From Pseudomonadota bacterium (GTDB taxonomy: Bacteria; Pseudomonadota; Gammaproteobacteria; Xanthomonadales; Ahniellaceae): 64,000 bases of DNA. Made by a program: the position numbers and the translations under genes. The notes beneath the pieces are model-generated. The model was not told the DNA's origin. It ran no database searches and worked only from the letters and a program-made list of their open reading frames with translations. Position 1 is the stretch's first letter. Each line of letters starts with the position of its first letter. Below are positions 1-64,000 of the stretch, in pieces. The DNA is taken from NCBI GenBank assembly GCA_022843465.1, contig JALHNO010000003.1, positions 184,955 through 248,954 of the forward strand, in the 5' to 3' direction.

Positions 1-50
1 CAACGCCGCGGAGAATTTCTGGCGGCATCGCGCAGGGATGCCATGCGGCA
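1..50. repeat. REP-like intergenic repeat, copy A
   Basis: This stretch begins with CAACGCCGCGG and contains a GGCATCGCGC.GGGATGCC dyad. It matches the stretch at 162-210 over nearly its whole length with scattered substitutions, so the two are direct copies of one palindromic intergenic repeat. The copy is cut by the window edge. No gene is visible from 1 to 412. Confidence 0.6.
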
Positions 51-130
51 CAGCCGATTTGCCACAGCGCGCCCGGAGCGATCCCGCACAGCGCAGTCTG
101 GCCCGGAGCTTGCGCCTGCCTCGGCGCTGC

Positions 131-210
131 TCCTGTAGGGCATCTCCGTGAGATGCCACACCAACGCCGCGGCAAATTGCCGACGGCATCGCGCGGGGAT
201 GCCGTGCAAC
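131..210. repeat. REP-like intergenic repeat, copy B with an extra palindrome
   Basis: Positions 139-158 hold the dyad GGCATCTC-CGTG-AGATGCC. Positions 162-210 repeat the 1-50 element, with internal dyads CGGCAAATTGCCG and GGCATCGCGCGGGGATGCC. The remaining bases from 211 to 369 show no supported gene. Confidence 0.6.
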
Positions 211-369
211 TGGGTCAGCTCGCAGCAGCGACGACCCGGCACCCACGGCACAGCGGTGTCGCAGCAGGAACAAGCTGACCGGTCGGGTTCGAATTGCAGT
301 CCGGATGCTGGTAGATCGCGCACTGTTGCCAACGCCTGCACCCACACTGAATTTTTTTGTCCGGAAGGC

Positions 370-398
370 TTGACGCTTAATGGTCTCCCCCTCATACT
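370..398 (+). promoter_or_regulatory. Sigma-70 promoter of the first tRNA gene
   Basis: TTGACG at 370-375 and CATACT at 393-398 are separated by 17 bases. This is close to the -35/-10 consensus and sits 14 bases before tRNA-Arg(ACG). The spacing and short leader suit a stable-RNA promoter. Confidence 0.6.
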
Positions 399-412
399 TT
401 CCGACCTTGCCC

Positions 413-489
413 GCGCCCGTAGCTCAGTTGGATAGAGCACCAGGCTACGAACTTGGGGGTCGGGAGTTCGAATCTCTCCGGGCGCGCCA
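413..489 (+). tRNA. tRNA-Arg(ACG)
   Basis: A 77-base cloverleaf with acceptor stem GCGCCCG/CGGGCGC, the T-loop motif GTTCGAATC, and an anticodon loop CTACGAA giving anticodon ACG. The 3' CCA is encoded at 487-489. It is followed at once by an intrinsic terminator, so it is probably transcribed alone. Confidence 0.96.
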
Positions 490-500
490 GTTGCAAAGAG

Positions 501-535
501 TTTCGGGGCGCTATGTGCGCCCCGAAATTTTTGGT
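501..535 (+). terminator. Intrinsic terminator after tRNA-Arg(ACG)
   Basis: An 11-base-pair stem TTTCGGGGCGC / GCGCCCCGAAA closes a TATGT loop and runs into TTTTT. It separates the first tRNA gene from the next tRNA cluster. Confidence 0.85.
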
Positions 536-589
536 GATCAGGTGGTGGCAAGGTTGGTGTGACAGACGGGTTGATGGCAACGCTGTTCG

Positions 590-619
590 TTGACGCTAGC
601 TCGGTGCATGCGTGACAAT
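590..619 (+). promoter_or_regulatory. Candidate promoter of the tRNA-Pro to tRNA-Leu cluster
   Basis: TTGACG at 590-595 and GACAAT at 614-619 with an 18-base spacer, lying 43 bases before tRNA-Pro. The -10 match is only partial. Some promoter is needed here because a terminator lies upstream. Confidence 0.4.
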
Positions 620-662
620 TCTGTTCTGGTGTGTGCAAGCGCATCGGAACGGCCGGAACCAG

Positions 663-739
<77 letters not shown>

Positions 740-755
740 CCTGGCCTGGAAGCAT

Positions 756-832
756 GCGCCTGTAGCTCAATCGGATAGAGCACCGGCCTTCTAAGCCGGC
801 GGTTGCAGGTTCGATTCCTGTCGGGCGCGCCA
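756..832 (+). tRNA. tRNA-Arg(TCT)
   Basis: A 77-base cloverleaf with acceptor arms GCGCCTG/CGGGCGC and encoded CCA. The anticodon loop CTTCTAA gives anticodon TCT, which reads AGA/AGG. It lies 16 bases after tRNA-Pro. Confidence 0.96.
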
Positions 833-853
833 CCAGGTATTTGGGTTTCAAAT

Positions 854-931
854 GGTGGATGTAGCTCAGCTGGTTAGAGCACTGGATTGTGATTCCAGGG
901 GTCGCGGGTTCAAATCCCGTCTTCCACCCCA
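854..931 (+). tRNA. tRNA-His(GTG)
   Basis: The cloverleaf carries anticodon GTG in the loop TTGTGAT. The extra 5' G at 854 pairs with the C before the encoded CCA (929-931), the identity feature of tRNA-His. A conventional 73-base count would start at 855. Confidence 0.95.
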
Positions 932-940
932 ATTCATCGT

Positions 941-1015
941 GGGCCGTTAGCTCAATGGTAGAGCAACGGACTCTTAATCCGCAGGTTCTAGGTTCGAGTC
1001 CTAGACGGCCCACCA
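941..1015 (+). tRNA. tRNA-Lys(CTT)
   Basis: A 75-base cloverleaf with acceptor arms GGGCCGT/ACGGCCC and encoded CCA at 1013-1015. The anticodon loop CTCTTAA gives anticodon CTT, which reads AAG. Confidence 0.94.
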
Positions 1016-1081
1016 ATCATCATCTCAGCGCGGTACCGCTACGCAGTCCGCCAGCGGCACCGGTCGCCGAGGTCAGCACGG

Positions 1082-1166
1082 GCGAGAGTGGCGGAACTGG
1101 TAGACGCACTGGATTTAGGTTCCAGCGGGGCAACCCGTGAGAGTTCGAGTCTCTCCTTTCGCACCA
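1082..1166 (+). tRNA. tRNA-Leu(TAG)
   Basis: An 85-base class II tRNA with a long variable arm. Acceptor arms are GCGAGAG/CTTTCGC and CCA is encoded. The anticodon loop TTTAGGT gives anticodon TAG. It ends 38 bases before the tig start with no terminator between, so tig may be co-transcribed with the tRNA cluster. Confidence 0.95.
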
Positions 1167-1204
1167 TCACCGTGCACAAGATCAGCAGGTTTTCAGGAGT
1201 TTCC

Positions 1205-2509
1205 ATGCAGGTTTCGGTTGAGCAGATCGGTAGTCTCGAACGCAAGATGACCATTCGCGTGCCTTCGTCGCGCATTGAACAGCGCGTCCAGGAGCGCCTG
1301 CGTGAATTGGGCCAGACGGTCCGCATCAAGGGTTTTCGCGCGGGCAAGATCCCAGGCAAGATCATCGAGCAGCGCTACGGTGACCAGGTACGCAACGAGG
1401 CGATGTCCGACGTCGTCGGCTCCTCGTTCGAGCAGGCGGTCGGCGAGAACAATCTGCGCCCGGCCATGCAGCCCTCGATCCGTCGCGACGACCAGTCGAC
1501 GGATACCGAGCTGGTGTTCACGGCCACCTTCGAGGTCGTTCCCGAGATCGGCGAGGTCGATGTTTCCGGCCTTGAGTTGAACCGGCTGGTCTCGCAGGTG
1601 GAAGACGCCGATGTCGAGCGCATGATTGAAACCCTCCGTCAGCAGCGCAAGCGCTGGGTCGTGGTCGAACGTGCCGCGCAGATCGGTGACATGGTCCTGT
1701 TCGAGTACAGCGCCGTGGCCGATGGCCAGCGCTTCCCGGCCGAAGGCATGGAGCGCGCCGGCACAATTTTTGGAAGTGGCGCATTGCCGCCGGCATTTGA
1801 AGCGGCACTGGCCGATGCGGTTGCCGACACCGCGCGCTCGTTTACTGCCGAGTTCCCGGAGGGCTTTCGCCAGCCGGTACTCGCCGGCAAGTCGGCTGAT
1901 GTCGAGTTGCGTGTGATCCGGATTCAGGCTTCCGAAATTCCGGAAGTCGATAATGCATTTGCCGCCAGCTTCGGTGTCGCTGCCGGTGGCATCGCCAAGT
2001 TTCGCGAGGATGTGCGTGCCAATCTCGAGCGCGAGATGCGTTCTGCCTTGAACAGCCGCAACAAGATGCATGCGGTGGAGCGGTTGGTTCGCGCCTACGC
2101 CTCGTTCGAACTGCCGAAGGGCATGGTCGACGCCGAGGCCCGCGCGATGCAGCGCCAGGCTGCCGAGCAGGCCCAGCGTGCCGGTCGTCCGGAAGAAGCG
2201 CCGGTCAGCGCCGACGGTTTCATCGATGTCGCTGCCAATCGTGTTCGCGCCAGCCTCCTGCTTGGCGAGATCGCACGGCAAACCCGTCTGCGCCTGGAGA
2301 ACCATCGCGTTTCCGAGATGCTGGCGACGATTGCGTCGACCTACGAGGAGCCGCAGAAGGTCATCGAAATGTATCAGCGCGATCCGCAGCTGATGGGTGG
2401 CCTGCGCAATCGTGCGATCGAGGATCAGGTCGTCGATTGGGTCTTCTCGGCCGCGAAGGTGACCGATCAGTCCGTGAACTTCCAGCAGTTGATGCAGCCG
2501 CAGGCTTGA
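1205..2509 (+). CDS. tig: Trigger factor, ribosome-associated chaperone and prolyl isomerase
   Basis: The 434-residue product has the usual length and three-part plan. The N-terminal ribosome-binding domain carries the signature [12 protein letters not shown] near residue 45. A central FKBP-type prolyl isomerase domain covers roughly residues 150-245 ([11 protein letters not shown] to [11 protein letters not shown]), and a long helical C-terminal chaperone domain follows. It binds at the ribosomal exit tunnel and shields nascent chains. The ATG at 1205 was chosen because translation from it begins [10 protein letters not shown], like family members; an upstream extension would run back into tRNA-Leu. 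It lies directly before clpP-clpX, a common arrangement. Confidence 0.97.
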
Positions 2510-2533
2510 ACCGGCCGGGGTCCGGCCTCATAG
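2505..2533 (+). promoter_or_regulatory. Candidate sigma-32 heat-shock promoter of clpPX
   Basis: CTTGAA at 2505-2510 overlaps the tig stop codon. It is followed after 15 bases by CCTCATAG at 2526-2533. The E. coli sigma-32 consensus is CTTGAA, 13-15 bases, CCCCATNT, so the -35 is perfect and the -10 matches six of seven defined bases at most. It lies 22 bases before the clpP start. Confidence 0.5.
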
Positions 2534-2555
2534 TAAGTGCCGGACCGATGATGGA

Positions 2556-3188
<633 letters not shown>

Positions 3189-3317
3189 TCCCGCCGGGAT
3201 CCACGGCACACCCAGCAGGCCCGGCCGCTGCACGAGCGCGGCCAGCGGGCTATGCTATCCTCGCTGCCAATCAATCCGGGCTGCCGCCCTGCCGGTGCCC
3301 GTCAGGAAGACGGAAAG

Positions 3318-4598
3318 ATGACTGAAGAACGCGGTAGTCGCACTGAATCGGGAAAGGTGCTGTATTGCTCCTTCTGCGGCAAGAGCCAGCATGAGGTGCG
3401 CAAGCTCATCGCCGGCCCCTCGGTATTCATCTGCGACGAATGCGTGGAACTCTGCAACGACATCATTCGTGAAGAGCTCGAAGAGAAGTCCGCAGCGGCG
3501 CGTAGTCATCTGCCCAAGCCCCGCGAGATTCTGGAAACCCTTGACCAGTACGTCATCGGTCAGGCGCGTGCCAAGCGGGTGCTCGCGGTTGCGGTGTACA
3601 ACCACTACAAGCGACTCGAGAACCGTCAGAAGAACGAAGAGATCGAGCTCTCCAAGAGCAATATCCTGCTGGTTGGTCCGACCGGTTCGGGCAAGACCCT
3701 GCTCGCCGAAACGCTGGCCCGCCTGCTCAATGTGCCGTTCACGATCGCTGACGCGACCACACTGACCGAAGCCGGTTATGTGGGCGAGGATGTCGAGAAC
3801 ATCATCCAGAAATTGCTGCAGAAGTGCGACTACGATGTCGAGAAGGCACAGAGCGGTATCGTCTATATCGACGAGATCGACAAGATTTCCCGCAAGTCGG
3901 AGAATCCGTCGATCACCCGCGACGTTTCCGGCGAAGGTGTCCAGCAGGCCCTGCTCAAGCTGATCGAGGGCACCATCGCCAGCGTACCGCCGCAGGGTGG
4001 CCGCAAGCACCCGCAGCAGGAATTCCTCCAGGTCGACACCCGCAACATCCTGTTTATCTGTGGCGGCGCGTTTGCCGGTCTTGAAAAGGTCATTCAGGCG
4101 CGTTCCGAGTCCACCGGGATCGGTTTTTCGGCCGAAGTGCGCAGTCGTGACAAGCGCAGCAGTATTGGTGAGTTGCTGAAGTCGGTCGAGCCCGAGGATC
4201 TGATCAAGTTCGGCTTGATCCCCGAGTTTGTCGGTCGCCTGCCGGTAGTGGCGACGCTTGAGGAGCTCGATGAGGATGCCTTGATCAAGATTCTCAGTGA
4301 GCCGAAGAATGCGATCACCAAGCAGTTCCGCAAGCTCTTCGAAATGGAGGGCGTCGATCTGGAATTCCGTGAAGATGCCCTGCGTGCGGTTGCGCGCAAG
4401 GCTTTGAAGCGCCGCACCGGCGCCCGTGGCCTGCGGACGATTCTCGAATCGGTGCTGCTCGACACCATGTACGAGCTGCCCTCGCAGGAGCACGTCAGCA
4501 AGGTCGTCGTCGATGAGGCGGTCATCAATGGATCTGCCGAACCGTATCTGATCTACAGCAATACCCAGCCCACCGCACGCGCCGTCGGCGCCGACTGA
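3318..4598 (+). CDS. clpX: ClpX, AAA+ unfoldase of the ClpXP protease
   Basis: The 426-residue protein starts with a zinc-binding domain whose four cysteines are in CSFCGKS and CDECVELC. The AAA+ module has Walker A GPTGSGKT, Walker [10 protein letters not shown], the GYVGEDVEN pore-1 region and the RSRDKRS pore-2 loop. It recognises tagged substrates, unfolds them and threads them into ClpP. The ATG at 3318 was chosen for the GGAAAG upstream and because the zinc-finger leader then has the normal length. Confidence 0.97.
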
Positions 4599-4740
4599 GT
4601 ACGCGCCTGGCAGCTTGCTGGTTCCCTGGTCTGACTGATCCCAGCAGCCAGCGAGCCGCCGCTGGATGTGTGTGATGTTGGTTGCCGGGAAATCCAGCCA
4701 GGGCTTTGTGCGGTTGCTCGGTCAGGATTGCTCCAGAGGG

Positions 4741-4768
4741 CTTGCAAGCCAGGCCGATGGCCTCATTT
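4741..4768 (+). promoter_or_regulatory. Candidate sigma-32 heat-shock promoter of lon
   Basis: CTTGCA at 4741-4746 and CCTCATTT at 4761-4768 are separated by 14 bases. Only one base in each box departs from the sigma-32 consensus. The start codon of lon lies 60 bases downstream. E. coli lon is a known sigma-32 target, which supports the assignment. Confidence 0.55.
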
Positions 4769-4828
4769 GAGCCTGGACGGTGTCTGCCGCAGCCTGTCCA
4801 TGCGGCTGGCCTAAATATAGGAATTTCA

Positions 4829-7330
4829 ATGTCCCGATCGCGCGCTGAATCCCAACGCTCCGTACCTCTACTGCCCCTGCGCGATGTCGTCGTGTTCCCC
4901 AACATGGTGATTCCGCTGTTTGTCGGTCGCGAGAAGTCGATCCGCTCGCTCGATGCGGCAATGGAGTCCGACAAGCACATCCTGCTGGTTGCGCAGAAGA
5001 GTCCCGATATCGATGATCCGGGCGCCGCTGATCTGTATGAACTCGGCACCCTGGCGAATGTGCTGCAGTTGCTCAAGTTGCCCGATGGCACGATCAAGGT
5101 GCTGGTCGAAGGTGTCGCGCGGGTGCGCCTGACCAGTGTCGAGATGGTGGGCGAGGTTCTGCATGGTCGTATGGCCCAGGTCGACTCGCTGAGCACGCGC
5201 GATGTGCGCGAGATCGACGCTGCCGCCAAGTCGCTGATGTCTCTGTTCGAGAATTTCATCAAGCTCAACCGCAAGGTTCCGCCCGAGCTGATGACGACGC
5301 TTGCCGGCATCGACGATCCCTCGCGTCTGGCCGACACCGTTGCCGCGCATCTGGGCGTGCGCCTGCAGGACAAGCAGCAGGTGCTGGAAACGCTCGATGT
5401 CTTTGAGCGCCTGGAGCGCCTGATCGGACTGGTCAATGCCGAAATCGATCTTCAGCAGATCGAGAAGCGCATCCGGGGGCGGGTCAAGACCCAGATGGAG
5501 AAGAGCCAGCGCGAGTATTACCTCAACGAGCAGATGAAGGCGATCCAGAAGGAACTGGGCGATCTCGATGAGGCGCCCAATGAGCTGGAGGAACTGGCGC
5601 GCAAGATCGCCAGCGCCGGCATGCCGAAAACCGTTGAGGCCAAGGCGCGCACGGAACTGAACAAGCTCAAGCAGATGTCGCCGATGTCGGCCGAGGCCAC
5701 CGTCGTTCGAAACTATCTCGACTGGCTGCTGGGAGCGCCGTGGAAAAAGCGCACCAAGATCCGCAAGGATCTGCCGGCCGCGCAGGAGGTGCTCGATGCC
5801 GATCACTACGGACTCGAGAAGGTCAAGGAACGCATCCTCGAGTACCTTGCGGTACAACAGCGTGTCAGCAAGATGAAAGGGCCGATCCTGTGTCTGGTCG
5901 GACCACCGGGCGTGGGCAAGACATCGCTCGGGCAGTCGATCGCGCGCGCCACCAATCGCAAGTTCATCCGCATGGCGCTGGGCGGCGTGCGTGACGAGGC
6001 CGAGATCCGCGGGCATCGCCGTACCTACATCGGCTCAATGCCGGGCCGGGTGATCCAGAACCTGTCAAAGGTGGGTGTACGCAATCCGCTGGTGATGCTT
6101 GATGAGATCGACAAGATGTCGATGGACTTCCGCGGCGATCCGTCCTCGGCGCTGCTCGAAGTGCTTGATCCCGAGCAGAACCACACGTTCAATGATCACT
6201 ACCTCGAGGTGGATTTCGACCTCAGCGATGTGATGTTCATCGCCACAGCAAATTCGCTGAATATTCCGCCGGCCCTGCTCGATCGCATGGAAGTCATCCG
6301 GATTCCCGGCTATACCGAAGAAGAGAAGATCGGCATTGCCGAGCGTTACCTGCTGGCCAAGGAAACCAAGGCCGCCGGGCTCGCCGACAATGAGCTGGTA
6401 ATTGAAACCGAAGCCGTGCGCGACATGGTGCGCTACTACACCCGCGAAGCCGGTGTGCGATCACTCGGTCGCGAGATCGCGAAGATCGCGCGCAAGGTGG
6501 TCAAGGAGTCCGCATTCGCAGCCAGCAAGTCCAAGCAGAAGGGCAAGTCGGCAAAAGCAGGCAAGCCCACCAAGGCGGTCAAGGCCGCAGCCAGCAAGCG
6601 CGCTTCGGTGCGCGTCGGCAGTGATCGTCTCGAGCACTATCTGGGTGTCCACAAGTTCACCTACGGTCGCGCCGAACTCCAGCCCGAGGTTGGTCTGGTC
6701 ACCGGCCTGGCCTGGACCCAGGTCGGCGGTGATCTGCTCAGCATCGAAGCCAGTGTCATTCCCGGCAAGGGCAAGCTGATCCATACCGGCCAGCTGGGTG
6801 ACGTCATGCAGGAGTCGATCCAGGCGGCGCTATCGGTGGTGCGTTCGCGCGCCGCCCTGTTCGGAATCGACACCGAGTTCAACCAGAAGCAGGACATCCA
6901 TATTCATGTGCCCGAGGGCGCCACGCCCAAGGATGGACCGAGCGCTGGCATTGCGATGTGTACCGCGCTGGTCTCGGCGCTGACGCGCAACCCGGTCCGC
7001 GCAGACGTCGCGATGACCGGCGAGATCACCTTGCGTGGGCGCGTGCTTCCGATCGGTGGCTTGAAGGAGAAGCTGCTGGCAGCGCATCGCGGTGGCATCA
7101 ACATGGTCATCATTCCGGACGAGAACGCGAAGGATCTTGTCGAGATCCCGCATGACATCACGGCGAAGCTCGACATCCGCCCGGTCAAATGGATTGACGA
7201 AGTGCTGGATCTTGCATTGGCCGAACCGCTGCGCCCCGGCAATGCCTCGCCAGCAGTGAGCAAGCCTGCGGCGGCCGCCGAGGGCGAAGCAGACAGCGAA
7301 GCCGATGCAGGTGTGATCAGGCCGCATTGA
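4829..7330 (+). CDS. lon: Lon ATP-dependent protease
   Basis: The 833-residue protein has an N-terminal substrate-binding domain, an AAA+ module with Walker [10 protein letters not shown] near residue 357, and a C-terminal protease domain. The Ser-Lys dyad is S705 in [10 protein letters not shown] and K748 in [11 protein letters not shown]. It degrades misfolded and short-lived regulatory proteins. Between the AAA+ and protease domains, about residues 565-597, lies a lysine/alanine/serine-rich insert that E. coli Lon lacks. The ATG at 4829 is preceded by TAGGAA and gives the family N-terminus ([16 protein letters not shown]). The C-terminus has a short Ala/Glu-rich tail. Confidence 0.97.
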
Positions 7331-7376
7331 CAGCGACTCTCACTCGTGATTGGCACTGGAAAAACAGGCATTTTTG

Positions 7377-7405
7377 TTGCGTGCAGTTGGGGCCACTGGT
7401 ATAAA
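7377..7405 (+). promoter_or_regulatory. Candidate sigma-70 promoter of the HU gene
   Basis: TTGCGT at 7377-7382 and TATAAA at 7400-7405 with a 17-base spacer, after the lon stop codon. The leader to the HU start would be about 135 bases. Confidence 0.45.
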
Positions 7406-7547
7406 GGCGCCCCTACTGCTTCGGCTGTGAGCGAGGATGGTTGCGGCTCTCGCGGTAGCTGGGCCTGTACAACGGGCTTCCGCTGACGGTGCACTTCAGG
7501 CCACTCACAAGATCGAAACAACAACCCGAATTCCCAGGGAGTACCCC

Positions 7548-7820
7548 ATGAACAAAACGGAACTCATTGCCGGCATTGCAGACAATGCAGAGTTGAGCAA
7601 AGCGGATGCAGCCCGTGCGCTGGAAGCGCTGATCAAGGTCGTCAAGAAGTCGCTGAAAGCCGGCGACAATGTGGCGGTTGTCGGTTTCGGCACGTTCTCG
7701 GTGCGCAAGCGCGCCGCTCGCACTGGCCGCAATCCGCAGACCGGCGCCACGCTCAAGATCAAGGCTTCAAAAAATCCTGCCTTCAAGGCTGGTAAAGCGT
7801 TGAAAGACGCTGTAAACTGA
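7548..7820 (+). CDS. hupB: HU family DNA-binding protein
   Basis: This 90-residue basic protein is a full-length HU subunit. It begins [11 protein letters not shown] and contains the DNA-arm region [21 protein letters not shown] with the intercalating proline in RNPQTG. HU bends DNA and compacts the nucleoid. The ATG at 7548 follows CCCAGGGAGTA, a good ribosome binding site. Its place after lon matches the lon-hupB order of many gammaproteobacteria, which is why the hupB symbol is used; HU and IHF-type paralogues are alike, so the symbol is less certain than the family. Confidence 0.93.
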
Positions 7821-7832
7821 TTTGCTTTGCTG

Positions 7833-7907
7833 GGGTGCTTAGCTCAGCGGTAGAGCGTCGCCCTTACAAGGCGAGGGTCGGGGGTTCGAAACCCTCAGCA
7901 CCCACCA
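7833..7907 (+). tRNA. tRNA-Val(TAC)
   Basis: A 75-base cloverleaf with acceptor arms GGGTGCT/AGCACCC and encoded CCA. The anticodon loop CTTACAA gives anticodon TAC. It begins 12 bases after the HU stop codon with no terminator between, so it may be processed from the hup transcript. Confidence 0.96.
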
Positions 7908-7983
7908 GTTTCAAGGACGCATCCGCGAAGCAGTTCCGCACGAAATAACCGGAGGGTGACAGCTTCGGGGTATGCAAGAATAT

Positions 7984-8060
7984 GGAGTGGTAGTTCAGTC
8001 GGTTAGAATATCGGCCTGTCACGCCGAGGGTCGCGGGTTCGAGTCCCGTCCACTCCGCCA
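7984..8060 (+). tRNA. tRNA-Asp(GTC)
   Basis: A 77-base cloverleaf with acceptor arms GGAGTGG/CCACTCC and encoded CCA. The anticodon loop CTGTCAC gives anticodon GTC. An intrinsic terminator starts eight bases later. Confidence 0.96.
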
Positions 8061-8067
8061 TCTGAAG

Positions 8068-8100
8068 CGAGGGCGCCCACGAGGCGCCCTCGTTTTTTTT
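8068..8100 (+). terminator. Intrinsic terminator after tRNA-Asp
   Basis: The stem CGAGGGCGCC / GGCGCCCTCG closes a short CACGA loop and runs into eight T residues. It ends the hup-tRNA transcript. Confidence 0.9.
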
Positions 8101-8143
8101 GCCACCACGCCGGTTCGACCGGCATGCCAGAAAGACCAATGCC

Positions 8144-10054
8144 ATGCTGCAGACCATTCGCGAAAAATCGACTAGCAAGATCTTTTACGTCCTGCTGATG
8201 ATCTTGATGATGGGCGGACTGCTGTTCTTCGGAATCGGCGATTACAGCTTCGGTGGATCACAACCCTACGTTGCCAAGGTCGGCGGCGAGATCATCAGCG
8301 AAAACGATTTCGCGCGCCGCATGGACGAGAACCGCAGCCGGATGCGCCAGATGATGGGCGAGTCGTACAACGCCCGGATGTTCGAAACGCCAGAGTTCCG
8401 CCGACAACTGCTCGATCAGATGATCGACGAGGAACTTCTCACCCAGGCTGGCGCTGCCGCAGGTCTGGCGATCACCGACGCCAAGCTGGGCGAGGAAATC
8501 GCCAGGACGCCAGTGTTCCAGACCGATGGAAAGTTTGATCAGGCCCTGTACGAGCAGTTGCTGCAGGCCAACAACATGACCCAGAAGCAGTACGAGGAGC
8601 GCGTTCGTCGCGATCTTGCATTGCGGGAACTGCCTTCGCAGATCAATGCAACGGCGCTGGTAACCAAGGCCGATGTTGATGCCTTCGTTCGACTGCGTGA
8701 TCAACTGCGCAGCTTCCGCTATATCACCCTGCCGATACCCGCTCCGGCGGCGGACAGCATCACGGATGAGGCAATCAAGCAGTACTTCGACGCGCATTCG
8801 ATCGAGTACAGCCACCCCGAGCAGGTCTCGGTCGAGTACGTCGAGATCGATGGCGCAGCGCTCGGTCCGGTCGAGCCGGCAACCGAGGAGGAATTGCGCG
8901 CCTACTACGAGACCCAGCTGCACCGTTTCGGCACCAAGGAACAGCGTCTGGCTTCGCATGTGCTGATCGAAGTGGCGGAAAACGCAGACGCTGAAGCCGA
9001 GAAGCAGGCGAAGCAGAAGATCGATGCGCTCGCCGCCGAGCACGCTGCCGGCAAAGCGTTCGCCGAGATCGCCAGCCAGTCTTCAGACGATGTCGGCTCG
9101 AAGTCATCCGGCGGCGATCTGGGCTGGATCGAGGCGGGCACCATGGAGCCGGCATTCGAGGCCGCACTGTTCGCGCTGGAAGCTGGTCAGGTGTCCGCGC
9201 CCGTGCGCAGTGCCCAGGGCTATCACCTGATCGAGGCTCGCGAGATCCGTCCGGCCGCTCTGCGTGGTTTCGACGAGGTGCGCGCCGAACTGGAGACCGA
9301 GGTCAGCGAGGACCGTCGGATTCAGCGCTTCAGCGCGCTGCAGGACCAGCTGTACGATAGCGCGGACCAGACCAGTGGCACCCTCGAGCCCATTGCCAAG
9401 GCGGTCGGTGGCGAAGTAAAGAAGAGCGACATGTTTGCCCGTGATTTTGGAATGGGCATCGCCCTGAGTCCGGAAGTGCGCGAAGTCGCGTTCTCTCCGG
9501 AGGTCAAGGAAGATGGATTGAGCAGCGAGCCGATCCAGCTTGGCAAGGAACGCATTGTGGTTTTGCGCCTGCTGGAGCGCACCGCATCCAAACCCAAGAC
9601 CCTCGACGAGGTAAAGGATCAGGTGCAGGCTGTGCTGATGTCCGAGGCGACCGCCAAAGCTGCCAAGGAGGCTGCTGACGCCGCATTCAAGCGACTGCTC
9701 GCCGATGAGCCCATGGACACCCTGGCCACCAGCCTGGGAGCCACGGTAGTCGACGCCGCCGATACCGGGCGGCAGGGCCTCACCCATGATGCCGTGCTGA
9801 TCTCTGAAGTATTCAAGATTGCGCGGCCTGCCGAAGGCGCCGTCGCCAACGCCCTGGTCAAGCTCAATGACAGCGGTTACGCGCTGGTGCAGTTGTCGGC
9901 GGTGGTCGATGGCGACCCTTCCAAGCTCGACGACGCAGCCCGCACCGCGGCGCGTGATCAACTCAAGCAGGAACTGGCGGCGACCGAGGCGGAGGCATTC
10001 CGCAAGGCCCTGCGTGCCAGCGTCCCGATCAAGATCGACGAAAGCAAGATCTGA
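8144..10054 (+). CDS. ppiD: PpiD-type periplasmic peptidyl-prolyl isomerase and chaperone
   Basis: The 636-residue protein is anchored by one N-terminal membrane segment (about residues 14-33). The rest lies in the periplasm. A SurA-like chaperone region (GGEIISENDFARRMDE and onward) precedes one parvulin domain at about residues 260-360, with the typical SHVLIEV, GGDLGWI and GYHLIEARE blocks. A long C-terminal chaperone part follows. PpiD helps newly secreted outer membrane proteins fold at the SecYEG exit. The ATG at 8144 gives MLQTIREKS, matching family N-termini. An upstream ATG at 8126 or earlier would overlap the terminator region. Confidence 0.93.
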   Translation: MLQTIREKSTSKIFYVLLMILMMGGLLFFGIGDYSFGGSQPYVAKVGGEIISENDFARRMDENRSRMRQMMGESYNARMFETPEFRRQLLDQMIDEELLTQAGAAAGLAITDAKLGEEIARTPVFQTDGKFDQALYEQLLQANNMTQKQYEERVRRDLALRELPSQINATALVTKADVDAFVRLRDQLRSFRYITLPIPAPAADSITDEAIKQYFDAHSIEYSHPEQVSVEYVEIDGAALGPVEPATEEELRAYYETQLHRFGTKEQRLASHVLIEVAENADAEAEKQAKQKIDALAAEHAAGKAFAEIASQSSDDVGSKSSGGDLGWIEAGTMEPAFEAALFALEAGQVSAPVRSAQGYHLIEAREIRPAALRGFDEVRAELETEVSEDRRIQRFSALQDQLYDSADQTSGTLEPIAKAVGGEVKKSDMFARDFGMGIALSPEVREVAFSPEVKEDGLSSEPIQLGKERIVVLRLLERTASKPKTLDEVKDQVQAVLMSEATAKAAKEAADAAFKRLLADEPMDTLATSLGATVVDAADTGRQGLTHDAVLISEVFKIARPAEGAVANALVKLNDSGYALVQLSAVVDGDPSKLDDAARTAARDQLKQELAATEAEAFRKALRASVPIKIDESKI

Positions 10055-10075
10055 TCAAGCTGGTATCGCAAGCCG

Positions 10076-10108
10076 AAACGGCGAGCCTTGGCTCGCCGTT
10101 TCTGTTTT
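10076..10108 (+). terminator. Terminator between convergent ppiD and fabI
   Basis: A 12-base-pair perfect stem AAACGGCGAGCC / GGCTCGCCGTTT with a TT loop is followed by CTGTTTTG. It lies between two convergent genes and may act in both directions. Confidence 0.75.
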
Positions 10109-10147
10109 GTGCCGGGCCGGCTCCCGCGCCCGCCGCGCGGGCCCCGC

Positions 10148-10930
10148 TCAGATGCCCGTCATTCCCAGCGTGCTGTAGCCGGCGTCGACATAGGTGATTT
10201 CGCCGGTGATGCCAGCAGCGAGGTCCGAACAAAGGAACGCGGCGGCGTTGCCGACGTCCTCGATGGTTACGCTGCGACGCAGCGGTGCGGTTTCCTCGAC
10301 GTGGTCGAGCATCTTGCGGAAGTTGGCGATGCCGGCAGCGGCAAGGGTCTTGATCGGGCCAGCCGAGATCGCATTGACGCGGACGCCTTCCGGGCCCAGG
10401 CTGCGCGCAAGGTAGCGCACATTGGCCTCGAGACTGGCCTTGGCCAGGCCCATCACGTTGTAGTTGGCCAGCGCGCGTACGGCGCCGAGGTAACTCAGGG
10501 TCAAGATCGCGCTGTTGTGTCCGCGCATCAGCGGGCGCGCTGCCTTGGCCAGACCAGCGAGACTGTAGCTCGAGATGTCGTGCGCGATTGCGAAGTTTTC
10601 CCGCGTCACGGCGTCGAGGTAGTCGCCCTGAATGGCTTCACGCGGTGCAAAACCGACCGAGTGAACGAGAATATCCAGCCGTCCCCAGCGTTTGCCGATC
10701 TCGCTCATCAGCGCATCGATCTGCGCATCTTCGGCAACATCGCAGGGCAGCACGATGTCGCTGCCGCATTCGCGGGCCGCCTTTTCTACGCGGTCGCGCA
10801 GTCGTTCGTTCTGATAGCTGAATGCCAGTTCCGCACCCTCGCGATGCATGGCTTCGGAAATGCCGGTGGCGATTGAACGTTCGCTTGCCACGCCGATGAT
10901 GAGGGCGCGCTTGCCTTGCAGAAAACCCAT
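10148..10930 (-). CDS. fabI: Enoyl-[acyl-carrier-protein] reductase (NADH)
   Basis: The 260-residue short-chain dehydrogenase-like enzyme carries out the last reduction of each fatty acid elongation cycle. The catalytic residues Y147, Y157 and K164 (Y-x6-K in NYNVMGLAK) line up with Y146, Y156 and K163 of E. coli FabI. The N-terminus [19 protein letters not shown] is the FabI nucleotide-binding variant. The start was set at 10930 because AAAGGAGTCTGGA stands just before this ATG; 60 bases of open frame upstream lack a site. It is the target of triclosan-type inhibitors in other bacteria. Confidence 0.96.
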
Positions 10931-11125
10931 TCCAGACTCCTTTGCAGTAGATGCACAGGCAGACCCGCATGGACGGAATGCCATGCGCACCAGCTATGCG
11001 GTAACCCCGGATCGTGCCAAACATTGTCGCGCCAATCGGCGTCAATGCAACACCGCTGCTCCGGTCAACGGTCGTAGCCTAGAGCAGTGGCGGGATTGTC
11101 CATAGCGGGCGCTGTTTGAAATTTT

Positions 11126-12538
11126 TCAGGGTGGCCGCAGGCGCAGTACCTGGCCAGGCTGCAATACGCTGCCTGCGTTCAGACCATTCCACTCCATCAG
11201 TCCCTTCAGCGCGACGCGATACCTGCGTGCCAGCGTCCACAGGGAATCGCCGGCCCGTACCGTGTGCACGGTTGCGCCGATCTCATGTCCGCGGTCCTGC
11301 CTGGGACGATGTGCTGCTGTTGCGGTCGGCAACCACAGCAAGGTTGGCTTGCCCGCCGTCTGCGATTCCTCGATCCGGTTGATGGCGATGATCGCTTCGG
11401 CGTGGGCGCCATGTTGAAGTCGGATCGATTGCACTTCGGCATGGGCTGGCACCCGCTGCCAATGCGCCAACGAGGTGCCCTCGAGCTGGCCCAGTGCCCG
11501 CTCGGCTGCCTCGGCGGCCACGGCCGGCAGCAGAATCTGCAGCGATGCATCGGCGGGCGTGAACAGTGAGCGCAGCGCAGGATTCCAGCGTCTCAGCGTT
11601 GCGGTGTCGATGCCGGCAAGAAATGCGAGGAAGTCGAGCCTTATCGGCTCGCTGATGGCCAGCGCCATCAGCGGATCGGCGGCCTCCTCCTGCAGCAATT
11701 CCGGCGTCTCGGCGAGCAGGCAGGCCCATGCCTCCAACTGGGCAAGGTGGTGCAGGGTGATCTTGCTCAGGCCAAGCGCATCCGGATCCAGCTGCGCGGG
11801 CGTTTGCCTGGACCTGCGCAAGGCCTTCTTGATGCGGAACTCGCCGGCGTTGAATGCCATATCCACAAGACGCCAGTTGCGATCGAACTGCCCGGCAAGG
11901 TGCACCAGAAGGTCGCTTGCGGCCCGGCTGGCGCGAAGAAAATCCAGCCGGCCGTCGTAGCCAGCGGAGACCGGAACCGACAGGCCACGCGCTGTGGCCG
12001 GCATCAGCTGCCAGATTCCTGCAGGCCCCCCCGACTTGCCGGGGTGGGGGAAGTATCGACTCTCGATCATCGGCAACAGGGCGAAGGCCATCGGCAGGTC
12101 GCGGCGTTCCAGTTCCGCTGCCACCAGATCCATCAGTGGGCGGGCCGATCGAAGACTGTCAGCGACCGAGGCCTGTTGCCGATCCAGCTTATCCAGCCAG
12201 CGCCGACTGCGCGCATCGAGACGTGTGCAGTCGGGGAATTCGAGTGTGCTGCTGAAGTGTTTCCGCAGCGAATCGCGCGGAATCAGCCGGCGTTCCGGTT
12301 CGGCCGGTGATGGCGAAGCAGGCGCCGGTTTTTGTCGTGCGACTTCGGTGGAAACTGCTGGATCGCCGGCGCCGTCGCGGGCGGATGTTCCGCTGTCGGC
12401 AACGGGAATCTCCGGCTCGTTGCGGACCAGCGCGGACGAACTGCAGCCGGTCAGAATGAGAATCAGCAGTATCGCCAGCCAGCGACGCAATCGGGCGCCC
12501 GGGAGTTGCAACCTAAGCATCCGCATGCACGGCGACAT
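11126..12538 (-). CDS. MltD-like membrane-bound lytic transglycosylase with C-terminal LysM
   Basis: The 470-residue protein begins with a basic region, a hydrophobic stretch and the lipobox LTGC, so it is probably a lipoprotein. A transglycosylase SLT domain follows at about residues 140-260. Its catalytic glutamate is in LLPMIESRYF, followed by GPAGIWQLMPATA. The C-terminus carries one LysM motif (HTVRAGDSLWTLARRY to LQPGQVLRLRPP). It would cleave the glycan strands of peptidoglycan in the periplasm. The start at 12538 has AGGA six bases upstream; ATGs at 12526 and 12520 are alternatives. It overlaps the end of gloB by 26 bases, so the two are probably co-transcribed. Confidence 0.85.
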   Translation of the reverse strand: MSPCMRMLRLQLPGARLRRWLAILLILILTGCSSSALVRNEPEIPVADSGTSARDGAGDPAVSTEVARQKPAPASPSPAEPERRLIPRDSLRKHFSSTLEFPDCTRLDARSRRWLDKLDRQQASVADSLRSARPLMDLVAAELERRDLPMAFALLPMIESRYFPHPGKSGGPAGIWQLMPATARGLSVPVSAGYDGRLDFLRASRAASDLLVHLAGQFDRNWRLVDMAFNAGEFRIKKALRRSRQTPAQLDPDALGLSKITLHHLAQLEAWACLLAETPELLQEEAADPLMALAISEPIRLDFLAFLAGIDTATLRRWNPALRSLFTPADASLQILLPAVAAEAAERALGQLEGTSLAHWQRVPAHAEVQSIRLQHGAHAEAIIAINRIEESQTAGKPTLLWLPTATAAHRPRQDRGHEIGATVHTVRAGDSLWTLARRYRVALKGLMEWNGLNAGSVLQPGQVLRLRPP

Positions 12539-13328
12539 AGCCGTTCCTGCGTTGCCGCAGTGCCGTGAACACTTCCAGTCGAGTCGACAGTTCGCGCTGG
12601 AAGCTGGTCTCGAGCCGCTCCCGGATCGTGGATTGGTCGCACCGGAGAAACGGGTTGTAGGTACGCTCTTGGCTCAGTCGGCTCGGCACGGTGGCGGTGC
12701 CTGTCTGGTGGGCCTGGCAGCTTTCCCGATAGCGTGCGCGAAGCGCGGCATTGTCCGGTTCCCAGTCGAGCGCGAAGCGCGCATTGTCCCGTGTGTATTC
12801 ATGGGCACAGAACAGCAGGGTCGCGGGATCCAGCGCGTTCAGGAGGTCCAGCGAGTGCAGCATCTGAGCGGGCGTGCCTTCGAACAGTCGACCGCAGCCA
12901 GCGCTGAACAGGGTATCGCCGACGAATACAGCGCCGTGGCCGACATAGGCCAGATGGCTGAGCGTGTGTCCCGGTACATGAATCGCCCGCAGTCGCATGT
13001 CGATCTGCTCCAACTGGATGCAATCGCCATCCACAAGCCGTTGCTGCACCATCGGGATGCGCGGATCGGCTGGACCCAATACGGGACAATGGTGATGCTC
13101 GGCGAGTTCGGCGACGCCGCCTATGTGATCCGGATGATGGTGGGTGACCAGGATGCCAACCAGCTTCAAATTGCGCTGGCGCAGGCCGTGCTCAACCACC
13201 TGGGCGTCTCCAGGGTCGATGGCTACCGCGTGGCCGCGGTGGTCATGCAGCAGCCAGAGATAGTTGTCCGTGAACGCCGGCAGCCCGGTCACGGTCAATC
13301 CATCTTTCAGTTGTGAGTCCCTGTTCAT
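12513..13328 (-). CDS. gloB: Hydroxyacylglutathione hydrolase (glyoxalase II)
   Basis: This 271-residue metallo-beta-lactamase-fold enzyme hydrolyses S-lactoylglutathione to lactate and glutathione, the second step of methylglyoxal removal. The metal-binding motif T-H-x-H-x-D-H is at residues 62-68, followed by IHVPGHTLSHLAY, FVGDTLFSAGCGR and CAHEYT. The C-terminal glutathione-binding region has RYRES, TYNPFLR. Length is close to E. coli GloB. A short N-terminal extension of about 12 residues may not be translated. Confidence 0.94.
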   Translation of the reverse strand: MNRDSQLKDGLTVTGLPAFTDNYLWLLHDHRGHAVAIDPGDAQVVEHGLRQRNLKLVGILVTHHHPDHIGGVAELAEHHHCPVLGPADPRIPMVQQRLVDGDCIQLEQIDMRLRAIHVPGHTLSHLAYVGHGAVFVGDTLFSAGCGRLFEGTPAQMLHSLDLLNALDPATLLFCAHEYTRDNARFALDWEPDNAALRARYRESCQAHQTGTATVPSRLSQERTYNPFLRCDQSTIRERLETSFQRELSTRLEVFTALRQRRNGYVAVHADA

Positions 13329-13397
13329 CCGCTGTCTGGTTTCCGCATCCGGTAGATTTGTATCACAATCGCCCGGCTATCCCAGTAGCATGCACAG

Positions 13398-14108
13398 ATG
13401 AAGCCATCCAATCCCATATTGCTGCCTCCAGATCCCTGGGCGGGAATTGCCGCCGCCCAGAAGCTTCTGCTTCGTGCCGAGTCGCAATGGATTTTGCCGC
13501 AGCTTGGTCATGGCGGACGCGTGCTTTGGCTGGGTCCGACGCCGCAGTTCGAGCAACTCGCCGAGCGACCAGCCTGGCTCCAGCTCAGGGCGGCCGCGGG
13601 CTCGCGGCTAGCGGGCGATTTCCACAGTTCTGCCGAGGAATTTCCGCTGCAGGACGACATCTTCGATCACGTCGTCCTGCAGCACCCGCTGGAGAGCGGT
13701 CTGTCCCTGTCCTCACCGCTGCTGAGTGAGGCCATCCGTGTCCTCAAACCGGAATGCACCCTGTGGCTGCTCGCCAGTGGCGGTTTCAGCCGCAGTCGCT
13801 TCCGCCTGGCGGCGGCGCTGGCGCCCGAAACGATCCGGCCGCAGCGCTTCAGGCGCGGGCAGACCGAAGGCGCATTGCGTCGAATGGGGTGCACCGAACT
13901 GGAGGTGTTGGCGTTTTCAGCGGTAACCCGCAATGGCGTGCTTTGTCCCTGGTCGCGCTGGCTGCCATTGCCGCCGGTGCTGCTGCTGCGCGCCCGCAAG
14001 CGTCGCAGCGCGACGACCCTGCGACTGCGCGGTGCTCAACTTCAGGGCGCCGCTCAACTCGCCGGTATTCCGGCGTACCCGGCCACACGTGTGAGTCTGG
14101 CGGCATGA
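13398..14108 (+). CDS. Class I SAM-dependent methyltransferase family protein
   Basis: The 236-residue protein has a Rossmann-like methyltransferase plan. A degenerate motif I ([12 protein letters not shown]) replaces the usual glycine-rich VLDLGCG, an acidic motif [11 protein letters not shown] is consistent with motif IV, and [15 protein letters not shown] is the typical post-IV strand-helix. Its substrate is unknown. The same kind of gene sits between gloB and rnhA in related bacteria. The stop codon overlaps the rnhA start (ATGA), so the two are translationally coupled. Loss of the motif I glycines makes catalysis uncertain. Confidence 0.75.
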
Positions 14109-14569
14109 CGGCGGCCTTGCCTGTGGTTGAGGTGTTTACCGATGGTGCCTGTTCCGGAAATCCCGGACCGGGTGGCTGGGCCGCCTTGCTGCGTTCGGGA
14201 CGTCACGAGAAGTGGCTCAGTGGTGCCGAGGCGCTGACAACCAACAATCGTATGGAACTGATCGCCGCACTGCGCGCGTTGCAGGCACTGAAGACCCGAT
14301 CCCAGGTCTGCATCACCACTGACTCGCGCTATGTGCAGCAGGGTGCTACCGAGTGGCTGCCTGGCTGGAAGGCACGCGGTTGGCGCAACGCCGCGCGCGA
14401 GCCGGTGGCCAATCAGGACCTCTGGCAGGAAATGGATGCGGCCATGGCCGGGCATGAGGTGCAGATGCGCTGGGTGCGCGGGCATACCGGTCACGCCGAG
14501 AACGAGGCCTGCGACGCCCGCGCGCGCGCCGCGATCACGGCCTTGCTTGCGGGAGCCGGGACCCGATGA
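14105..14569 (+). CDS. rnhA: Ribonuclease HI
   Basis: The 154-residue endonuclease cuts the RNA strand of RNA-DNA hybrids, removing R-loops and primers. The four metal-binding acids are present: D13 in [12 protein letters not shown]51 in [10 protein letters not shown]73 in TTDSRYV and D137 in NEACDARA. Spacing equals that of E. coli RNase HI (D10, E48, D70, D134). The ATG overlaps the methyltransferase stop by four bases. dnaQ follows, as in many proteobacteria where rnhA and dnaQ are neighbours. Confidence 0.96.
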
Positions 14570-14686
14570 GGGCGCCGGCTGGTGTGCCTGGAGCAACCGG
14601 GTGGAAGTGGGCGCCGAGCGGCTTGTCCGTCGGCACGGCGCCGGCCCTCGCGCCGGGTGCAGCTGAAGCGGGTAGGGAGTAGCGCC

Positions 14687-15394
14687 ATGCGGCAGATCGT
14701 ACTGGATACCGAGACAACGGGATTGGACCCGGCCCGCGGCCATCGCGTGGTCGAGATCGGCTGTGTCGAGCTGGTTGAGCGCCGGCGCAGCGGGCGTGAG
14801 TTCCAGCGCTATCTCAATCCCGAGCGCAGCATGGATCTGGGGGCTCTTGAAGTCACCGGACTGAGCGATGATTTCCTGCGTGACAAACCGCTGTTTCGCG
14901 CCGTTGCGCACGAATTTCTCGAATTCATCGACGGCGCCGAACTGATCATCCACAACGCCGCCTTCGATCTTGGATTCCTGAATGCCGAACTGGCCCTGCT
15001 CGGTGGCTCGCTCGGCAGAATCCAGGATCGTTGCACTGTGCTCGATACCCTGGCCATGGCACGCGAGCGTTATCCCGGCCAGAAAAACTCGCTGGATGCC
15101 CTGTGCCGACGGCTGCAGGTCGATAGCAGTCATCGTCGTGTGCACGGTGCCCTGCTCGATGCCAACCTGTTGAGCGATGTTTATCTGGCGATGACCGCTG
15201 GCCAGGGCGATCTGAGCCTGGCGATGGCCGAGCCGGCCATGGTTCGGCAGCAGGATGTTTCGCTGCACAGAAGCGTGGCCACGGTGCGGGTAGTGCGTGC
15301 CGCTGCCGAGGATGAGGCCGCCCATGCTGCTCGTCTGCAGGCTGTGCAGAAGGCCAGCAAGGGGCAATGTCTATGGCTGGCCGAGTCAGGCTGA
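14687..15394 (+). CDS. dnaQ: DNA polymerase III epsilon subunit (3'-5' proofreading exonuclease)
   Basis: The 235-residue protein is a DEDDh exonuclease. Catalytic residues are D7 and E9 (DTETTG), D94 (HNAAFDLGFLN), H153 and D158 (RVHGALLDAN). It proofreads within the polymerase III core. The segment GQGDLSLAM after the exonuclease domain sits where E. coli epsilon has its weak clamp-binding motif. The ATG at 14687 follows AGGGAG. The 117 bases before it hold no other gene. Confidence 0.95.
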   Translation: MRQIVLDTETTGLDPARGHRVVEIGCVELVERRRSGREFQRYLNPERSMDLGALEVTGLSDDFLRDKPLFRAVAHEFLEFIDGAELIIHNAAFDLGFLNAELALLGGSLGRIQDRCTVLDTLAMARERYPGQKNSLDALCRRLQVDSSHRRVHGALLDANLLSDVYLAMTAGQGDLSLAMAEPAMVRQQDVSLHRSVATVRVVRAAAEDEAAHAARLQAVQKASKGQCLWLAESG

Positions 15395-15522
15395 GCGGGC
15401 GACTGTCGTCGACGGATACCCGCTGATTGCAAGTCGATTGCTCGAGGACGCAGCCAGACAACGAATTGAATGGCATAATCGAGGGCACCCGATCGGGCCG
15501 GCAGCTTCTGGGAGAAAGCGGT

Positions 15523-16821
15523 ATGCGCAAGTGGATCGCGTTGGGGCTGTTGCTGACAAGTGGTGTGCAGGCGCAGGGCGCCGCCGAGCGGATTGCCGCG
15601 CAGGCGCATGAGGGTGTGGCCAGTTGTGCCGCCAGCCAGTGCCATGGCGCGACCCAGGTGTCGAGCAAGCAGTCGGTGCAGATGAATGAATTCGCGCTCT
15701 GGCAGGAGTTTGATCCGCATGCCAAGGCTTACGACATCCTGCTTTCGCCCGAATCGCAGTCCATTGCCAGAAAGCTGGGGATCGGCAAGGCGGAAGAAGC
15801 CAAGGTCTGTCTCGACTGCCATGCCGACAACGTGCCCGTCGACCTGCGCGGCGCCAAGTTCCAGATCGATGATGGTGTCGGGTGTGAGGCCTGCCACGGC
15901 GGCGCCGCCGGCTGGCTGGCCAGCCACACGACGGCATCGCATGCCGACAACCTCGCTGCCGGGCTGTATCCGACCGAAGATCCGGTGGCGCGTTCGGCAC
16001 TGTGCCTGAGTTGTCACGCCGGCACGCCAGACCGGATGATTACTCATCGCATCATGGGGGCGGGACATCCCAGGCTTTCTTTCGAACTGGATACCTTTAC
16101 CTGGTTGCATCCGCATTATCAGGCCGACGCCGATTACGAGGCGCGCAAGGGCAGGTTCGACGGTCTGCGCGACTGGGGCATCGGTCAGGCGACAGCGGCA
16201 ATCAATGCGCTGGATATCCTGCTCGATGAGCGTTCCGGCTGGCACGGAATCTTCCCCGAACTGGTTCTGTTCGATTGCCACGCCTGTCATCGCTCGATGA
16301 GTGGCCGTCAATGGGGGCCACGTCAGGGCACCGGCCTCGGTCCAGGGGTCGTCCGCTTGAACGATTCCAATCTGGTGATGTTCCGCCATGTCCTTGCCGC
16401 CGTCGACTCGGCTGCGGCTGAGCGTGTGCTTGCGCAGTCGCGCGCCTTGCACAAGGCAACCACTGAAAGTCGCGAACAGACCTTTGCGGCGGCGCGCACG
16501 CTGCGGGCGACACTGCAACAACTGAGCACCCGCGTGGCGGATTTCAAGTTCAGCCCGGACGCCTTGGCGGCCATTCTGTCGAGCATGATCCGCGATGCGG
16601 ATCGCGGCGAGTTCCGCGATTTTGCCGCCGCCGAACAGGGCGCCATGGCCGTGCAGAGCGTGGTGGTTGCGTTCGAAGGCAGTGGTCTGCTCGACGAGGC
16701 AGCAACCGAACGCCTGCGCGCACGCGTGGATGCACTGTACTCGACGGTGGAGCGTGATGAAGGATTTGCGATGGCGCGCTTTGTCGATGCGCTCAAGGCA
16801 GTGCGTGCGGCGGCACCATGA
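15523..16821 (+). CDS. Exported multiheme c-type cytochrome (cytochrome c554-like), five heme sites
   Basis: The 432-residue product has an N-terminal signal peptide (residues 1-17, ending VQA). Four CxxCH heme sites are at residues 96, 121, 161 and 252, and an unusual CxxxxCH (CAASQCH) is at 35. Histidines in DPHAKAY, ASHTTASH, MITHRIMGAGH and LHPHYQ could be distal ligands. The layout resembles the cytochrome c554 family. The C-terminal part from about residue 265 has no heme site and looks helical. GGGAGAAAG precedes the ATG. It presumably carries electrons in the periplasm; partner and substrate cannot be read from the sequence. Confidence 0.85.
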   Translation: MRKWIALGLLLTSGVQAQGAAERIAAQAHEGVASCAASQCHGATQVSSKQSVQMNEFALWQEFDPHAKAYDILLSPESQSIARKLGIGKAEEAKVCLDCHADNVPVDLRGAKFQIDDGVGCEACHGGAAGWLASHTTASHADNLAAGLYPTEDPVARSALCLSCHAGTPDRMITHRIMGAGHPRLSFELDTFTWLHPHYQADADYEARKGRFDGLRDWGIGQATAAINALDILLDERSGWHGIFPELVLFDCHACHRSMSGRQWGPRQGTGLGPGVVRLNDSNLVMFRHVLAAVDSAAAERVLAQSRALHKATTESREQTFAAARTLRATLQQLSTRVADFKFSPDALAAILSSMIRDADRGEFRDFAAAEQGAMAVQSVVVAFEGSGLLDEAATERLRARVDALYSTVERDEGFAMARFVDALKAVRAAAP

Positions 16822-16911
16822 GCTTTGTTGTATCGGAATTCAGCGCCTGCCGGCACATTCAAGCTCAGGGCCTGCACGTAAGGTCGCGAGCCGTGGATAT
16901 CTGACTTGAAT

Positions 16912-18450
16912 ATGCACACCGCAGTGACCGAGGCCGTGGTGATTCCCGGCTATCGCATTGAAAAGGCTGTTGGCGTCGGCGGCATGGCCTCGGTGTATCT
17001 GGCCGTGCAGGAGTCGCTTGATCGTGAGGTCGCGCTCAAGGTGATGTCGCCAACGCTTGCGGAGAACGCCGAGTTCGCCGAGCGCTTCCTGAAGGAAGGT
17101 CGCCTGACCGCCAAGCTCAGCCACCCGAATCTGGTGACCGTGTACGACATTGGACTCCATGGTCAGGTTTACTACCTGGCGCAGGAGTACATCCCGGGCG
17201 GGACCCTGCGCGAGAAGATGAATGCGGGCATGACGGTGCCGGAAATCCTCGACGTCGCGCGTGATGTCGCCCAGGGACTGGCTTACGCGCATGAAAAGAG
17301 TGTGGTTCATCGCGACGTCAAGCCGGGCAACGTGTTGTTTCGGGCCAATGGCACCGCCGTGCTCGCCGACTTCGGCATTGCCAAGGCGATGGACTCGAAG
17401 ACCATGTCGACCCAGGCCGGCAATTCGATCGGTACGCCGCACTACATGAGTCCCGAACAGGCGCGCGCCGAAAAAGTGGATGGCCGATCGGATCTGTACA
17501 GTCTCGGCGCGATGATGTTTGAAATGCTGGCCGGCAAGCCGCCTTATGATGCAACCGATCCCTTCAGCATCGCGCTGATGCATGTCACCCATCCGGTACC
17601 GCAGCTGCCGCCCAAGGTGAGCTGGCTGCAGCCCTTGATCGACCAGTTGATGGCCAAGTTGCCCGAGTCGCGGTTTGCGACCGGCGATGAATTCGTTGCC
17701 GCCTGCGATCGGCTGTTCGCCAGTGCGCCAGAGGCGCAGGCACTGCGCGATGCGCACATGACGCGCAAGCGCCTGGCACCGCGCCCGATGGCCATGCAGC
17801 CCACGGAAATGATGGTCAGCGATACCCAGAAGACGCCGCGCGGGGTGTCCTCGGCAGCCTCGGTGGCGAGACCGCAGGTCGGCAAACCTGGGCTGTTTTC
17901 GCGGCCACCGGTTATAGCTGCAGCGGTGGCGGTGCCGTTGCTGGTTGCTGTCGGTGTCTGGCTGGTGATGCAGCCGGACCCACCGACGGCACCCGAGCCC
18001 ATCGTACCGACGGTGGTCGAAGATCCGGTGGCAATCAATCAGGATAGCGATCAGCCAATCAGCGGCATCGTCGACCTGGGCAGCCAGGGCGGCGTAGTGG
18101 ACGAGTCGGCCCCACTGTTGATTGAAGGTGATGTCGGGACGCTGCTCAGCAAGGCGCGCGAATATGTGGAGATTGGTCTTACTACCGGCAGCGGTCGCCG
18201 GCTCAGTTCTCCCCCAGGCGACAACGCCATCGACATCTATCGGGCGGTACTGAAGCAGGACCCTGGCAATGTGGACGCCGTCAATGGGCTTGAGCGGATT
18301 GCCGATTTCTACGAAAGGCGGGCCCTGGGGCTGCGCGATCGCGGCTTGCCGACCGGATGTCAGGCGGTGGCGGTTGTAGGTCTGGCTGCGGCGCCCGACC
18401 GGGCGTCGTTGCGCGCCCTGCATGAGGGCGGTTGCAACATCAAACCCTGA
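16912..18450 (+). CDS. Membrane-anchored PknB-like Ser/Thr protein kinase
   Basis: The 512-residue protein has an N-terminal Hanks-type kinase domain. Visible are the glycine loop GVGGMASVY, K43 in VALKVM, catalytic D135 in HRDVKPGN, D153 in ADFGIAKA, and GTPHYMSPEQA. After a basic linker, one membrane segment (about residues 333-352) leads to a roughly 160-residue periplasmic part. That part has a TPR-like piece containing LSSPPGDNAIDIYRAVLKQD. It probably senses an envelope signal and phosphorylates cytoplasmic targets. The ATG at 16912 is preferred to a TTG six bases earlier. It faces a PP2C phosphatase gene that could reverse its action. Confidence 0.88.
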   Translation: MHTAVTEAVVIPGYRIEKAVGVGGMASVYLAVQESLDREVALKVMSPTLAENAEFAERFLKEGRLTAKLSHPNLVTVYDIGLHGQVYYLAQEYIPGGTLREKMNAGMTVPEILDVARDVAQGLAYAHEKSVVHRDVKPGNVLFRANGTAVLADFGIAKAMDSKTMSTQAGNSIGTPHYMSPEQARAEKVDGRSDLYSLGAMMFEMLAGKPPYDATDPFSIALMHVTHPVPQLPPKVSWLQPLIDQLMAKLPESRFATGDEFVAACDRLFASAPEAQALRDAHMTRKRLAPRPMAMQPTEMMVSDTQKTPRGVSSAASVARPQVGKPGLFSRPPVIAAAVAVPLLVAVGVWLVMQPDPPTAPEPIVPTVVEDPVAINQDSDQPISGIVDLGSQGGVVDESAPLLIEGDVGTLLSKAREYVEIGLTTGSGRRLSSPPGDNAIDIYRAVLKQDPGNVDAVNGLERIADFYERRALGLRDRGLPTGCQAVAVVGLAAAPDRASLRALHEGGCNIKP

Positions 18451-18472
18451 GCCCCGTTGGCCTCTGTGCCGC

Positions 18473-19177
18473 TCACTTCTTGCGCAGCAGGATCACCGTC
18501 ACATTGTCGGAGCCGCCACCATCGAGGGCTGCCAGGATCAGGTGATCGACGCATTCCTGGGCCGACAGATCTTCGCGGCTGAGGATCGAGGCGATGATTT
18601 CGTCATCGACTTCTTCGGTAAGCCCGTCGCTGCAGAGCAGTACCTGGGTGCCATTGGATAATTTTCCAGCGACGGTTTCTACCCGCAGACTTTGTGGATC
18701 GGTCACGCCCAGTGCCTGGGTCACGACATTGCGGTGGGGATGGGTTTTCGCCTGCTCCGGTGTGATCGCACGCTGGTTGATCAACTCGCGAACATAGGAG
18801 TGATCTTCGGATATCTGCTTGAACTCGCCAGCCTGCACCGCGTAGGCGCGGCTGTCGCCAACCCAGGCCACTTCGAACTCATCGCCGGTCACGCGGACGG
18901 CCGCAATGGTCGTCCCCATCGGCAGCGCCTGCGGGCGGCGTGTCGAATGCTTGATGATCTCTTCATCCGCAATCTGGATTGCAGTGACCAGGGTTCCGCC
19001 CCCCTGTATCTCACGGACCAGGGTGTCGCGGGCCAGTGCGCTGGCGACCTCGCCATTCTCATGACCGCCCATGCCATCGGCAACCAGCCACAGCCCGAGC
19101 TCGCTGTCGGCGTAGTAGGTGTCTTCGTTGTGCTCGCGTCGCAAACCAACGTGGGTGGAATGTCCAAATTCGATCAT
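18473..19177 (-). CDS. PP2C-family Ser/Thr protein phosphatase
   Basis: The 234-residue soluble protein carries the PP2C (PPM) metal-binding motifs in order: HNEDTYY, VADGMGGHENGE, VGDSRAY, LCSDGLTEEV and GGSDNVTVILL. Length and layout match stand-alone bacterial phosphatases such as PstP/Stp catalytic domains. GGAAGGAACC precedes the ATG. It is convergent with the Ser/Thr kinase, with a gap of 22 bases, and lies 61 bases downstream of the autotransporter gene on the same strand. Kinase-phosphatase pairing suggests reversible control of shared substrates. Confidence 0.92.
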   Translation of the reverse strand: MIEFGHSTHVGLRREHNEDTYYADSELGLWLVADGMGGHENGEVASALARDTLVREIQGGGTLVTAIQIADEEIIKHSTRRPQALPMGTTIAAVRVTGDEFEVAWVGDSRAYAVQAGEFKQISEDHSYVRELINQRAITPEQAKTHPHRNVVTQALGVTDPQSLRVETVAGKLSNGTQVLLCSDGLTEEVDDEIIASILSREDLSAQECVDHLILAALDGGGSDNVTVILLRKK

Positions 19178-19238
19178 GGTTCCTTCCGGACTCGCCTGTA
19201 CGGACTATTGTCGCCTCAAAGTACCACTGTTTGCGCGC

Positions 19239-22200
19239 CTAGAATTCAATCCGCACGCCCAGCGCCAAGCTCCCCTGCGATATCCGGTCCTTGCCGGCCA
19301 CATGTTCATAGTAAAGATACCCTGAGCGACCGTTCGCGAACACAGCGGAGAGACCAAGCCCGATATTCAGGAAATCGGAATCGATCTCGTCGCCATCAAT
19401 GATGATGCTCGAGTTGGTCGGATCGAAGGCGAATCGTGTGACCAGCCCATCGCTGTCGTCCTCGAACTCCTTGACGTACTCGATCTGCACATTCGGCATC
19501 AGAACGCCCCAGGACGTGCTGACAACATAGCTGAGCTTCCCGCCGAGGACGCCCTGCATCGAGCTGAGCTTGCGTCCGTCGACTTCCAATGCAAGTCCCG
19601 CGCCTGGACCACTCGGATTGGACATGCGCTCGACATAGCCGTCAAAGTCGAGCCGCGTGTAGGTGCCGCGCAGATAGGGCCCGAAACTCCAGGCGCCGCG
19701 GTTGAAATCCTTGCCCACGGAAAGTGCGAACGACTGCTGGTCGCTGTCCGGCGAGCCGGTGGCGACCTGGTCGATGGTCGTGGTGCCCCCCGACAGGGAG
19801 GGCAGGGTGTAGTTGATCCGGCGCGTGATGTCGGTGCTGGTGCGGCCCATGGTCAATACCGCGTCCGCGTAGTAGTTGTTTCCGCGGAACAGGCTGCCAT
19901 AGGCCGACAGGCTGTAGCCGCGGCTCTCCAGGTCCCCCAGATTCTGGTTGAGCTGGCTGTCATTGCTGTTGAAGCCCAGCGCCGCGCCGACGACCAGCGA
20001 GTCGGACACTCGATAGTCGACGCCAGCGGTCAGGCCGTAGTTGTCGAAATCGCCACCCGGATCCACCTCGCCGGGGTCGCGACTGCCATTGCCGATGGTG
20101 CCGGTCGCGAAGAAGCCCCAGCGGCTGATGCCGGCATCCTGCTGCTGCGACGGGTCGTCATCGGCAGCCTTGAGCACCAGGTTGGAAGGCAGGAAGCTGA
20201 AAGGCAGACGGCCGCTTGGCGTCACAATCGCGAGGCCACCGAAACTGGCGCCCTGGCTGCCCGATCGCAGTGCCGCCAGACGTCCCTTCAGATTCTCGAA
20301 TTGCGCGGTTGCACTGGCGAGCGCCGCGTTGTTCTGTGCGCTGGTTTCGTCGGCGAGCATCTTGTCGAGCGCGTTCACCACACTGCTGGTATTGGCGTTG
20401 GCATTCACGACCAGTTCGGAGCAGCGAGAAAGCAGATCCTGCTGCGCTGCGCTGAGATTGCTCAGACTGGCAAGACGGGGGCAGGCACGGTCAATGGCCT
20501 GCGCGATTTTGTTGGCCTCCGGTCGCAACTGCGGAATATTCGCCAGACCATTGCCGAGACTGAATACCACGGGCGTGACACTGGCCAGGCTGGGCAGGCT
20601 GGCCGTCACCGTGTAGTCACCAGGCAGGGTCACGTTGGCAATCGTACTGGCGCGGCCGTCGCTTCCGGTTACGACATCCGATGGGTCGACGGTCGCATTG
20701 GTCGATGGGGTGAACCGCACGGTGAATCCGGACAGGCTGGTGCCATCGGCGGTGCGCAGGCGGACCACCAGTGGCGCACTCGGGCGTCGTGGCACGATCC
20801 GCTGACCGTTGCCGGACACGATCTCGAGCACGCTGTTGGCCGGAATCGTGGAGTTTGCGGTAAAGGTCACTTCACCGACACCATCAATTGCAGCGCGGAT
20901 CTGCTGGACGCCCAGCGCCTGTCCAAGACGGAGGCTGTTGCTTGAACGCCCATTGCTGTCAGTGGTGGTGACCGCAGAACCGAGGCTGCCGCCTCCCGAC
21001 AGCACCGACCAATTCACGCGCGCGCCCTGCAGGCCCTTGTCGCGCAATGACGCTGGTCGCGCAATCACCACGACAAGTGGATTGGCCAGATCGGCGCCGG
21101 CGCCAGCGGTCTGGTTGTTGCCGCTGGCGATCGTGAGGGTGGGTACGAAGGTGCTGGCGGCGCCGACCGCGGAGACGCGACCGCCGAATGCCCGAGCCGT
21201 TACCTCGACCGTGCCCGACTCATTGCCGTAGCGCGCGCCGGTGCTGGCGCGACCATCAGCCCCGGTAATCGCGCTGGTCGGGGTAAGGGTGGCGCCGCGG
21301 TTGGCGAAAAAGTTGATGGTCTGGCCCGGCAGCAGCGAGCCGTTGGCCCGGCGCAGCTCGAACACGAATACTTCATCGGCGTCCGAACCAATGGCGCCAG
21401 TCTGGCCATTGCCCGCGACCGACCGCAACTGGGCATCGGCGGACGTCAGCCGGAAATCGGTCGACAACACGCTCGCCCCGGCGCCGCCCTGGGTCATCGC
21501 ACGGACCACGACGGGCCCGCCGGCTGCACCAATCTGCAAGCTGGTCTCGGAGTCGCCATTGGCGTCTGTCCTGGTGTGCGCATTGATCAGGCTGGCATTG
21601 CCACTGAGCACGGCCCACTCGATATCGGCGTCGGCCACTCCCGCTGTACCGTCGGTCAGACGCACCCGGAGAGGATCGGAGATCAGGTCGGTTGTCGCGA
21701 TCTGGCCATCGCCGGAGGTGCGCAGCAGTTGTCTTCCGCTGCCACCGGGCACCGAAGTAGCCGTGAAGACAGCGGGCAGCATGCCCGGATAACTGGCGCG
21801 GACTTGCACGTCTCCCGGATTGTTGCCAAGGATCAGGGTCGCCGGCGCACTCAGTTCGGAGCCACCGGGCAACGCCGAGTACGTTGTGGTGCCCTGGGGG
21901 CCGAAGCTTGCGGAACCGCTGAGGATCTCGAAGACCAGGGGCGCACCATTTGCCGAAACGAAGGCGCGCGGCGTGACGCCAGCCACCAGCGGACGGCTCA
22001 GGGGCATGTTCGGTGATCCCTGCTGGGCATCGCCTGAAATCTTGATCACCTGATCCGGGTCGGGCGCGCGTACCTGCAGGTTGTAGAAGATGCTGGTATA
22101 GCCGTCGGCCGTGGCCTCGACCAGGACGTCACCAGAGTCCGGACCCGCATAGATATCCACGCTCGCCCGGAACGAATTGTCGATGAATACCGACGTGGTC

Positions 22201-23546
22201 GGCGAGGGCGTAAGAAATCCGGTCGGGGACTTCGACGCTCTGGAAACATTGTTGAGGAAATAGGCGCTGCCGCTGCGGATGGTCAACTGCACGGGTAGGC
22301 CACTGACCGGCGTTCCGCCGAGTAGGGCTTCGAGGACGAGCGGTGCTGGAAATTGCGTGTCGGGTTCGGTGATCTGTCCATCACCGGAGATGATCGACAG
22401 GGTCTGCGCCCCGGCGGGCTGGGTCTGCAGGTTCCAGGTTGCCGAGTTGCTGGGCGAAGTGACTGTCAGCGTGAAACTCCCCGCATTGCCGGCGCGTACG
22501 TTGACGCCAGCGAGGCCGCCGGTATCGGTCGTGGTGGAGTAAACCGTGCCCTGATCAACGCCGCCGACGATGATATTGGCCCCGGTACCACCGGATAGCG
22601 TGAAGGTCAGCGGAAGCGACGGCAACGGAACGCCACCGCTATCGGTCGCCACAATTTGAAAGAACTCGGCATAGCTGCTGTTTTGGCCGGCAGTATAGAG
22701 CCCGGTGGTCGATGGGCTGGCAGCCAGGTTCTCGCCGCCACCGGCGGGAACCACCTGCAGTCCGCCATAGCTGTTCTGCGTGCCCAGACTTGCGACCTGG
22801 ACAGTCACCGGAGTAGGGGTTGTGATGCCGGAATTGGCAAACAGGTCCGTAAATGCGTGTCCGGTGCCGTCGGTAAAAGTGCTGATACTGGTCAGCCCAT
22901 TGGAAAATTGTGCCGGGCCGCTGATGACGGTGTAAACCACCTTGGCATTCGGCACCGGTGCCGGCGTGCCGCCGCCCTGCGAAACCACGACGCCGAGCGA
23001 ACTCGGGAACTGCGTGCCCGAAACACCGTTCTGACCGCTGCCCTGGAACGGGTTCAGCTGTGGCATGACCGGTGCAAAGACATTGATATTGAAGGTCGAG
23101 AAGGCAGAGGTGCACGGCGGGGTCGAGCCCTGGATCGTATAGACGCCGTTGGCATTGGGCTCGGCGATGACGTTGATGCTGGCACTGAACTGGAAGGGCG
23201 GGCCGGCCCAGGTAACGCCGGTCTCGGTATGACTGGTCGAGCCTGACTCCTCGATATAGATGCCGGCCAGCGGCGGAGAGAGTGGGGTCACGTCCCAGGA
23301 TACGTCAAAGCTCGCCGGAATCGCCGCGGTCGCCCCGGTCTGTCCCACTGTCAGCGGCATTGAAAAGCGGGTGCCCGCCAAAGTGTTCTGGTTGTTGCCG
23401 CCAAGGATCCCCATCGGGCAGGCGATCTGGGCCAGTGCAGGTCCCATCGGCAACATCAGGCACAGTCCCATGCTCAGCATTCTGGCCAGTGAGCGTGGCG
23501 GTGTGACGTGAGTGTGAAAATTGCTACGGGCAGTTGATGCGGCCAT
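19239..23546 (-). CDS. Giant Ig-repeat autotransporter adhesin-like protein
   Basis: The 1435-residue protein has a signal peptide ending near ALAQ (about residue 40). A passenger of repeated Ig/invasin-like modules of about 90-110 residues follows. Repeats are marked by recurring SGDGQ, SGNGQ, AGNGQ or SGNNQ at module starts and by DGRAS/NGDSE turns; at least six are clear. A helical segment (about 1005-1085) has a pair of cysteines. The C-terminal 290 residues form an autotransporter beta-barrel with alternating strands ending in VRIEF, a terminal phenylalanine as expected for BAM targeting. It should be displayed by type Va secretion, probably for adhesion. It is divergent from the caspase-like gene. 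Confidence 0.87.
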   Translation of the reverse strand: MAASTARSNFHTHVTPPRSLARMLSMGLCLMLPMGPALAQIACPMGILGGNNQNTLAGTRFSMPLTVGQTGATAAIPASFDVSWDVTPLSPPLAGIYIEESGSTSHTETGVTWAGPPFQFSASINVIAEPNANGVYTIQGSTPPCTSAFSTFNINVFAPVMPQLNPFQGSGQNGVSGTQFPSSLGVVVSQGGGTPAPVPNAKVVYTVISGPAQFSNGLTSISTFTDGTGHAFTDLFANSGITTPTPVTVQVASLGTQNSYGGLQVVPAGGGENLAASPSTTGLYTAGQNSSYAEFFQIVATDSGGVPLPSLPLTFTLSGGTGANIIVGGVDQGTVYSTTTDTGGLAGVNVRAGNAGSFTLTVTSPSNSATWNLQTQPAGAQTLSIISGDGQITEPDTQFPAPLVLEALLGGTPVSGLPVQLTIRSGSAYFLNNVSRASKSPTGFLTPSPTTSVFIDNSFRASVDIYAGPDSGDVLVEATADGYTSIFYNLQVRAPDPDQVIKISGDAQQGSPNMPLSRPLVAGVTPRAFVSANGAPLVFEILSGSASFGPQGTTTYSALPGGSELSAPATLILGNNPGDVQVRASYPGMLPAVFTATSVPGGSGRQLLRTSGDGQIATTDLISDPLRVRLTDGTAGVADADIEWAVLSGNASLINAHTRTDANGDSETSLQIGAAGGPVVVRAMTQGGAGASVLSTDFRLTSADAQLRSVAGNGQTGAIGSDADEVFVFELRRANGSLLPGQTINFFANRGATLTPTSAITGADGRASTGARYGNESGTVEVTARAFGGRVSAVGAASTFVPTLTIASGNNQTAGAGADLANPLVVVIARPASLRDKGLQGARVNWSVLSGGGSLGSAVTTTDSNGRSSNSLRLGQALGVQQIRAAIDGVGEVTFTANSTIPANSVLEIVSGNGQRIVPRRPSAPLVVRLRTADGTSLSGFTVRFTPSTNATVDPSDVVTGSDGRASTIANVTLPGDYTVTASLPSLASVTPVVFSLGNGLANIPQLRPEANKIAQAIDRACPRLASLSNLSAAQQDLLSRCSELVVNANANTSSVVNALDKMLADETSAQNNAALASATAQFENLKGRLAALRSGSQGASFGGLAIVTPSGRLPFSFLPSNLVLKAADDDPSQQQDAGISRWGFFATGTIGNGSRDPGEVDPGGDFDNYGLTAGVDYRVSDSLVVGAALGFNSNDSQLNQNLGDLESRGYSLSAYGSLFRGNNYYADAVLTMGRTSTDITRRINYTLPSLSGGTTTIDQVATGSPDSDQQSFALSVGKDFNRGAWSFGPYLRGTYTRLDFDGYVERMSNPSGPGAGLALEVDGRKLSSMQGVLGGKLSYVVSTSWGVLMPNVQIEYVKEFEDDSDGLVTRFAFDPTNSSIIIDGDEIDSDFLNIGLGLSAVFANGRSGYLYYEHVAGKDRISQGSLALGVRIEF

Positions 23547-23644
23547 AACACCCTCGTGAGTTTGCCGAGCTATACTTGCAGCGTACTACAGCGCCGCGCG
23601 CTGGTGGTAGTCGCGGCGCCCCATACTCCCCGGAGGTTTTGGTC

Positions 23645-26077
23645 ATGCGTCTGGATGCTCCTGCTACTTCGATTCTGCGCCCCACCATGCTGGCTCTCTC
23701 GATCGCGGCTGCCATGTTTGCGGTAACCGTTCCTGTGGACCTTGAAGCGAAGGCTCCTTCGATCCGCAATGCCGAGGATTTTCTGATCGTCGATTGCCTG
23801 CTGCCAGGACAGATGCGCAAGCTGGGTCGCGTCAGCACTTTCATGAGTGCACGGCGTCCCGTGCGTACCAATCAGGCCGACTGCGAAATTCGCGGCGGCG
23901 AGTATGTCGCCTACGATCGCGCCAATTACCAGACCGCTCTTAAAGTCTGGATGGATCAGGCAGTGGCGGGCGATGCCGAAGCGCAGAATTACGTCGGTGA
24001 GATTTATCACAAGGGTCTGGGCACCGAACCCGACTACAGCAAGGCGGCCGAGTGGTATCAGAAGGCTGCCACGCAGGGACTGAAGCGGGCTCAGATCAAT
24101 CTGGGATCACTTTATGAAACCGGGCTTGGCGTCGAGCAGGACGTCAACAAGGCGCTCAATCTCTATCGCCAGGGTTCGGGCATCAGTGGCGATGATCTCG
24201 TCTATGCATCGACCATGACGTCGGCTGTGGCCGCCAAGCAGGAAGAAATCGAGGGTCTGCAGAAAGACGTGGCGGCCCAGCGCGAAGCAGCCGCGCGGCT
24301 GAAGGCCGAGAATGAGCAATTGCGTGGCGAACTCGATCAACGACGGCGCGCGCTGCAGAATGCCCAGGGTCAGCTGGATGGCGCACGTGCCCAGTTGAAG
24401 GAAGCGCAGGCGCGCATCGCGCCTGATGGAGCGGACCTGGCGGTACTTGGCGAAGTTCTGGCTGCCAAGGAACAGGAACTCGCCATGCAACGCGAGCGCC
24501 TCGAGCGCGATCGCAAGGCGCATGCCGAGCAGATGCAACGTGAGCGCACCAAGCTTGCCGAGCTCAAGGCGCGCGAAGCCCAGTTGAGCCGTTCCACCAG
24601 TGTTTCGGCGAGCGAGCAGGCGGAGCTGGGTCGCGTGCGCAACGCCGCCGCCGAGCTGGCGCTGACGCTGGATGATGCGCTGGTGCGGATGGAACAGATG
24701 GAAGCCCAGTTGGCCGGAAATTCCAGGCAGCAAGAGGCCGAGCTGGCACGTTACGAGATGGATCGCAAGAAGATGGAGGCCGCGATATCGGCATCCAAGG
24801 AAGACCGCGAGTTGCTCCTTCTGCTTGAGCAACAGCTATCCGAGAAGCAACGCGAAGTCGCTCGCCAGCGCGGCCAGATCGTCGCGCTGGAGCGGCAGAC
24901 CGGGGCCAGTGGCGGCGGCAGCACAGTTTCCGCCGCATCCGGTCCCTTCATCCGCATCATCGACCCGCTGGTAACGGCATCGCGCGGTGGCAAGGCTACC
25001 GCCACACTGCGTGCGCAGGCCAATACATCCGAGGTGGTTGGATCGGTGCAGGCCGCAGCGGGTGTCCAGCAGCTCACGGTCAATGGACAGCCGGTCTCGA
25101 TTGCGGCGAATGGCAGCTTTCGCGTTCGGGTACCGGTGAGTGGTCAGGGTACCGAGATCACGGTGACGGCGATCGATCGTGTCGGTGGCCAGAGCAGCGA
25201 GGCTTTCACCATCGTGCCGCTGCCCGGTTCTGCAACTGCGAACCCGGCCGGCCCGGTTGCAATTGCGCAGCGCACGCCGGCGGGCGTCAAACTCGGCAAG
25301 TATCATGCGCTTGTCATCGGCAACAACGACTACGCGCGCTATCCCAAGCTCAGCAGCGCCGTGAACGATGCGCAAATGATCGAAGCCGTACTCAAGAAGC
25401 AGTACGGTTTCCAGACCACGGTGCTCAACAATGCCAACCGTTTCGAGATCCTGTCGGCGTTGAACGACATGCGCGAAAAACTCACTGCGGACGACAATCT
25501 GATCGTCTACTTCGCCGGCCATGGCGAGCTCGACAATGCCAGTCGGCAGGGCTACTGGATTCCGGTTGATGGCCAGGCCGATGCCCCCAACACCTGGCTG
25601 TCCAATCGGGCGATCAGTGACATGCTCAATACCATGGCGCCCAAGCACGTCATGGTGATCGCCGACTCCTGTTATTCGGGGTCGATGACCACAGCCGCGC
25701 TGCCGGTGTTCGCCGCCGAGACCGGTAATGCCGGCTGGCAGAAGTGGGTCCAGGCGGCCAGTTCGAGTCGTTCGCGCACCGCGCTCACCTCCGGCGGCCT
25801 GGCACCCGTGCCGGATACTGGCCGCGGCAACAACTCGCATTTCGCGAGCGCGCTGGTTGCAGCGCTGGAAGACAACTCGCAGTTGCTTGAAGGTCAGCGC
25901 CTGTTCCGCGAAGTCACTACGGCGCTCGCCAGCGTAGCGGCCGAATCCGATCTCGTGCAGATTCCTGTGTATGCACCGATCCAGTTCGCCGGGCATGAGG
26001 CAGGCGAGTTCTTCTTCTCGCCGCGCGGCGCTGGCGTAGCCCGCGCCGAGTCCGACTCGGCGACTGGCATGCACTGA
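23645..26077 (+). CDS. Exported caspase-like (peptidase C14) protein with Sel1 repeats and coiled coil
   Basis: The 810-residue protein starts with a probable signal peptide (hydrophobic TMLALSIAAAMFAVTV, possible cleavage after LEAKA). Two Sel1-like repeats follow at about residues 105-180, then a long coiled coil (197-418), an Ig-like beta module (435-535) and a caspase domain (548-770). The His-Cys dyad is H626 in FAGHGELD and C676 in ADSCYSGS, 50 residues apart as in metacaspases. GGAGG stands nine bases before the ATG. Metacaspases cleave after Arg or Lys; the substrate here is unknown. The adjacent divergent autotransporter is a possible partner, which is inference only. Confidence 0.85.
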   Translation: MRLDAPATSILRPTMLALSIAAAMFAVTVPVDLEAKAPSIRNAEDFLIVDCLLPGQMRKLGRVSTFMSARRPVRTNQADCEIRGGEYVAYDRANYQTALKVWMDQAVAGDAEAQNYVGEIYHKGLGTEPDYSKAAEWYQKAATQGLKRAQINLGSLYETGLGVEQDVNKALNLYRQGSGISGDDLVYASTMTSAVAAKQEEIEGLQKDVAAQREAAARLKAENEQLRGELDQRRRALQNAQGQLDGARAQLKEAQARIAPDGADLAVLGEVLAAKEQELAMQRERLERDRKAHAEQMQRERTKLAELKAREAQLSRSTSVSASEQAELGRVRNAAAELALTLDDALVRMEQMEAQLAGNSRQQEAELARYEMDRKKMEAAISASKEDRELLLLLEQQLSEKQREVARQRGQIVALERQTGASGGGSTVSAASGPFIRIIDPLVTASRGGKATATLRAQANTSEVVGSVQAAAGVQQLTVNGQPVSIAANGSFRVRVPVSGQGTEITVTAIDRVGGQSSEAFTIVPLPGSATANPAGPVAIAQRTPAGVKLGKYHALVIGNNDYARYPKLSSAVNDAQMIEAVLKKQYGFQTTVLNNANRFEILSALNDMREKLTADDNLIVYFAGHGELDNASRQGYWIPVDGQADAPNTWLSNRAISDMLNTMAPKHVMVIADSCYSGSMTTAALPVFAAETGNAGWQKWVQAASSSRSRTALTSGGLAPVPDTGRGNNSHFASALVAALEDNSQLLEGQRLFREVTTALASVAAESDLVQIPVYAPIQFAGHEAGEFFFSPRGAGVARAESDSATGMH

Positions 26078-26100
26078 CGGGTCGCGTCTCGGCCTCGAAC

Positions 26101-26133
26101 TTTCGCGGGCGCGCATGGCGCGCGTCCGCGAAC
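26101..26133. terminator. GC-rich hairpin between convergent genes
   Basis: TTCGCGGGCGCGC and GCGCGCGTCCGCGAA pair around an ATG loop, between the caspase-like gene and ilvE, which converge. There is no T tract on the + strand, so its role as a terminator is uncertain. Confidence 0.45.
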
Positions 26134-26152
26134 GGGTCGCCGCGATGCGAAC

Positions 26153-27073
26153 TCAGCGCAGAGGCTCAAGCCAGCCGTACTTGTCTGGCGTAGTGCCCTT
26201 GAACAGACCGAAGAACAGAGATTGCACGCGCGCCGTCAATGGGCCCGGTTTGCCATCGCCGACGGGCTTGCCATCAACTGACCTGATCGGGGTGATCTCG
26301 GCAGCAGTGCCACACATGAACAACTCGTCGCAGAGATAGAGGTATTCGCGCGGCATGTCGCGTTCGATGACCTCGATGCCGTTGTCGCGCGCCAGCATCA
26401 TGATGGTGTCGCGGGTGATGCCATTGAGGATGGCGCTCGACACCGGGGTGGTGTGCAATTTGCCGTTGAACACCAGGAACAGGTTTTCGCCGGCGCCTTC
26501 CGAGAGCAGGCCGTTGCTGGCCAGTGCGATGCCCTCGCCAAACCCGAGCCGGCGCGCTTCGCGGGCGATCAGCTGGCCGGAAAGATAATTGCCGCCGGCC
26601 TTTGCGCCTGCCGGAATGGTATTCGGGGCGACGCGATTCCAGCTGGACACCATCGCATCAATACCGGTTGCGACCACGTCGTGACCGAGGTATTGGCCCA
26701 TCTTCCAGGTCGATACCGAGGTCTCGGTAGGACAATCCGCATTGAGTCCAAATCCGCCCAGACCACGGAACGCGAATGGCCGCAGATAGGCTTCGCCGAA
26801 ACTGTTCGCCTTCAGAACGGCGTGGCAGGCATCGGTGAGCTGGCCGATGTCATAGGGGATCGGCAACTCGTAAATCTTGGCCGAGCTGTACATGCGGCGC
26901 AGATGGTCCTGCAGCCTGAAAATCACCGGGCCCTTGTCGGTGTCGTAGGAACGTACACCCTCAAACACCGAAGATCCGTAGTGGATCGCATGTGCCATCA
27001 CATGGGTGGTAGCTTCCGCCCACTTCTTGATGGCGCCGTTCTGCCAGATGAACTCGGGGTACTGGATGGCCAT
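26153..27073 (-). CDS. ilvE: Branched-chain amino acid aminotransferase
   Basis: The 306-residue fold-IV PLP enzyme transfers the amino group between glutamate and the 2-keto acids of valine, leucine and isoleucine. The PLP lysine is K158 in PAGAKAGGNYL. Family blocks are HYGSSVFEGVRSY at the N-terminus, EGAGENLFLV, and FMCGTAAEITPI near the C-terminus. Length equals E. coli IlvE. CCGGAG precedes the ATG. It is convergent with the caspase-like gene and lies 155 bases downstream of metF on the same strand. Confidence 0.95.
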   Translation of the reverse strand: MAIQYPEFIWQNGAIKKWAEATTHVMAHAIHYGSSVFEGVRSYDTDKGPVIFRLQDHLRRMYSSAKIYELPIPYDIGQLTDACHAVLKANSFGEAYLRPFAFRGLGGFGLNADCPTETSVSTWKMGQYLGHDVVATGIDAMVSSWNRVAPNTIPAGAKAGGNYLSGQLIAREARRLGFGEGIALASNGLLSEGAGENLFLVFNGKLHTTPVSSAILNGITRDTIMMLARDNGIEVIERDMPREYLYLCDELFMCGTAAEITPIRSVDGKPVGDGKPGPLTARVQSLFFGLFKGTTPDKYGWLEPLR

Positions 27074-27228
27074 GCATTGCTCCGGAGCGTAGGGGAAAGG
27101 GGTCTATGGTGCCTGAGCACTCGGGAGCACGGAAGTGTGCAGTGGCATTTGCCAGAAAACCGACCCAGGCTTGCGGTCGGCACGCGCCGGATATCCGCTG
27201 TGGCGGCGTGGCCGGCCTGTCTGTGGCA

Positions 27229-28050
27229 TCAGTTCAACCGTTCGATCACGTTGAGTGTGGCCTTGGCGCGATTGAGTGTATAGAAGTGCAGGCCACTGGC
27301 TCCGCCTGCGATCAGCTTGCGGCACAGGGCAGCCACCAGGTCCGCGCCAAATTCGCGGATCGCACCGGCATCGTCGCCATAGCCGCGCATCCGACGCTCG
27401 ATCCAGCGCGGAATCTCGGCGCCACAGATGTCGGAGAAGCGTTTCAGCTGGGAAAAGTTTCCGATCGGCATGATGCCGGGCACGATTGGCTTGTCGATCC
27501 CGATCCGGCGGGCATCGTCGACGAAGCGGAAGTAGGCATCGCTGTTGAAGAAATACTGGGTGATCGCGGCATCGGCGCCGGCATCGATCTTGCGCTTGAA
27601 GTGCTCGAGATCGGCGAAGGCATCCTGCGACTGCGGATGGACCTCCGGATAGCAGCCGACCTCGATGTGAAAGGTGTTGCCGGTTTCAGCGCGGATGAAC
27701 TCGACCAGTTCGTTGGCGTAGCGGAAATCGCCAAAACCGGCCATGCCCGAGGGCATGTCGCCACGCAATGCCACGATTCGACGGCATCCCATCTCCGCAT
27801 ACAGGTTCAGCAACTGGCGGATTTCCTCACGGGTGCCGCCCATGCAGGAAACATGCGGTGCAGCTTGCAGTCCGTGATCCTGGCGCAGGCTGCGGACCGT
27901 TTCCGGTGTGTAGGAAAGTGTCGAGCCGCCGGCGCCGAAGGTGACGCTCACGTACTCGGGGTTGAGTGCCTTGAGACGGGGCAGGGCGCTTTCCAGGGTC
28001 TGGCGCTGTTCGTCGGTCTTGGGTGGGAAAAACTCCAGCGAAATCTTCAT
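27229..28050 (-). CDS. metF: 5,10-methylenetetrahydrofolate reductase
   Basis: The 273-residue flavoprotein makes 5-methyltetrahydrofolate for methionine synthesis. It has the family N-terminus SLEFFPPKTDE, the FAD-site stretch VSVTFGAGGS, ALRGDMP, and the ITQYFFNSDAYFRF block. Length is that of MetF rather than the longer eukaryotic enzyme. It lies on the same strand as ahcY but is separated from it by a diguanylate cyclase gene on the other strand, so here it is not in an ahcY-metF operon. Confidence 0.95.
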   Translation of the reverse strand: MKISLEFFPPKTDEQRQTLESALPRLKALNPEYVSVTFGAGGSTLSYTPETVRSLRQDHGLQAAPHVSCMGGTREEIRQLLNLYAEMGCRRIVALRGDMPSGMAGFGDFRYANELVEFIRAETGNTFHIEVGCYPEVHPQSQDAFADLEHFKRKIDAGADAAITQYFFNSDAYFRFVDDARRIGIDKPIVPGIMPIGNFSQLKRFSDICGAEIPRWIERRMRGYGDDAGAIREFGADLVAALCRKLIAGGASGLHFYTLNRAKATLNVIERLN

Positions 28051-28213
28051 GCGGCTCGTCGCAGTCTGAGGGGTTCGGGCGGAGTATATCTTTCATTCCG
28101 GATGAAAGGATGGATTGCCTCTGGCAACACAGCCAGGCTCTTGACGGCTCGCCGCCGATCACAGAAGGTTCGCGGCAACTACCGGGATAACACGGATCAA
28201 GGATCCGGCCGCC

Positions 28214-29413
28214 ATGGACCAGGGCGTTGGCTGGAACAGCAGCCCGCTGAGCGCACCGAGCCTGCGGCGCTTTGCCCAGGAGATCGACGATACCCGCCGT
28301 CGCGTAGTGATCGGCGGCACGTTCTACGTGCTCGGCTGGCTGCTGGTGGCAATCTTTACACCCGTGCATGTGCACTACCCATTGGCAACCTGGCTGGTGA
28401 GCGGCTACTTCGTCGGTCTGGCGATCGCCCGTGTGCTGCTGCGGCCACCACCTGAAGTCGAGACCGCCCGCCGCCTGGCCTGGCTCAATCTGCAATGGGT
28501 GATCATCCAGGCCTCGGCGGGGGCCTGGGGGGCGGTGCTGCTCTGGACCCTGCTCGACCCGGTGTTGCTGCCCGCGCGCATGGCCCTGCTGGTCGGTACG
28601 GCTGGATTCGCAACCGCAATTGCGCACACCTATTGCATGCGGTTCTGGGCGTCCCTGGTCGCGATCTCGGTGATGTATGTCCCGGGTACGATGTTGATGT
28701 GGATGCCCGGGCATGATCGCGCGGTGGCGTTCACGCTGACCGTATATCTCGGCTACGTGCTGTCCTCCCTGGTGCGCAGTCATCGCGAGTACCAGAATCG
28801 TCTCGACGGCGACGAGGCGCTGCGCCAGCAGCGCGACCAGTTCGAGCATCTCAGTCGCACCGACTGGCTGACCGGCTTGGCCAATCGACGCCATTTCGTG
28901 CACGCACTCGAAGCTGCCATCGCGCAAGCGGGAGCGAACGTCAGGCCGCTTGCGCTGCTGGTGCTGGATGTCGATCACTTCAAGACCATCAATGATCGCC
29001 ATGGGCATACAGTAGGCGATCGTTGCCTGGCCGGTTTCGCCGATCAGATGCGGCACGTTTTTGCGGGCAGGGAAGAGCTCTGTGCGCGCCTGGGTGGTGA
29101 AGAGTTCGCGGTATTGATGCCGGGGTTTGACGAAACTGCGGCTGGTGCTCGTGCCGATGCTTTCCGGATTGGCCTGGCGGCAGCGACCATGGTGCCGGAA
29201 CTGCCCGAGCTGCGTCTGCGCGTAAGTATCGGAGTCGGTGGCTTCGATCCGGCGCGCCATCAGAGTGCCGATCATTTCTTCGGCGATGTCGATCGCGCAC
29301 TCTACATGGCCAAGGCCCAGGGCCGCGATCGCGTGTGCGCAGCGGCCGCCGAGGCGACCGACGCCCTTGCTTCGGCTGGCATTGTTGGCCCGACCAGGCC
29401 GGGCATCTGCTGA
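28214..29413 (+). CDS. Membrane-bound diguanylate cyclase (GGDEF)
   Basis: The 399-residue protein has about six membrane helices in residues 30-195, a short coiled coil (ALRQQRDQFEHL), and a GGDEF domain at about 230-380. The active-site motif is GGEEF at residues 294-298, which supports catalysis of cyclic-di-GMP from two GTP. The product-inhibition site, usually RxxD just upstream, reads GREE, so feedback inhibition may be missing. The membrane part is an unassigned sensor. AAGGA precedes the ATG. It is inserted between metF and ahcY on the opposite strand. Confidence 0.88.
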   Translation: MDQGVGWNSSPLSAPSLRRFAQEIDDTRRRVVIGGTFYVLGWLLVAIFTPVHVHYPLATWLVSGYFVGLAIARVLLRPPPEVETARRLAWLNLQWVIIQASAGAWGAVLLWTLLDPVLLPARMALLVGTAGFATAIAHTYCMRFWASLVAISVMYVPGTMLMWMPGHDRAVAFTLTVYLGYVLSSLVRSHREYQNRLDGDEALRQQRDQFEHLSRTDWLTGLANRRHFVHALEAAIAQAGANVRPLALLVLDVDHFKTINDRHGHTVGDRCLAGFADQMRHVFAGREELCARLGGEEFAVLMPGFDETAAGARADAFRIGLAAATMVPELPELRLRVSIGVGGFDPARHQSADHFFGDVDRALYMAKAQGRDRVCAAAAEATDALASAGIVGPTRPGIC

Positions 29414-29420
29414 TCCGCGC

Positions 29421-29450
29421 CAAACAAACAGGGCGCACAAGGCGCCCTGT
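29421..29450 (-). terminator. Intrinsic terminator of ahcY
   Basis: Read on the - strand, ACAGGGCGC / GCGCCCTGT pairs around a CTTGT loop and continues as TTGTTTGG. It lies 42 bases after the ahcY stop and just after the convergent diguanylate cyclase gene. Confidence 0.65.
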
Positions 29451-29491
29451 CTGCAGTTCGGTTTCGAGGCGCATTGCGCGCGCTCAAGCGC

Positions 29492-30943
29492 CTAGTAGCG
29501 GTAATGCTCCGGCTTGTACGGGCCATCTGCGTCGACACCCAGATAGGCTGCCTGATCCGCGGTCAGCCGGGTCAGCTTGACGCCGATTTTTTCCAGATGC
29601 AGACGCGCGACTTCCTCGTCGAGCTTTTTCGGCAGGCGATAGACGGTCTTCTCGTAGACATCCTTGTTCTGCCAGAGATCGATCTGCGCGAGCGTCTGGT
29701 TGGAGAACGAGTTGGACATGACGAAGCTCGGATGTCCGGTCGCGCAGCCGAGATTGACCAGGCGGCCTTCCGCCAGCAGGAACATGTCGTGGCCGGGCTT
29801 GCCATTGGCACCAGGCAGGCGGTACTTGTCGACCTGCGGCTTGATGTTGATCCTTTGCACCCCTGCCAGTGAGTTGAGCTTGTCGACCTGGATCTCGTTG
29901 TCGAAGTGACCGATGTTGCAGACGATCGCCTGATCCTTCATGCCCATCATGTGTTCGACGGTGATCACGTCCTTGTTGCCGGTCGTGGTGACGTAGATGT
30001 CGGCGGTGCCGAGGGTGGCCTCGACGGTGTCGACCTGGAAACCTTCCATCGCCGCCTGCAGGGCATTGATCGGATCGATCTCGGTGACCACAACGCGGCA
30101 ACCGTAGGCGCGCAGTGAGTGCGCCGAGCCCTTGCCCACATCGCCATAGCCGCAGACGACAGCAACCTTGCCGGCCAGCATCACATCCATGGCACGCTTG
30201 AGTCCGTCGGCCAGCGACTCGCGGCAGCCGTACAGATTGTCGAACTTGCTCTTGGTAACCGAGTCGTTGACATTGATCGCGGGCACCAGCAGCTTGCCGG
30301 CTTCCATCATCTGGTAGAGACGATGCACGCCGGTCGTGGTCTCCTCGGAGACGCCGCGCCATGCCTTGACCACACCGGTCCAGAAGCCGGGGCGCTCCTT
30401 GGCGACGCGCTTGAGCAGGTTCTTGATGATCTGTTCTTCGTGCGATTCCGAAGCGCTGTTGACCCAGTCGCTGCCGTTCTCGAGTTCGAAGCCCTTGTGG
30501 ATCAGCAGGGTGACGTCGCCGCCATCATCGACCACGAGCTCCGGGCCCTGATTGCCGGGAAAGGTCACCGCGTCCAGGGTGCAGTCCCAGTACTCTTCCA
30601 GCGTCTCGCCCTTCCAGGCAAATACCGGCGTACCGGCCACTGCGATCGCGGCGGCGGCATGGTCCTGCGTAGAGAAGATGTTGCACGATGCCCAGCGCAC
30701 ATCGGCGCCGAGATCCTTCAGCGTCTCGATCAGCACTGCGGTCTGGATCGTCATGTGCAGCGAGCCGGTGACACGGACGCCTTTCAGCGGCTGCTCAGCG
30801 GCATGCTTGCGCCGGATCGACATCAGACCAGGCATCTCGTGCTCGGCGATTTCGATTTCCTTGCGGCCCCAGTCGGCCAGTGAAATATCGGCGACCTTGT
30901 GCTCTGTCTTCGTCGTGGCGACGTTCTTCGGTACTGCGCTCAT
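29492..30943 (-). CDS. ahcY: Adenosylhomocysteinase (SAH hydrolase)
   Basis: The 483-residue enzyme splits S-adenosylhomocysteine into adenosine and homocysteine, relieving product inhibition of methyltransferases. Family blocks include [31 protein letters not shown], the NAD-site [10 protein letters not shown] and the C-terminal KPEHYRY. The start at 30943 is preceded by GGAG nine bases upstream; an in-frame ATG 15 bases earlier is possible. The gene is headed by an SAH riboswitch, so its substrate should raise its expression. Confidence 0.97.
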
Positions 30944-30964
30944 TGGTTGATACTCCATGGGATT

Positions 30965-31056
30965 GAGCGGGCGCCGTTGGACAGACACCTGCCGAGCCTG
31001 GCTTCGCCTGCGCGGGGTGGATGCACCGGTGCGGGAAGTCGCAGCGCCCCTCGGCG
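30965..31056 (-). ncRNA. S-adenosylhomocysteine (SAH) riboswitch
   Basis: Read on the - strand, CCGAGGGGCGCTGCGAC (31054-31038) is followed by a hairpin, then CCAGGCTCGG, then AACGGCGCCCGCTC (30978-30965). These are the three conserved blocks of the SAH riboswitch: GGGCGC pairs with GCGCCC, and GCTCGG with CCGAGG. It ends 21 bases before the ahcY start, so control may be by access to the ribosome site. A -10-like TACAAT (31073-31068, - strand) sits about a dozen bases upstream and places the transcript start at the riboswitch edge. Confidence 0.9.
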
Positions 31057-31295
31057 GGCGGACCGACATTGTAACTGCCTAATGTGGATATCGCATGAAT
31101 CGAGTCTGCCCGCCGCCGCCGCTGCCACGGACCTGCCACGCGCCCAGGCGCTGTGCCGGAGACAGTTTCGCTGCCGCATGCCAATGATTGCGGCATAATG
31201 GCGGGGGCAAATCCATGCCGCATCTCAGTGATGCGTGAGAAATGAACGGGCGTGGCTGGCCGGGAGCGCACGTTTCGGCTAATCCGCTGAAGCGC

Positions 31296-31323
31296 TTTAT
31301 TTTTTCGCGTCGGTAGCTATAAT
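31296..31323 (+). promoter_or_regulatory. Candidate promoter of the rpsP operon
   Basis: A perfect -10 box TATAAT at 31318-31323 has a weak -35 region (TTTATT at 31296-31301, 16-base spacer). The leader to rpsP is about 45 bases. Confidence 0.6.
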
Positions 31324-31375
31324 GCGCGGCTCCCTGATCGCCGATTGTTCGGCAACACACGATACGAGAACCTCC

Positions 31376-31627
31376 ATGGTCAAGATTCGCCTTTCCCGCG
31401 GCGGTGCGCCGAAGCGCCCGTTCTACCACCTCCTGGTCACCGACAGCCGCAGCCCGCGTGATGGCCGCAGCATCGAGCGCGTGGGCTTCTTCAATCCGGT
31501 CGCAACCGGCAAGGAAGTCCGTCTGCAGCTCGACGCCGAGCGCATCAAGTCCTGGATGGACAAGGGTGCCCAGCCGACCGACAAGGTGCGCGCCCTGATC
31601 AAGGAAGCAGCCAAGGCTGCAGCCTGA
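31376..31627 (+). CDS. rpsP: 30S ribosomal protein S16
   Basis: The 83-residue protein begins [17 protein letters not shown], the S16 signature, and contains [16 protein letters not shown]. It is needed for assembly of the 30S 5' domain. It is first in the order rpsP-rimM-trmD-rplS, which is conserved in most bacteria. The ATG at 31376 was taken because homologues start exactly here. Confidence 0.97.
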
Positions 31628-31637
31628 AACTGATTCG

Positions 31638-32138
31638 ATGAGCAACCGGTGGTTGACACTGGGGCGAATCGTCGGTGTTTTTGGCGTCAAGGGCTGGGTG
31701 AAAGTCGAGTCATTCACCGAGCCCCGGGATAATCTGTTCAAGTATGGACATTGGCGCCTGGGTCAGCCCGCGGCGGCCGAAGTTCGGCTTGAGCAGGGCA
31801 AGATGCAGGGCCAGGGCATGGTCGCCAAGCTGGTCGATATCGATGACCGTGATCAGGCCGCAGGTCTGGTGGGTAGCGAAATCGAAGTGCAGCGCAGTGA
31901 ACTGCCCGAGGCTCCGCCTGGTGAGTACTACTGGGTCGATCTCGAAGGATTGGAAGCCTTCAGTACGGACGGGACCCGGCTCGGTGTGGTTTCGCACCTG
32001 TTCTCCACTGGCGCCAACGACGTCGTGGTGATCGAAGGTGAACGCCAGCACATGGTTCCGTACGTCAAGGACCGCTTCGTCAAGGAAGTCGATCTGGTGG
32101 CACGAAGAATGGTTCTGGATTGGGACGCGACATTCTGA
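31638..32138 (+). CDS. rimM: Ribosome maturation factor RimM
   Basis: The 166-residue protein has the N-terminal RimM beta-barrel ([17 protein letters not shown]) and the C-terminal PRC-barrel ([38 protein letters not shown]). It aids late 30S assembly and binds S19. It starts 10 bases after rpsP. Confidence 0.95.
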
Positions 32139-32145
32139 GCAGCGC

Positions 32146-32892
32146 ATGCGCATCGATGTCGTGACCCTGTTTCCGGAATTTGTACAGCAGGCAGCCCAGG
32201 TGGGTGTGGTCGGGCGTGCCCAGAGCCGTGGTCTGCTCTCGGTGGTCACGTGGAATCCTCGGGATTTCGCCAGTGATCGCCACAAGACGGTCGATGATCG
32301 ACCGTTTGGCGGTGGCCCCGGGATGGTGATGTTGGTGGAACCGCTGCGCAGTACGATTCGCGCGGCACGGGATGCAGAAGGATCCGCGCCGGTGATCTAC
32401 CTGAGCCCCCAGGGCGAAAGGCTGACCCAGCGCAAAGTCGAGTCCTTGTCGAAGTTGCCGCGCTTCGTTTTGCTGTGCGGACGTTACGAAGGAGTCGATG
32501 AGCGGCTGATCGAAGAGTGCGTCGATGAGGAGCTGTCGATCGGTGATTATGTTCTGTCTGGCGGCGAGTTGGCTGCCAGCGTGGTGATCGATGCGGTCGG
32601 ACGTCTGCAGGATGGGGCGCTCGGCGATGCCGATTCGGCGAAGCAGGATTCGTTCGCCGAGGGTCTGCTGGATTGTCCGCACTACGCGCGTCCGCTGCGC
32701 GAAGGTGATCGTGAGGTACCGGAGGTGCTGCTATCGGGCAACCACGCGCTGATCAGGCGCTGGCGACTGAAGCAGGCTCTGGGCAGGACCTGGTTGCGCA
32801 GACCCGATCTGCTGGCCAGAATGGATTTGGACAAGGCAGCCAGGAAGCTGCTGGAAGAGTTTCGGCAGGAATACCTCGCCGATCCCGACTGA
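32146..32892 (+). CDS. trmD: tRNA (guanine-N1)-methyltransferase
   Basis: The 248-residue SPOUT-family enzyme makes m1G37 in tRNAs that read CNN codons and prevents frameshifting. It begins [12 protein letters not shown] and contains the knot motifs [23 protein letters not shown] and [13 protein letters not shown]. The ATG at 32146 lies eight bases after the rimM stop. Confidence 0.97.
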
Positions 32893-32941
32893 ACACGGCA
32901 ATGGATGCCGGGTGGTCGATCAAGAACCTGGATGAGTAGCT

Positions 32942-33298
<357 letters not shown>

Positions 33299-33337
33299 GG
33301 CACAGGTTGCGCCCAGGCGCAGCTCCTCGATCGTCAC

Positions 33338-33375
33338 CCAACGGCCGCCGCGTGCGGCCGTTGGCGTTTGCGTTT
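33338..33375 (+). terminator. Intrinsic terminator of the rpsP operon
   Basis: CCAACGGCCGC / GCGGCCGTTGG forms an 11-base-pair stem with a CGCGT loop, followed by the T-rich CGTTTGCGTTTCG, 40 bases after rplS. Confidence 0.75.
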
Positions 33376-33460
33376 CGCCGCCTGCCCGATGCTGCGCCCT
33401 GAGCAGGCTCCGAGCGAGTGCGGCGCGCTTGGTAATGCCCCAATCTGAAGTGCTCGCAAA

Positions 33461-33608
33461 CCTTTCCCGCGCGCGGGAGAAGGCGCCGCAGGCAGATGCG
33501 GGAAACCGGGCACAGCACCAGGGTCCTTGCCGTACAGCCTGTCGCGAACCCCAGGCGCTGTGGCGGGCTGCCCACATCTTGGTCCTCTCCCGCAGCCGGG
33601 TGAGGAGA
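33461..33608. repeat. Pair of REP-like palindromes between rplS and htpG
   Basis: Two hairpin-forming sequences lie here: 33461-33483 (CCTTTCCCGCGCGCGGGAGAAGG) in shortened description a near-perfect 23-base dyad, and 33583-33608, where CCTCTCCCG pairs with CGGGTGAGG around CAGC. Both share the CTCCCG..CGGGAG core. The gene-free stretch 33299-33698 holds only these, the rplS terminator and the htpG promoter. Confidence 0.45.
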
Positions 33609-33635
33609 TGCCTTGAATTGAGACGCTACCGCGCG

Positions 33636-33664
33636 CTTGAATCGGCGCCGCGCCGCCACCATTT
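33636..33664 (+). promoter_or_regulatory. Candidate sigma-32 heat-shock promoter of htpG
   Basis: CTTGAA at 33636-33641, a 15-base spacer and CACCATTT at 33657-33664 match the sigma-32 consensus except for one base of the -10. The htpG start codon is 35 bases downstream. Confidence 0.65.
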
Positions 33665-33698
33665 GCGATACACCTGAAGTCCTTTCGGAGATTTGTCG

Positions 33699-35579
33699 AT
33701 GTCCGCTGTCGTCCCAGAAACCCGTCGGTTCGAAGCCGAAGTCGAGCAGGTTCTCAAGCTCGTCACCCACTCGCTGTATTCGCACAAGGAAATCTTCCTG
33801 CGCGAGTTGATTTCCAATGCCTCCGATGCCTGCGACAAATTGCGCTTTGAGGCGATTGCCAACCCCGCCCTCAGCGAGGGCGACAACGAACTGCGCATTG
33901 AGATCGAAGTCGACAAGGAGGCGCGCACGCTGACCCTGCGCGACAATGGCATCGGAATGACGCGTGACGAAGTGATCGAGAACATCGGCACGGTTGCGCG
34001 CTCCGGCACCCGCCGTTTTCTCGAGTCGCTGTCCGGCGATGCCCGCAAGGATACGGCCCTGATCGGCCAGTTCGGCGTGGGTTTCTACTCAGCGTTCGTG
34101 GTGGCCGACAAGGTCACTCTGCTGAGTCGGCGTGCCGGTACCGAGGCATCGGAAGGCGTGCATTGGGAATCAACCGGCACCGGTGAATACACCATCGAGA
34201 CAGCCGAAGCCGCGCGCGGCACCACGGTGATCCTGCATCTGAAGCCGGAAGAGGACGAGTTTCTCGAGCCCTGGCGTGTGCGCACCCTGGTAGGCAAGTA
34301 TTCGGACCACATCGCGTTTCCGATCCGGATGCTCAAGCAGCGCCACGGCGAGCAGGAAGCCGCGGCCGAGCCGGAGATGGAGACGATCAACCATGCTTCC
34401 GCGCTGTGGACACGGCCCAAGTCCGAGTTGAAGGACGAGGATTATCAGGGCTTCTACAAGCACGCCGCGCACGCCTATGATGAGCCGCTGGCCTGGACGC
34501 ATAATCGCGTCGAAGGCAATCAGAGCTACACCAGTCTGCTGTTCCTGCCGACCCAGGCGCCGTTTGACATGGCCTTCAGTGGTCGCGATGAGCGCAAGGG
34601 ACTGAAGCTCTACATTCGACGTGTCTTCATCATGGATGCCAGTGAACAGTTGCTGCCGTCTTACCTGCGCTTTGTCCGCGGCGTGGTCGATTCCGATGAT
34701 CTGCCGCTCAATGTGTCGCGCGAAATCCTGCAGGAGAACCGTCTGGTGCAGCAGATCCGTTCGGGTCTGACCAAGCGCACGCTGGATCTGCTCGACAGTC
34801 TTGCCGCCGACCAGAAGGAAAAATACGCGACCTTCTTCTCGGCGTTCGGCAGCGTATTGAAGGAAGGCATCGCCGAGGACTTCAGCAACAAGGAACGCAT
34901 CGCCAAATTGCTGCGCTTTGCCTCGACCAAGAGCGAGGGTGCGGCGGCGACCGTGTCGCTGGATGATTACATCGCACGCATGGCCGAGGGTCAGGAGACG
35001 ATCTGGTACGTTACCGCGGATTCTTACGCCGCTGCGGCAAACAGCCCGCAACTCGAGGCACTGAAGTCGCGCGGCATCGAAGTGCTGCTGATGTTCGAGC
35101 GCATCGATGAGTGGGTCTCCGGCCATCTGAGCGAATACGCCGGCAAGAAGTTCCGCAATGTCGCCAAGGGCGACATCAAGCTCAGCGACGACGAGCAGAA
35201 GCAGCGCGACGAAGCCGAAAAGGAAGCAGCGCCGATCATCAGTCGTTTGAAAGAGCTGCTTGGCGACAAGGTGCGTGACGTCAAGGTCAGCGCACGCTTG
35301 ACCGAGTCGGCTGCCTGTCTGGTGCTGGATGAATACGAAATGGCCTTGCACATGCAGCGGCTGATGCGGGCTGCCGGGCAGGACGTGCCAGCCCAGGCGC
35401 CGGTGCTTGAAATCAATCCGCAGCACGCCCTGGTCAAGCGACTGGGCGACGAGGCGGCCGATTCGACCCGGGCCGCCGATCTGGCCCTGATCATCCTCGA
35501 TCAGGCGCGCCTGGCCGAGGGCGGTCAACTCGACGACCCGGCGGCGTTTCTGCGTCGGATGAATGCCCTGGTAGGCTGA
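33699..35579 (+). CDS. htpG: HtpG, bacterial Hsp90 chaperone
   Basis: The 626-residue protein has the N-terminal GHKL ATPase domain (LISNASDACDKLRF, LRDNGIGM, GQFGVGFYSAF), the middle domain (YIRRVFIMD, VDSDDLPLNVSREILQ) and a C-terminal dimerisation domain (LVLDEYEMALHMQRLM). It remodels client proteins with DnaK. The ATG at 33699 follows CGGAG and fits the sigma-32-like promoter. hslR follows 10 bases later, so the two heat-shock genes are likely co-transcribed. Confidence 0.97.
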   Translation: MSAVVPETRRFEAEVEQVLKLVTHSLYSHKEIFLRELISNASDACDKLRFEAIANPALSEGDNELRIEIEVDKEARTLTLRDNGIGMTRDEVIENIGTVARSGTRRFLESLSGDARKDTALIGQFGVGFYSAFVVADKVTLLSRRAGTEASEGVHWESTGTGEYTIETAEAARGTTVILHLKPEEDEFLEPWRVRTLVGKYSDHIAFPIRMLKQRHGEQEAAAEPEMETINHASALWTRPKSELKDEDYQGFYKHAAHAYDEPLAWTHNRVEGNQSYTSLLFLPTQAPFDMAFSGRDERKGLKLYIRRVFIMDASEQLLPSYLRFVRGVVDSDDLPLNVSREILQENRLVQQIRSGLTKRTLDLLDSLAADQKEKYATFFSAFGSVLKEGIAEDFSNKERIAKLLRFASTKSEGAAATVSLDDYIARMAEGQETIWYVTADSYAAAANSPQLEALKSRGIEVLLMFERIDEWVSGHLSEYAGKKFRNVAKGDIKLSDDEQKQRDEAEKEAAPIISRLKELLGDKVRDVKVSARLTESAACLVLDEYEMALHMQRLMRAAGQDVPAQAPVLEINPQHALVKRLGDEAADSTRAADLALIILDQARLAEGGQLDDPAAFLRRMNALVG

Positions 35580-35589
35580 ACCCGCGTCG

Positions 35590-36003
35590 GTGCCAAGCCG
35601 AGTCGACAAGGCAGTTGCGCCCACAGTCCGGCTGGATATCTGGCTGTGGGCGGCACGCTTCTTCAAGACGCGCCAGCTGGCCAAGCTGGCGCTGGAGAGT
35701 GGCAAGATCGAGCTGGATCATGGCGCGGCCAAGCCTTCAAGGCTGGTCGCGCCAGGTGATCGCCTGATCGTTCGCCGTGAGCAGGAACGCTTTGAACTCG
35801 AAGTGCTGGCAGTCGCTGCACAGCGCGGCCCGGCCAGTGTCGCCCAGCAGCTGTATCGCGAGTCCGCAGCAAGCATCGCGGCACGCGCTGAAGCCCAGGA
35901 GCGACGCCGGCTCGAGCATCACGGCATGCAGGCACCGGCGGGCAAGCCCGACAAGCGCGCACGCCGGCTGATCCGGGCGTTGGGCGATATCGACGCACTT
36001 TAG
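35590..36003 (+). CDS. hslR: Hsp15-like S4-domain RNA-binding protein
   Basis: The 137-residue basic protein has an N-terminal S4 domain (VRLDIWLWAARFFKTRQLA, SGKIELDHGAAKPSRLVAPGD in sequence order) and a basic C-terminal tail. Hsp15 of E. coli binds stalled 50S subunits that still carry peptidyl-tRNA. The start is a GTG at 35590, the only in-frame start that keeps the domain whole. It follows htpG by 10 bases, which suits a heat-shock role. Confidence 0.88.
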   Translation: MPSRVDKAVAPTVRLDIWLWAARFFKTRQLAKLALESGKIELDHGAAKPSRLVAPGDRLIVRREQERFELEVLAVAAQRGPASVAQQLYRESAASIAARAEAQERRRLEHHGMQAPAGKPDKRARRLIRALGDIDAL

Positions 36004-36102
36004 ATTTGCGTGCGGTGACGCCGACGGTCGTGCCGTTGCAGTCGGCTTGCTGCGTGTCCCAGGCTCTGGCTACAGTCGCAAGTCCCAGCTGGAAAACGCT
36101 CC

Positions 36103-36867
36103 ATGGCTTCGAGTCCGGCAACCCATGATGTCCCACCGCGCTGGCTGCGCCACTGGAGTGGCACTCTGGTGCTGGGCCTGCTGATTCTGCTCGCCTGGCA
36201 GGTGCCCTGGCTGAATATCCTGGTCTACCCGTTCCGGCTGTTTGGAACCTTTGTGCACGAACTCAGCCATGGTCTGGCGGCGATACTCACCGGGGGCCGC
36301 TTCCATCGATTCGCGGTGGAGACGGATCTCTCTGGTGTTGCCTGGTCGGCCGGCGGCATCCGGGTGATTGTTTCCAGCGCCGGTTATCTGGGTAGTGCGA
36401 TGGCCGGCGGAATTCTGATCCTTCTCTACCAGCGCATGCTGTCTTCGCGTGTATTGCTGATTCTGCTGGGTGCGACGCTGGCCATCCTGTGCGTATTGTT
36501 CGTGCGCAATCTGTTCGGCATCGTCTCGGGTCTCGGCCTGGCTTCACTGTTGTTGCTGGCTGGGTTCCGGCTTCCTTCGTCGTGGCGCGACCTTCTGCTG
36601 ATGACCCTGGCGTTGCAGTTGATTCTGGACGGCTACAACAGCCTGTTCACGGTGCTGTCGCTATCCACCGACTCTGCAACCCATACCGATGCGCATACCA
36701 TGGCCCAGCTGACCCTGGTACCTGCGAGTATCTGGGTCCTGCTGTGGATGAGCCTGTCGACGCTGGTGCTGTACTACGTACTGCGCTGGTCCTATCCGGT
36801 TCCGCTGGCGGCGCCGCCAGCGACCGTAGCGATCGCCGATCGCTCCAAGTTTCCCCGCCTGCCGTGA
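36103..36867 (+). CDS. M50-family membrane metallopeptidase
   Basis: The 254-residue protein has about six membrane helices and the zinc motif HELSH at residues 52-56 (HExxH) inside the second helix region. A partner aspartate is likely in ILDGYNSLF near residue 186. This is the plan of the small M50B-like family rather than of RseP; no PDZ domain is seen. Substrates are unknown. The stop lies seven bases before the antiporter gene, so the two may form an operon. Confidence 0.8.
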   Translation: MASSPATHDVPPRWLRHWSGTLVLGLLILLAWQVPWLNILVYPFRLFGTFVHELSHGLAAILTGGRFHRFAVETDLSGVAWSAGGIRVIVSSAGYLGSAMAGGILILLYQRMLSSRVLLILLGATLAILCVLFVRNLFGIVSGLGLASLLLLAGFRLPSSWRDLLLMTLALQLILDGYNSLFTVLSLSTDSATHTDAHTMAQLTLVPASIWVLLWMSLSTLVLYYVLRWSYPVPLAAPPATVAIADRSKFPRLP

Positions 36868-36874
36868 GACCCTG

Positions 36875-37831
36875 ATGCTTCTGCAAACCTTGATTTTCGC
36901 AGCTGGGCTGGTGATTCTGACCGTGGGTGCCGACATCTTCATCCGCGGTGCCTCGGGCCTGGGTGAACGCCTGGGGATGTCTTCTTTCATGATCGGGCTG
37001 GTGATCGTCGGCTTCGGTACTTCGGCACCCGAACTCGCGGTCAATCTTTCCGCTGTCTATGGCGGTCACCCTGATATCGCGATGGGCAATGTGGTTGGCA
37101 GCAATATCGCCAATATCGGCCTGATCCTGGGAGCCTCGGCGCTGGTCGCGCCCCTGGTTGTCCATGTCCGCATGCTGCGTGTCGAGGTGCCGATCCTGAT
37201 CGCCGCCAGCATCCTGCTGTGGGTGATGGCGCTCGACGGCAGCCTCGGTCGCCTGGAAGGCCTGCTGCTCCTGCTCGGGCAAATCGGTGTCCTGTATGTG
37301 GTGTTCCGGGCCAGCAAGGCCGAAGTACCCGAGGTCCAGGCAGAGTTCGCCGAAGTGGCAAAGCCTGTGCACAGCTGGGTACGCACTGGCGTGTTCCTGC
37401 TGGTTGGGCTGGGCGGGCTCGTGCTGGGCGGGGTGCTCGCGGTCAATGCGGCCGTCGATATCGCGCGCAGCTTTGGCGTCAGTGAACTGGTGATCGGTCT
37501 GACCGTGGTCGCCATCGGTACCTCGCTGCCCGAACTGGCTTCGTCGGTGGTTGCGGGTCTGCGTGGCAAGGCCGACATTGCCGTCGGCAACGTGGTGGGA
37601 TCGAACCTCTTCAATATTCTGTTCATCCTCGGTGCCAGCGCCAGTCTGATGCCGCTGCCGGTCAATGGATCACTGACCGAGACCGAACTGCCGGTGATGA
37701 TCTTCTTCACTCTTGCCCTGCTGCCCCTGATGCGGAGAAACATGAAGGTGACGCGCGGTGAAGGCGCCTTTCTGCTATTGGCCTATCTTGTCCTGATTGC
37801 CTATCAGGTGCGCACTGCCAGCGCAGGCTGA
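36875..37831 (+). CDS. CaCA-family calcium/sodium antiporter (YrbG-like)
   Basis: The 318-residue protein has ten predicted membrane segments in two inverted halves. Each half carries an alpha repeat: GFGTSAPELAVN with GNVVGSNIANIG, and AIGTSLPELASS with GNVVGSNLFNIL. The paired glutamates in APEL and LPEL are the ion-binding residues of the family. It would exchange calcium for sodium or protons across the inner membrane. Confidence 0.92.
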   Translation: MLLQTLIFAAGLVILTVGADIFIRGASGLGERLGMSSFMIGLVIVGFGTSAPELAVNLSAVYGGHPDIAMGNVVGSNIANIGLILGASALVAPLVVHVRMLRVEVPILIAASILLWVMALDGSLGRLEGLLLLLGQIGVLYVVFRASKAEVPEVQAEFAEVAKPVHSWVRTGVFLLVGLGGLVLGGVLAVNAAVDIARSFGVSELVIGLTVVAIGTSLPELASSVVAGLRGKADIAVGNVVGSNLFNILFILGASASLMPLPVNGSLTETELPVMIFFTLALLPLMRRNMKVTRGEGAFLLLAYLVLIAYQVRTASAG

Positions 37832-37875
37832 GCAGGGTGCCTTGAGTTCATCCACTCTTTCCCCTGAGGTGCTGC

Positions 37876-38220
37876 ATGATCCAGCGATTCGATGTCGGTC
37901 ACCGCATGTCCGAGATGGCAGTACACAATGGCACGGTGTATCTCGCCGGTCAGATCGCTGACGATGCCAGCGCCGACATTTCCGGTCAGACCCGGCAGGT
38001 GCTGGCAGCGATCGATGCGCTGCTGGCGCGCGCCGGCAGCGACAAGTCGAAAATCCTCCGTGCCGAAATATTCCTTGCCGACCTCGCCGACTTTGCGGCC
38101 ATGAACTCGGTCTGGGAGGCCTGGGTAGTTGCCGGACAGACGCCGCCGCGTGCGACGGTGCAGGCTGCACTCGCACGACCCGACTGGAAAATAGAGATCG
38201 TGGTGACGGCCGCGCTCTGA
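37876..38220 (+). CDS. RidA/YjgF-family protein
   Basis: The 114-residue single-domain protein has the RidA fold. R92 in TPPRATVQ is the arginine needed for imine deaminase activity in RidA, and the C-terminal EIVVTAAL corresponds to the family's last strand. True RidA hydrolyses reactive enamines/imines made by PLP enzymes. The segment GHRMSEMAVHNGTVYLAGQ is more like the YoaB-type subgroup than archetypal RidA. It converges with the DUF808 gene with an eight-base gap. Confidence 0.85.
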   Translation: MIQRFDVGHRMSEMAVHNGTVYLAGQIADDASADISGQTRQVLAAIDALLARAGSDKSKILRAEIFLADLADFAAMNSVWEAWVVAGQTPPRATVQAALARPDWKIEIVVTAAL

Positions 38221-38228
38221 GTACTGAC

Positions 38229-39194
38229 TCAGTGTGCGGCAGACCGCGCACGGAACAGTTTGCCGCCGAGCAGAACCGCGCCGAGTACTGCCGCACCCGC
38301 GACGATGCCGACCACGGCGTTGGCGAGTGCCAGCGCGAGCGCATGCAGGAAGCCGCCGAGTCCGGGTACGTTGGCGGCATTCGCCAGGCTGTGCTCGATC
38401 CCGTGATGCAGCACGGGGACGCCATGCACGAGGATGCCGCCGCCGACCAGGAACATCGCTGCGGTGCCCGCGATCGAGAGTCCCTTCATCAGATAGGGCG
38501 CAGCGCGCAGGATCGTGCGACCCGATGCGCGCTTGAATCGGCGCAGGGCGCTGGCTCCGCTGAGTCGACTGAGATACAGGCCAACGTCGTCGAGCTTGAC
38601 GATCGCGGCGACCAGGCCATAGACGCCCACGGTCATGATGATGGCGATGGCGACCATCACCGAGACCTGCTTGACGAATGGAGCGGTTGCGACGGTACCC
38701 AGGGTGATGACCAGGATTTCCGCGGACAGAATGAAATCGGTGCGCACCGCGCCGCGAATCTTGTCGCGCTCAAGCGCGACCAGATCGATCTCGGGATCGG
38801 CGAGCGCCTGCAGTTGCTGGGCATGGTGTGCCTGCTCGGCAGCAGCATCCGCCTTGGCGTGGATGAACTTGTGCACGAGTTTTTCGAAACCCTCGTAGCA
38901 GAGGTAGGCGCCACCGATCATCAGCAGCGGGATCACGGCCCAGGGCGCCAGGACACTGATGGCCAACGCAGAAGGCACCAGGATCGCCTTGTTTTTCATG
39001 GATCCAACGGCAACCGCCCAGACCACCGGAAGTTCACGGTCGGGCTTGACGCCGGAGACCTGTTCGGCGTTGAGCGCCAGATCATCGCCAAGTACACCGG
39101 CGGTCTTTTTCACCGCCACCTTGCTCATCACCGCCACGTCATCAAGGATGGTGGCAATATCGTCCAACAAGGTGAGTAGACTGCCGCCTGCCAT
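38229..39194 (-). CDS. DUF808 (YedI-like) membrane protein
   Basis: The 321-residue protein begins [21 protein letters not shown], the start signature of DUF808. It has several membrane segments, among them [20 protein letters not shown] and [14 protein letters not shown]. The family has no assigned biochemical role. The start at 39194 was taken because family members begin here; open frame further upstream lacks similarity. It is divergent from the SLC13-type gene. The 299 bases between them hold no clear feature except a tiny leader frame at 39471. Confidence 0.85.
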
Positions 39195-39493
39195 GTTCGC
39201 TCCGTCGTTGATTGTCGGTGGCGCCACCGTGGTCGCGCCCAGCGCACAAATTATCAGAGGTGGCGGGCTCCGGTCATCCGGCAAGGGCGCGGTCGGATTT
39301 ATCCCAAGGCGCTGTGCCCTTGCCCTGGCCACCGCAACGTGGACTTGCAACCGGCGTTGCCGTAGTGTCCGCTTCGAAACCGCGCAGTCGCAACTGGCTG
39401 GCGAAATCGGACCGGACAGAACGCAGTACCTGCGCCGGCTGAACTCCTGGCATTCCTACACAGAATCAACATGAACCGACTGCGCCCACTGCC

Positions 39494-41275
39494 ATGACCC
39501 TCGACCAATGGATTGTCCTGCTCACTGCTGTGGCAGCATTGATCGCGTTCGTTACCGAGCGGGTGCCCAGCGAAGTGGTTGCGCTCTCGGTGCTGTGCAT
39601 TCTTGCCGGCACCGGTGTCGTCGATACCGGCATGGCGCTGTCGGGGTTTGCCAGCGAGGCGGTGGTCGCCGTGGGTGCAATGTTTGTCCTCAGTGCTGCC
39701 CTCGAATCGAGTGGGGCGCTGCGCTATTTCGCCGAACGCTTCGCCCACTACGCGCAATCGCGCAACCTGTTCCGGGCCCTGCTGATGCCGATCACCGCGA
39801 CCCTCTCGGCCTTTGTCAACAATACTGCGGTGGTGGCGGTGCTGGTGCCGACAGTCATCCGGATCACTCGCGAACGCGGCTGGAGTCCACAGCGCTTTCT
39901 GATCCCGCTGTCTTTCAGTTCGCAGTTTGGCGGTGTCTGCACCCTGATCGGCAGCTCGACCAATCTTCTCGTGCATTCGCTGGCGCTGAAGGCGGGTCTG
40001 CCCGGATTCACCATGTTCGAGTTTGCCGGGCTGGGCGCCATCATGGTGGTGACCGGCAGCATCTATCTGCTGGTTTTCAGTCGCTGGTTGCTGCCCGAAC
40101 GCGCCGAGTCCGGGGACGATGCGCTGTTCGAGCTGGATGATTTTGTCACCGAACTCACCGTGGTGGGCGAGTCCATTGTCGGCAAGTCGGTAGAGTCGTT
40201 GAAGCTGACCAGTCGACTGGGGCTGACCCCGATCGATCTGATTCGCGCAGACCGACGCGTCTGGCGCCCGGAACAGGTGACGCTGCAGATGGGTGACGTG
40301 ATCCGGGTATCCGGGGCTGTACGCGACATGACGGCGCTGGACCCCAACAGCGGTCTGCGGCTGGCGCCCGAGCAGAAGCTCGGCAAGGTACTGGCCAACG
40401 ACCAGCAGCGGCGGCTGCTGCAGGTCATGGTGCCGGCACAATCGACGGTGATAGGACATTCGCCAATCGAGCTTGGCCTTGCCGAGCGCTACAACGCGGT
40501 ACTGCTGGCGGTGCGCCGTCATGGCAACCCGATTGTGCGCAAGCTCAGCGAAGTACGCTTCGAAGTAGGGGATGTTGCCTTGCTGATGAGTACCGCATCG
40601 GGCGCCCAGACCTTGCAGGAGTTCCATGACTTTGTGGTGCTGCGCGAGGACCACCACGAAGACGTCAAGATCCGTGGCGTCACCTGGCCGCTCACCGTCG
40701 CCGCAGCGGTGGTCGCGTGTGCCGCGTTCGGCTGGCTGCCGATCTATCTGGCTGCCCTGATTGGCTGTCTCGCCCTGGTGCTGACACGCACCCTGAGCAG
40801 CACCGCCGCGCTGGAGTCAGTGCAGTGGCGCGTGCTGTTCCTGATCGCCGGCATGCTGCCGCTCGGAATCGCCATCGAGCAGACCGGCCTGGCCTCGACA
40901 GCAGTGAAGATGTTCCTCGATTTCAGCGGTGCGTCGTCGCCCATCCTGGTACTCAGCCTGCTGTACCTGACGACGTCGATACTCACCGAATTTCTGAGCA
41001 ACAATGCCGCCGCGGTCTTGCTGGTGCCGGTGGCGCTGGCACTCGGTGCCCACTTCGGCGTCGATCCCAAGCCATTCCTGATTGCGATCACCTTTGCCGC
41101 ATCCAGCAGCTTCACGACGCCGGTCGGCTACCAGACCAACACCATGGTCTATGGCGCCGGCAACTACCGCTTCATGGATTTCGTGCGCATCGGGCTGCCG
41201 CTGAACATCGTGTTCTGGATCGTCGCGAGCTTCGCGATCCCGGTGTATTTTCCATTTACGGCGGCGTCGCCATGA
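39494..41275 (+). CDS. SLC13/DASS-type anion transporter with two RCK_C (TrkA-C) domains
   Basis: The 593-residue protein has two clusters of membrane helices (about 1-195 and 395-590). Transport signatures are FVNNTAVVAVLVP and SSQFGGVCTLIGSSTN in the first, and FLSNNAAAVLLVPVAL and TTPVGYQTNTMVYG in the second. The cytoplasmic loop carries two TrkA-C-like domains (about 210-295 and 305-385), likely ligand-binding regulatory modules. The family imports dicarboxylates or sulfate with sodium; the substrate cannot be fixed. No ribosome site stands before the ATG, which overlaps the stop of an eight-codon upstream frame (39471-39497). Confidence 0.88.
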   Translation: MTLDQWIVLLTAVAALIAFVTERVPSEVVALSVLCILAGTGVVDTGMALSGFASEAVVAVGAMFVLSAALESSGALRYFAERFAHYAQSRNLFRALLMPITATLSAFVNNTAVVAVLVPTVIRITRERGWSPQRFLIPLSFSSQFGGVCTLIGSSTNLLVHSLALKAGLPGFTMFEFAGLGAIMVVTGSIYLLVFSRWLLPERAESGDDALFELDDFVTELTVVGESIVGKSVESLKLTSRLGLTPIDLIRADRRVWRPEQVTLQMGDVIRVSGAVRDMTALDPNSGLRLAPEQKLGKVLANDQQRRLLQVMVPAQSTVIGHSPIELGLAERYNAVLLAVRRHGNPIVRKLSEVRFEVGDVALLMSTASGAQTLQEFHDFVVLREDHHEDVKIRGVTWPLTVAAAVVACAAFGWLPIYLAALIGCLALVLTRTLSSTAALESVQWRVLFLIAGMLPLGIAIEQTGLASTAVKMFLDFSGASSPILVLSLLYLTTSILTEFLSNNAAAVLLVPVALALGAHFGVDPKPFLIAITFAASSSFTTPVGYQTNTMVYGAGNYRFMDFVRIGLPLNIVFWIVASFAIPVYFPFTAASP

Positions 41276-41358
41276 GCCATCCGCTGCTGGTCGCGTACCG
41301 GCTTGCCATCGGTCCTCGGGATGGCGGAGATTGGTCTGAGGGACGGTGGTCGCGATGA
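41272..41358 (+). CDS. Possible 28-residue linking ORF
   Basis: An ATG overlaps the SLC13 stop (ATGA at 41272-41275) and the frame ends in a TGA that overlaps the MscS start (ATGA at 41355-41358). The predicted peptide MSHPLLVAYRLAIG... ends in a Gly/Trp/Arg-rich tail and resembles nothing I recognise. It may serve only to couple translation across the 79-base gap, or may be chance. Confidence 0.25.
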   Translation: MSHPLLVAYRLAIGPRDGGDWSEGRWSR

Positions 41359-42440
41359 GTACGGATCTGTCCGAGAGTCTGAAATCATTGTCCGGCATCG
41401 GCGATACCGGGTTGATGAATATCGGCGAGGCCGTCGTCACGCCGCTGGGGATACTGAAACTGCTGGCGATTCTGGCCGGTGCGATCGTGCTGTCATGGCT
41501 GGCGCGGCGTGGCCTGAGCCGGATCGAACGCAGTCGTGATCCTTCGATGCGACCGGCCTTTTATACTGTCGGCCGCGTGCTGCACTACGTATTGCTTGGC
41601 ACCGGGCTGGTGATTGCCCTGGGCAGTATCGGCATCGACCTTTCCAAGCTGACCTTGTTCGTTTCCGCGCTCGGAATCGGTCTCGGATTCGGCATGCAGG
41701 CCATCATCAGCAATTTTGTGTCCGGCCTGATCATCCTGTTCGAGCGCCATCTGAAGGTGGGAGATTTTGTCGAACTGGAGTCTGGTGTGACCGGCGAGGT
41801 GCGCGAGATCAACATCCGCGCAACCCGGATCACTACCAATGACAACATCGATGTGCTGGTGCCGAACAGCGAGTTCGTCAACGGTCGCGTCGTCAACTGG
41901 ACGCTGGACGAACTTTCGCGTCGGGTTCGCATCAAGTTTGGTGTCAGTTATGCCGCCGACAAGGGCCGGGTCCGCGAGGCCGTGCTGCGGGCCGCACACA
42001 CGGTCCCCTTCACCCGCGATGGCGAGCGTCATCGTCCCCAGGTCTGGCTGACCGGGTTCGGGGATTCCAGCCTGGATTTCGAATTGGTCGTCTGGTTGTT
42101 GCCGGAAGCCGTGAAGCGTCCGGCCACAGTGCATGCCGCCTATTGCTGGGCGATCGACGACGCCCTGCGCGCGGCCGGGATCGAGATTCCGTTCCCGCAG
42201 CGGGATCTTCATGTGCGCTCGCTGTTCGGACTTGAGTCCAGCGCGGCCCAGCGATTCGTGCGCGGGGACGCCGGCAAACCGGAGACTGCTGAGCCGAACC
42301 CGCCCGTCACCAGCCCCTCGGCAAATGACGCGCTCGACGAAGCGGTTCGCCTTGCCAAAGAAGATGCACCTCCACCAGGGGCTCAGGCGTCGGAAGCGAG
42401 TCCGGCGACATCCGCTGGCGAAGGGAAGCAGCAGGAGTAG
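41355..42440 (+). CDS. MscS-family small-conductance mechanosensitive channel
   Basis: The 361-residue protein has three membrane helices. The pore helix is glycine/alanine rich (SALGIGLGFGMQAIISNFVSG) and is followed by the beta domain (LKVGDFVELESGVTGEVREI) and the alpha/beta domain. The channel opens under membrane tension to release solutes. An acidic, proline-rich tail of about 60 residues is added at the C-terminus. GTG at 41346 is an alternative start, three codons upstream. Confidence 0.93.
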   Translation: MSTDLSESLKSLSGIGDTGLMNIGEAVVTPLGILKLLAILAGAIVLSWLARRGLSRIERSRDPSMRPAFYTVGRVLHYVLLGTGLVIALGSIGIDLSKLTLFVSALGIGLGFGMQAIISNFVSGLIILFERHLKVGDFVELESGVTGEVREINIRATRITTNDNIDVLVPNSEFVNGRVVNWTLDELSRRVRIKFGVSYAADKGRVREAVLRAAHTVPFTRDGERHRPQVWLTGFGDSSLDFELVVWLLPEAVKRPATVHAAYCWAIDDALRAAGIEIPFPQRDLHVRSLFGLESSAAQRFVRGDAGKPETAEPNPPVTSPSANDALDEAVRLAKEDAPPPGAQASEASPATSAGEGKQQE

Positions 42441-42629
42441 CCAGGAGATGTCTGCCGCCGGGTTGGAGCGGCGGCGATCGCGGTCGCTCTTGCGGCGGCA
42501 GCGGCAGCCATAAATGAATGCGGCATGGATGAAGGGCTGCGGCAATCGCAGTCAGAAGAGCGCATGCTCGTCTCCGATCAGGCAGAATGTCCGGCTAGTT
42601 GACGCCTGGCTGGCGTGGAGAAGACCGAT

Positions 42630-44261
42630 ATGAGAAACAGGATTCGCGAGCAGCTGTTCGCATTGCGCGGCTGGTGGACGGCGCTGGCGCGTTCGGTCGA
42701 CCATGAAGCGGTCATCGAATCGGTGGACAATGATGGTCATCTGAGCGCCAGCTACCTCTTCATGTGTGTCATGTCGGCGGGCATTGCCGTCACCGGTCTG
42801 CTGGTGAATTCCCCCGCCGTCATCATCGGCGCGATGTTGATCTCGCCCCTGATGGCGCCGATCGTGCGCCTGGGTCTGGGTGTTGCGACCCTCGATCATG
42901 AGCGGGCCCGGGGCGCTCTGGGTGTGCTGCTGGCAGGCATGGGCTTTGCGCTGGTGACGGCGGTGTCGATCGTCTGGATGTCGCCGATTCGCGATCTGAC
43001 GCCGGAAATCGCGGCGCGCACGCACCCGAACCTGTTTGATCTGCTGATCGCCGTGCTTTCCGGATTGGCCGGAGGTTATGCGATGGTACGTGGCCGCGGT
43101 GGCGCCATCGTCGGCGTCGCCATCGCCACTGCGCTGATGCCGCCGATGGCTGTAGTGGGCTACGGACTGGCGTCTTCGCAGTGGGCGGTGGCACGTGGCT
43201 CGCTGCTGCTGTTCACCACCAATCTGGTTGCGATCGCGCTCAGCGTCACCGCCATCACGACCTGGTATGGCTTCAGTCGCCGGCGCGTTCGGCACGCCGT
43301 GGTCTGGCAGACCGGACTGGCCTTTCTGCTGATTCTGCCGCTGACTTTCCCGCTCTGGCATTCCCTGCTGGCGATATCGCAGCAGGCGCAACTGGTCCGG
43401 TCGGTACGCCAGTCGGTCGCGGCGGTGCTGGGCGCGGATCAGAGCCGCATCATCAGCCTGCAGGTGGGTGGCGGCAACAAGGGCAAGCCTACCCGAGTGG
43501 ATCTGACACTGGCGGCGCGACATTACGATCGCGATGCCGACCAGCGCCTGCGCGCTGCGATTGACGATGTGGTGGACGGCCCGCTCGACCTGCGGCTCTC
43601 TCCCATCGAAGAGGCGGATCTGGCGGATTCGGTCCTGTCCAACCCGGTGGCGGCATTGCCGGTGGTGGCGCCGCCGCAGCCTCCGCATCCGGCAGAGGTC
43701 CTGCTGGACAATTTTCCGATTCCGCTGGCGGCGCATGAACTCGACATCGAAGACCGCCGCATGGTGCTGTATGTCGGCAAGCAGACCATGGACCTGGCTG
43801 CCTGCCGGGACATCGAGGCGGAGTTGCATGCGCGCTTCAATGACTGGTCGATCCGGGTGGCACCGCCCGTGCAGGGCCTGCCGGAAATCCCGTTTGCCAA
43901 GGGCAGCGCGGTACTCGGCATCACCGCGAGTGAGACAGTCGACTTGATTGCCTGGACCCTGGCCAGCTGGAATGTCCGTTCGGTTCGGGTTTTCGGATTT
44001 GCCAGCAGCGAGGGTGGCGGCAACGCGCGCCTGGCCAAGCAGCGTGCCGAGTCGGTGGCGCAGCGTCTTTCCGAGGCGGGCTTCGAATCCGAGACTGTGG
44101 TGGCCTTCCGTCAGCCCGATCAGGAGCGCGGTGAGATTGATGCCGGCAGGGTCGCCTTCCGGGTTGCTCTGGTGACACCACTGCAACAGCCCGCGCCGGA
44201 ACCCGTACGCTCAGAAGGCGTTTCCTTGCCGCGCGATGCGGCGCTCCGGGAGTTGCCCTGA
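42630..44261 (+). CDS. DUF389 membrane protein fused to an OmpA-like domain
   Basis: The 543-residue protein has a DUF389 membrane domain with six helices (VTGLLVNSPAVIIGAMLISPLMAPI is its hallmark; GIAIATALMPP-like block at VGVAIATALMPPM). The C-terminal 170 residues resemble an OmpA/MotB peptidoglycan-binding domain: LGITASETVDLIAWTL, VRVFGFASSEGGGNARLAKQRAESV. DUF389 has no settled function. The ATG at 42630 has GGAGAAGA before it; a GTG 15 bases upstream is possible. The 443 bases that follow (44262-44704) hold no gene that I can support. Confidence 0.78.
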   Translation: MRNRIREQLFALRGWWTALARSVDHEAVIESVDNDGHLSASYLFMCVMSAGIAVTGLLVNSPAVIIGAMLISPLMAPIVRLGLGVATLDHERARGALGVLLAGMGFALVTAVSIVWMSPIRDLTPEIAARTHPNLFDLLIAVLSGLAGGYAMVRGRGGAIVGVAIATALMPPMAVVGYGLASSQWAVARGSLLLFTTNLVAIALSVTAITTWYGFSRRRVRHAVVWQTGLAFLLILPLTFPLWHSLLAISQQAQLVRSVRQSVAAVLGADQSRIISLQVGGGNKGKPTRVDLTLAARHYDRDADQRLRAAIDDVVDGPLDLRLSPIEEADLADSVLSNPVAALPVVAPPQPPHPAEVLLDNFPIPLAAHELDIEDRRMVLYVGKQTMDLAACRDIEAELHARFNDWSIRVAPPVQGLPEIPFAKGSAVLGITASETVDLIAWTLASWNVRSVRVFGFASSEGGGNARLAKQRAESVAQRLSEAGFESETVVAFRQPDQERGEIDAGRVAFRVALVTPLQQPAPEPVRSEGVSLPRDAALRELP

Positions 44262-44394
44262 GCCAGCCATCGGAACTGTCCGCGGACTGGACGACCACGG
44301 TCTGCTGCGTCTGATCAGTGCGACCTCTTGTGGCGTTGTGCACGCCATTCGCACCGGTGCTCAGCTTCCTGAGGTGCCGCATGACCCTGATGAG

Positions 44395-44447
44395 TTGACG
44401 TCCGCTCGGATGCGGGCGTAGGCTCAAGTTGTTGATCCCGGGGGATC
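44395..44447 (+). promoter_or_regulatory. Candidate promoter and palindromic site before the chemosensory operon
   Basis: TTGACG at 44395-44400 and a weak TAGGCT at 44419-44424 (18-base spacer) precede the perfect dyad GATCCC-GG-GGGATC at 44434-44447. The dyad could be an operator. It lies 257 bases before the first cheW. Confidence 0.3.
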
Positions 44448-44704
44448 GACGCACGGGCCCGCTGTTCTCGCCCGTTGGTGTGAGTCAGGCCGCAGCTGTG
44501 CTGCGCGGCTTCCGCTTACCGTCATGGCTGTGCAATGCATGGAGGGTCCCCGATGGCATTACTCAGGCGAATCCAGTCCACACTCCACTCCGGCTCCTGC
44601 CCTGCGCATCCTGCACGCGTCAAGGTCGACCATTCGTGCGGGGTCGGCTGGGAAGAGCCAGATTCTTGGCCCGGTGCCATCCCTTGCGGTGGGCGGGGGG
44701 TGCG

Positions 44705-45160
44705 GTGAGCACCTTGCATGTCCTGGTGTTTCCCTTGGCCGATCTGAGCATCGGTCTGCCACTCGGTGCGGTGGAACGTGTGCTGCAGGCGGCCGCGCTC
44801 AGTCCCTTGCCAGGGGCGCCGTCACTGATTCTTGGTCTTCTTGTGTTCCATGGCCGCGCCATCCCGGTCGGCGACACCCGATTGCGGTTCGCGCTGCCTC
44901 CGCGACCCTTGAGATCAGCGGACGTATTGATCCTTTGTCGCGGCGGATCGCGAAGCCTGGCCCTGCTGGCTGATGGGCTGCCGGAACTGCGCGTCTATGA
45001 CAACGATCGCGTTTTCGCGACCGCGAGTCTGGGCAAGCTGATCGCTCATATTCCTGGCGTGGTTCCCGGTCCGGACGGCTGTGTGCTGATCCACGATCTG
45101 GATCGGTTCATGTCATTCAGTGAACACGATCAGCTTGAGGAGGCGCTGCGCCATGTCTGA
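44705..45160 (+). CDS. CheW-like coupling protein, WspB-like position
   Basis: The 151-residue protein is one CheW domain (LVFPLADLSIGLPLGAVERVLQ, VLIHDLDRFMSF). It would link the methyl-accepting receptor to the CheA kinase. The start is a GTG at 44705 preceded by a G-rich site. It overlaps cheR by eight bases, so translation is coupled. It is the first gene of a seven-gene chemosensory operon. Confidence 0.8.
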   Translation: MSTLHVLVFPLADLSIGLPLGAVERVLQAAALSPLPGAPSLILGLLVFHGRAIPVGDTRLRFALPPRPLRSADVLILCRGGSRSLALLADGLPELRVYDNDRVFATASLGKLIAHIPGVVPGPDGCVLIHDLDRFMSFSEHDQLEEALRHV

Positions 45161-46631
45161 TGCCACGCTTCGCTCGATCGCGGCCGGTACCTGGTCGGCA
45201 CTGAGTGACCGCGTGGCTCAGCACATGGGGATCGATCACAGCAAGGGTCGACAGGACGACCTCGTTGCACGAATCATGGCGGCGACGCCGGGACTCGGCT
45301 ATGCCGATGTCGATGAATGTGTGAAAAACCTGCTGAACACGCCCTGGTCGTCTGCCCGCATACAGAAGCTGGCATCCCATCTCAGCGTACGCGAGACCTA
45401 TTTCTACCGCGAACTGGCGAGCTTGCGCGCATTGCAGGAGCAGGTCCTGCCTGCCCTGCTGGCCAGTCGCCGCGCACAGGGCCGACGCCTGCGGGTGTGG
45501 ACCGCCGGCTGTTGTACGGGTGAAGAGCCGTATTCGCTGGGGATCCTGCTGCACGAACTGCTGGCAGACATCGAGGGCTGGGATATTGAGATCCGTGCCA
45601 GCGACATCGACGAGCAGGCACTGCTGCGCGCCCGCGATGGCGAGTATGCGGCCTGGTCGTTCCGCGAATTGCCCGACGAGTTGAAGACGAGGTATTTCAC
45701 GGCGGCTGCGGGCAATCGCCATCGAATCGCACGCCGAGTGCACGATCTGGTCCGGTTCGAGTACCACAATCTGGCCGATCCGCTCGCGTTCGCTCGTACC
45801 ACTGCCAGTTACGATCTCATCCTGTGCCGTAATGTGCTGATCTATTTCGCTCCTGGCACTGTGCGCACGGTGCTGGATGGCCTGGCGGGGTCTCTCGTTC
45901 GGGATGGCTGGCTTGTGGTGGGCGCAGTCGAACTGTCGCTGGTCGACTCCTCTGGATTGGTCGCGGTCGCATTCGATGAATGCGTATTGCACCGGCGTTC
46001 GGACGAGTCTGGCCTGGACGCGGGCCCGACGGCAGCTTTGCACTTGACGACGACCCCGGAGGTGGCGGGACAGCGCACATCGGGCCGAACCGCTGCGCCA
46101 ATGCCGCAACGCCGCAGATTGCCGCAAGGGCGCATATCGGCAAGCCCGCGACCGGCTGGCGATTCGCTTCCGGCGGCCGGCGATGTCGCTGCGATGCCGT
46201 CCATACAGCCGACTGGTGCGCTGACGCCGCGGATCGATGCGATGGCGATGCGGGCCAGGGCCTGCGCCGATGCCGGGCAATGGGCAGACGCGCGTGACGC
46301 CTGCCTGAGCGGACTGCGATCGGCGCCTGAAGCTGTCGGGCTGCATGAAGTGCTCGCCATTGCGCTGCGCGAACTTGGTGAGATCGCGCCCGCGATCGCG
46401 CGTCTGCGGCGGGTGCTTTCGCTGGATCCCGGCAATTGGCGCGCCCATTACTGGTTGGGCCAGTGGCTGGGTCAGGTGGGGCGCAGGCGATCTGCGGTAC
46501 GTCATCTTCAACGGGCACTGGCCCTGATCGAGCATTTGGCCGAGAGCGGTCGCCAGCTTGAGGGGGGTGGACTGAGCCCAATCCTGGTTGTGGCTTCGAT
46601 ACGGGCGACGCTGGCGGCGCACAACAAATGA
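45153..46631 (+). CDS. CheR-type receptor methyltransferase with C-terminal TPR region, WspC-like
   Basis: The 492-residue protein has a CheR domain in residues 1-275: the all-helical N-terminal subdomain, RETYFYRE, the SAM-binding AGCCTGEEPYSLG, and LILCRNVLIYF. A low-complexity linker rich in Ala, Pro and Arg follows, then about 120 residues with TPR-like pairs (GQWADARDACLSGLRSAPEA, GEIAPAIARLRRVLSLDPGN). CheR proteins with a TPR tail are typical of Wsp and other alternative-function systems. It would methylate glutamates of the neighbouring receptor. It overlaps the next gene by four bases. Confidence 0.88.
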   Translation: MSDATLRSIAAGTWSALSDRVAQHMGIDHSKGRQDDLVARIMAATPGLGYADVDECVKNLLNTPWSSARIQKLASHLSVRETYFYRELASLRALQEQVLPALLASRRAQGRRLRVWTAGCCTGEEPYSLGILLHELLADIEGWDIEIRASDIDEQALLRARDGEYAAWSFRELPDELKTRYFTAAAGNRHRIARRVHDLVRFEYHNLADPLAFARTTASYDLILCRNVLIYFAPGTVRTVLDGLAGSLVRDGWLVVGAVELSLVDSSGLVAVAFDECVLHRRSDESGLDAGPTAALHLTTTPEVAGQRTSGRTAAPMPQRRRLPQGRISASPRPAGDSLPAAGDVAAMPSIQPTGALTPRIDAMAMRARACADAGQWADARDACLSGLRSAPEAVGLHEVLAIALRELGEIAPAIARLRRVLSLDPGNWRAHYWLGQWLGQVGRRRSAVRHLQRALALIEHLAESGRQLEGGGLSPILVVASIRATLAAHNK

Positions 46632-47272
46632 CGAGATCCCTTCATCAGCGTGAGCCGCAGCGTCGGCCCGTGGACTGGCAGGCGCTGCACGCGCGCCTTC
46701 GCGACGCGGTGGAGAAGGCCTCGGTCGCTGGTCGATTCGATGAGCACGCGGACCAGACCAGGCTGGCTGAGCGGGCGCGTCAGTTCGCGCAACTACCGGA
46801 AGTACAGGGGCCGCCAACAGAGCGCATCGACGTACTGGAATTCGAGCTGGGACGGGAGCGAATCGCGGTCGCCGCCTGCTTCGTCGCCACCGTCCAGGCT
46901 CTGCGGGTATTGACGCCGCTGCCGCGAACGCCGCCGCATATTCGCGGCATTGCCGATGTCCGCGGCAACCTGATCGCCGTGCTCGATCTTGGGCTATGGC
47001 TGCAGCTGCCGCGTCGCGGCATCACCCAGCTGGATCGGTTGATCGTGCTGCAGGCGCAGACCCGCCAGATCGCGGTGCTCGCTGATTGCGTCGCCGGCGT
47101 GCGAAGCCTGGAGCGCGCGCGGGTCAGGCAATACGACCATGGCAGCGGCGCGCTGAGCACGGTGGATGGCGCAGGCAGCGGAGGCAACCGTCTGCTGCTT
47201 GTCGATGTCGAGCACTTGCTGGCGAGTTCGGATCTTCTGCAGGTTCACCACAGCCATGGATTGTCAGGATAA
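46628..47272 (+). CDS. CheW-like coupling protein with N-terminal extension, WspD-like
   Basis: The 214-residue protein has an N-terminal helical region of about 65 residues followed by a CheW domain (IDVLEFELGRERIAVAA, RTPPHIRGIADVRGNLIAVLDL, LLLVDVEHLL). The N-terminal extension and its place after the TPR-CheR match WspD. The ATG overlaps the cheR stop (ATGA). Confidence 0.85.
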   Translation: MTRSLHQREPQRRPVDWQALHARLRDAVEKASVAGRFDEHADQTRLAERARQFAQLPEVQGPPTERIDVLEFELGRERIAVAACFVATVQALRVLTPLPRTPPHIRGIADVRGNLIAVLDLGLWLQLPRRGITQLDRLIVLQAQTRQIAVLADCVAGVRSLERARVRQYDHGSGALSTVDGAGSGGNRLLLVDVEHLLASSDLLQVHHSHGLSG

Positions 47273-47281
47273 GGAGGCTTC

Positions 47282-48919
47282 ATGCAATGGTTCCTCGATC
47301 TATCGACCCGAAGCAAGCTGGTGATCAGCTTTGCGGCCATGATCGCCTTGCTGATCGGCGTAAGCCTGGCCGGTTACCGTGGCGTCGCGGGCCTGCGCGC
47401 GGTGCAGGATGCGCTGCGCCAGCAAGAGTTTGCGACCGTGCTGGAGCTCAAGGATGTGCGCAGCCACCAGAATGCCATCCGCGCCAATGTCCTGATGCTG
47501 ATGCTGACCACCGATCCTGCTCAGCGTGAGGCCCTGCTGGCGGATACTGCGCTACGCGCAAAAGACAATGCGGCGTACATGCAGAGCCTGTTCCTCCGCA
47601 ACCGCGACGATCCTCAGCGGATGGCGCAGTTGAGAGCTTTCGAGGAGGTCCGTCTGGCCTTCGCCAGAACACGGGAGCAGGAGCTATTTCCCCTGGTACT
47701 GAAGGGTGATGTCGAGCAGGCGCGGAGCCTGGTGGGCGGAGTGCAGGAGGAACGCAACCAGCGCATGTCCGAGATCGCAGAGGCACTGGTTGCCGATAGT
47801 GAGGTCGCCGCTGCCTCGGCGGTCGCAGCATCACAGCGGCTGGCGGAGCAAACCCAGCGTTATCTGATTCTGAGTGCGGTCGTGGCACTGCTGCTCGGAC
47901 TTGGGCTGACCCTGTTGCTCAGCAAGCTGCTGGCGTCTCCGCTCAGTTCGCTCACTACCCTGGCCGAACGCACCGCCGAAGGCGACCTGACCGGTGCGCC
48001 GCCGGCGCGGGTACGGCGCGATGAGGCGGGTCGTCTGGAGCAGGCCATTGGGCGCATGCTGGCCAGTCTGCGCGCGGTATTGCAGGAACTGGGCGACGGT
48101 ATCCAAGTGCTCGCCACCGCTGCCGTCGAGATCAGCGCTTCTACCAGCCAGGTGGCTGCCGGGTCCTCGGAAACCGCGGCCGCAGTCGCGCAAACGGCGA
48201 CGACAGTAGAACAGCTCAAGCAGACTGCCCAATTGTCGGCGCAGAAGGCGAGGATGGTTTCGGACACTGCCCAGCGCACACTGCAGATATCGCAGGACGG
48301 ACGTGCCGCCACCCAGGAGTCGATGGAGGCGATGCAGCGCATCCAGGACGAAATGGCCAGTATGGCCGAGCATATGCTGCGGCTGTCCGAGCAGGGCAAT
48401 GCCATTGGCGACATCATCACCACGGTCGACGAGCTTGCTGAGCAATCCAATCTGCTGGCGGTGAATGCAGCGATCGAGGCTGCTCGTGCGGGCGATCAGG
48501 GCAAGGGATTCTCGGTGGTGGCGCAGGAAGTGAAGAGCCTGGCCGAGCAGTCGAAACAGGCGACTGCCCAGGTCCGGCGCATTCTCGGCGAGTTGCAAAA
48601 GGCGACAGCGAGTGCGGCGCTGGCGACCGAACAGGGCAATCGAGCGGTCGACACTGGAGCGCGCTGCTCTCTGGCCGTGGGCGAGACCATCACGCTCCTC
48701 AGCGAAAGCATCGCCGAGGCGGCCCAGGCAGCCGTGCAGATATCGGCCTCCGCGCAGCAACAAATGATCGGAATGGATCAGGTCTCGCTGGCCATCCAGA
48801 ATATCAATCAGGCGAGCATGCAAAACGTGGCAAGTACCCGGCAGTCCGAGACAGCGGCGCAGAATCTGCAGGGGCTGGGCGGCAAACTGAAGCGGCGCGT
48901 GGAGGGATTCCGTGTCTGA
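47282..48919 (+). CDS. Methyl-accepting chemotaxis protein, receptor of the operon
   Basis: The 545-residue protein has a membrane helix at about 13-35, a periplasmic four-helix-bundle-like domain (40-185), a second membrane helix (190-212), a HAMP domain and a long cytoplasmic signalling coiled coil. The hairpin tip reads [20 protein letters not shown], which contacts CheW and CheA. The C-terminus lacks an NWETF-type tether for CheR/CheB. AAGGAGG stands four bases before the ATG. In WspA the receptor gene comes first; here it is fourth. Confidence 0.92.
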
Positions 48920-48986
48920 GCGGCAACATCGAGAGCAGGCTTCTGCAGCTACGGCCGCGATCACACGTCGATGGACGCACGGCTGA

Positions 48987-51305
48987 ATGGAAAGGCGTGG
49001 CGGCGATCTCCAGCAGCGACTATTGACCATCTTCCGGGTGGAGGCGGAGGAGCATCTGCGCGAACTCGCGAAGGAGTTGCAGGATTTGGAATCCGGTCGC
49101 GAAGGAAGCGAGCGCCTTGAAACCGTGTTTCGAGCCATGCACAGCCTCAAGGGTGCGGCGCGCGCAGTTTCATTGCAGGAATTCGAGCGACTGGCACACG
49201 GAGCCGAAAACCTGCTTTCGGCAATGCGGCGCAAACTGGTGCCGCCTGATCATGCTGCGATCGCCGCGCTGATTGCCGTGGTCGATGCCTTGCAGCGGCA
49301 GGTTGCAACCATTTTCGACGCCAATGCGGCACCCGGGCCGGCGGTGGCCGCCCTGCTCCAGCGCATCGATGGATTGATGAGTCCTGAGCGTGCCACGAGT
49401 ACACCGACGCAAGCGCCGGCCGTTGCGAGTACGGGCGACCGCGAGGAAACGGAGCAGGCACCCGAAGCAACTGCCGAGCAACCAGAGCCCGTAGTTTCCT
49501 CGACCGCTGCGGCGTCCTTCGTACGGGTGGCAACCACGACCCTCGATGCGCTCTGGGCCGGGACCGATGCCTTTGTCTCTGCGCGTCTGGTGGCTGATCA
49601 GAGGCTCCAGGAGATTCAGCAACTCTGCGAAGTTGCGGCCGCATGGCGTAGCCAGCGCCAGCGTCAACGTCAACGCGTCGCATTCCGGCGAGGAAGCTCA
49701 CAGCGGCCTGCCAGACGCGCCGCCGGCAGTGCAGAGCCTGCCAGCATGTCCGGCGACGGTGGTTCCTCGCAGCGCTCCGCGATCGAAGAAGAGCATTATC
49801 TCAATGACGTTTCCGCGCGACTCGCCGCGCTGCAGCGATCGCTGCGGACCGATCAGCGCCATCTGTCCGGAATGATCGAGGCGCTGCGGGAAGGGATGAA
49901 GGACTGCCTTATGCAGCCGATTTCCGTGCTGATCGATGGCCTGCCATCTGTAGTGCGTGAGCTCGCGCGCAGCGAAGGCAAGGAGGTCAGATTGCTCAGT
50001 CAGGGCGGTGATTTTCAGGTGGATCGTCGCGTTGTGGATGGCCTGCGTACGCCCCTGATGCATCTGCTCAGAAACGCCGTGCACCATGGGATCGAATCGG
50101 GGGCAGCACGTCGCGCGACTGGCAAGGACGAGCAGGGCACCGTGCGCCTCGTCGCCAGTGCCGGCGCGTCCGCGACCCTTGAATTGCTGGTTGAAGACGA
50201 TGGCGCGGGTGTGGCACAGGCGGAGGTGCTGGCTGCGGCGCAGCGCATGCGCCAGCTACCGCAGGCAGCGGACTGTTCTGCAGCCTCGGCGCTCTCGCTG
50301 ATTTTCGAATCGGGCATTTCAACCAGTGATTCGATTGGACGCATTTCCGGTCGCGGCTTGGGTCTGGCCATCGCAAGGGAGAAGATCGAGCAGTTGGGTG
50401 GCTCGATCCAGGTCCGCTCGGAACCAGGGATGGGCTGCAGTTTCCATATCCAGGTTCCGCTGACACTGGCCAATTTTCGCGGCGTACTGGTGCGCACGGC
50501 CGGGCGCTTGTTCATCCTGCCGACTGCGCAGGTGCGCCGCTGTCTGCGTGTTGATGGTGCCCAGATCACCCAGATCGAGGGTCGGCTGACCGTCGAGTGG
50601 ATGCAGCGGGTGCTGTCTCTGCATGCGCTGTCGGAATTGCTCGGACTGCCAGCGTCGCGTCACCCGTTGTGCAAAGCCGGGACATCGCGCCTGCTCGTGC
50701 TGTTGCAGGCAGCCGAGATGCCCATGGTCGCCTTCGAAGTCGATGAGGTCATTGCCGAGCAGGAAGTGCTGCTCAAACTTCTGGCCTGGCCGCTCCAGCG
50801 ACTGCCCCATGTGATGGGTGCGACCCTGCTCGGCGATGGTCAGTGGGTGCCTGTACTGCACCCGGCCGATCTGGTGCGCGCGGCGAACGGTGCGATACGC
50901 ACGCTGTCCATGCGGACGGACCAGGATCTTGATCCAGCGCGCGTACCGACAATTCTGGTTGTCGAGGATTCGTACACCGCGCGCGCCATGTTGCAGGCTG
51001 TGCTTGAATCCGCCGGGTATCAGGTGCTGACCGCAGTGGACGGCGTGGACGCGCTCCAGCGGTTGGCGTCAGTAGAGGTCGATGTCCTGGTGTCCGATGT
51101 CGAGATGCCGCGCCTGAATGGCTTCGATCTCAGCGTGCAGGTGCGCCACACGCCTGGGCTGGAGCACCTGCCCATCATTCTGGTCACTGCGCTGGAGTCT
51201 CCCGAACAGCGCGCTCGCGGTGCCGAGGTCGGTGCCAATGCATATCTCGTGAAGAGCAGCTTCGATGACCGAAACCTGCTGGACACCGTGGCGGCACTGC
51301 TATGA
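48987..51305 (+). CDS. CheA-type histidine kinase with C-terminal receiver, WspE-like
   Basis: The 772-residue protein has an Hpt domain with H52 in AMHSLKGAAR, an Ala/Glu/Arg-rich linker, a dimerisation helix pair, an ATPase domain (LMHLLRNAVHHGIE, RISGRGLGLAIAREKIE), a CheW-like domain (FRGVLVRTAGRLFILP) and a fused receiver with D704 in LVSDVEMPRL. No P2 CheY-docking domain is seen. This is the WspE/FrzE layout. H52 would pass phosphate to its own receiver, to CheB and probably to the receiver of the last gene. An in-frame stop lies directly before the ATG, which fixes the start. Confidence 0.92.
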   Translation: MERRGGDLQQRLLTIFRVEAEEHLRELAKELQDLESGREGSERLETVFRAMHSLKGAARAVSLQEFERLAHGAENLLSAMRRKLVPPDHAAIAALIAVVDALQRQVATIFDANAAPGPAVAALLQRIDGLMSPERATSTPTQAPAVASTGDREETEQAPEATAEQPEPVVSSTAAASFVRVATTTLDALWAGTDAFVSARLVADQRLQEIQQLCEVAAAWRSQRQRQRQRVAFRRGSSQRPARRAAGSAEPASMSGDGGSSQRSAIEEEHYLNDVSARLAALQRSLRTDQRHLSGMIEALREGMKDCLMQPISVLIDGLPSVVRELARSEGKEVRLLSQGGDFQVDRRVVDGLRTPLMHLLRNAVHHGIESGAARRATGKDEQGTVRLVASAGASATLELLVEDDGAGVAQAEVLAAAQRMRQLPQAADCSAASALSLIFESGISTSDSIGRISGRGLGLAIAREKIEQLGGSIQVRSEPGMGCSFHIQVPLTLANFRGVLVRTAGRLFILPTAQVRRCLRVDGAQITQIEGRLTVEWMQRVLSLHALSELLGLPASRHPLCKAGTSRLLVLLQAAEMPMVAFEVDEVIAEQEVLLKLLAWPLQRLPHVMGATLLGDGQWVPVLHPADLVRAANGAIRTLSMRTDQDLDPARVPTILVVEDSYTARAMLQAVLESAGYQVLTAVDGVDALQRLASVEVDVLVSDVEMPRLNGFDLSVQVRHTPGLEHLPIILVTALESPEQRARGAEVGANAYLVKSSFDDRNLLDTVAALL

Positions 51306-52390
51306 ACCAAGCGCAGGCACGCGGGCGAATCAGGGTAATGGTGGTCGATGACTCCGCGATCGTACGCGAACTGCTGACGCACCTGCTTGGCTGCGATCCC
51401 GGCATCCAGTTGGTCGGGGTGGCCGGCAATGGCCGTGATGCGGTACGGATCGCGGCGCTGTGCCGGCCCGAGGTCATCACCATGGACTTCCACATGCCGG
51501 CGATGAACGGTCTCGATGCAACCCGTCAGATCATGCAGACCTGCCCGGTACCGATCGTCATCGTCGCTGGAAGTTCGGTTCGCGGGGAGCGCAACGCAGC
51601 TTTCCAGTTGTTCGAGGCCGGCGCCCTGGCGATTGTCGACAAGCCGCCCGGGCCGGAACATCCAGGCCATGCTGCGGCCGCGCGCCACTTCGTGCAGACA
51701 GTCAAGCTGATGTCCGAGGTGCGTGTGCTGAGGTTCTGGCCGAAGTCGTCGGTATCCGCACTACAGACCCCGAAACGCCCGGGGCGCGCAACGCCCGCTG
51801 GCCGGCCAAAGCTGGTCGCAGTGGGGGCCTCCACGGGTGGGCCCCTGGTGCTGAAGAATCTGTTGACCCGCCTGGGGGCCGGGTTTCCACTTCCGGTGGT
51901 CATTGTCCAGCACATAGCCAGCGGGTTTGCCCAGGGGTTCGCGGAATGGCTGTCGCAGGCCTCCGGCTTTCCGGTGGAGCTGATGGTGCATGGCATGTCC
52001 CTGCGACCGGGGCACGCCTACGTTGCACCCGACCATCGCCACGTACGCATCACCGCCGAGCTTGGTATTGAACTGTACGAGGGCGCTGCCCTGCACGGTC
52101 ACAGTCCGTCGATAACGAAGTTGTTCCGCTCGGTTGCCGTGGCTCTGGGCAGTCAAGGCATTGGCATCCTGCTGTCGGGCATGGGCCGTGACGGGGCTGA
52201 TGGCTTGCTGGCGATGCGCCAGAGCGGGGCATGCACCGTGGTGCAGCAGCCCGAGAGTTGTGTTGTCGACAGCATGCCGGCAGAGGCATTGCTGCTGGAT
52301 GCGGCGCTGCACGTCCTTCCCCCCGACGACATGGCGGTGCTGCTGCGCTCGTTGTCCGATTGCATGCGAGAAAACCATGACGATAGCTGA
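51302..52390 (+). CDS. CheB receptor methylesterase with receiver domain, WspF-like
   Basis: The 362-residue protein has an N-terminal receiver (D62 in ITMDFHMPAMNG) and a C-terminal methylesterase with the triad S177 in GASTGGP, H204 in IVQHI and D297 in GMGRDGADG. Phosphorylated CheB removes methyl groups from the receptor and resets the signal. The ATG overlaps the cheA stop (ATGA), and the end overlaps the next gene by 14 bases. Confidence 0.94.
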   Translation: MNQAQARGRIRVMVVDDSAIVRELLTHLLGCDPGIQLVGVAGNGRDAVRIAALCRPEVITMDFHMPAMNGLDATRQIMQTCPVPIVIVAGSSVRGERNAAFQLFEAGALAIVDKPPGPEHPGHAAAARHFVQTVKLMSEVRVLRFWPKSSVSALQTPKRPGRATPAGRPKLVAVGASTGGPLVLKNLLTRLGAGFPLPVVIVQHIASGFAQGFAEWLSQASGFPVELMVHGMSLRPGHAYVAPDHRHVRITAELGIELYEGAALHGHSPSITKLFRSVAVALGSQGIGILLSGMGRDGADGLLAMRQSGACTVVQQPESCVVDSMPAEALLLDAALHVLPPDDMAVLLRSLSDCMRENHDDS

Positions 52391-54629
52391 CCACTACACG
52401 CCGCGCGACGCGGAAATCCTGATTGCCGAGGACAGCGCAACCCAGGCGGAATTGCTGCGCTATATCCTGGAAGAACGTGATTATCCGGTCGTCAGTGCCA
52501 GCAACGGACAACAGGCACTGCGGGCGGCGCGCGCGCGCAAGCCGGCCCTGATCATCAGCGACATCGTGATGCCCGAAATGGATGGGTATGCCCTGTGCAG
52601 GGCGGTCAAGAGTGACCCGGAGTTGCGTGACATACCCGTCATCCTGGTGACCACGCTGTCCAATTCCGAAGATGTCGTGCACGGGCTCGAATGCGGCGCC
52701 GACAACTTCATCCGCAAGCCTTACGAAGCGCAGTATCTGCTGGCCAGGGTCGAGCAGATGCTGACAACGTACGCACTGCGCCGCGGGCGGAATCCCGCTG
52801 CCGGTGTCGAGATCGACGTCGGCGGACGACGGCATTTCATCAGTGCTGATCGCCAGCAGATACTCGACCTTTTGATCTCGACCTATGAGCAGGCGATCCA
52901 CATCAACTCGGAGTTGAACAGCAAGCAGGGGGCGCTGGATGCGTCCACCCAGATGCTGCTTGGCCTGTACCGGTTCTCCGAAGGGCTCAATCGCGCCGTC
53001 GGCGTCAGGGAGGTCGCAGCGGTTGCGCTCGACCGCGCATTGGAGCTGCCTGGTGTTGCCTCGTGCTGGCTGTTTCTGCGCGGAATCCACGGCGAAGTGC
53101 GACTGGTCGACTCACGCAATCTGCCGGATGAGCTGGCTGCGGATGCTGCTATGGCAGGCAACTGCCACTGCCTCGAACAGTTGGCCGAGGGAAGTCTGGA
53201 TACGGCCGTCAATATCCAGCGTTGCGACCGCCTGGCCCGCTGCGCGCGTCAGCCGACAGACCCCGCCTGCCATGCCAGCGTACCCCTGCGCAAGGGCGAA
53301 CGCCGGCTTGGCGTGATGAATCTGATCGCCGATTCACCCGGGCCGTTCGGCCCGCAGACCCTCTCGGTCTTGCAGGGTGTCGGACACCAGATTGCCGCCG
53401 CACTCGATCGTGCCAGTCTGCACGAGGAACTCGAACTGATGGTCGCTCAGCGTACAGCGTCCCTGTCTGCCGAAGTGCGCGCACGAAAGCAGGCCGAGAG
53501 CCAGTTGCGCCAGGCCAACGAACTGCTCGCCGCGACGCAGTCGGTCGGTCACGTTGGCGGCTGGGAGTGGGATCTCGACAGGGAATTCGTTCACTGGACC
53601 GCCGAGCTCTATCGATTGCTCGATACCGAGCCCGAGCGCTACACGCCGACACTGGACAATCGATCAGACTTTATGACCGCGGATGCCTGGGCCGAACTGC
53701 AGCGGGCGTTTGCCGACTCTGCGGCTGGCGAGGGATTCGATGTCGAACTGGAGATGCGTACCGCAACTGGCCGCAGCATATGGGCGCGCGTCCAGGGCCG
53801 GGTGCGCTGGCGCGACGGTGAACTGGTGCATTGCGTTGCGGCGCTGCAGGACATCAGTGAACGTCGCCGCACCGAGGCCGTGCTCAAGAAGACCCTGGAA
53901 GATCTCAGTGCGCGCAATGTCGAGTTGCGTGACTTCGCTTTTGTCGCATCACACGACCTGCAGGAGCCGCTTCGCAAGATACGTACCTTCTGCGATCGAC
54001 TGCTGATCCGCTGTGGCCACCTTATTGATGAGACAGCACACGACTATCTGGCGCGCAGCATGCGCGCTACCGAGCGCATGCAGGCGCTGATCGACGACCT
54101 GCTTGCGTACTCGCACCTGGACGCGTACGCCCGGAGCTTCGCGCTGGTTGATCTCGATGTGGTGGTCCGTCAGGTGGTCGACGATCTTGAAACCCGGATC
54201 GAGAGCAGCGGAGGCCAGGTCGTGGTCGGCGTGCTGCCTACGCTGGAGGGCGATGCCACACAACTCGGTCAGGTGTTCCAGAATCTGATCGCCAACGCGC
54301 TCAAGTTCTGTCCACCCGAGCGCACTCCGGTGGTCGAGCTTTCAGCTACCCGACAAGTGCAGGAAGGTCTGGAGCCGCACTGGATCATCCGCGTCGATGA
54401 CAATGGGATCGGTTTCGCTGAACAACATGTTGAGCGGATCTTTGCTCCGTTTCAGCGATTGCACGGTGTCGGAGAGTACGCGGGCACCGGATTCGGACTG
54501 ACGATCGTGCGACGTATCATCAGCCGACATCACGGTCAGGTGCATGCCGAGGGGCGGCCGGGTGAAGGTGCCAGTTTCATCATCACCTTGCCGGAGCGGC
54601 AGCCCAGGCCCCAATCGGGCATCGGGTAG
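52377..54629 (+). CDS. Soluble REC-GAF-PAS histidine kinase, probable output of the chemosensory operon
   Basis: The 750-residue protein starts with a receiver (D62 in LIISDIVMPEMDG, conserved K in FIRKPYE). A GAF domain (about 190-345) carries a run of cysteines: C263-H-C265, C283, C289, C298-H. A PAS domain (387-490), a HisKA with H526 in ASHDLQEPLRKI, and an ATPase domain (LIANALKF, VDDNGIGF, GTGFGLTIVRRI) follow. There is no membrane segment. The HDLQEPLR box is of the phytochrome-kinase type. It replaces the WspR diguanylate cyclase expected at this place. The ATG at 52377 is inside the end of cheB, so translation is coupled. Its own downstream partner is not in the window. Confidence 0.88.
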   Translation: MTIADHYTPRDAEILIAEDSATQAELLRYILEERDYPVVSASNGQQALRAARARKPALIISDIVMPEMDGYALCRAVKSDPELRDIPVILVTTLSNSEDVVHGLECGADNFIRKPYEAQYLLARVEQMLTTYALRRGRNPAAGVEIDVGGRRHFISADRQQILDLLISTYEQAIHINSELNSKQGALDASTQMLLGLYRFSEGLNRAVGVREVAAVALDRALELPGVASCWLFLRGIHGEVRLVDSRNLPDELAADAAMAGNCHCLEQLAEGSLDTAVNIQRCDRLARCARQPTDPACHASVPLRKGERRLGVMNLIADSPGPFGPQTLSVLQGVGHQIAAALDRASLHEELELMVAQRTASLSAEVRARKQAESQLRQANELLAATQSVGHVGGWEWDLDREFVHWTAELYRLLDTEPERYTPTLDNRSDFMTADAWAELQRAFADSAAGEGFDVELEMRTATGRSIWARVQGRVRWRDGELVHCVAALQDISERRRTEAVLKKTLEDLSARNVELRDFAFVASHDLQEPLRKIRTFCDRLLIRCGHLIDETAHDYLARSMRATERMQALIDDLLAYSHLDAYARSFALVDLDVVVRQVVDDLETRIESSGGQVVVGVLPTLEGDATQLGQVFQNLIANALKFCPPERTPVVELSATRQVQEGLEPHWIIRVDDNGIGFAEQHVERIFAPFQRLHGVGEYAGTGFGLTIVRRIISRHHGQVHAEGRPGEGASFIITLPERQPRPQSGIG

Positions 54630-54668
54630 GGTGCACCAGCCTTGCCGACGCCGCGCGACTGCTGCGGA

Positions 54669-56978
54669 TCAGGGATTGTCGATCCTGATCTGGATCGGAT
54701 AGTAGGCGCCCGAAAGTTCGGCGGCGTCGAAATGGTAGGTTTCGTCTCCGTAGCTCGGCACACTCTTCATACCGGACGGCGTGCTCGCCTGAACAAAGAG
54801 GTCATAGTCCCCGTTGGGTATGCCCACAGTTTCCAGATCAAGCCGGTAGCGTCCTTGTGGCGCAGGGGCGTCCACCGCGGTTTCGAGCAGCAGCACGCGT
54901 TCGCCGGGGCCGCTACCGCTACCTGACGGACGCAGGAACACTTCGATCCGCGCTATGCCTGTGGTGCCACCGGCACTCCATAGCTCGGAGCTGACCACAG
55001 GCACATGCATCAATTGCGGTGCCCAGCCCGCCCAACTGCGGTTGCCCACTTCAATGTTCAGAGGAACCAATCCGCTCACATCGATTCGTTCTATCGGGTT
55101 GGCACCCAGATGATGGCTGTCTCCGATGTCGGTACCTGCAATGCGTTGAAAACGCGCGGGAGGGGCGAGTCGAGGCAATTCGGCATGCAAGGGGAAGTGA
55201 TGGATGGACGAAGGCGGCGTATACGCTGGCGCACTACCGGGTGGATAGAGCACCTCGACGTGCACATTCATCAGCCCGCTGTTTTCAGCGAAGAACTGGA
55301 ACACGTTGTTGCCCACCAGCAATGGCGAGGCACCTGCTGTGGTGATGTCGCCCAATTTGATCCTGGCTGTATGCGGGACGCCCCACGCCATCAGATTCGG
55401 ATTCAGCGGCGTGCTGTTGTTGCGTGGCAGGGGCAACAGGTACTGGGCGCTGCCATTGAGTCGGACGAAATCGGTAGGCAGGATATCGAGATTTGAATAG
55501 TCGCCCATCTGGTAGGTCAGCACCAGCCAGGCCTCGGCGGTGACGTTCGATGCCGTGGGATGCAGGTCGTCGGGTATGTTGACGGTGAAGCGCGGAAACT
55601 GGTTGTTGCCGCGCGAGGCCTTCTGGTAGTCGCTGCCCTCGATCCGGGTCACATAGTTGTGCACGACGCGGGAATCGACAACGGGGCCATCGAAGCCGAA
55701 GTTGTCCCAGTGCACGAGGTAATAGGGATTGGCATCCTTTGCCGTGTTGTAGCCGAATCCGACCCAGAGCAACTCGTAGTCGGCGGCGGCGAATGCGTAA
55801 GGTGCGTAACTGGTGTTTATCACGCTGAGTCCATCAACGAAAATCTGCACGCCGTCGGTTCCGACCCGAACGTCGTAGTTTCGGCGGACATTCGACACGA
55901 CCTGGCGTCCGACACTCTCCAGATCAACACTGGCCAGCTGGTGCGCAGCGCCTTGCATATCGATCAGACTGACGCTCAGCGACTGGTGCGCGGCACGCAA
56001 CCGCAGAATCCCGGCTGGAAGTCCGAGCGCGCCTTCCTCATCGAAGAAACTCGCATGACCGGTCAACTCGGAGGCAATCGGATTGAGATCGAGATACCAG
56101 ACCGAGCGCGGGCTCAACGGTGCGTCCATATCGAACACGATGCGGCGGCGCACGCCATGTTCGACGCGCAACTTCTTGCGGAACCTCTGCGCGGTCTGCG
56201 ATTTGTCGCCAGTGTTGTCGACCCGTGTGCCGTTCAGCGTATGCGCGTGATACTGGTCATTGATGAAGAAGAGATTGAAGCGTGGATCGGTCGAGTTGAC
56301 GCTGGCGTTGTTCCAGAGTTTTTCGTCAGCGGCGCCGATCGGCAGATTGAAATCATCGAAATAGGTCAGGGCACTGCGCAACGCGGCGACCCGCGTCCCG
56401 TCGCCGCCGTTGAAGTTCAATTCGACCGAATGGCTGGTGATGGCGCCGAGGGCATTGAGGCGTTCCACCCGAACCGTATAGGGCGTGTCATTGAGCAGCG
56501 GCTGGATCTGCACTCGACGATTGCCGGTAACCAGCCAACGGGCGCCTGGAGGGGGCGCAGCTTTGTTGCTGTGCGCGGTCGTGCGCATCGGTGCGCGCAG
56601 GTGATCCGGGTTCAGGCAGCTGCCACCACCATCATTGCCGGCGATGGCACGGGCCTTCTCCAGCGTGGAGCCAGCCTGAGGCCACCAGGTGACCAGAAAG
56701 CCGGCGTCATCTTCGGGCGATCCGCTCATGACCCAGAACTGGCCCCAGGGACTCTCGGCGTTGTAGTCCATCTCGAGGGTGGCCACGCGGTCGTCGCGCA
56801 GCACGCGCAGCACCGGAGCCGGCTGCAGCGGCGCGCCTTCGAAGCCATCTGAAAACAGGGTCTGGGCGTGCAAGGGAAGGCTGGCAGCTGCACACCAGAC
56901 CAGGGCAAACAGTTGGCAGGCGGAGCGCCAGGGCAATTGCCGGGGCAAATGGGGGCGGGCATGGAGAAAACTGATCAT
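54669..56978 (-). CDS. Secreted protein with concanavalin/LamG-like region, function unknown
   Basis: The 769-residue protein has a signal peptide (hydrophobic QLFALVWCAAASLPLHA) followed by LFSDGFEG, a start common among secreted proteins of this bacterial group. The middle part (about 220-470) is beta-rich with FDDFNLPIGAADEKLWNN, YDVRVGTDGVQIFVDGL and HWDNFGFDGPV, which resembles a lectin-like jelly roll. The C-terminal part looks like tandem beta-sandwich modules ending with an Ig-like domain (IEVFLRPSGSGSG, NGDYDLFVQAS). AGGA precedes the ATG. Likely roles are carbohydrate binding or degradation, but no catalytic motif was recognised. It is divergent from the decarboxylase. Confidence 0.72.
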   Translation of the reverse strand: MISFLHARPHLPRQLPWRSACQLFALVWCAAASLPLHAQTLFSDGFEGAPLQPAPVLRVLRDDRVATLEMDYNAESPWGQFWVMSGSPEDDAGFLVTWWPQAGSTLEKARAIAGNDGGGSCLNPDHLRAPMRTTAHSNKAAPPPGARWLVTGNRRVQIQPLLNDTPYTVRVERLNALGAITSHSVELNFNGGDGTRVAALRSALTYFDDFNLPIGAADEKLWNNASVNSTDPRFNLFFINDQYHAHTLNGTRVDNTGDKSQTAQRFRKKLRVEHGVRRRIVFDMDAPLSPRSVWYLDLNPIASELTGHASFFDEEGALGLPAGILRLRAAHQSLSVSLIDMQGAAHQLASVDLESVGRQVVSNVRRNYDVRVGTDGVQIFVDGLSVINTSYAPYAFAAADYELLWVGFGYNTAKDANPYYLVHWDNFGFDGPVVDSRVVHNYVTRIEGSDYQKASRGNNQFPRFTVNIPDDLHPTASNVTAEAWLVLTYQMGDYSNLDILPTDFVRLNGSAQYLLPLPRNNSTPLNPNLMAWGVPHTARIKLGDITTAGASPLLVGNNVFQFFAENSGLMNVHVEVLYPPGSAPAYTPPSSIHHFPLHAELPRLAPPARFQRIAGTDIGDSHHLGANPIERIDVSGLVPLNIEVGNRSWAGWAPQLMHVPVVSSELWSAGGTTGIARIEVFLRPSGSGSGPGERVLLLETAVDAPAPQGRYRLDLETVGIPNGDYDLFVQASTPSGMKSVPSYGDETYHFDAAELSGAYYPIQIRIDNP

Positions 56979-57215
56979 GATCCGGTTCCTGCGCGGTGCC
57001 GGGCAAGCATGCTCTGGACTTCGCCCAGATACTTCGACCTGTTCGACAGCTTGTGCGGAAGTCGGGGCGAAAGCGTGCGCTGGTGCACAGGACCGCCGCC
57101 GGACAGCTGCTGAATGAGGTTGACCGTCGTCCCGGAACGCATATTGCGGACCCCGAGAATCTCCAGGATGATCCGCGCCAGTCCGTCCCCTCCCTCCAAC
57201 CGGCTTCCCCGCCCA

Positions 57216-58490
57216 ATGACCCAGCCCTGGTGGCAACACGATAGCCACACCGTTTTAGATGACGACATCCTGATCGACGGACATTCACTGACCCAACTGG
57301 CAAGGCAGCATGGCACGCCACTGTACGTATACAGTCGCGAAACCGTGCAGCGGCAGTTGCGCAAGATGCAGACTGCACTCGCCGCAGTGCGCATGCCGCA
57401 CCGCATCTACTATGCGATGAAATCCAACCGTCATCCCGGCGTCCTGCGGGCAATACGGGATCTCGGCGATGTCGGGATCGATACCTGTTCGCCGCGCGAA
57501 GTGGAGCTCGCTCTGGCCGCCGGTTTCGCTCCTGAGGAAATCTCCTTCAACGCGGGCATGCTGTCGACTGCCGAGCTGGCCTATCTCGCAGCCAGCGGCG
57601 TGCATTGCACACTTGATACCCTGTCCGGCTTGCGCCGCTATGCCGCCCTCGTTCCGGCCGGGACGGCAGTCGGGTTGCGCTTCAACCCCGGTGTACGCGT
57701 CGGCTATGGCGACAATCCCAAGATGGCCTATGGCGATTCGAAGTTCGGTTTCGAACCTGATGGGCTTGAACAAATTCTGGAAACGGTGGCCGCGCTGGGC
57801 TTGCGGGTCGATGCCGTCCACATGCATATCGGTTGGGGTCTGACCCAGAACAGCGTGCCCCAGGTCGCCAAGGCATTCAGCCGACTTGCCGAGATCGGTC
57901 GCCAGATCGACGGGTTGAAATACATCAATGTCGGCGGGGGCCTGGGTGCGCGCTACGTAGAGGCCGATCAGCCGCTGGAACTGTCGTCCTGGGCCACCCT
58001 GATCGCCGAGATTCTCGGCCCACTCGGGGCCACGATCTGGTGCGAGCCAGGCACCTTTGTCTCGGCCTCGTCGGGCATGTTGGTGGTCGAGGCCAATACC
58101 ACCGAGGCACGCCGCGGCGTAACCTGGCTTGGCGTCAACGCCGGTTTTGCGATCAATCCCAATCCTTCGATGTATGGAATCGCGTTGACCGCACTCGCGC
58201 TGCAGCAGCCGCGGGCCGAGGCCGCGCATGCCTATACGATTGCCGGAAATATCAATGAATCTGGCGACATCTGGGGGCGCGACATGATGCTGCCCTTGAT
58301 CCAGGAAGGCGAACTGGTCGCATTCTTTCCAGCCGGCGCCTACGGATCGAGCATGGCCAGTGATCACTGCCTGCGTGGGAAGGCAAGCGAAGTGATGCTG
58401 GAAACGATCGCCTTTCCGATACCCGCAATCCAGAACGTACTGGCTATAGCGGAACAGGGACTCCCTGGTGCCGGTTCCTGTGCGGCTTGA
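57216..58490 (+). CDS. Fold-III PLP-dependent decarboxylase, LysA-like
   Basis: The 424-residue protein belongs to the ornithine/diaminopimelate/arginine decarboxylase family. The PLP lysine is K69 in YYAMKSNRHP, the glycine loop is INVGGGLGARY, and the C-terminal GELVAFFPAGAYGSSMASDH resembles LysA. Two positions differ from ordinary diaminopimelate decarboxylase: HIGWG replaces HIGSQ, and NESGD (N347) replaces CESGD, where the cysteine normally enters the neighbouring active site. So the substrate may not be diaminopimelate. The ATG at 57216 is chosen as the one just before the domain; no strong ribosome site is seen. Confidence 0.75.
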   Translation: MTQPWWQHDSHTVLDDDILIDGHSLTQLARQHGTPLYVYSRETVQRQLRKMQTALAAVRMPHRIYYAMKSNRHPGVLRAIRDLGDVGIDTCSPREVELALAAGFAPEEISFNAGMLSTAELAYLAASGVHCTLDTLSGLRRYAALVPAGTAVGLRFNPGVRVGYGDNPKMAYGDSKFGFEPDGLEQILETVAALGLRVDAVHMHIGWGLTQNSVPQVAKAFSRLAEIGRQIDGLKYINVGGGLGARYVEADQPLELSSWATLIAEILGPLGATIWCEPGTFVSASSGMLVVEANTTEARRGVTWLGVNAGFAINPNPSMYGIALTALALQQPRAEAAHAYTIAGNINESGDIWGRDMMLPLIQEGELVAFFPAGAYGSSMASDHCLRGKASEVMLETIAFPIPAIQNVLAIAEQGLPGAGSCAA

Positions 58491-58573
58491 GCTGGATTCC
58501 TGTGGCGCGCTGATCAGTGACGAGTCCCGGCCAGGCGCGGGCGCTTGCCGCGCGGATAATCTTGACGCCGCGG

Positions 58574-58669
58574 TTGCACTTGCCGTTGCCGTTGCCGTTG
58601 CCGTTGACGTTGACGTTGCCGTTGACGTTGCCGTTGACGTTGATGTTGATGTTGATGGTGATGTTGATT
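58574..58669. repeat. Degenerate hexanucleotide tandem repeat
   Basis: About 15 units of GTTGCC / GTTGAC / GTTGAT run in tandem, grading from GTTGCC to GTTGAC to GTTGAT from left to right. All three frames stay open only briefly beyond the repeat. No gene is supported from 58491 to 59786 apart from the transposase pseudogene. Confidence 0.85.
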
Positions 58670-58675
58670 TTTTAG

Positions 58676-58804
58676 AGCGGGGCTTGCCCCGCTGTCTTTA
58701 GCTTTGCCTCTGCCTCTGCCTTTGACGAATGGAAAACCAAGTCAACCGCAGCGGGGCAAGCCCCGCTCTACAGGATCAAGGGCAAGAGCAGCGGGGCAAG
58801 CCCC
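58676..58804. repeat. REP cluster, left direct copy
   Basis: Three copies of the palindrome AGCGGGGCTTGCCCCGCT (or its partner AGCGGGGCAAGCCCCGCT) lie within this block. Over about 85 bases it differs from 59571-59660 at only about three positions, and its right end (58764-58804) is identical to 59695-59740 minus the tail. The two blocks are a direct duplication on either side of the transposase pseudogene. Confidence 0.85.
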
Positions 58805-58824
58805 ATAGGCGTCAGCCTATTTTT
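58805..58824 (+). terminator. Possible terminator downstream of the decarboxylase
   Basis: ATAGGC-GTCA-GCCTAT forms a six-base-pair stem followed by TTTT. It is 315 bases after the decarboxylase stop, next to the left REP block. Confidence 0.35.
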
Positions 58825-58886
58825 GCTGGCGAATGATTGCTCGGTCCAACGCGCAACTGTCTATCATCCTGCCTTGGTTTGCGCTC

Positions 58887-58968
58887 GCCCCGAAGGGGCA
58901 CATCAATTGAGCCCAGGGCAACGCCCTGGGTAGGCGGGCCGATGATCCCGAAGCCCTGAAAGGGCGAT
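58887..58968. repeat. Left inverted repeat of the transposase element
   Basis: This stretch holds three palindromes: GCCCCGAAGGGGC, CCCAGGGCAACGCCCTGGG and GCCCTGAAAGGGC. The same three occur in reverse order and orientation at 59434-59514. Together they frame the transposase pseudogene, whose stop codon abuts this repeat. Confidence 0.8.
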
Positions 58969-59423
58969 TCAGTCCCACACGTAGTGTTCGTCAAACGCGA
59001 CGCCATGCCGTTCAAGAAGTGCACGGATTTCGTCCTCGAACGTCCTGACACGATGATGCGCAGGCTGCCTCGCAAACATGGCGACGCACCGGTGTCAGGT
59101 TTGATTCGGACACGGAAGCGGCGCCATTGCCGGCCTGCCACGCGGAGCCAGCAAAATCCGGTCCTTGCGTCTTGAACCATTTTGACGAAGCCTGCTTCAG
59201 CTGTTCCACCACTGTGCTCCATGCCACGGTACGCTCGGGCGCAAAAAAGGGGTGAACGTGATCGGCCACCGGGTTGATCAGCACTGTCGGACGACCGAGG
59301 TATTTCAATACCGCAGCGAGATACGCGTTCACCGGTTCACGTACCTCTTCCTGCGACCAAGGCACACCGTTCTTTTTGCTGAGTACCAAAATGCACACGC
59401 AAACGCGCCAGCGATTGCGACAT
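58969..59423 (-). pseudogene. Decayed Y1/IS200-type (REP-associated tyrosine) transposase
   Basis: Read on the - strand, the gene starts MSQSLARLRVH at 59423 and ends ERHGVAFDEHYVWD at 58969, both typical of REP-associated tyrosine transposases. The HUH metal motif is kept in ADHVHPFF. Two frameshifts break it: one soon after RLRVH (the frame resumes at LVLSKKNGVPW), and one near 59060, where one surplus T in GTTTGCG separates ESNLTPVRRHV from ARQPAHHRV. The catalytic tyrosine expected in Y-x-x-x-Q after SN.x-V.R appears as histidine (RRHVARQ). It is therefore inactive. Confidence 0.82.
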
Positions 59424-59433
59424 CGATTTGACT

Positions 59434-59514
59434 CGCCCTTTCAGGGCTTTCCGGGTGACGCGCGACCATACCCAGGGCGTTGCCCTGGGCTGAATTGATG
59501 TGCCCCTTCGGGGC
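59434..59514. repeat. Right inverted repeat of the transposase element
   Basis: This is the reverse-oriented counterpart of 58887-58968, with CGCCCTTTCAGGGC, CCCAGGGCGTTGCCCTGGG and GCCCCTTCGGGGC. The copies are alike at the palindromes and less so in the spacer. Confidence 0.8.
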
Positions 59515-59570
59515 GCAAATCCTGGTGTGCCGGGCCAAAATTCAGGAACCAGCCAAACAGGTTAACGCCT

Positions 59571-59786
59571 ACGGGGCTTGCCCCGCTGTCTTTGGCTTTG
59601 CCTCTGCCTCTGCCTTTGACGAATCGAAAACCAGGTCAACCGCAGCGGGGCAAGCCCCGTTCCACAAAATCAAGAGCACGAGCAACGGGGCAAGTCCCGC
59701 TCTACAGGATCAAGGGCAAGAGCAGCGGGGCAAGCCCCGCTCTACAACATCAACGGCAAGTCAAGGGCAGCGGGGCAGGTGCCGCG
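59571..59786. repeat. REP cluster, right direct copy, abutting an ABC permease gene
   Basis: Five REP palindromes, some with mismatches (CGGGGCAAGTCCCG, CGGGGCAGGTGCCGCG), are separated by TCTACAGGATCAAGGGCAAG-like spacers. Compared with 58676-58804 it has about 40 extra bases inside. The last degenerate palindrome runs into the stop codon of the ABC permease, so the array may form part of that gene's 3' end. Confidence 0.85.
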
Positions 59787-60544
59787 CTAGACCTTGAGCT
59801 TCCAGCCGGTGCGGAAAATCCACCAGACCGCGAACAGGCAGGCCAGCAGGAAGCCGACGATGGCGCTGACGCTGACGACGATGTTGACGTCGGCCACGCC
59901 GTAAAAGCTCCAGCGGAAGCCGCTGATCAGGTACACCACCGGATTGAACAGGGTGATCTTCTGCCACAGCGGCGGCAGCATGTTGATCGAGTAGAACGCA
60001 CCGCCGAGAAAGGTCATCGGCGTAATGATCATCAGGGGTATCACCTGCAGTTTCTGCCAGTCGTCGGCCCAGAGTCCGATGATGAATCCGAACAGGCTGA
60101 AGGTGACCGCGGTCAGCAGCAGGAAACCCAGCATCCAGAACGGATGCACTACCTCGTAGGGCACAAACAGGCGCGCGGTGATCAGGATCAACGCGCCCAG
60201 CATCAGCGACTTGGTGGCGGCAGCGCCAACATAGCCGAAGACGATCTCGATCGCCGATACCGGTGCCGACAGCAATTCATAGATCGTTCCGGCCCACTTG
60301 GGCATGTAGATTCCGAACGAGGCATTGGAGATGCTCTCGTTGAGCAGGGACAGCATGATCAGGCCGGGGATGATGAAAGCCCCGTAACTGACGCCGTCAA
60401 TCGCCCCCATGCGCGAACCGATTGCCGCACCGAACACGACAAAGTACAGCGAGGTCGACAGCACCGGCGAGGCGATGCTCTGGGTGATCGTGCGGAACGT
60501 GCGCGCCATCTCGAATCGGTAGATTGCGCGTATGGCATGCCAGT

Positions 60545-60548
<4 letters not shown>
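59787..60548 (-). CDS. ABC-2 type transporter permease
   Basis: The 253-residue protein has six membrane helices and the ABC-2 layout ([70 protein letters not shown]). It would form the channel with the ATPase encoded just upstream, exporting an unknown lipid, sugar or drug-like substrate. The start overlaps the ATPase stop (ATGA). It is close to the YadH/NodJ branch. Confidence 0.9.
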
Positions 60549-61486
<938 letters not shown>

Positions 61487-61657
61487 TCCTGCCGCTTCCG
61501 CGCGATGATCGCCCGATGTTAGCCGATGCGACGTTGCCAAGGCATGGCGATATTCACTGGCACGGAACAATGTGGCGTCGTCGATTGACAAACGTCAGCC
61601 GGCGGCACTGACAGCACCATCCTTTTCCCGGTGGAGTACTTGTGCTGAGATGCGCCG

Positions 61658-62590
61658 ATGACAAACGCCATCGTACTTTCCGATCTGCACAAATCCTTTG
61701 GCAGCAAGCAGGCCGTGCGCGGTCTCGAGCTCACCGTCCCACGTGGCGCGCTCTACGGAGTGATCGGCCCCAATGGGGCCGGCAAGTCGACCAGCCTGCG
61801 GATGATTCTGTCGATCCTGTTTCCCGATCGCGGGCGCATCGAGGTGCTCGGCGAGGACTCTGCGCTGAAGGCCAAGGACCGCATCGGCTATCTGCCCGAG
61901 GAGCGCGGGGTCTACCGCAAGATGGCGGTCGCGGAGTTTCTGCACCATATGGGCATCCTGAAGGGCATAGCCCGCGATCAGGTGAAGCGGCGTGCCCAGG
62001 ATTGGCTTGAGCGTGTCGGTCTGCCCGAAGTCGGCAAGAAGAAGTGCGAGGAGCTCTCCAAGGGCATGCAGCAGAAGATCCAGTTCATCGCCGCCGTCAT
62101 CCACGATCCCGAACTGCTGATCCTGGACGAGCCGTTCAGTGGCCTCGATCCGGTCAACATGCGTCTGCTGCGCGATCTGATCATGGCCCAGCATCAGCGC
62201 GGTGCCACGGTGTTGTTTTCCACTCACGTGATGCATCAGGCCGAGCAGCTCTGTGATCACATCGTGATGCTGCATGACGGCCGCAAGGTGCTGGACGATC
62301 CGTTGACCAAGATACGTGAACGCAATGCGCCGCGGGCGTTCCGACTGGAGGCGCTCGATCCTGCAGTGGATACGATGGCCGCGCTGAGTGGTTTGCCCTG
62401 TGTCGGCCACCTGGCGCGCGAAGATGGCGTTTGTCGCATCGACCTTGTTGATGACGTGGCACTCGACGTTGCAGCTCAGGCGATCGCCGCGCGGGTGGCG
62501 CCGAGTCGGCTGGAGCTGATCCGGCCTTCGTTGGAAGACGTATTTGTCGACATTGTGTCGCAGGAACCGATGCAGGAGCAGGCAGCATGA
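61658..62590 (+). CDS. NatA-like ABC transporter ATP-binding protein
   Basis: The 310-residue ATPase has Walker A GPNGAGKST, the signature variant LSKGMQQK, Walker B LLILDEPFSGLDP and the switch histidine in FSTHVMHQAE. The LSKGMQQK form and the C-terminal RPSLEDVFVDIV block are typical of the NatA/YhaQ group. It is divergent from the other ABC pair, with 171 bases between them for both promoters. It overlaps the permease start by four bases. Confidence 0.92.
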   Translation: MTNAIVLSDLHKSFGSKQAVRGLELTVPRGALYGVIGPNGAGKSTSLRMILSILFPDRGRIEVLGEDSALKAKDRIGYLPEERGVYRKMAVAEFLHHMGILKGIARDQVKRRAQDWLERVGLPEVGKKKCEELSKGMQQKIQFIAAVIHDPELLILDEPFSGLDPVNMRLLRDLIMAQHQRGATVLFSTHVMHQAEQLCDHIVMLHDGRKVLDDPLTKIRERNAPRAFRLEALDPAVDTMAALSGLPCVGHLAREDGVCRIDLVDDVALDVAAQAIAARVAPSRLELIRPSLEDVFVDIVSQEPMQEQAA

Positions 62591-63975
62591 AAAAAATTCT
62601 GCAGATCGCGCGCCGCGAATTTGCCGCCACTGTGATGACCAAGGGTTTCTTGATCGGCCTGCTGATCATGCCGTTGATGATTGGCGTGATGGCGGTGGCG
62701 ATGCCGCTGTTGCTGAATTTCAAGTCGCCTCCGATCAAGGGCGAGATTGCCGTGATCGATCCTACCGGCGAGGTCGTCGAGCGCCTGCGCCTGCAGCTGG
62801 CACCCGAGGCCTTTGCCAGCCGGCGACAGGCGATGGACGAACGGCTCAATGCTGCCATGCCGGGCGCCGCGCAGAAGCTCGCCCAGGGCTCGGCTGCCCA
62901 GGCCCAGATCCAGGAGTCGCTGAGGCAGGTGCTCGGCGAAGTGCCCGATATCAGCCTCAGCCGGCTTTCGAGCGCGGATGGCCTGGATGCCGCCAAGGAG
63001 CGCTTGTTGCGGGCCAAGTCGGACCCGGGCGCACTGCTCGCCGTAATCGTTCTGGAGCCCGATGCCGTACGTGCGGGCGCATCCGGGGCCGAACTCGGCG
63101 GTTATGCACTCTACGTCCGCGAGAAGCTCGACGACCGACTGATCGGCGAAGTGCGCGATGCGATGAAGACGGCCGTCGTCGATGCCCGCCTCGCTGTGCG
63201 GCAACTGGACGCCGCCGAAATTCGCGCAGTCACGAAATTGGCCTACGTCCGGCCACAGGTCGTGACCCGCGATGGCGATCTCTCCAACGGCGACATCGCC
63301 GGAAAGCTGCTGCCGATGGCGTTCATGGTCCTGATCATGATCGCGGTGATGACCGCCGGCCAGCAGTTGATGACATCGACGATCGAAGAGAAGTCCAGCC
63401 GTGTCGTCGAGGTGCTGCTTGCTGCGGTATCACCGATTGAATTGATGGCGGGCAAGATTCTTGGCCAGATGGGCGTTGGCCTGCTGATGCTGCTGGTCTA
63501 TGGCGGCTTGCTGATACTCGCAATGTTCAGTTTCTCGGTCATGGGACTGATCGATCCGTGGATGCTGTTCTATCTGTTCATCTATTTCGTGATTGCCTTC
63601 ACCACGCTGGCGGCGCTGATGGCAGCGATCGGTGCGGCCGTCAACGAACTGCGTGAGGCCCAGGCCCTGCTGACGCCAGTGATCCTGGTGGCGGTCCTGC
63701 CCAGCATGCTGTGGATGCCGATCAGCAACGATCCGGATTCGCTGTTCGCCACCGTGCTCAGCCTGGTGCCGCCGATCAGTCCGTTCGTGATGATGCTGCG
63801 GCTTGCCTCGAGCACGCCGCCGCCGATGTGGCAGATCCTGTTGTCGATCGCGCTTGGCATCGCGGGCATGCTGGCCGCGGTCTGGTTTGCCGGCAAGGTG
63901 TTCCGGATCGGCCTGCTGATGCATGGCAAGCCGCCCAATCTCGCCACCCTGATCCGCTGGGTGCGGATGGCCTGA
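62587..63975 (+). CDS. NatB-like ABC-2 permease
   Basis: The 462-residue protein has one N-terminal membrane helix, a large extracytoplasmic domain (about residues 45-235) and a cluster of five or six helices, the ABC-2_3/NatB plan. Landmarks are IARREFAATVMTKGFLIGLL, MTAGQQLMTSTIEEKSSRVVEVLL and SPIELMAGKILGQM. NatAB of Bacillus exports sodium, but the group is broad, so the substrate is open. The remaining 25 bases of the window are a GC-only palindromic run. Confidence 0.9.
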   Translation: MKKILQIARREFAATVMTKGFLIGLLIMPLMIGVMAVAMPLLLNFKSPPIKGEIAVIDPTGEVVERLRLQLAPEAFASRRQAMDERLNAAMPGAAQKLAQGSAAQAQIQESLRQVLGEVPDISLSRLSSADGLDAAKERLLRAKSDPGALLAVIVLEPDAVRAGASGAELGGYALYVREKLDDRLIGEVRDAMKTAVVDARLAVRQLDAAEIRAVTKLAYVRPQVVTRDGDLSNGDIAGKLLPMAFMVLIMIAVMTAGQQLMTSTIEEKSSRVVEVLLAAVSPIELMAGKILGQMGVGLLMLLVYGGLLILAMFSFSVMGLIDPWMLFYLFIYFVIAFTTLAALMAAIGAAVNELREAQALLTPVILVAVLPSMLWMPISNDPDSLFATVLSLVPPISPFVMMLRLASSTPPPMWQILLSIALGIAGMLAAVWFAGKVFRIGLLMHGKPPNLATLIRWVRMA

Positions 63976-64000
63976 CCGGCGCGCGCCGCCGGCGCCGGCG

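Follow-up and report, generated by a model that had tools for sequence, protein, structure and literature searches.

An ACF-type chemosensory operon with a probable mosaic histidine kinase as its output

The window, the whole 64,000-nucleotide stretch of DNA analysed here, encodes a non-motility chemosensory operon of the widespread and known 'alternative cellular function' (ACF) type, which ends in a soluble histidine kinase that is very probably of split ancestry: on sequence comparison, a chemosensory-output front would be joined to a kinase back of the type found in the host genus. Because a receiver half is joined here to a resident-type kinase half, the target of the array is probably a second kinase and not second-messenger synthesis. 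The mosaic make-up of the output protein is a new detail, and no kinase-output mosaic of this sort was met in the open-access literature searched. A chemosensory array ending in a kinase is itself a known kind, since the kinase outputs of ACF clusters (PMC3447774), the phosphotransfer of R. centenum (PMC3868531) and the WspH proposal (PMC8552884) precede it in the available text of those papers.

The operon (Table 1) comprises seven genes, all intact and open, with successive spacings of -8, -4, +9, +67, -4 and -14 bp, the last being the overlap of the kinase gene with cheB. The preferred starts are GTG at 44705 for cheW1, ATG at 45153 for cheR and ATG at 52377 for the kinase. The initial annotation described seven overlapping or near-abutting genes, with the receptor in fourth place, a receiver-kinase as the last product and WspR missing; the gaps of at most 67 bp and the Pfam domains bear this out, and no WspR, CheY or CheZ was found by Pfam among the seven operon proteins. 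The domain order is Hpt-HATPase_c-CheW-Response_reg in the cheA product, Response_reg-CheB_methylest in the cheB product and Response_reg-GAF-PAS_3-HisKA-HATPase_c in the seventh protein. Catalytic and phospho-acceptor motifs are intact in CheA (H52, D704), CheB (D62, S177) and the kinase (receiver D62, H526), and CheA has competing phosphate acceptors in its own receiver and in CheB. Only the receptor has strong membrane segments by hydropathy (peaks of 2.45 and 2.75, at approximately residues 13-31 and 195-213), the kinase peaking at 1.21. Site counts in a promoter and terminator scan fell below the shuffle means (1 versus 1.5 and 2 versus 5.0).

Table 1. Genes of the operon and segments of its last product, with positions in the window.
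Feature	Description	Position	Strand	Evidence
cheW1	CheW adaptor, 151 aa, GTG start	44705..45160	+	Pfam CheW 1.2e-16
cheR-TPR	Receptor methyltransferase, TPRs C-terminal, 492 aa	45153..46631	+	Pfam CheR 5.1e-47, TPR_2 3.6e-10
cheW2	CheW with N-terminal extension of ~65 residues, 214 aa	46628..47272	+	Pfam CheW 2.7e-21, residues 69-200
mcp	Receptor, 4-helix-bundle sensor, HAMP and signalling domain, 545 aa	47282..48919	+	Pfam 4HB_MCP_1, HAMP, MCPsignal
cheA-REC	Hpt H52, ATPase, CheW-like, C-terminal receiver D704, 772 aa	48987..51305	+	Pfam, motifs, CheA tree
cheB	Receiver and methylesterase, 362 aa	51302..52390	+	Pfam CheB_methylest 1.7e-55, motifs
REC-GAF-PAS histidine kinase	Soluble, 750 aa, output candidate	52377..54629	+	Pfam, motifs, hydropathy
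Kinase front half	Residues 1-350: receiver, helical linker, GAF with C-x-C...C at C263, C265 and C283; chemosensory-output type	52377..53426	+	
Junction zone	Approximately residues 351-480, most of PAS domain; leaning to resident-type kinases	53427..53816	+	Segment scores
Kinase half	Residues 501-745: HDLQEPLR H-box (H526), HATPase; resident-kinase type	53877..54611	+	

Assignment to the ACF type rests on the criterion given in the available text of PMC3447774, under which a cluster holds both a CheR-TPR and a multidomain response regulator, as it does here, and on a CheA ancestry that is neither flagellar nor Tfp. In the CheA tree, 46 rows that include the window CheA form a group (SH-aLRT 99) separate from the long multi-Hpt Chp-type rows and from four rows presumed to be flagellar, counted as such for a CheA without fused receiver. 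The genome, 99.99% complete, gave no flagellin match, and the one other CheB/CheA cluster located in it resembles Pil-Chp. These results support the initial annotation in holding motility control to be unlikely, and the CheA phylogeny that had been suggested as a check placed the window apart from the presumed flagellar rows.

The proposed match to Wsp survives only as a list of parts: a CheR-TPR, two CheW and a CheA fused to a receiver are all present by Pfam, two CheW and CheA-REC being found also in many of the non-Wsp loci examined. The receptor gene is fourth here, whereas it precedes cheW/cheR in the Wsp references for which that end was fetched, and the output is a 3' REC-GAF-PAS-kinase instead of a 3' WspR REC-GGDEF or a WspH encoded 5' of wspA. 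In a concatenated tree limited to the 48 systems with CheB, CheR and MCP all in reach, ten Wsp reference rows form one clade (SH-aLRT 100) with the window outside, and Wsp membership was rejected (window plus ten Wsp systems, AU p = 6.8e-10). The window instead groups (SH-aLRT 95) with five other rows, four of them GGDEF-EAL systems of Pseudomonas/Stutzerimonas and the fifth a Rhodocyclaceae system with its output cut off.

A search of genome neighbourhoods found that the order W-R-W-M-A-B recurs, as the initial annotation had proposed to check. It is not due to chance, because it is shared by 26 of 86 CheA-REC rows, the window included, in a set that is biased to relatives of the window proteins and has many rows cut by contig or fetch ends; three further rows have the order with a second receptor gene. 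Duplicates (L019, L020, L136) and short rows (L013, L134) were left out of the CheA set. The outputs after cheB in the 26 rows, again counting the window, are kinases (10), GGDEF-EAL (7), GGDEF (3) and others (2), with none found in four, so that kinase outputs are no oddity here and make up a large share of such clusters. The next hit-bearing gene 3' of cheB carries a receiver in 67 of the 69 loci for which such a gene was found, in a scan that sees query-matching genes only. Mapping outputs on the CheA tree requires a minimum of eight switches between kinase and c-di-GMP outputs (60 rows), or seven in the 48 rows without Wsp; output exchanges therefore look recurrent. Operons of Gallionella, Sideroxydans, Pseudomonas, Stutzerimonas and Rhodanobacter (L009, L010, L017-L023, L033) resemble the window in having W-R-W-M-A-B and a receiver-output protein 3' of cheB, with the exceptions of L017, which has two receptor genes, and L021, which has no receptor match. 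They differ in the output itself, a REC-kinase-REC-Hpt in the Rhodanobacter operon and REC-GAF...GGDEF-EAL in the other four genera.

The split in the last protein is seen in segment scores against chemosensory outputs and against the kinase paralogue set. The front scores 170 versus 55 bits (residues 1-140), 75 versus 1 (141-205) and 118 versus 5 (206-350) in favour of chemosensory outputs. The transition is blurred, with 26 versus 24 bits for residues 345-415. Further back the paralogue set leads, with 69 versus 21 bits (480-540), 116 versus 43 (505-620) and 137 versus 98 (620-745). The view of the front half as imported is based on a class sample, a phylum sample and a whole-kinase search in relatives. 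All five matches to the receiver-linker-GAF module in other genomes (four genomes of the 339-genome class sample) adjoin CheA hits, and all relatives' matches to the whole kinase (61-genome sample, E cut-off 1e-60) start at residue 371 or later. REC plus linker is more widespread: of its 56 matches in the 396-genome phylum sample, a total that counts the window's own, 37 have no CheA hit at E <= 1e-85 within 6 kb, a few of these 37 being 7-12 kb from a strong CheA hit on the same contig, and seven Duganella/Pseudoduganella/Massilia loci encode such REC-kinases on fetched stretches that showed no che gene. The distant matches and these orphan REC-kinases led to rejection of the receiver module as a diagnostic of CheA coupling.

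In the kinase tree, the window kinase joins two own-genome kinases and one kinase of the same genus to form a clade of four rows (97/92), and its grouping with either of two four-member sets of other chemosensory output kinases was rejected (AU p = 1.9e-6 and 3.1e-12). Outputs entered the kinase trees if they had a kinase stretch of >150 residues at E <= 1e-5, which admitted 25 of the 30 other kinase outputs and left out L014, L052, L181, L186 and L191; two WspH rows were also left out of the final tree. The seventh gene is no replacement of WspR by descent, its front half being the output module of another operon class and its back half a resident-type kinase.

The mosaic might reflect no more than the sampling, if kinases just as close were common outside the family and the kinase half were then not necessarily resident, although this is very unlikely. 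The kinase half was searched in one class sample (339 genomes) and the whole kinase in one sample of relatives (61), four other class genomes have kinase halves that are 47-52% identical, and five of the 30 other kinase outputs stand outside the kinase tree. The own-genome paralogues nevertheless score 265 and 261 bits against 215-234 for those four, which lie outside the same-genus clade that includes the window. A strict Wsp H-system of the WspH type with rearranged genes is scarcely credible, although CheR-TPR, two CheW, CheA-REC and a REC-kinase output are shared with Burkholderia WspH systems (PMC8552884, in its available text) and a CheA-only AU test does not reject the window plus Wsp (p = 0.1). 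The concatenated tree argues against it, as do the very long separate branch of the two WspH-type kinases (3.68 changes per column), the fourth-place receptor and the output gene, which is 3' of cheB here and 5' of the receptor gene in two Burkholderia loci.

Two other readings concern the direction and end point of signalling. The true output may be a regulator encoded elsewhere, such as an isolated REC-GGDEF protein of the same genome (G000:C9:173479-174558, 360-aa open frame), leaving the seventh protein as a side branch or phosphate sink; such proteins serve Wsp systems, and CheA-type kinases can serve several receivers. This is unlikely, as the 19 kb fetched around that gene showed no che gene, its product is 36% identical to a Pseudomonas WspR-type query over residues 61-345, and both the receivers encoded after cheB across the loci and the overlap of the window kinase with cheB point to the seventh protein. 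A reverse flow, in which the receiver, GAF and PAS domains let the soluble kinase drain or feed array phosphate, would fit with the sensing of its own that GAF and PAS inputs give it and with the CheA3-attached receiver of R. centenum, a sink according to the available text of PMC3868531, which means that receivers of such systems can act as drains. The same text reports that CheS3 does not phosphorylate CheA3-REC and that genetics puts CheS3 downstream, and the front module is fused to GGDEF-EAL in related operons, which would leave no kinase to return phosphate; reverse flow is accordingly quite improbable.

The preferred reading, an ACF-type array with the mosaic kinase as its output, is reasonably likely as a whole mechanism. 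The membrane receptor, with its 4HB sensor and tuned by CheR-TPR and CheB, would set CheA activity, and phosphorylated CheA would have three acceptors: its own receiver, likely as a sink or brake, CheB, and the kinase receiver at D62. Action of CheA through D62 is likely; we only infer it, because REC-plus-linker modules of this kind are found at a distance from strong CheA hits as well. Once phosphorylated, D62 may act jointly with cytoplasmic input at the GAF domain (with conserved C-x-C...C) and PAS domain to raise or lower autophosphorylation at H526.

From H526, phosphate would pass to response regulators encoded elsewhere, most plausibly small stand-alone receivers paired with the two closest own-genome paralogues, although that the regulators of these two are the actual targets is a tentative proposal. 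The three best own-genome relatives of the kinase, at C21, C40 and C9, each have an adjacent small stand-alone receiver gene. The window kinase has no small regulator gene at its side; the frame of gene size that comes next (54669-57248) is on the other strand. The pairing of an HDLQEPLR kinase with a small regulator is one which we take to be Cph1/Rcp1-like; the window protein has the kinase domain of that type and lacks the adjacent receiver gene. Each of the three small Rcp-like regulators detected is already paired with a kinase.

Through such a splice, a resident two-component circuit would be coupled to an array whose closest relatives in the sample control c-di-GMP enzymes. A mobile array may, tentatively, have been rewired in this single step, the c-di-GMP enzyme half being swapped for a host-genus kinase, so that an imported array and a possibly redox-sensitive GAF domain would control host kinase/small-regulator circuits whose regulators are shared with two large PAS/GAF kinases. 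If true, an imported membrane array gains control over existing circuits of the host by one protein splice, a route by which ACF arrays could change output: array and receiver are retained, and the enzyme half is replaced, in this case by a resident-type kinase. The wiring prediction is that regulators are shared with the two paralogous kinases.

Kinase outputs of ACF clusters were reported in 2012, with ~40% of multidomain regulators having a kinase module (PMC3447774); the window shares with these clusters the CheR-TPR and a receiver-histidine kinase output, some of theirs having GAF or PAS, and the available text of that paper makes no mention of the W-R-W-M-A-B order or a mosaic output. 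The Che3 system of R. centenum (CheA3-CheS3-CheY3) is alike in having a CheA-REC and a second receiver-PAS kinase in the same cluster, and CheA3 phosphorylates REC1 of CheS3, the receiver of that second kinase (PMC3868531, available text). CheS3 differs in its two receivers and its HWE kinase, with CheY3 in the cluster, whereas the window protein has one receiver, a GAF domain and a HisKA/HDLQEPLR kinase, with no CheY. For the Burkholderia Wsp H-system, the accessible parts of PMC8552884 and PMC4324302 propose a cascade to WspH/WspHRR, a REC-kinase without GGDEF, and an unlinked regulator, with RowR proposed; no H-system with a 3' regulator is reported within the Wsp data set in the available text of PMC8552884. 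WspH differs from the window in clade (concatenated tree), gene order and its distant kinase half, and two WspH-type proteins gave no GAF or PAS match with the queries and profiles used. The present analysis extends the picture beyond Burkholderia and beyond Wsp, with further loci where the apparent end of a chemosensory array is a kinase whose gene lies 3' of cheB.

The seven-gene chemosensory set named in the initial annotation was borne out by Pfam domains, by spacing (successive gaps of -8, -4, +9, +67, -4 and -14 bp) and by intact key residues in CheA (H52 and D704), CheB (D62 and S177) and the terminal kinase (D62 and H526). Strong membrane segments occur only in the receptor among the seven operon proteins. 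The set is a real, well-formed operon of the alternative cellular function (ACF, non-motility) type.

Features of the window, with the carriers of the GAF cysteine motif
Feature	Position or loci	Basis
cheW	44705-45160	Pfam
cheR-TPR	45153-46631	Pfam
cheW with N-terminal extension	46628-47272	Pfam
receptor, 4HB-HAMP	47282-48919	Pfam
cheA-REC	48987-51305	Pfam
cheB	51302-52390	Pfam
kinase, REC-GAF-PAS-HisKA-HATPase	52377-54629	Pfam
GAF C-x-C...C carriers	window 52377-53426, L009, L010, L012-L014, L017, L018, L022, L023, L226-L228	alignment
SAH riboswitch	30962-31058 (-)	55 bits vs gathering score 37
tRNA gene cluster, six genes	413-1166	
tRNA gene cluster, two genes	7833-8060	

The output kinase is a mosaic. 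Searched whole against 61 genomes (own included) at E <= 1e-60, it matched four, at full length in its own genome only. Within a 339-genome class sample, its front half (residues 1-350) was found in four other genomes at five places, all beside CheA matches, and its kinase half (residues 501-745) scored highest against two kinases of the own genome (265 and 261 bits), followed by four other genomes (215-234). Segments were scored against chemosensory outputs and a paralogue set (kinases of the own genome and of the same family, with four added from the class sample); the switch from the former to the latter falls between residues 350 and 480, with a tie at 345-415 (26 vs 24 bits) and higher scores for the paralogues over the PAS stretch 395-500 (32 vs 19 bits). 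A careful kinase-domain tree (43 rows) grouped the window kinase with two own-genome kinases and one same-genus kinase (97/92), and uniting it with loci L012/L013/L227/L229 (p = 1.9e-6) or L011/L031/L042/L180 (p = 3.1e-12) was rejected. Over 65 residues around the H-box, 40 are identical to the paralogue on contig C40 and 42 to that on C21. These closest own-genome paralogues are large multi-PAS/GAF kinases, with open frames of 2470 aa (G000:C21, L145:1259-8668) and 1273 aa (G000:C40, L144:895-4713).

For the orphan regulator envisaged as partner of the HDLQEPLR kinase, a genome scan yielded three small receivers, but each already adjoins another kinase (on C21, C40 and C9); among own-genome proteins, these three rank highest in similarity to the C21 regulator. 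Because small receivers adjoin those kinases and, unlike them, the window kinase has none beside it, our reasoned guess is that it shares the C21/C40 regulators. The WspR-like candidate looked at, an isolated REC-GGDEF protein (G000:C9:173479-174558; L269:9480-10559), aligns to a WspR-type query over the GGDEF domain and a portion of the receiver (query residues 61-345, 36%); other, stronger matches span the GGDEF part only.

The Wsp likeness proposed initially extends to the list of parts and to a predicted Wsp-type mode of working, but not to membership. In a concatenated CheA+CheB+CheR+MCP tree (48 systems, 1023 columns), the 10 Wsp rows come together as one clade (100), and the companions of the window in its own six-row group (95) are L015, whose output is cut off, and four Pseudomonas/Stutzerimonas systems with GGDEF-EAL outputs. 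This tree rejected uniting window and Wsp (p = 6.8e-10), and the operon is therefore not a Wsp member, whereas CheA alone did not reject the union (AU test, p = 0.1). In the CheA-only quick tree (95 rows), 12 Wsp-type CheAs form one clade (100), and the window falls inside a 46-row group (SH-aLRT 99) from which the Chp-type rows and four rows taken as flagellar stand apart.

The source genome (5.18 Mb, 45 contigs) has CheB_methylest at two places, the operon and C2:252797, and two CheAs at E <= 1e-20, the operon's and a 2268-aa frame that contains several Hpt domains and adjoins CheW, receptor and CheR matches, a cluster which we take to be Pil-Chp. Given this second cluster and the lack of a Flagellin_N match in the genome (control positive in 4 of 14 well-known genomes), flagellar control by the operon is unlikely; with the CheA placement, this agrees with the earlier view on motility.

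Loci came from a kinase scan of named genomes' contigs, from CheA searches of a phylum sample (E <= 1e-85; 30 of 398 genomes positive, own included) and of a class sample (positive in 17 of 369 genomes, again counting the own one), and from named genomes or records. Of 91 CheA-REC loci, 86 were analysed, leaving out duplicates (L019, L020, L136) and short loci (L013, L134). The window's gene order, cheW-cheR-cheW-receptor-cheA-cheB, was recovered exactly in 26 of these 86 rows (window included; contig or fetch ends truncate many of the others) and with two receptors in 3; the 26 encode 10 kinase (window included), 7 GGDEF-EAL, 3 GGDEF and 2 other outputs, with none found in 4, counts that are not population frequencies because sampling favoured relatives of the window proteins. 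The CheA tree requires at least 8 kinase/c-di-GMP switches (60 rows), or 7 with Wsp excluded (48 rows). By Pfam, nine related outputs comprise REC-GAF...GGDEF-EAL proteins in L009 (Gallionella), L010 (Sideroxydans), L016, L018, L226 and L228 and REC kinases in L012, L033 and L227; ten further ones comprise kinases (L180, L191, L187, L039, L195), GGDEF or GGDEF-EAL proteins (L207, L023), a REC-PAS protein (L036) and two cut off (L015, L186). The GGDEF-EAL outputs after cheB in L009, L010, L016, L017, L226 and L228 retain the EAL motif and lack GG[DE]EF (Pfam for five of six), a motif pattern that suggests phosphodiesterase outputs. One Sideroxydans genome (G062; L101, L114, L128, L135, L136) carries, at three places, CheA 39-40% identical to the window's. 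The Alteromonas macleodii plasmid pMIT1002 (103 kb; L134:6161-13083) bears a cheW-cheR-(hypothetical)-cheW-receptor-cheA-cheB cluster, with response regulator genes on the opposite strand, and might serve to transfer such arrays.

Receiver type was considered as proof of CheA coupling and ruled out. The REC-plus-linker module (residues 1-199) was matched 56 times across 26 of 396 phylum-sample genomes (own included), 19 within 6 kb of a CheA match at E <= 1e-85 and 37 not. Seven orphan REC-kinases (L024-L030; Duganella, Pseudoduganella, Massilia; frames starting ~9.6-10.0 kb into each locus) share 57-60% identity with the window kinase across roughly residues 9-184, and the retrieved sequence around them showed no che gene. 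Of 15 aligned front halves, 13 (all but L015 and L016) carry C-x-C and a third Cys in the GAF domain, and a His after this position is present in all 15; we guess at a metal or redox site.

The interest of the operon lies in its spliced output, of which no report was met in open-access literature on chemosensory outputs, ACF clusters and Wsp-like systems, and in the predicted plugging of the array into resident kinase circuits. Chemosensory arrays ending in a kinase are already known from published work: CheR-TPR clusters accompany multidomain regulators, with a kinase module in around 40% (PMC3447774); REC1 of the kinase CheS3 is phosphorylated by CheA3 (PMC3868531); and for Burkholderia WspH, wsp mutants had no significant c-di-GMP change (PMC8552884, which reports no 3' H-system in its Wsp data set) and a regulator later called RowR was proposed (PMC4324302). 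Geobacter CheA/Y clusters have been compared with cluster 3 of P. aeruginosa, cluster 3 of R. centenum and the Frz cluster (PMC2577667). The window operon belongs to this already known ACF kind.
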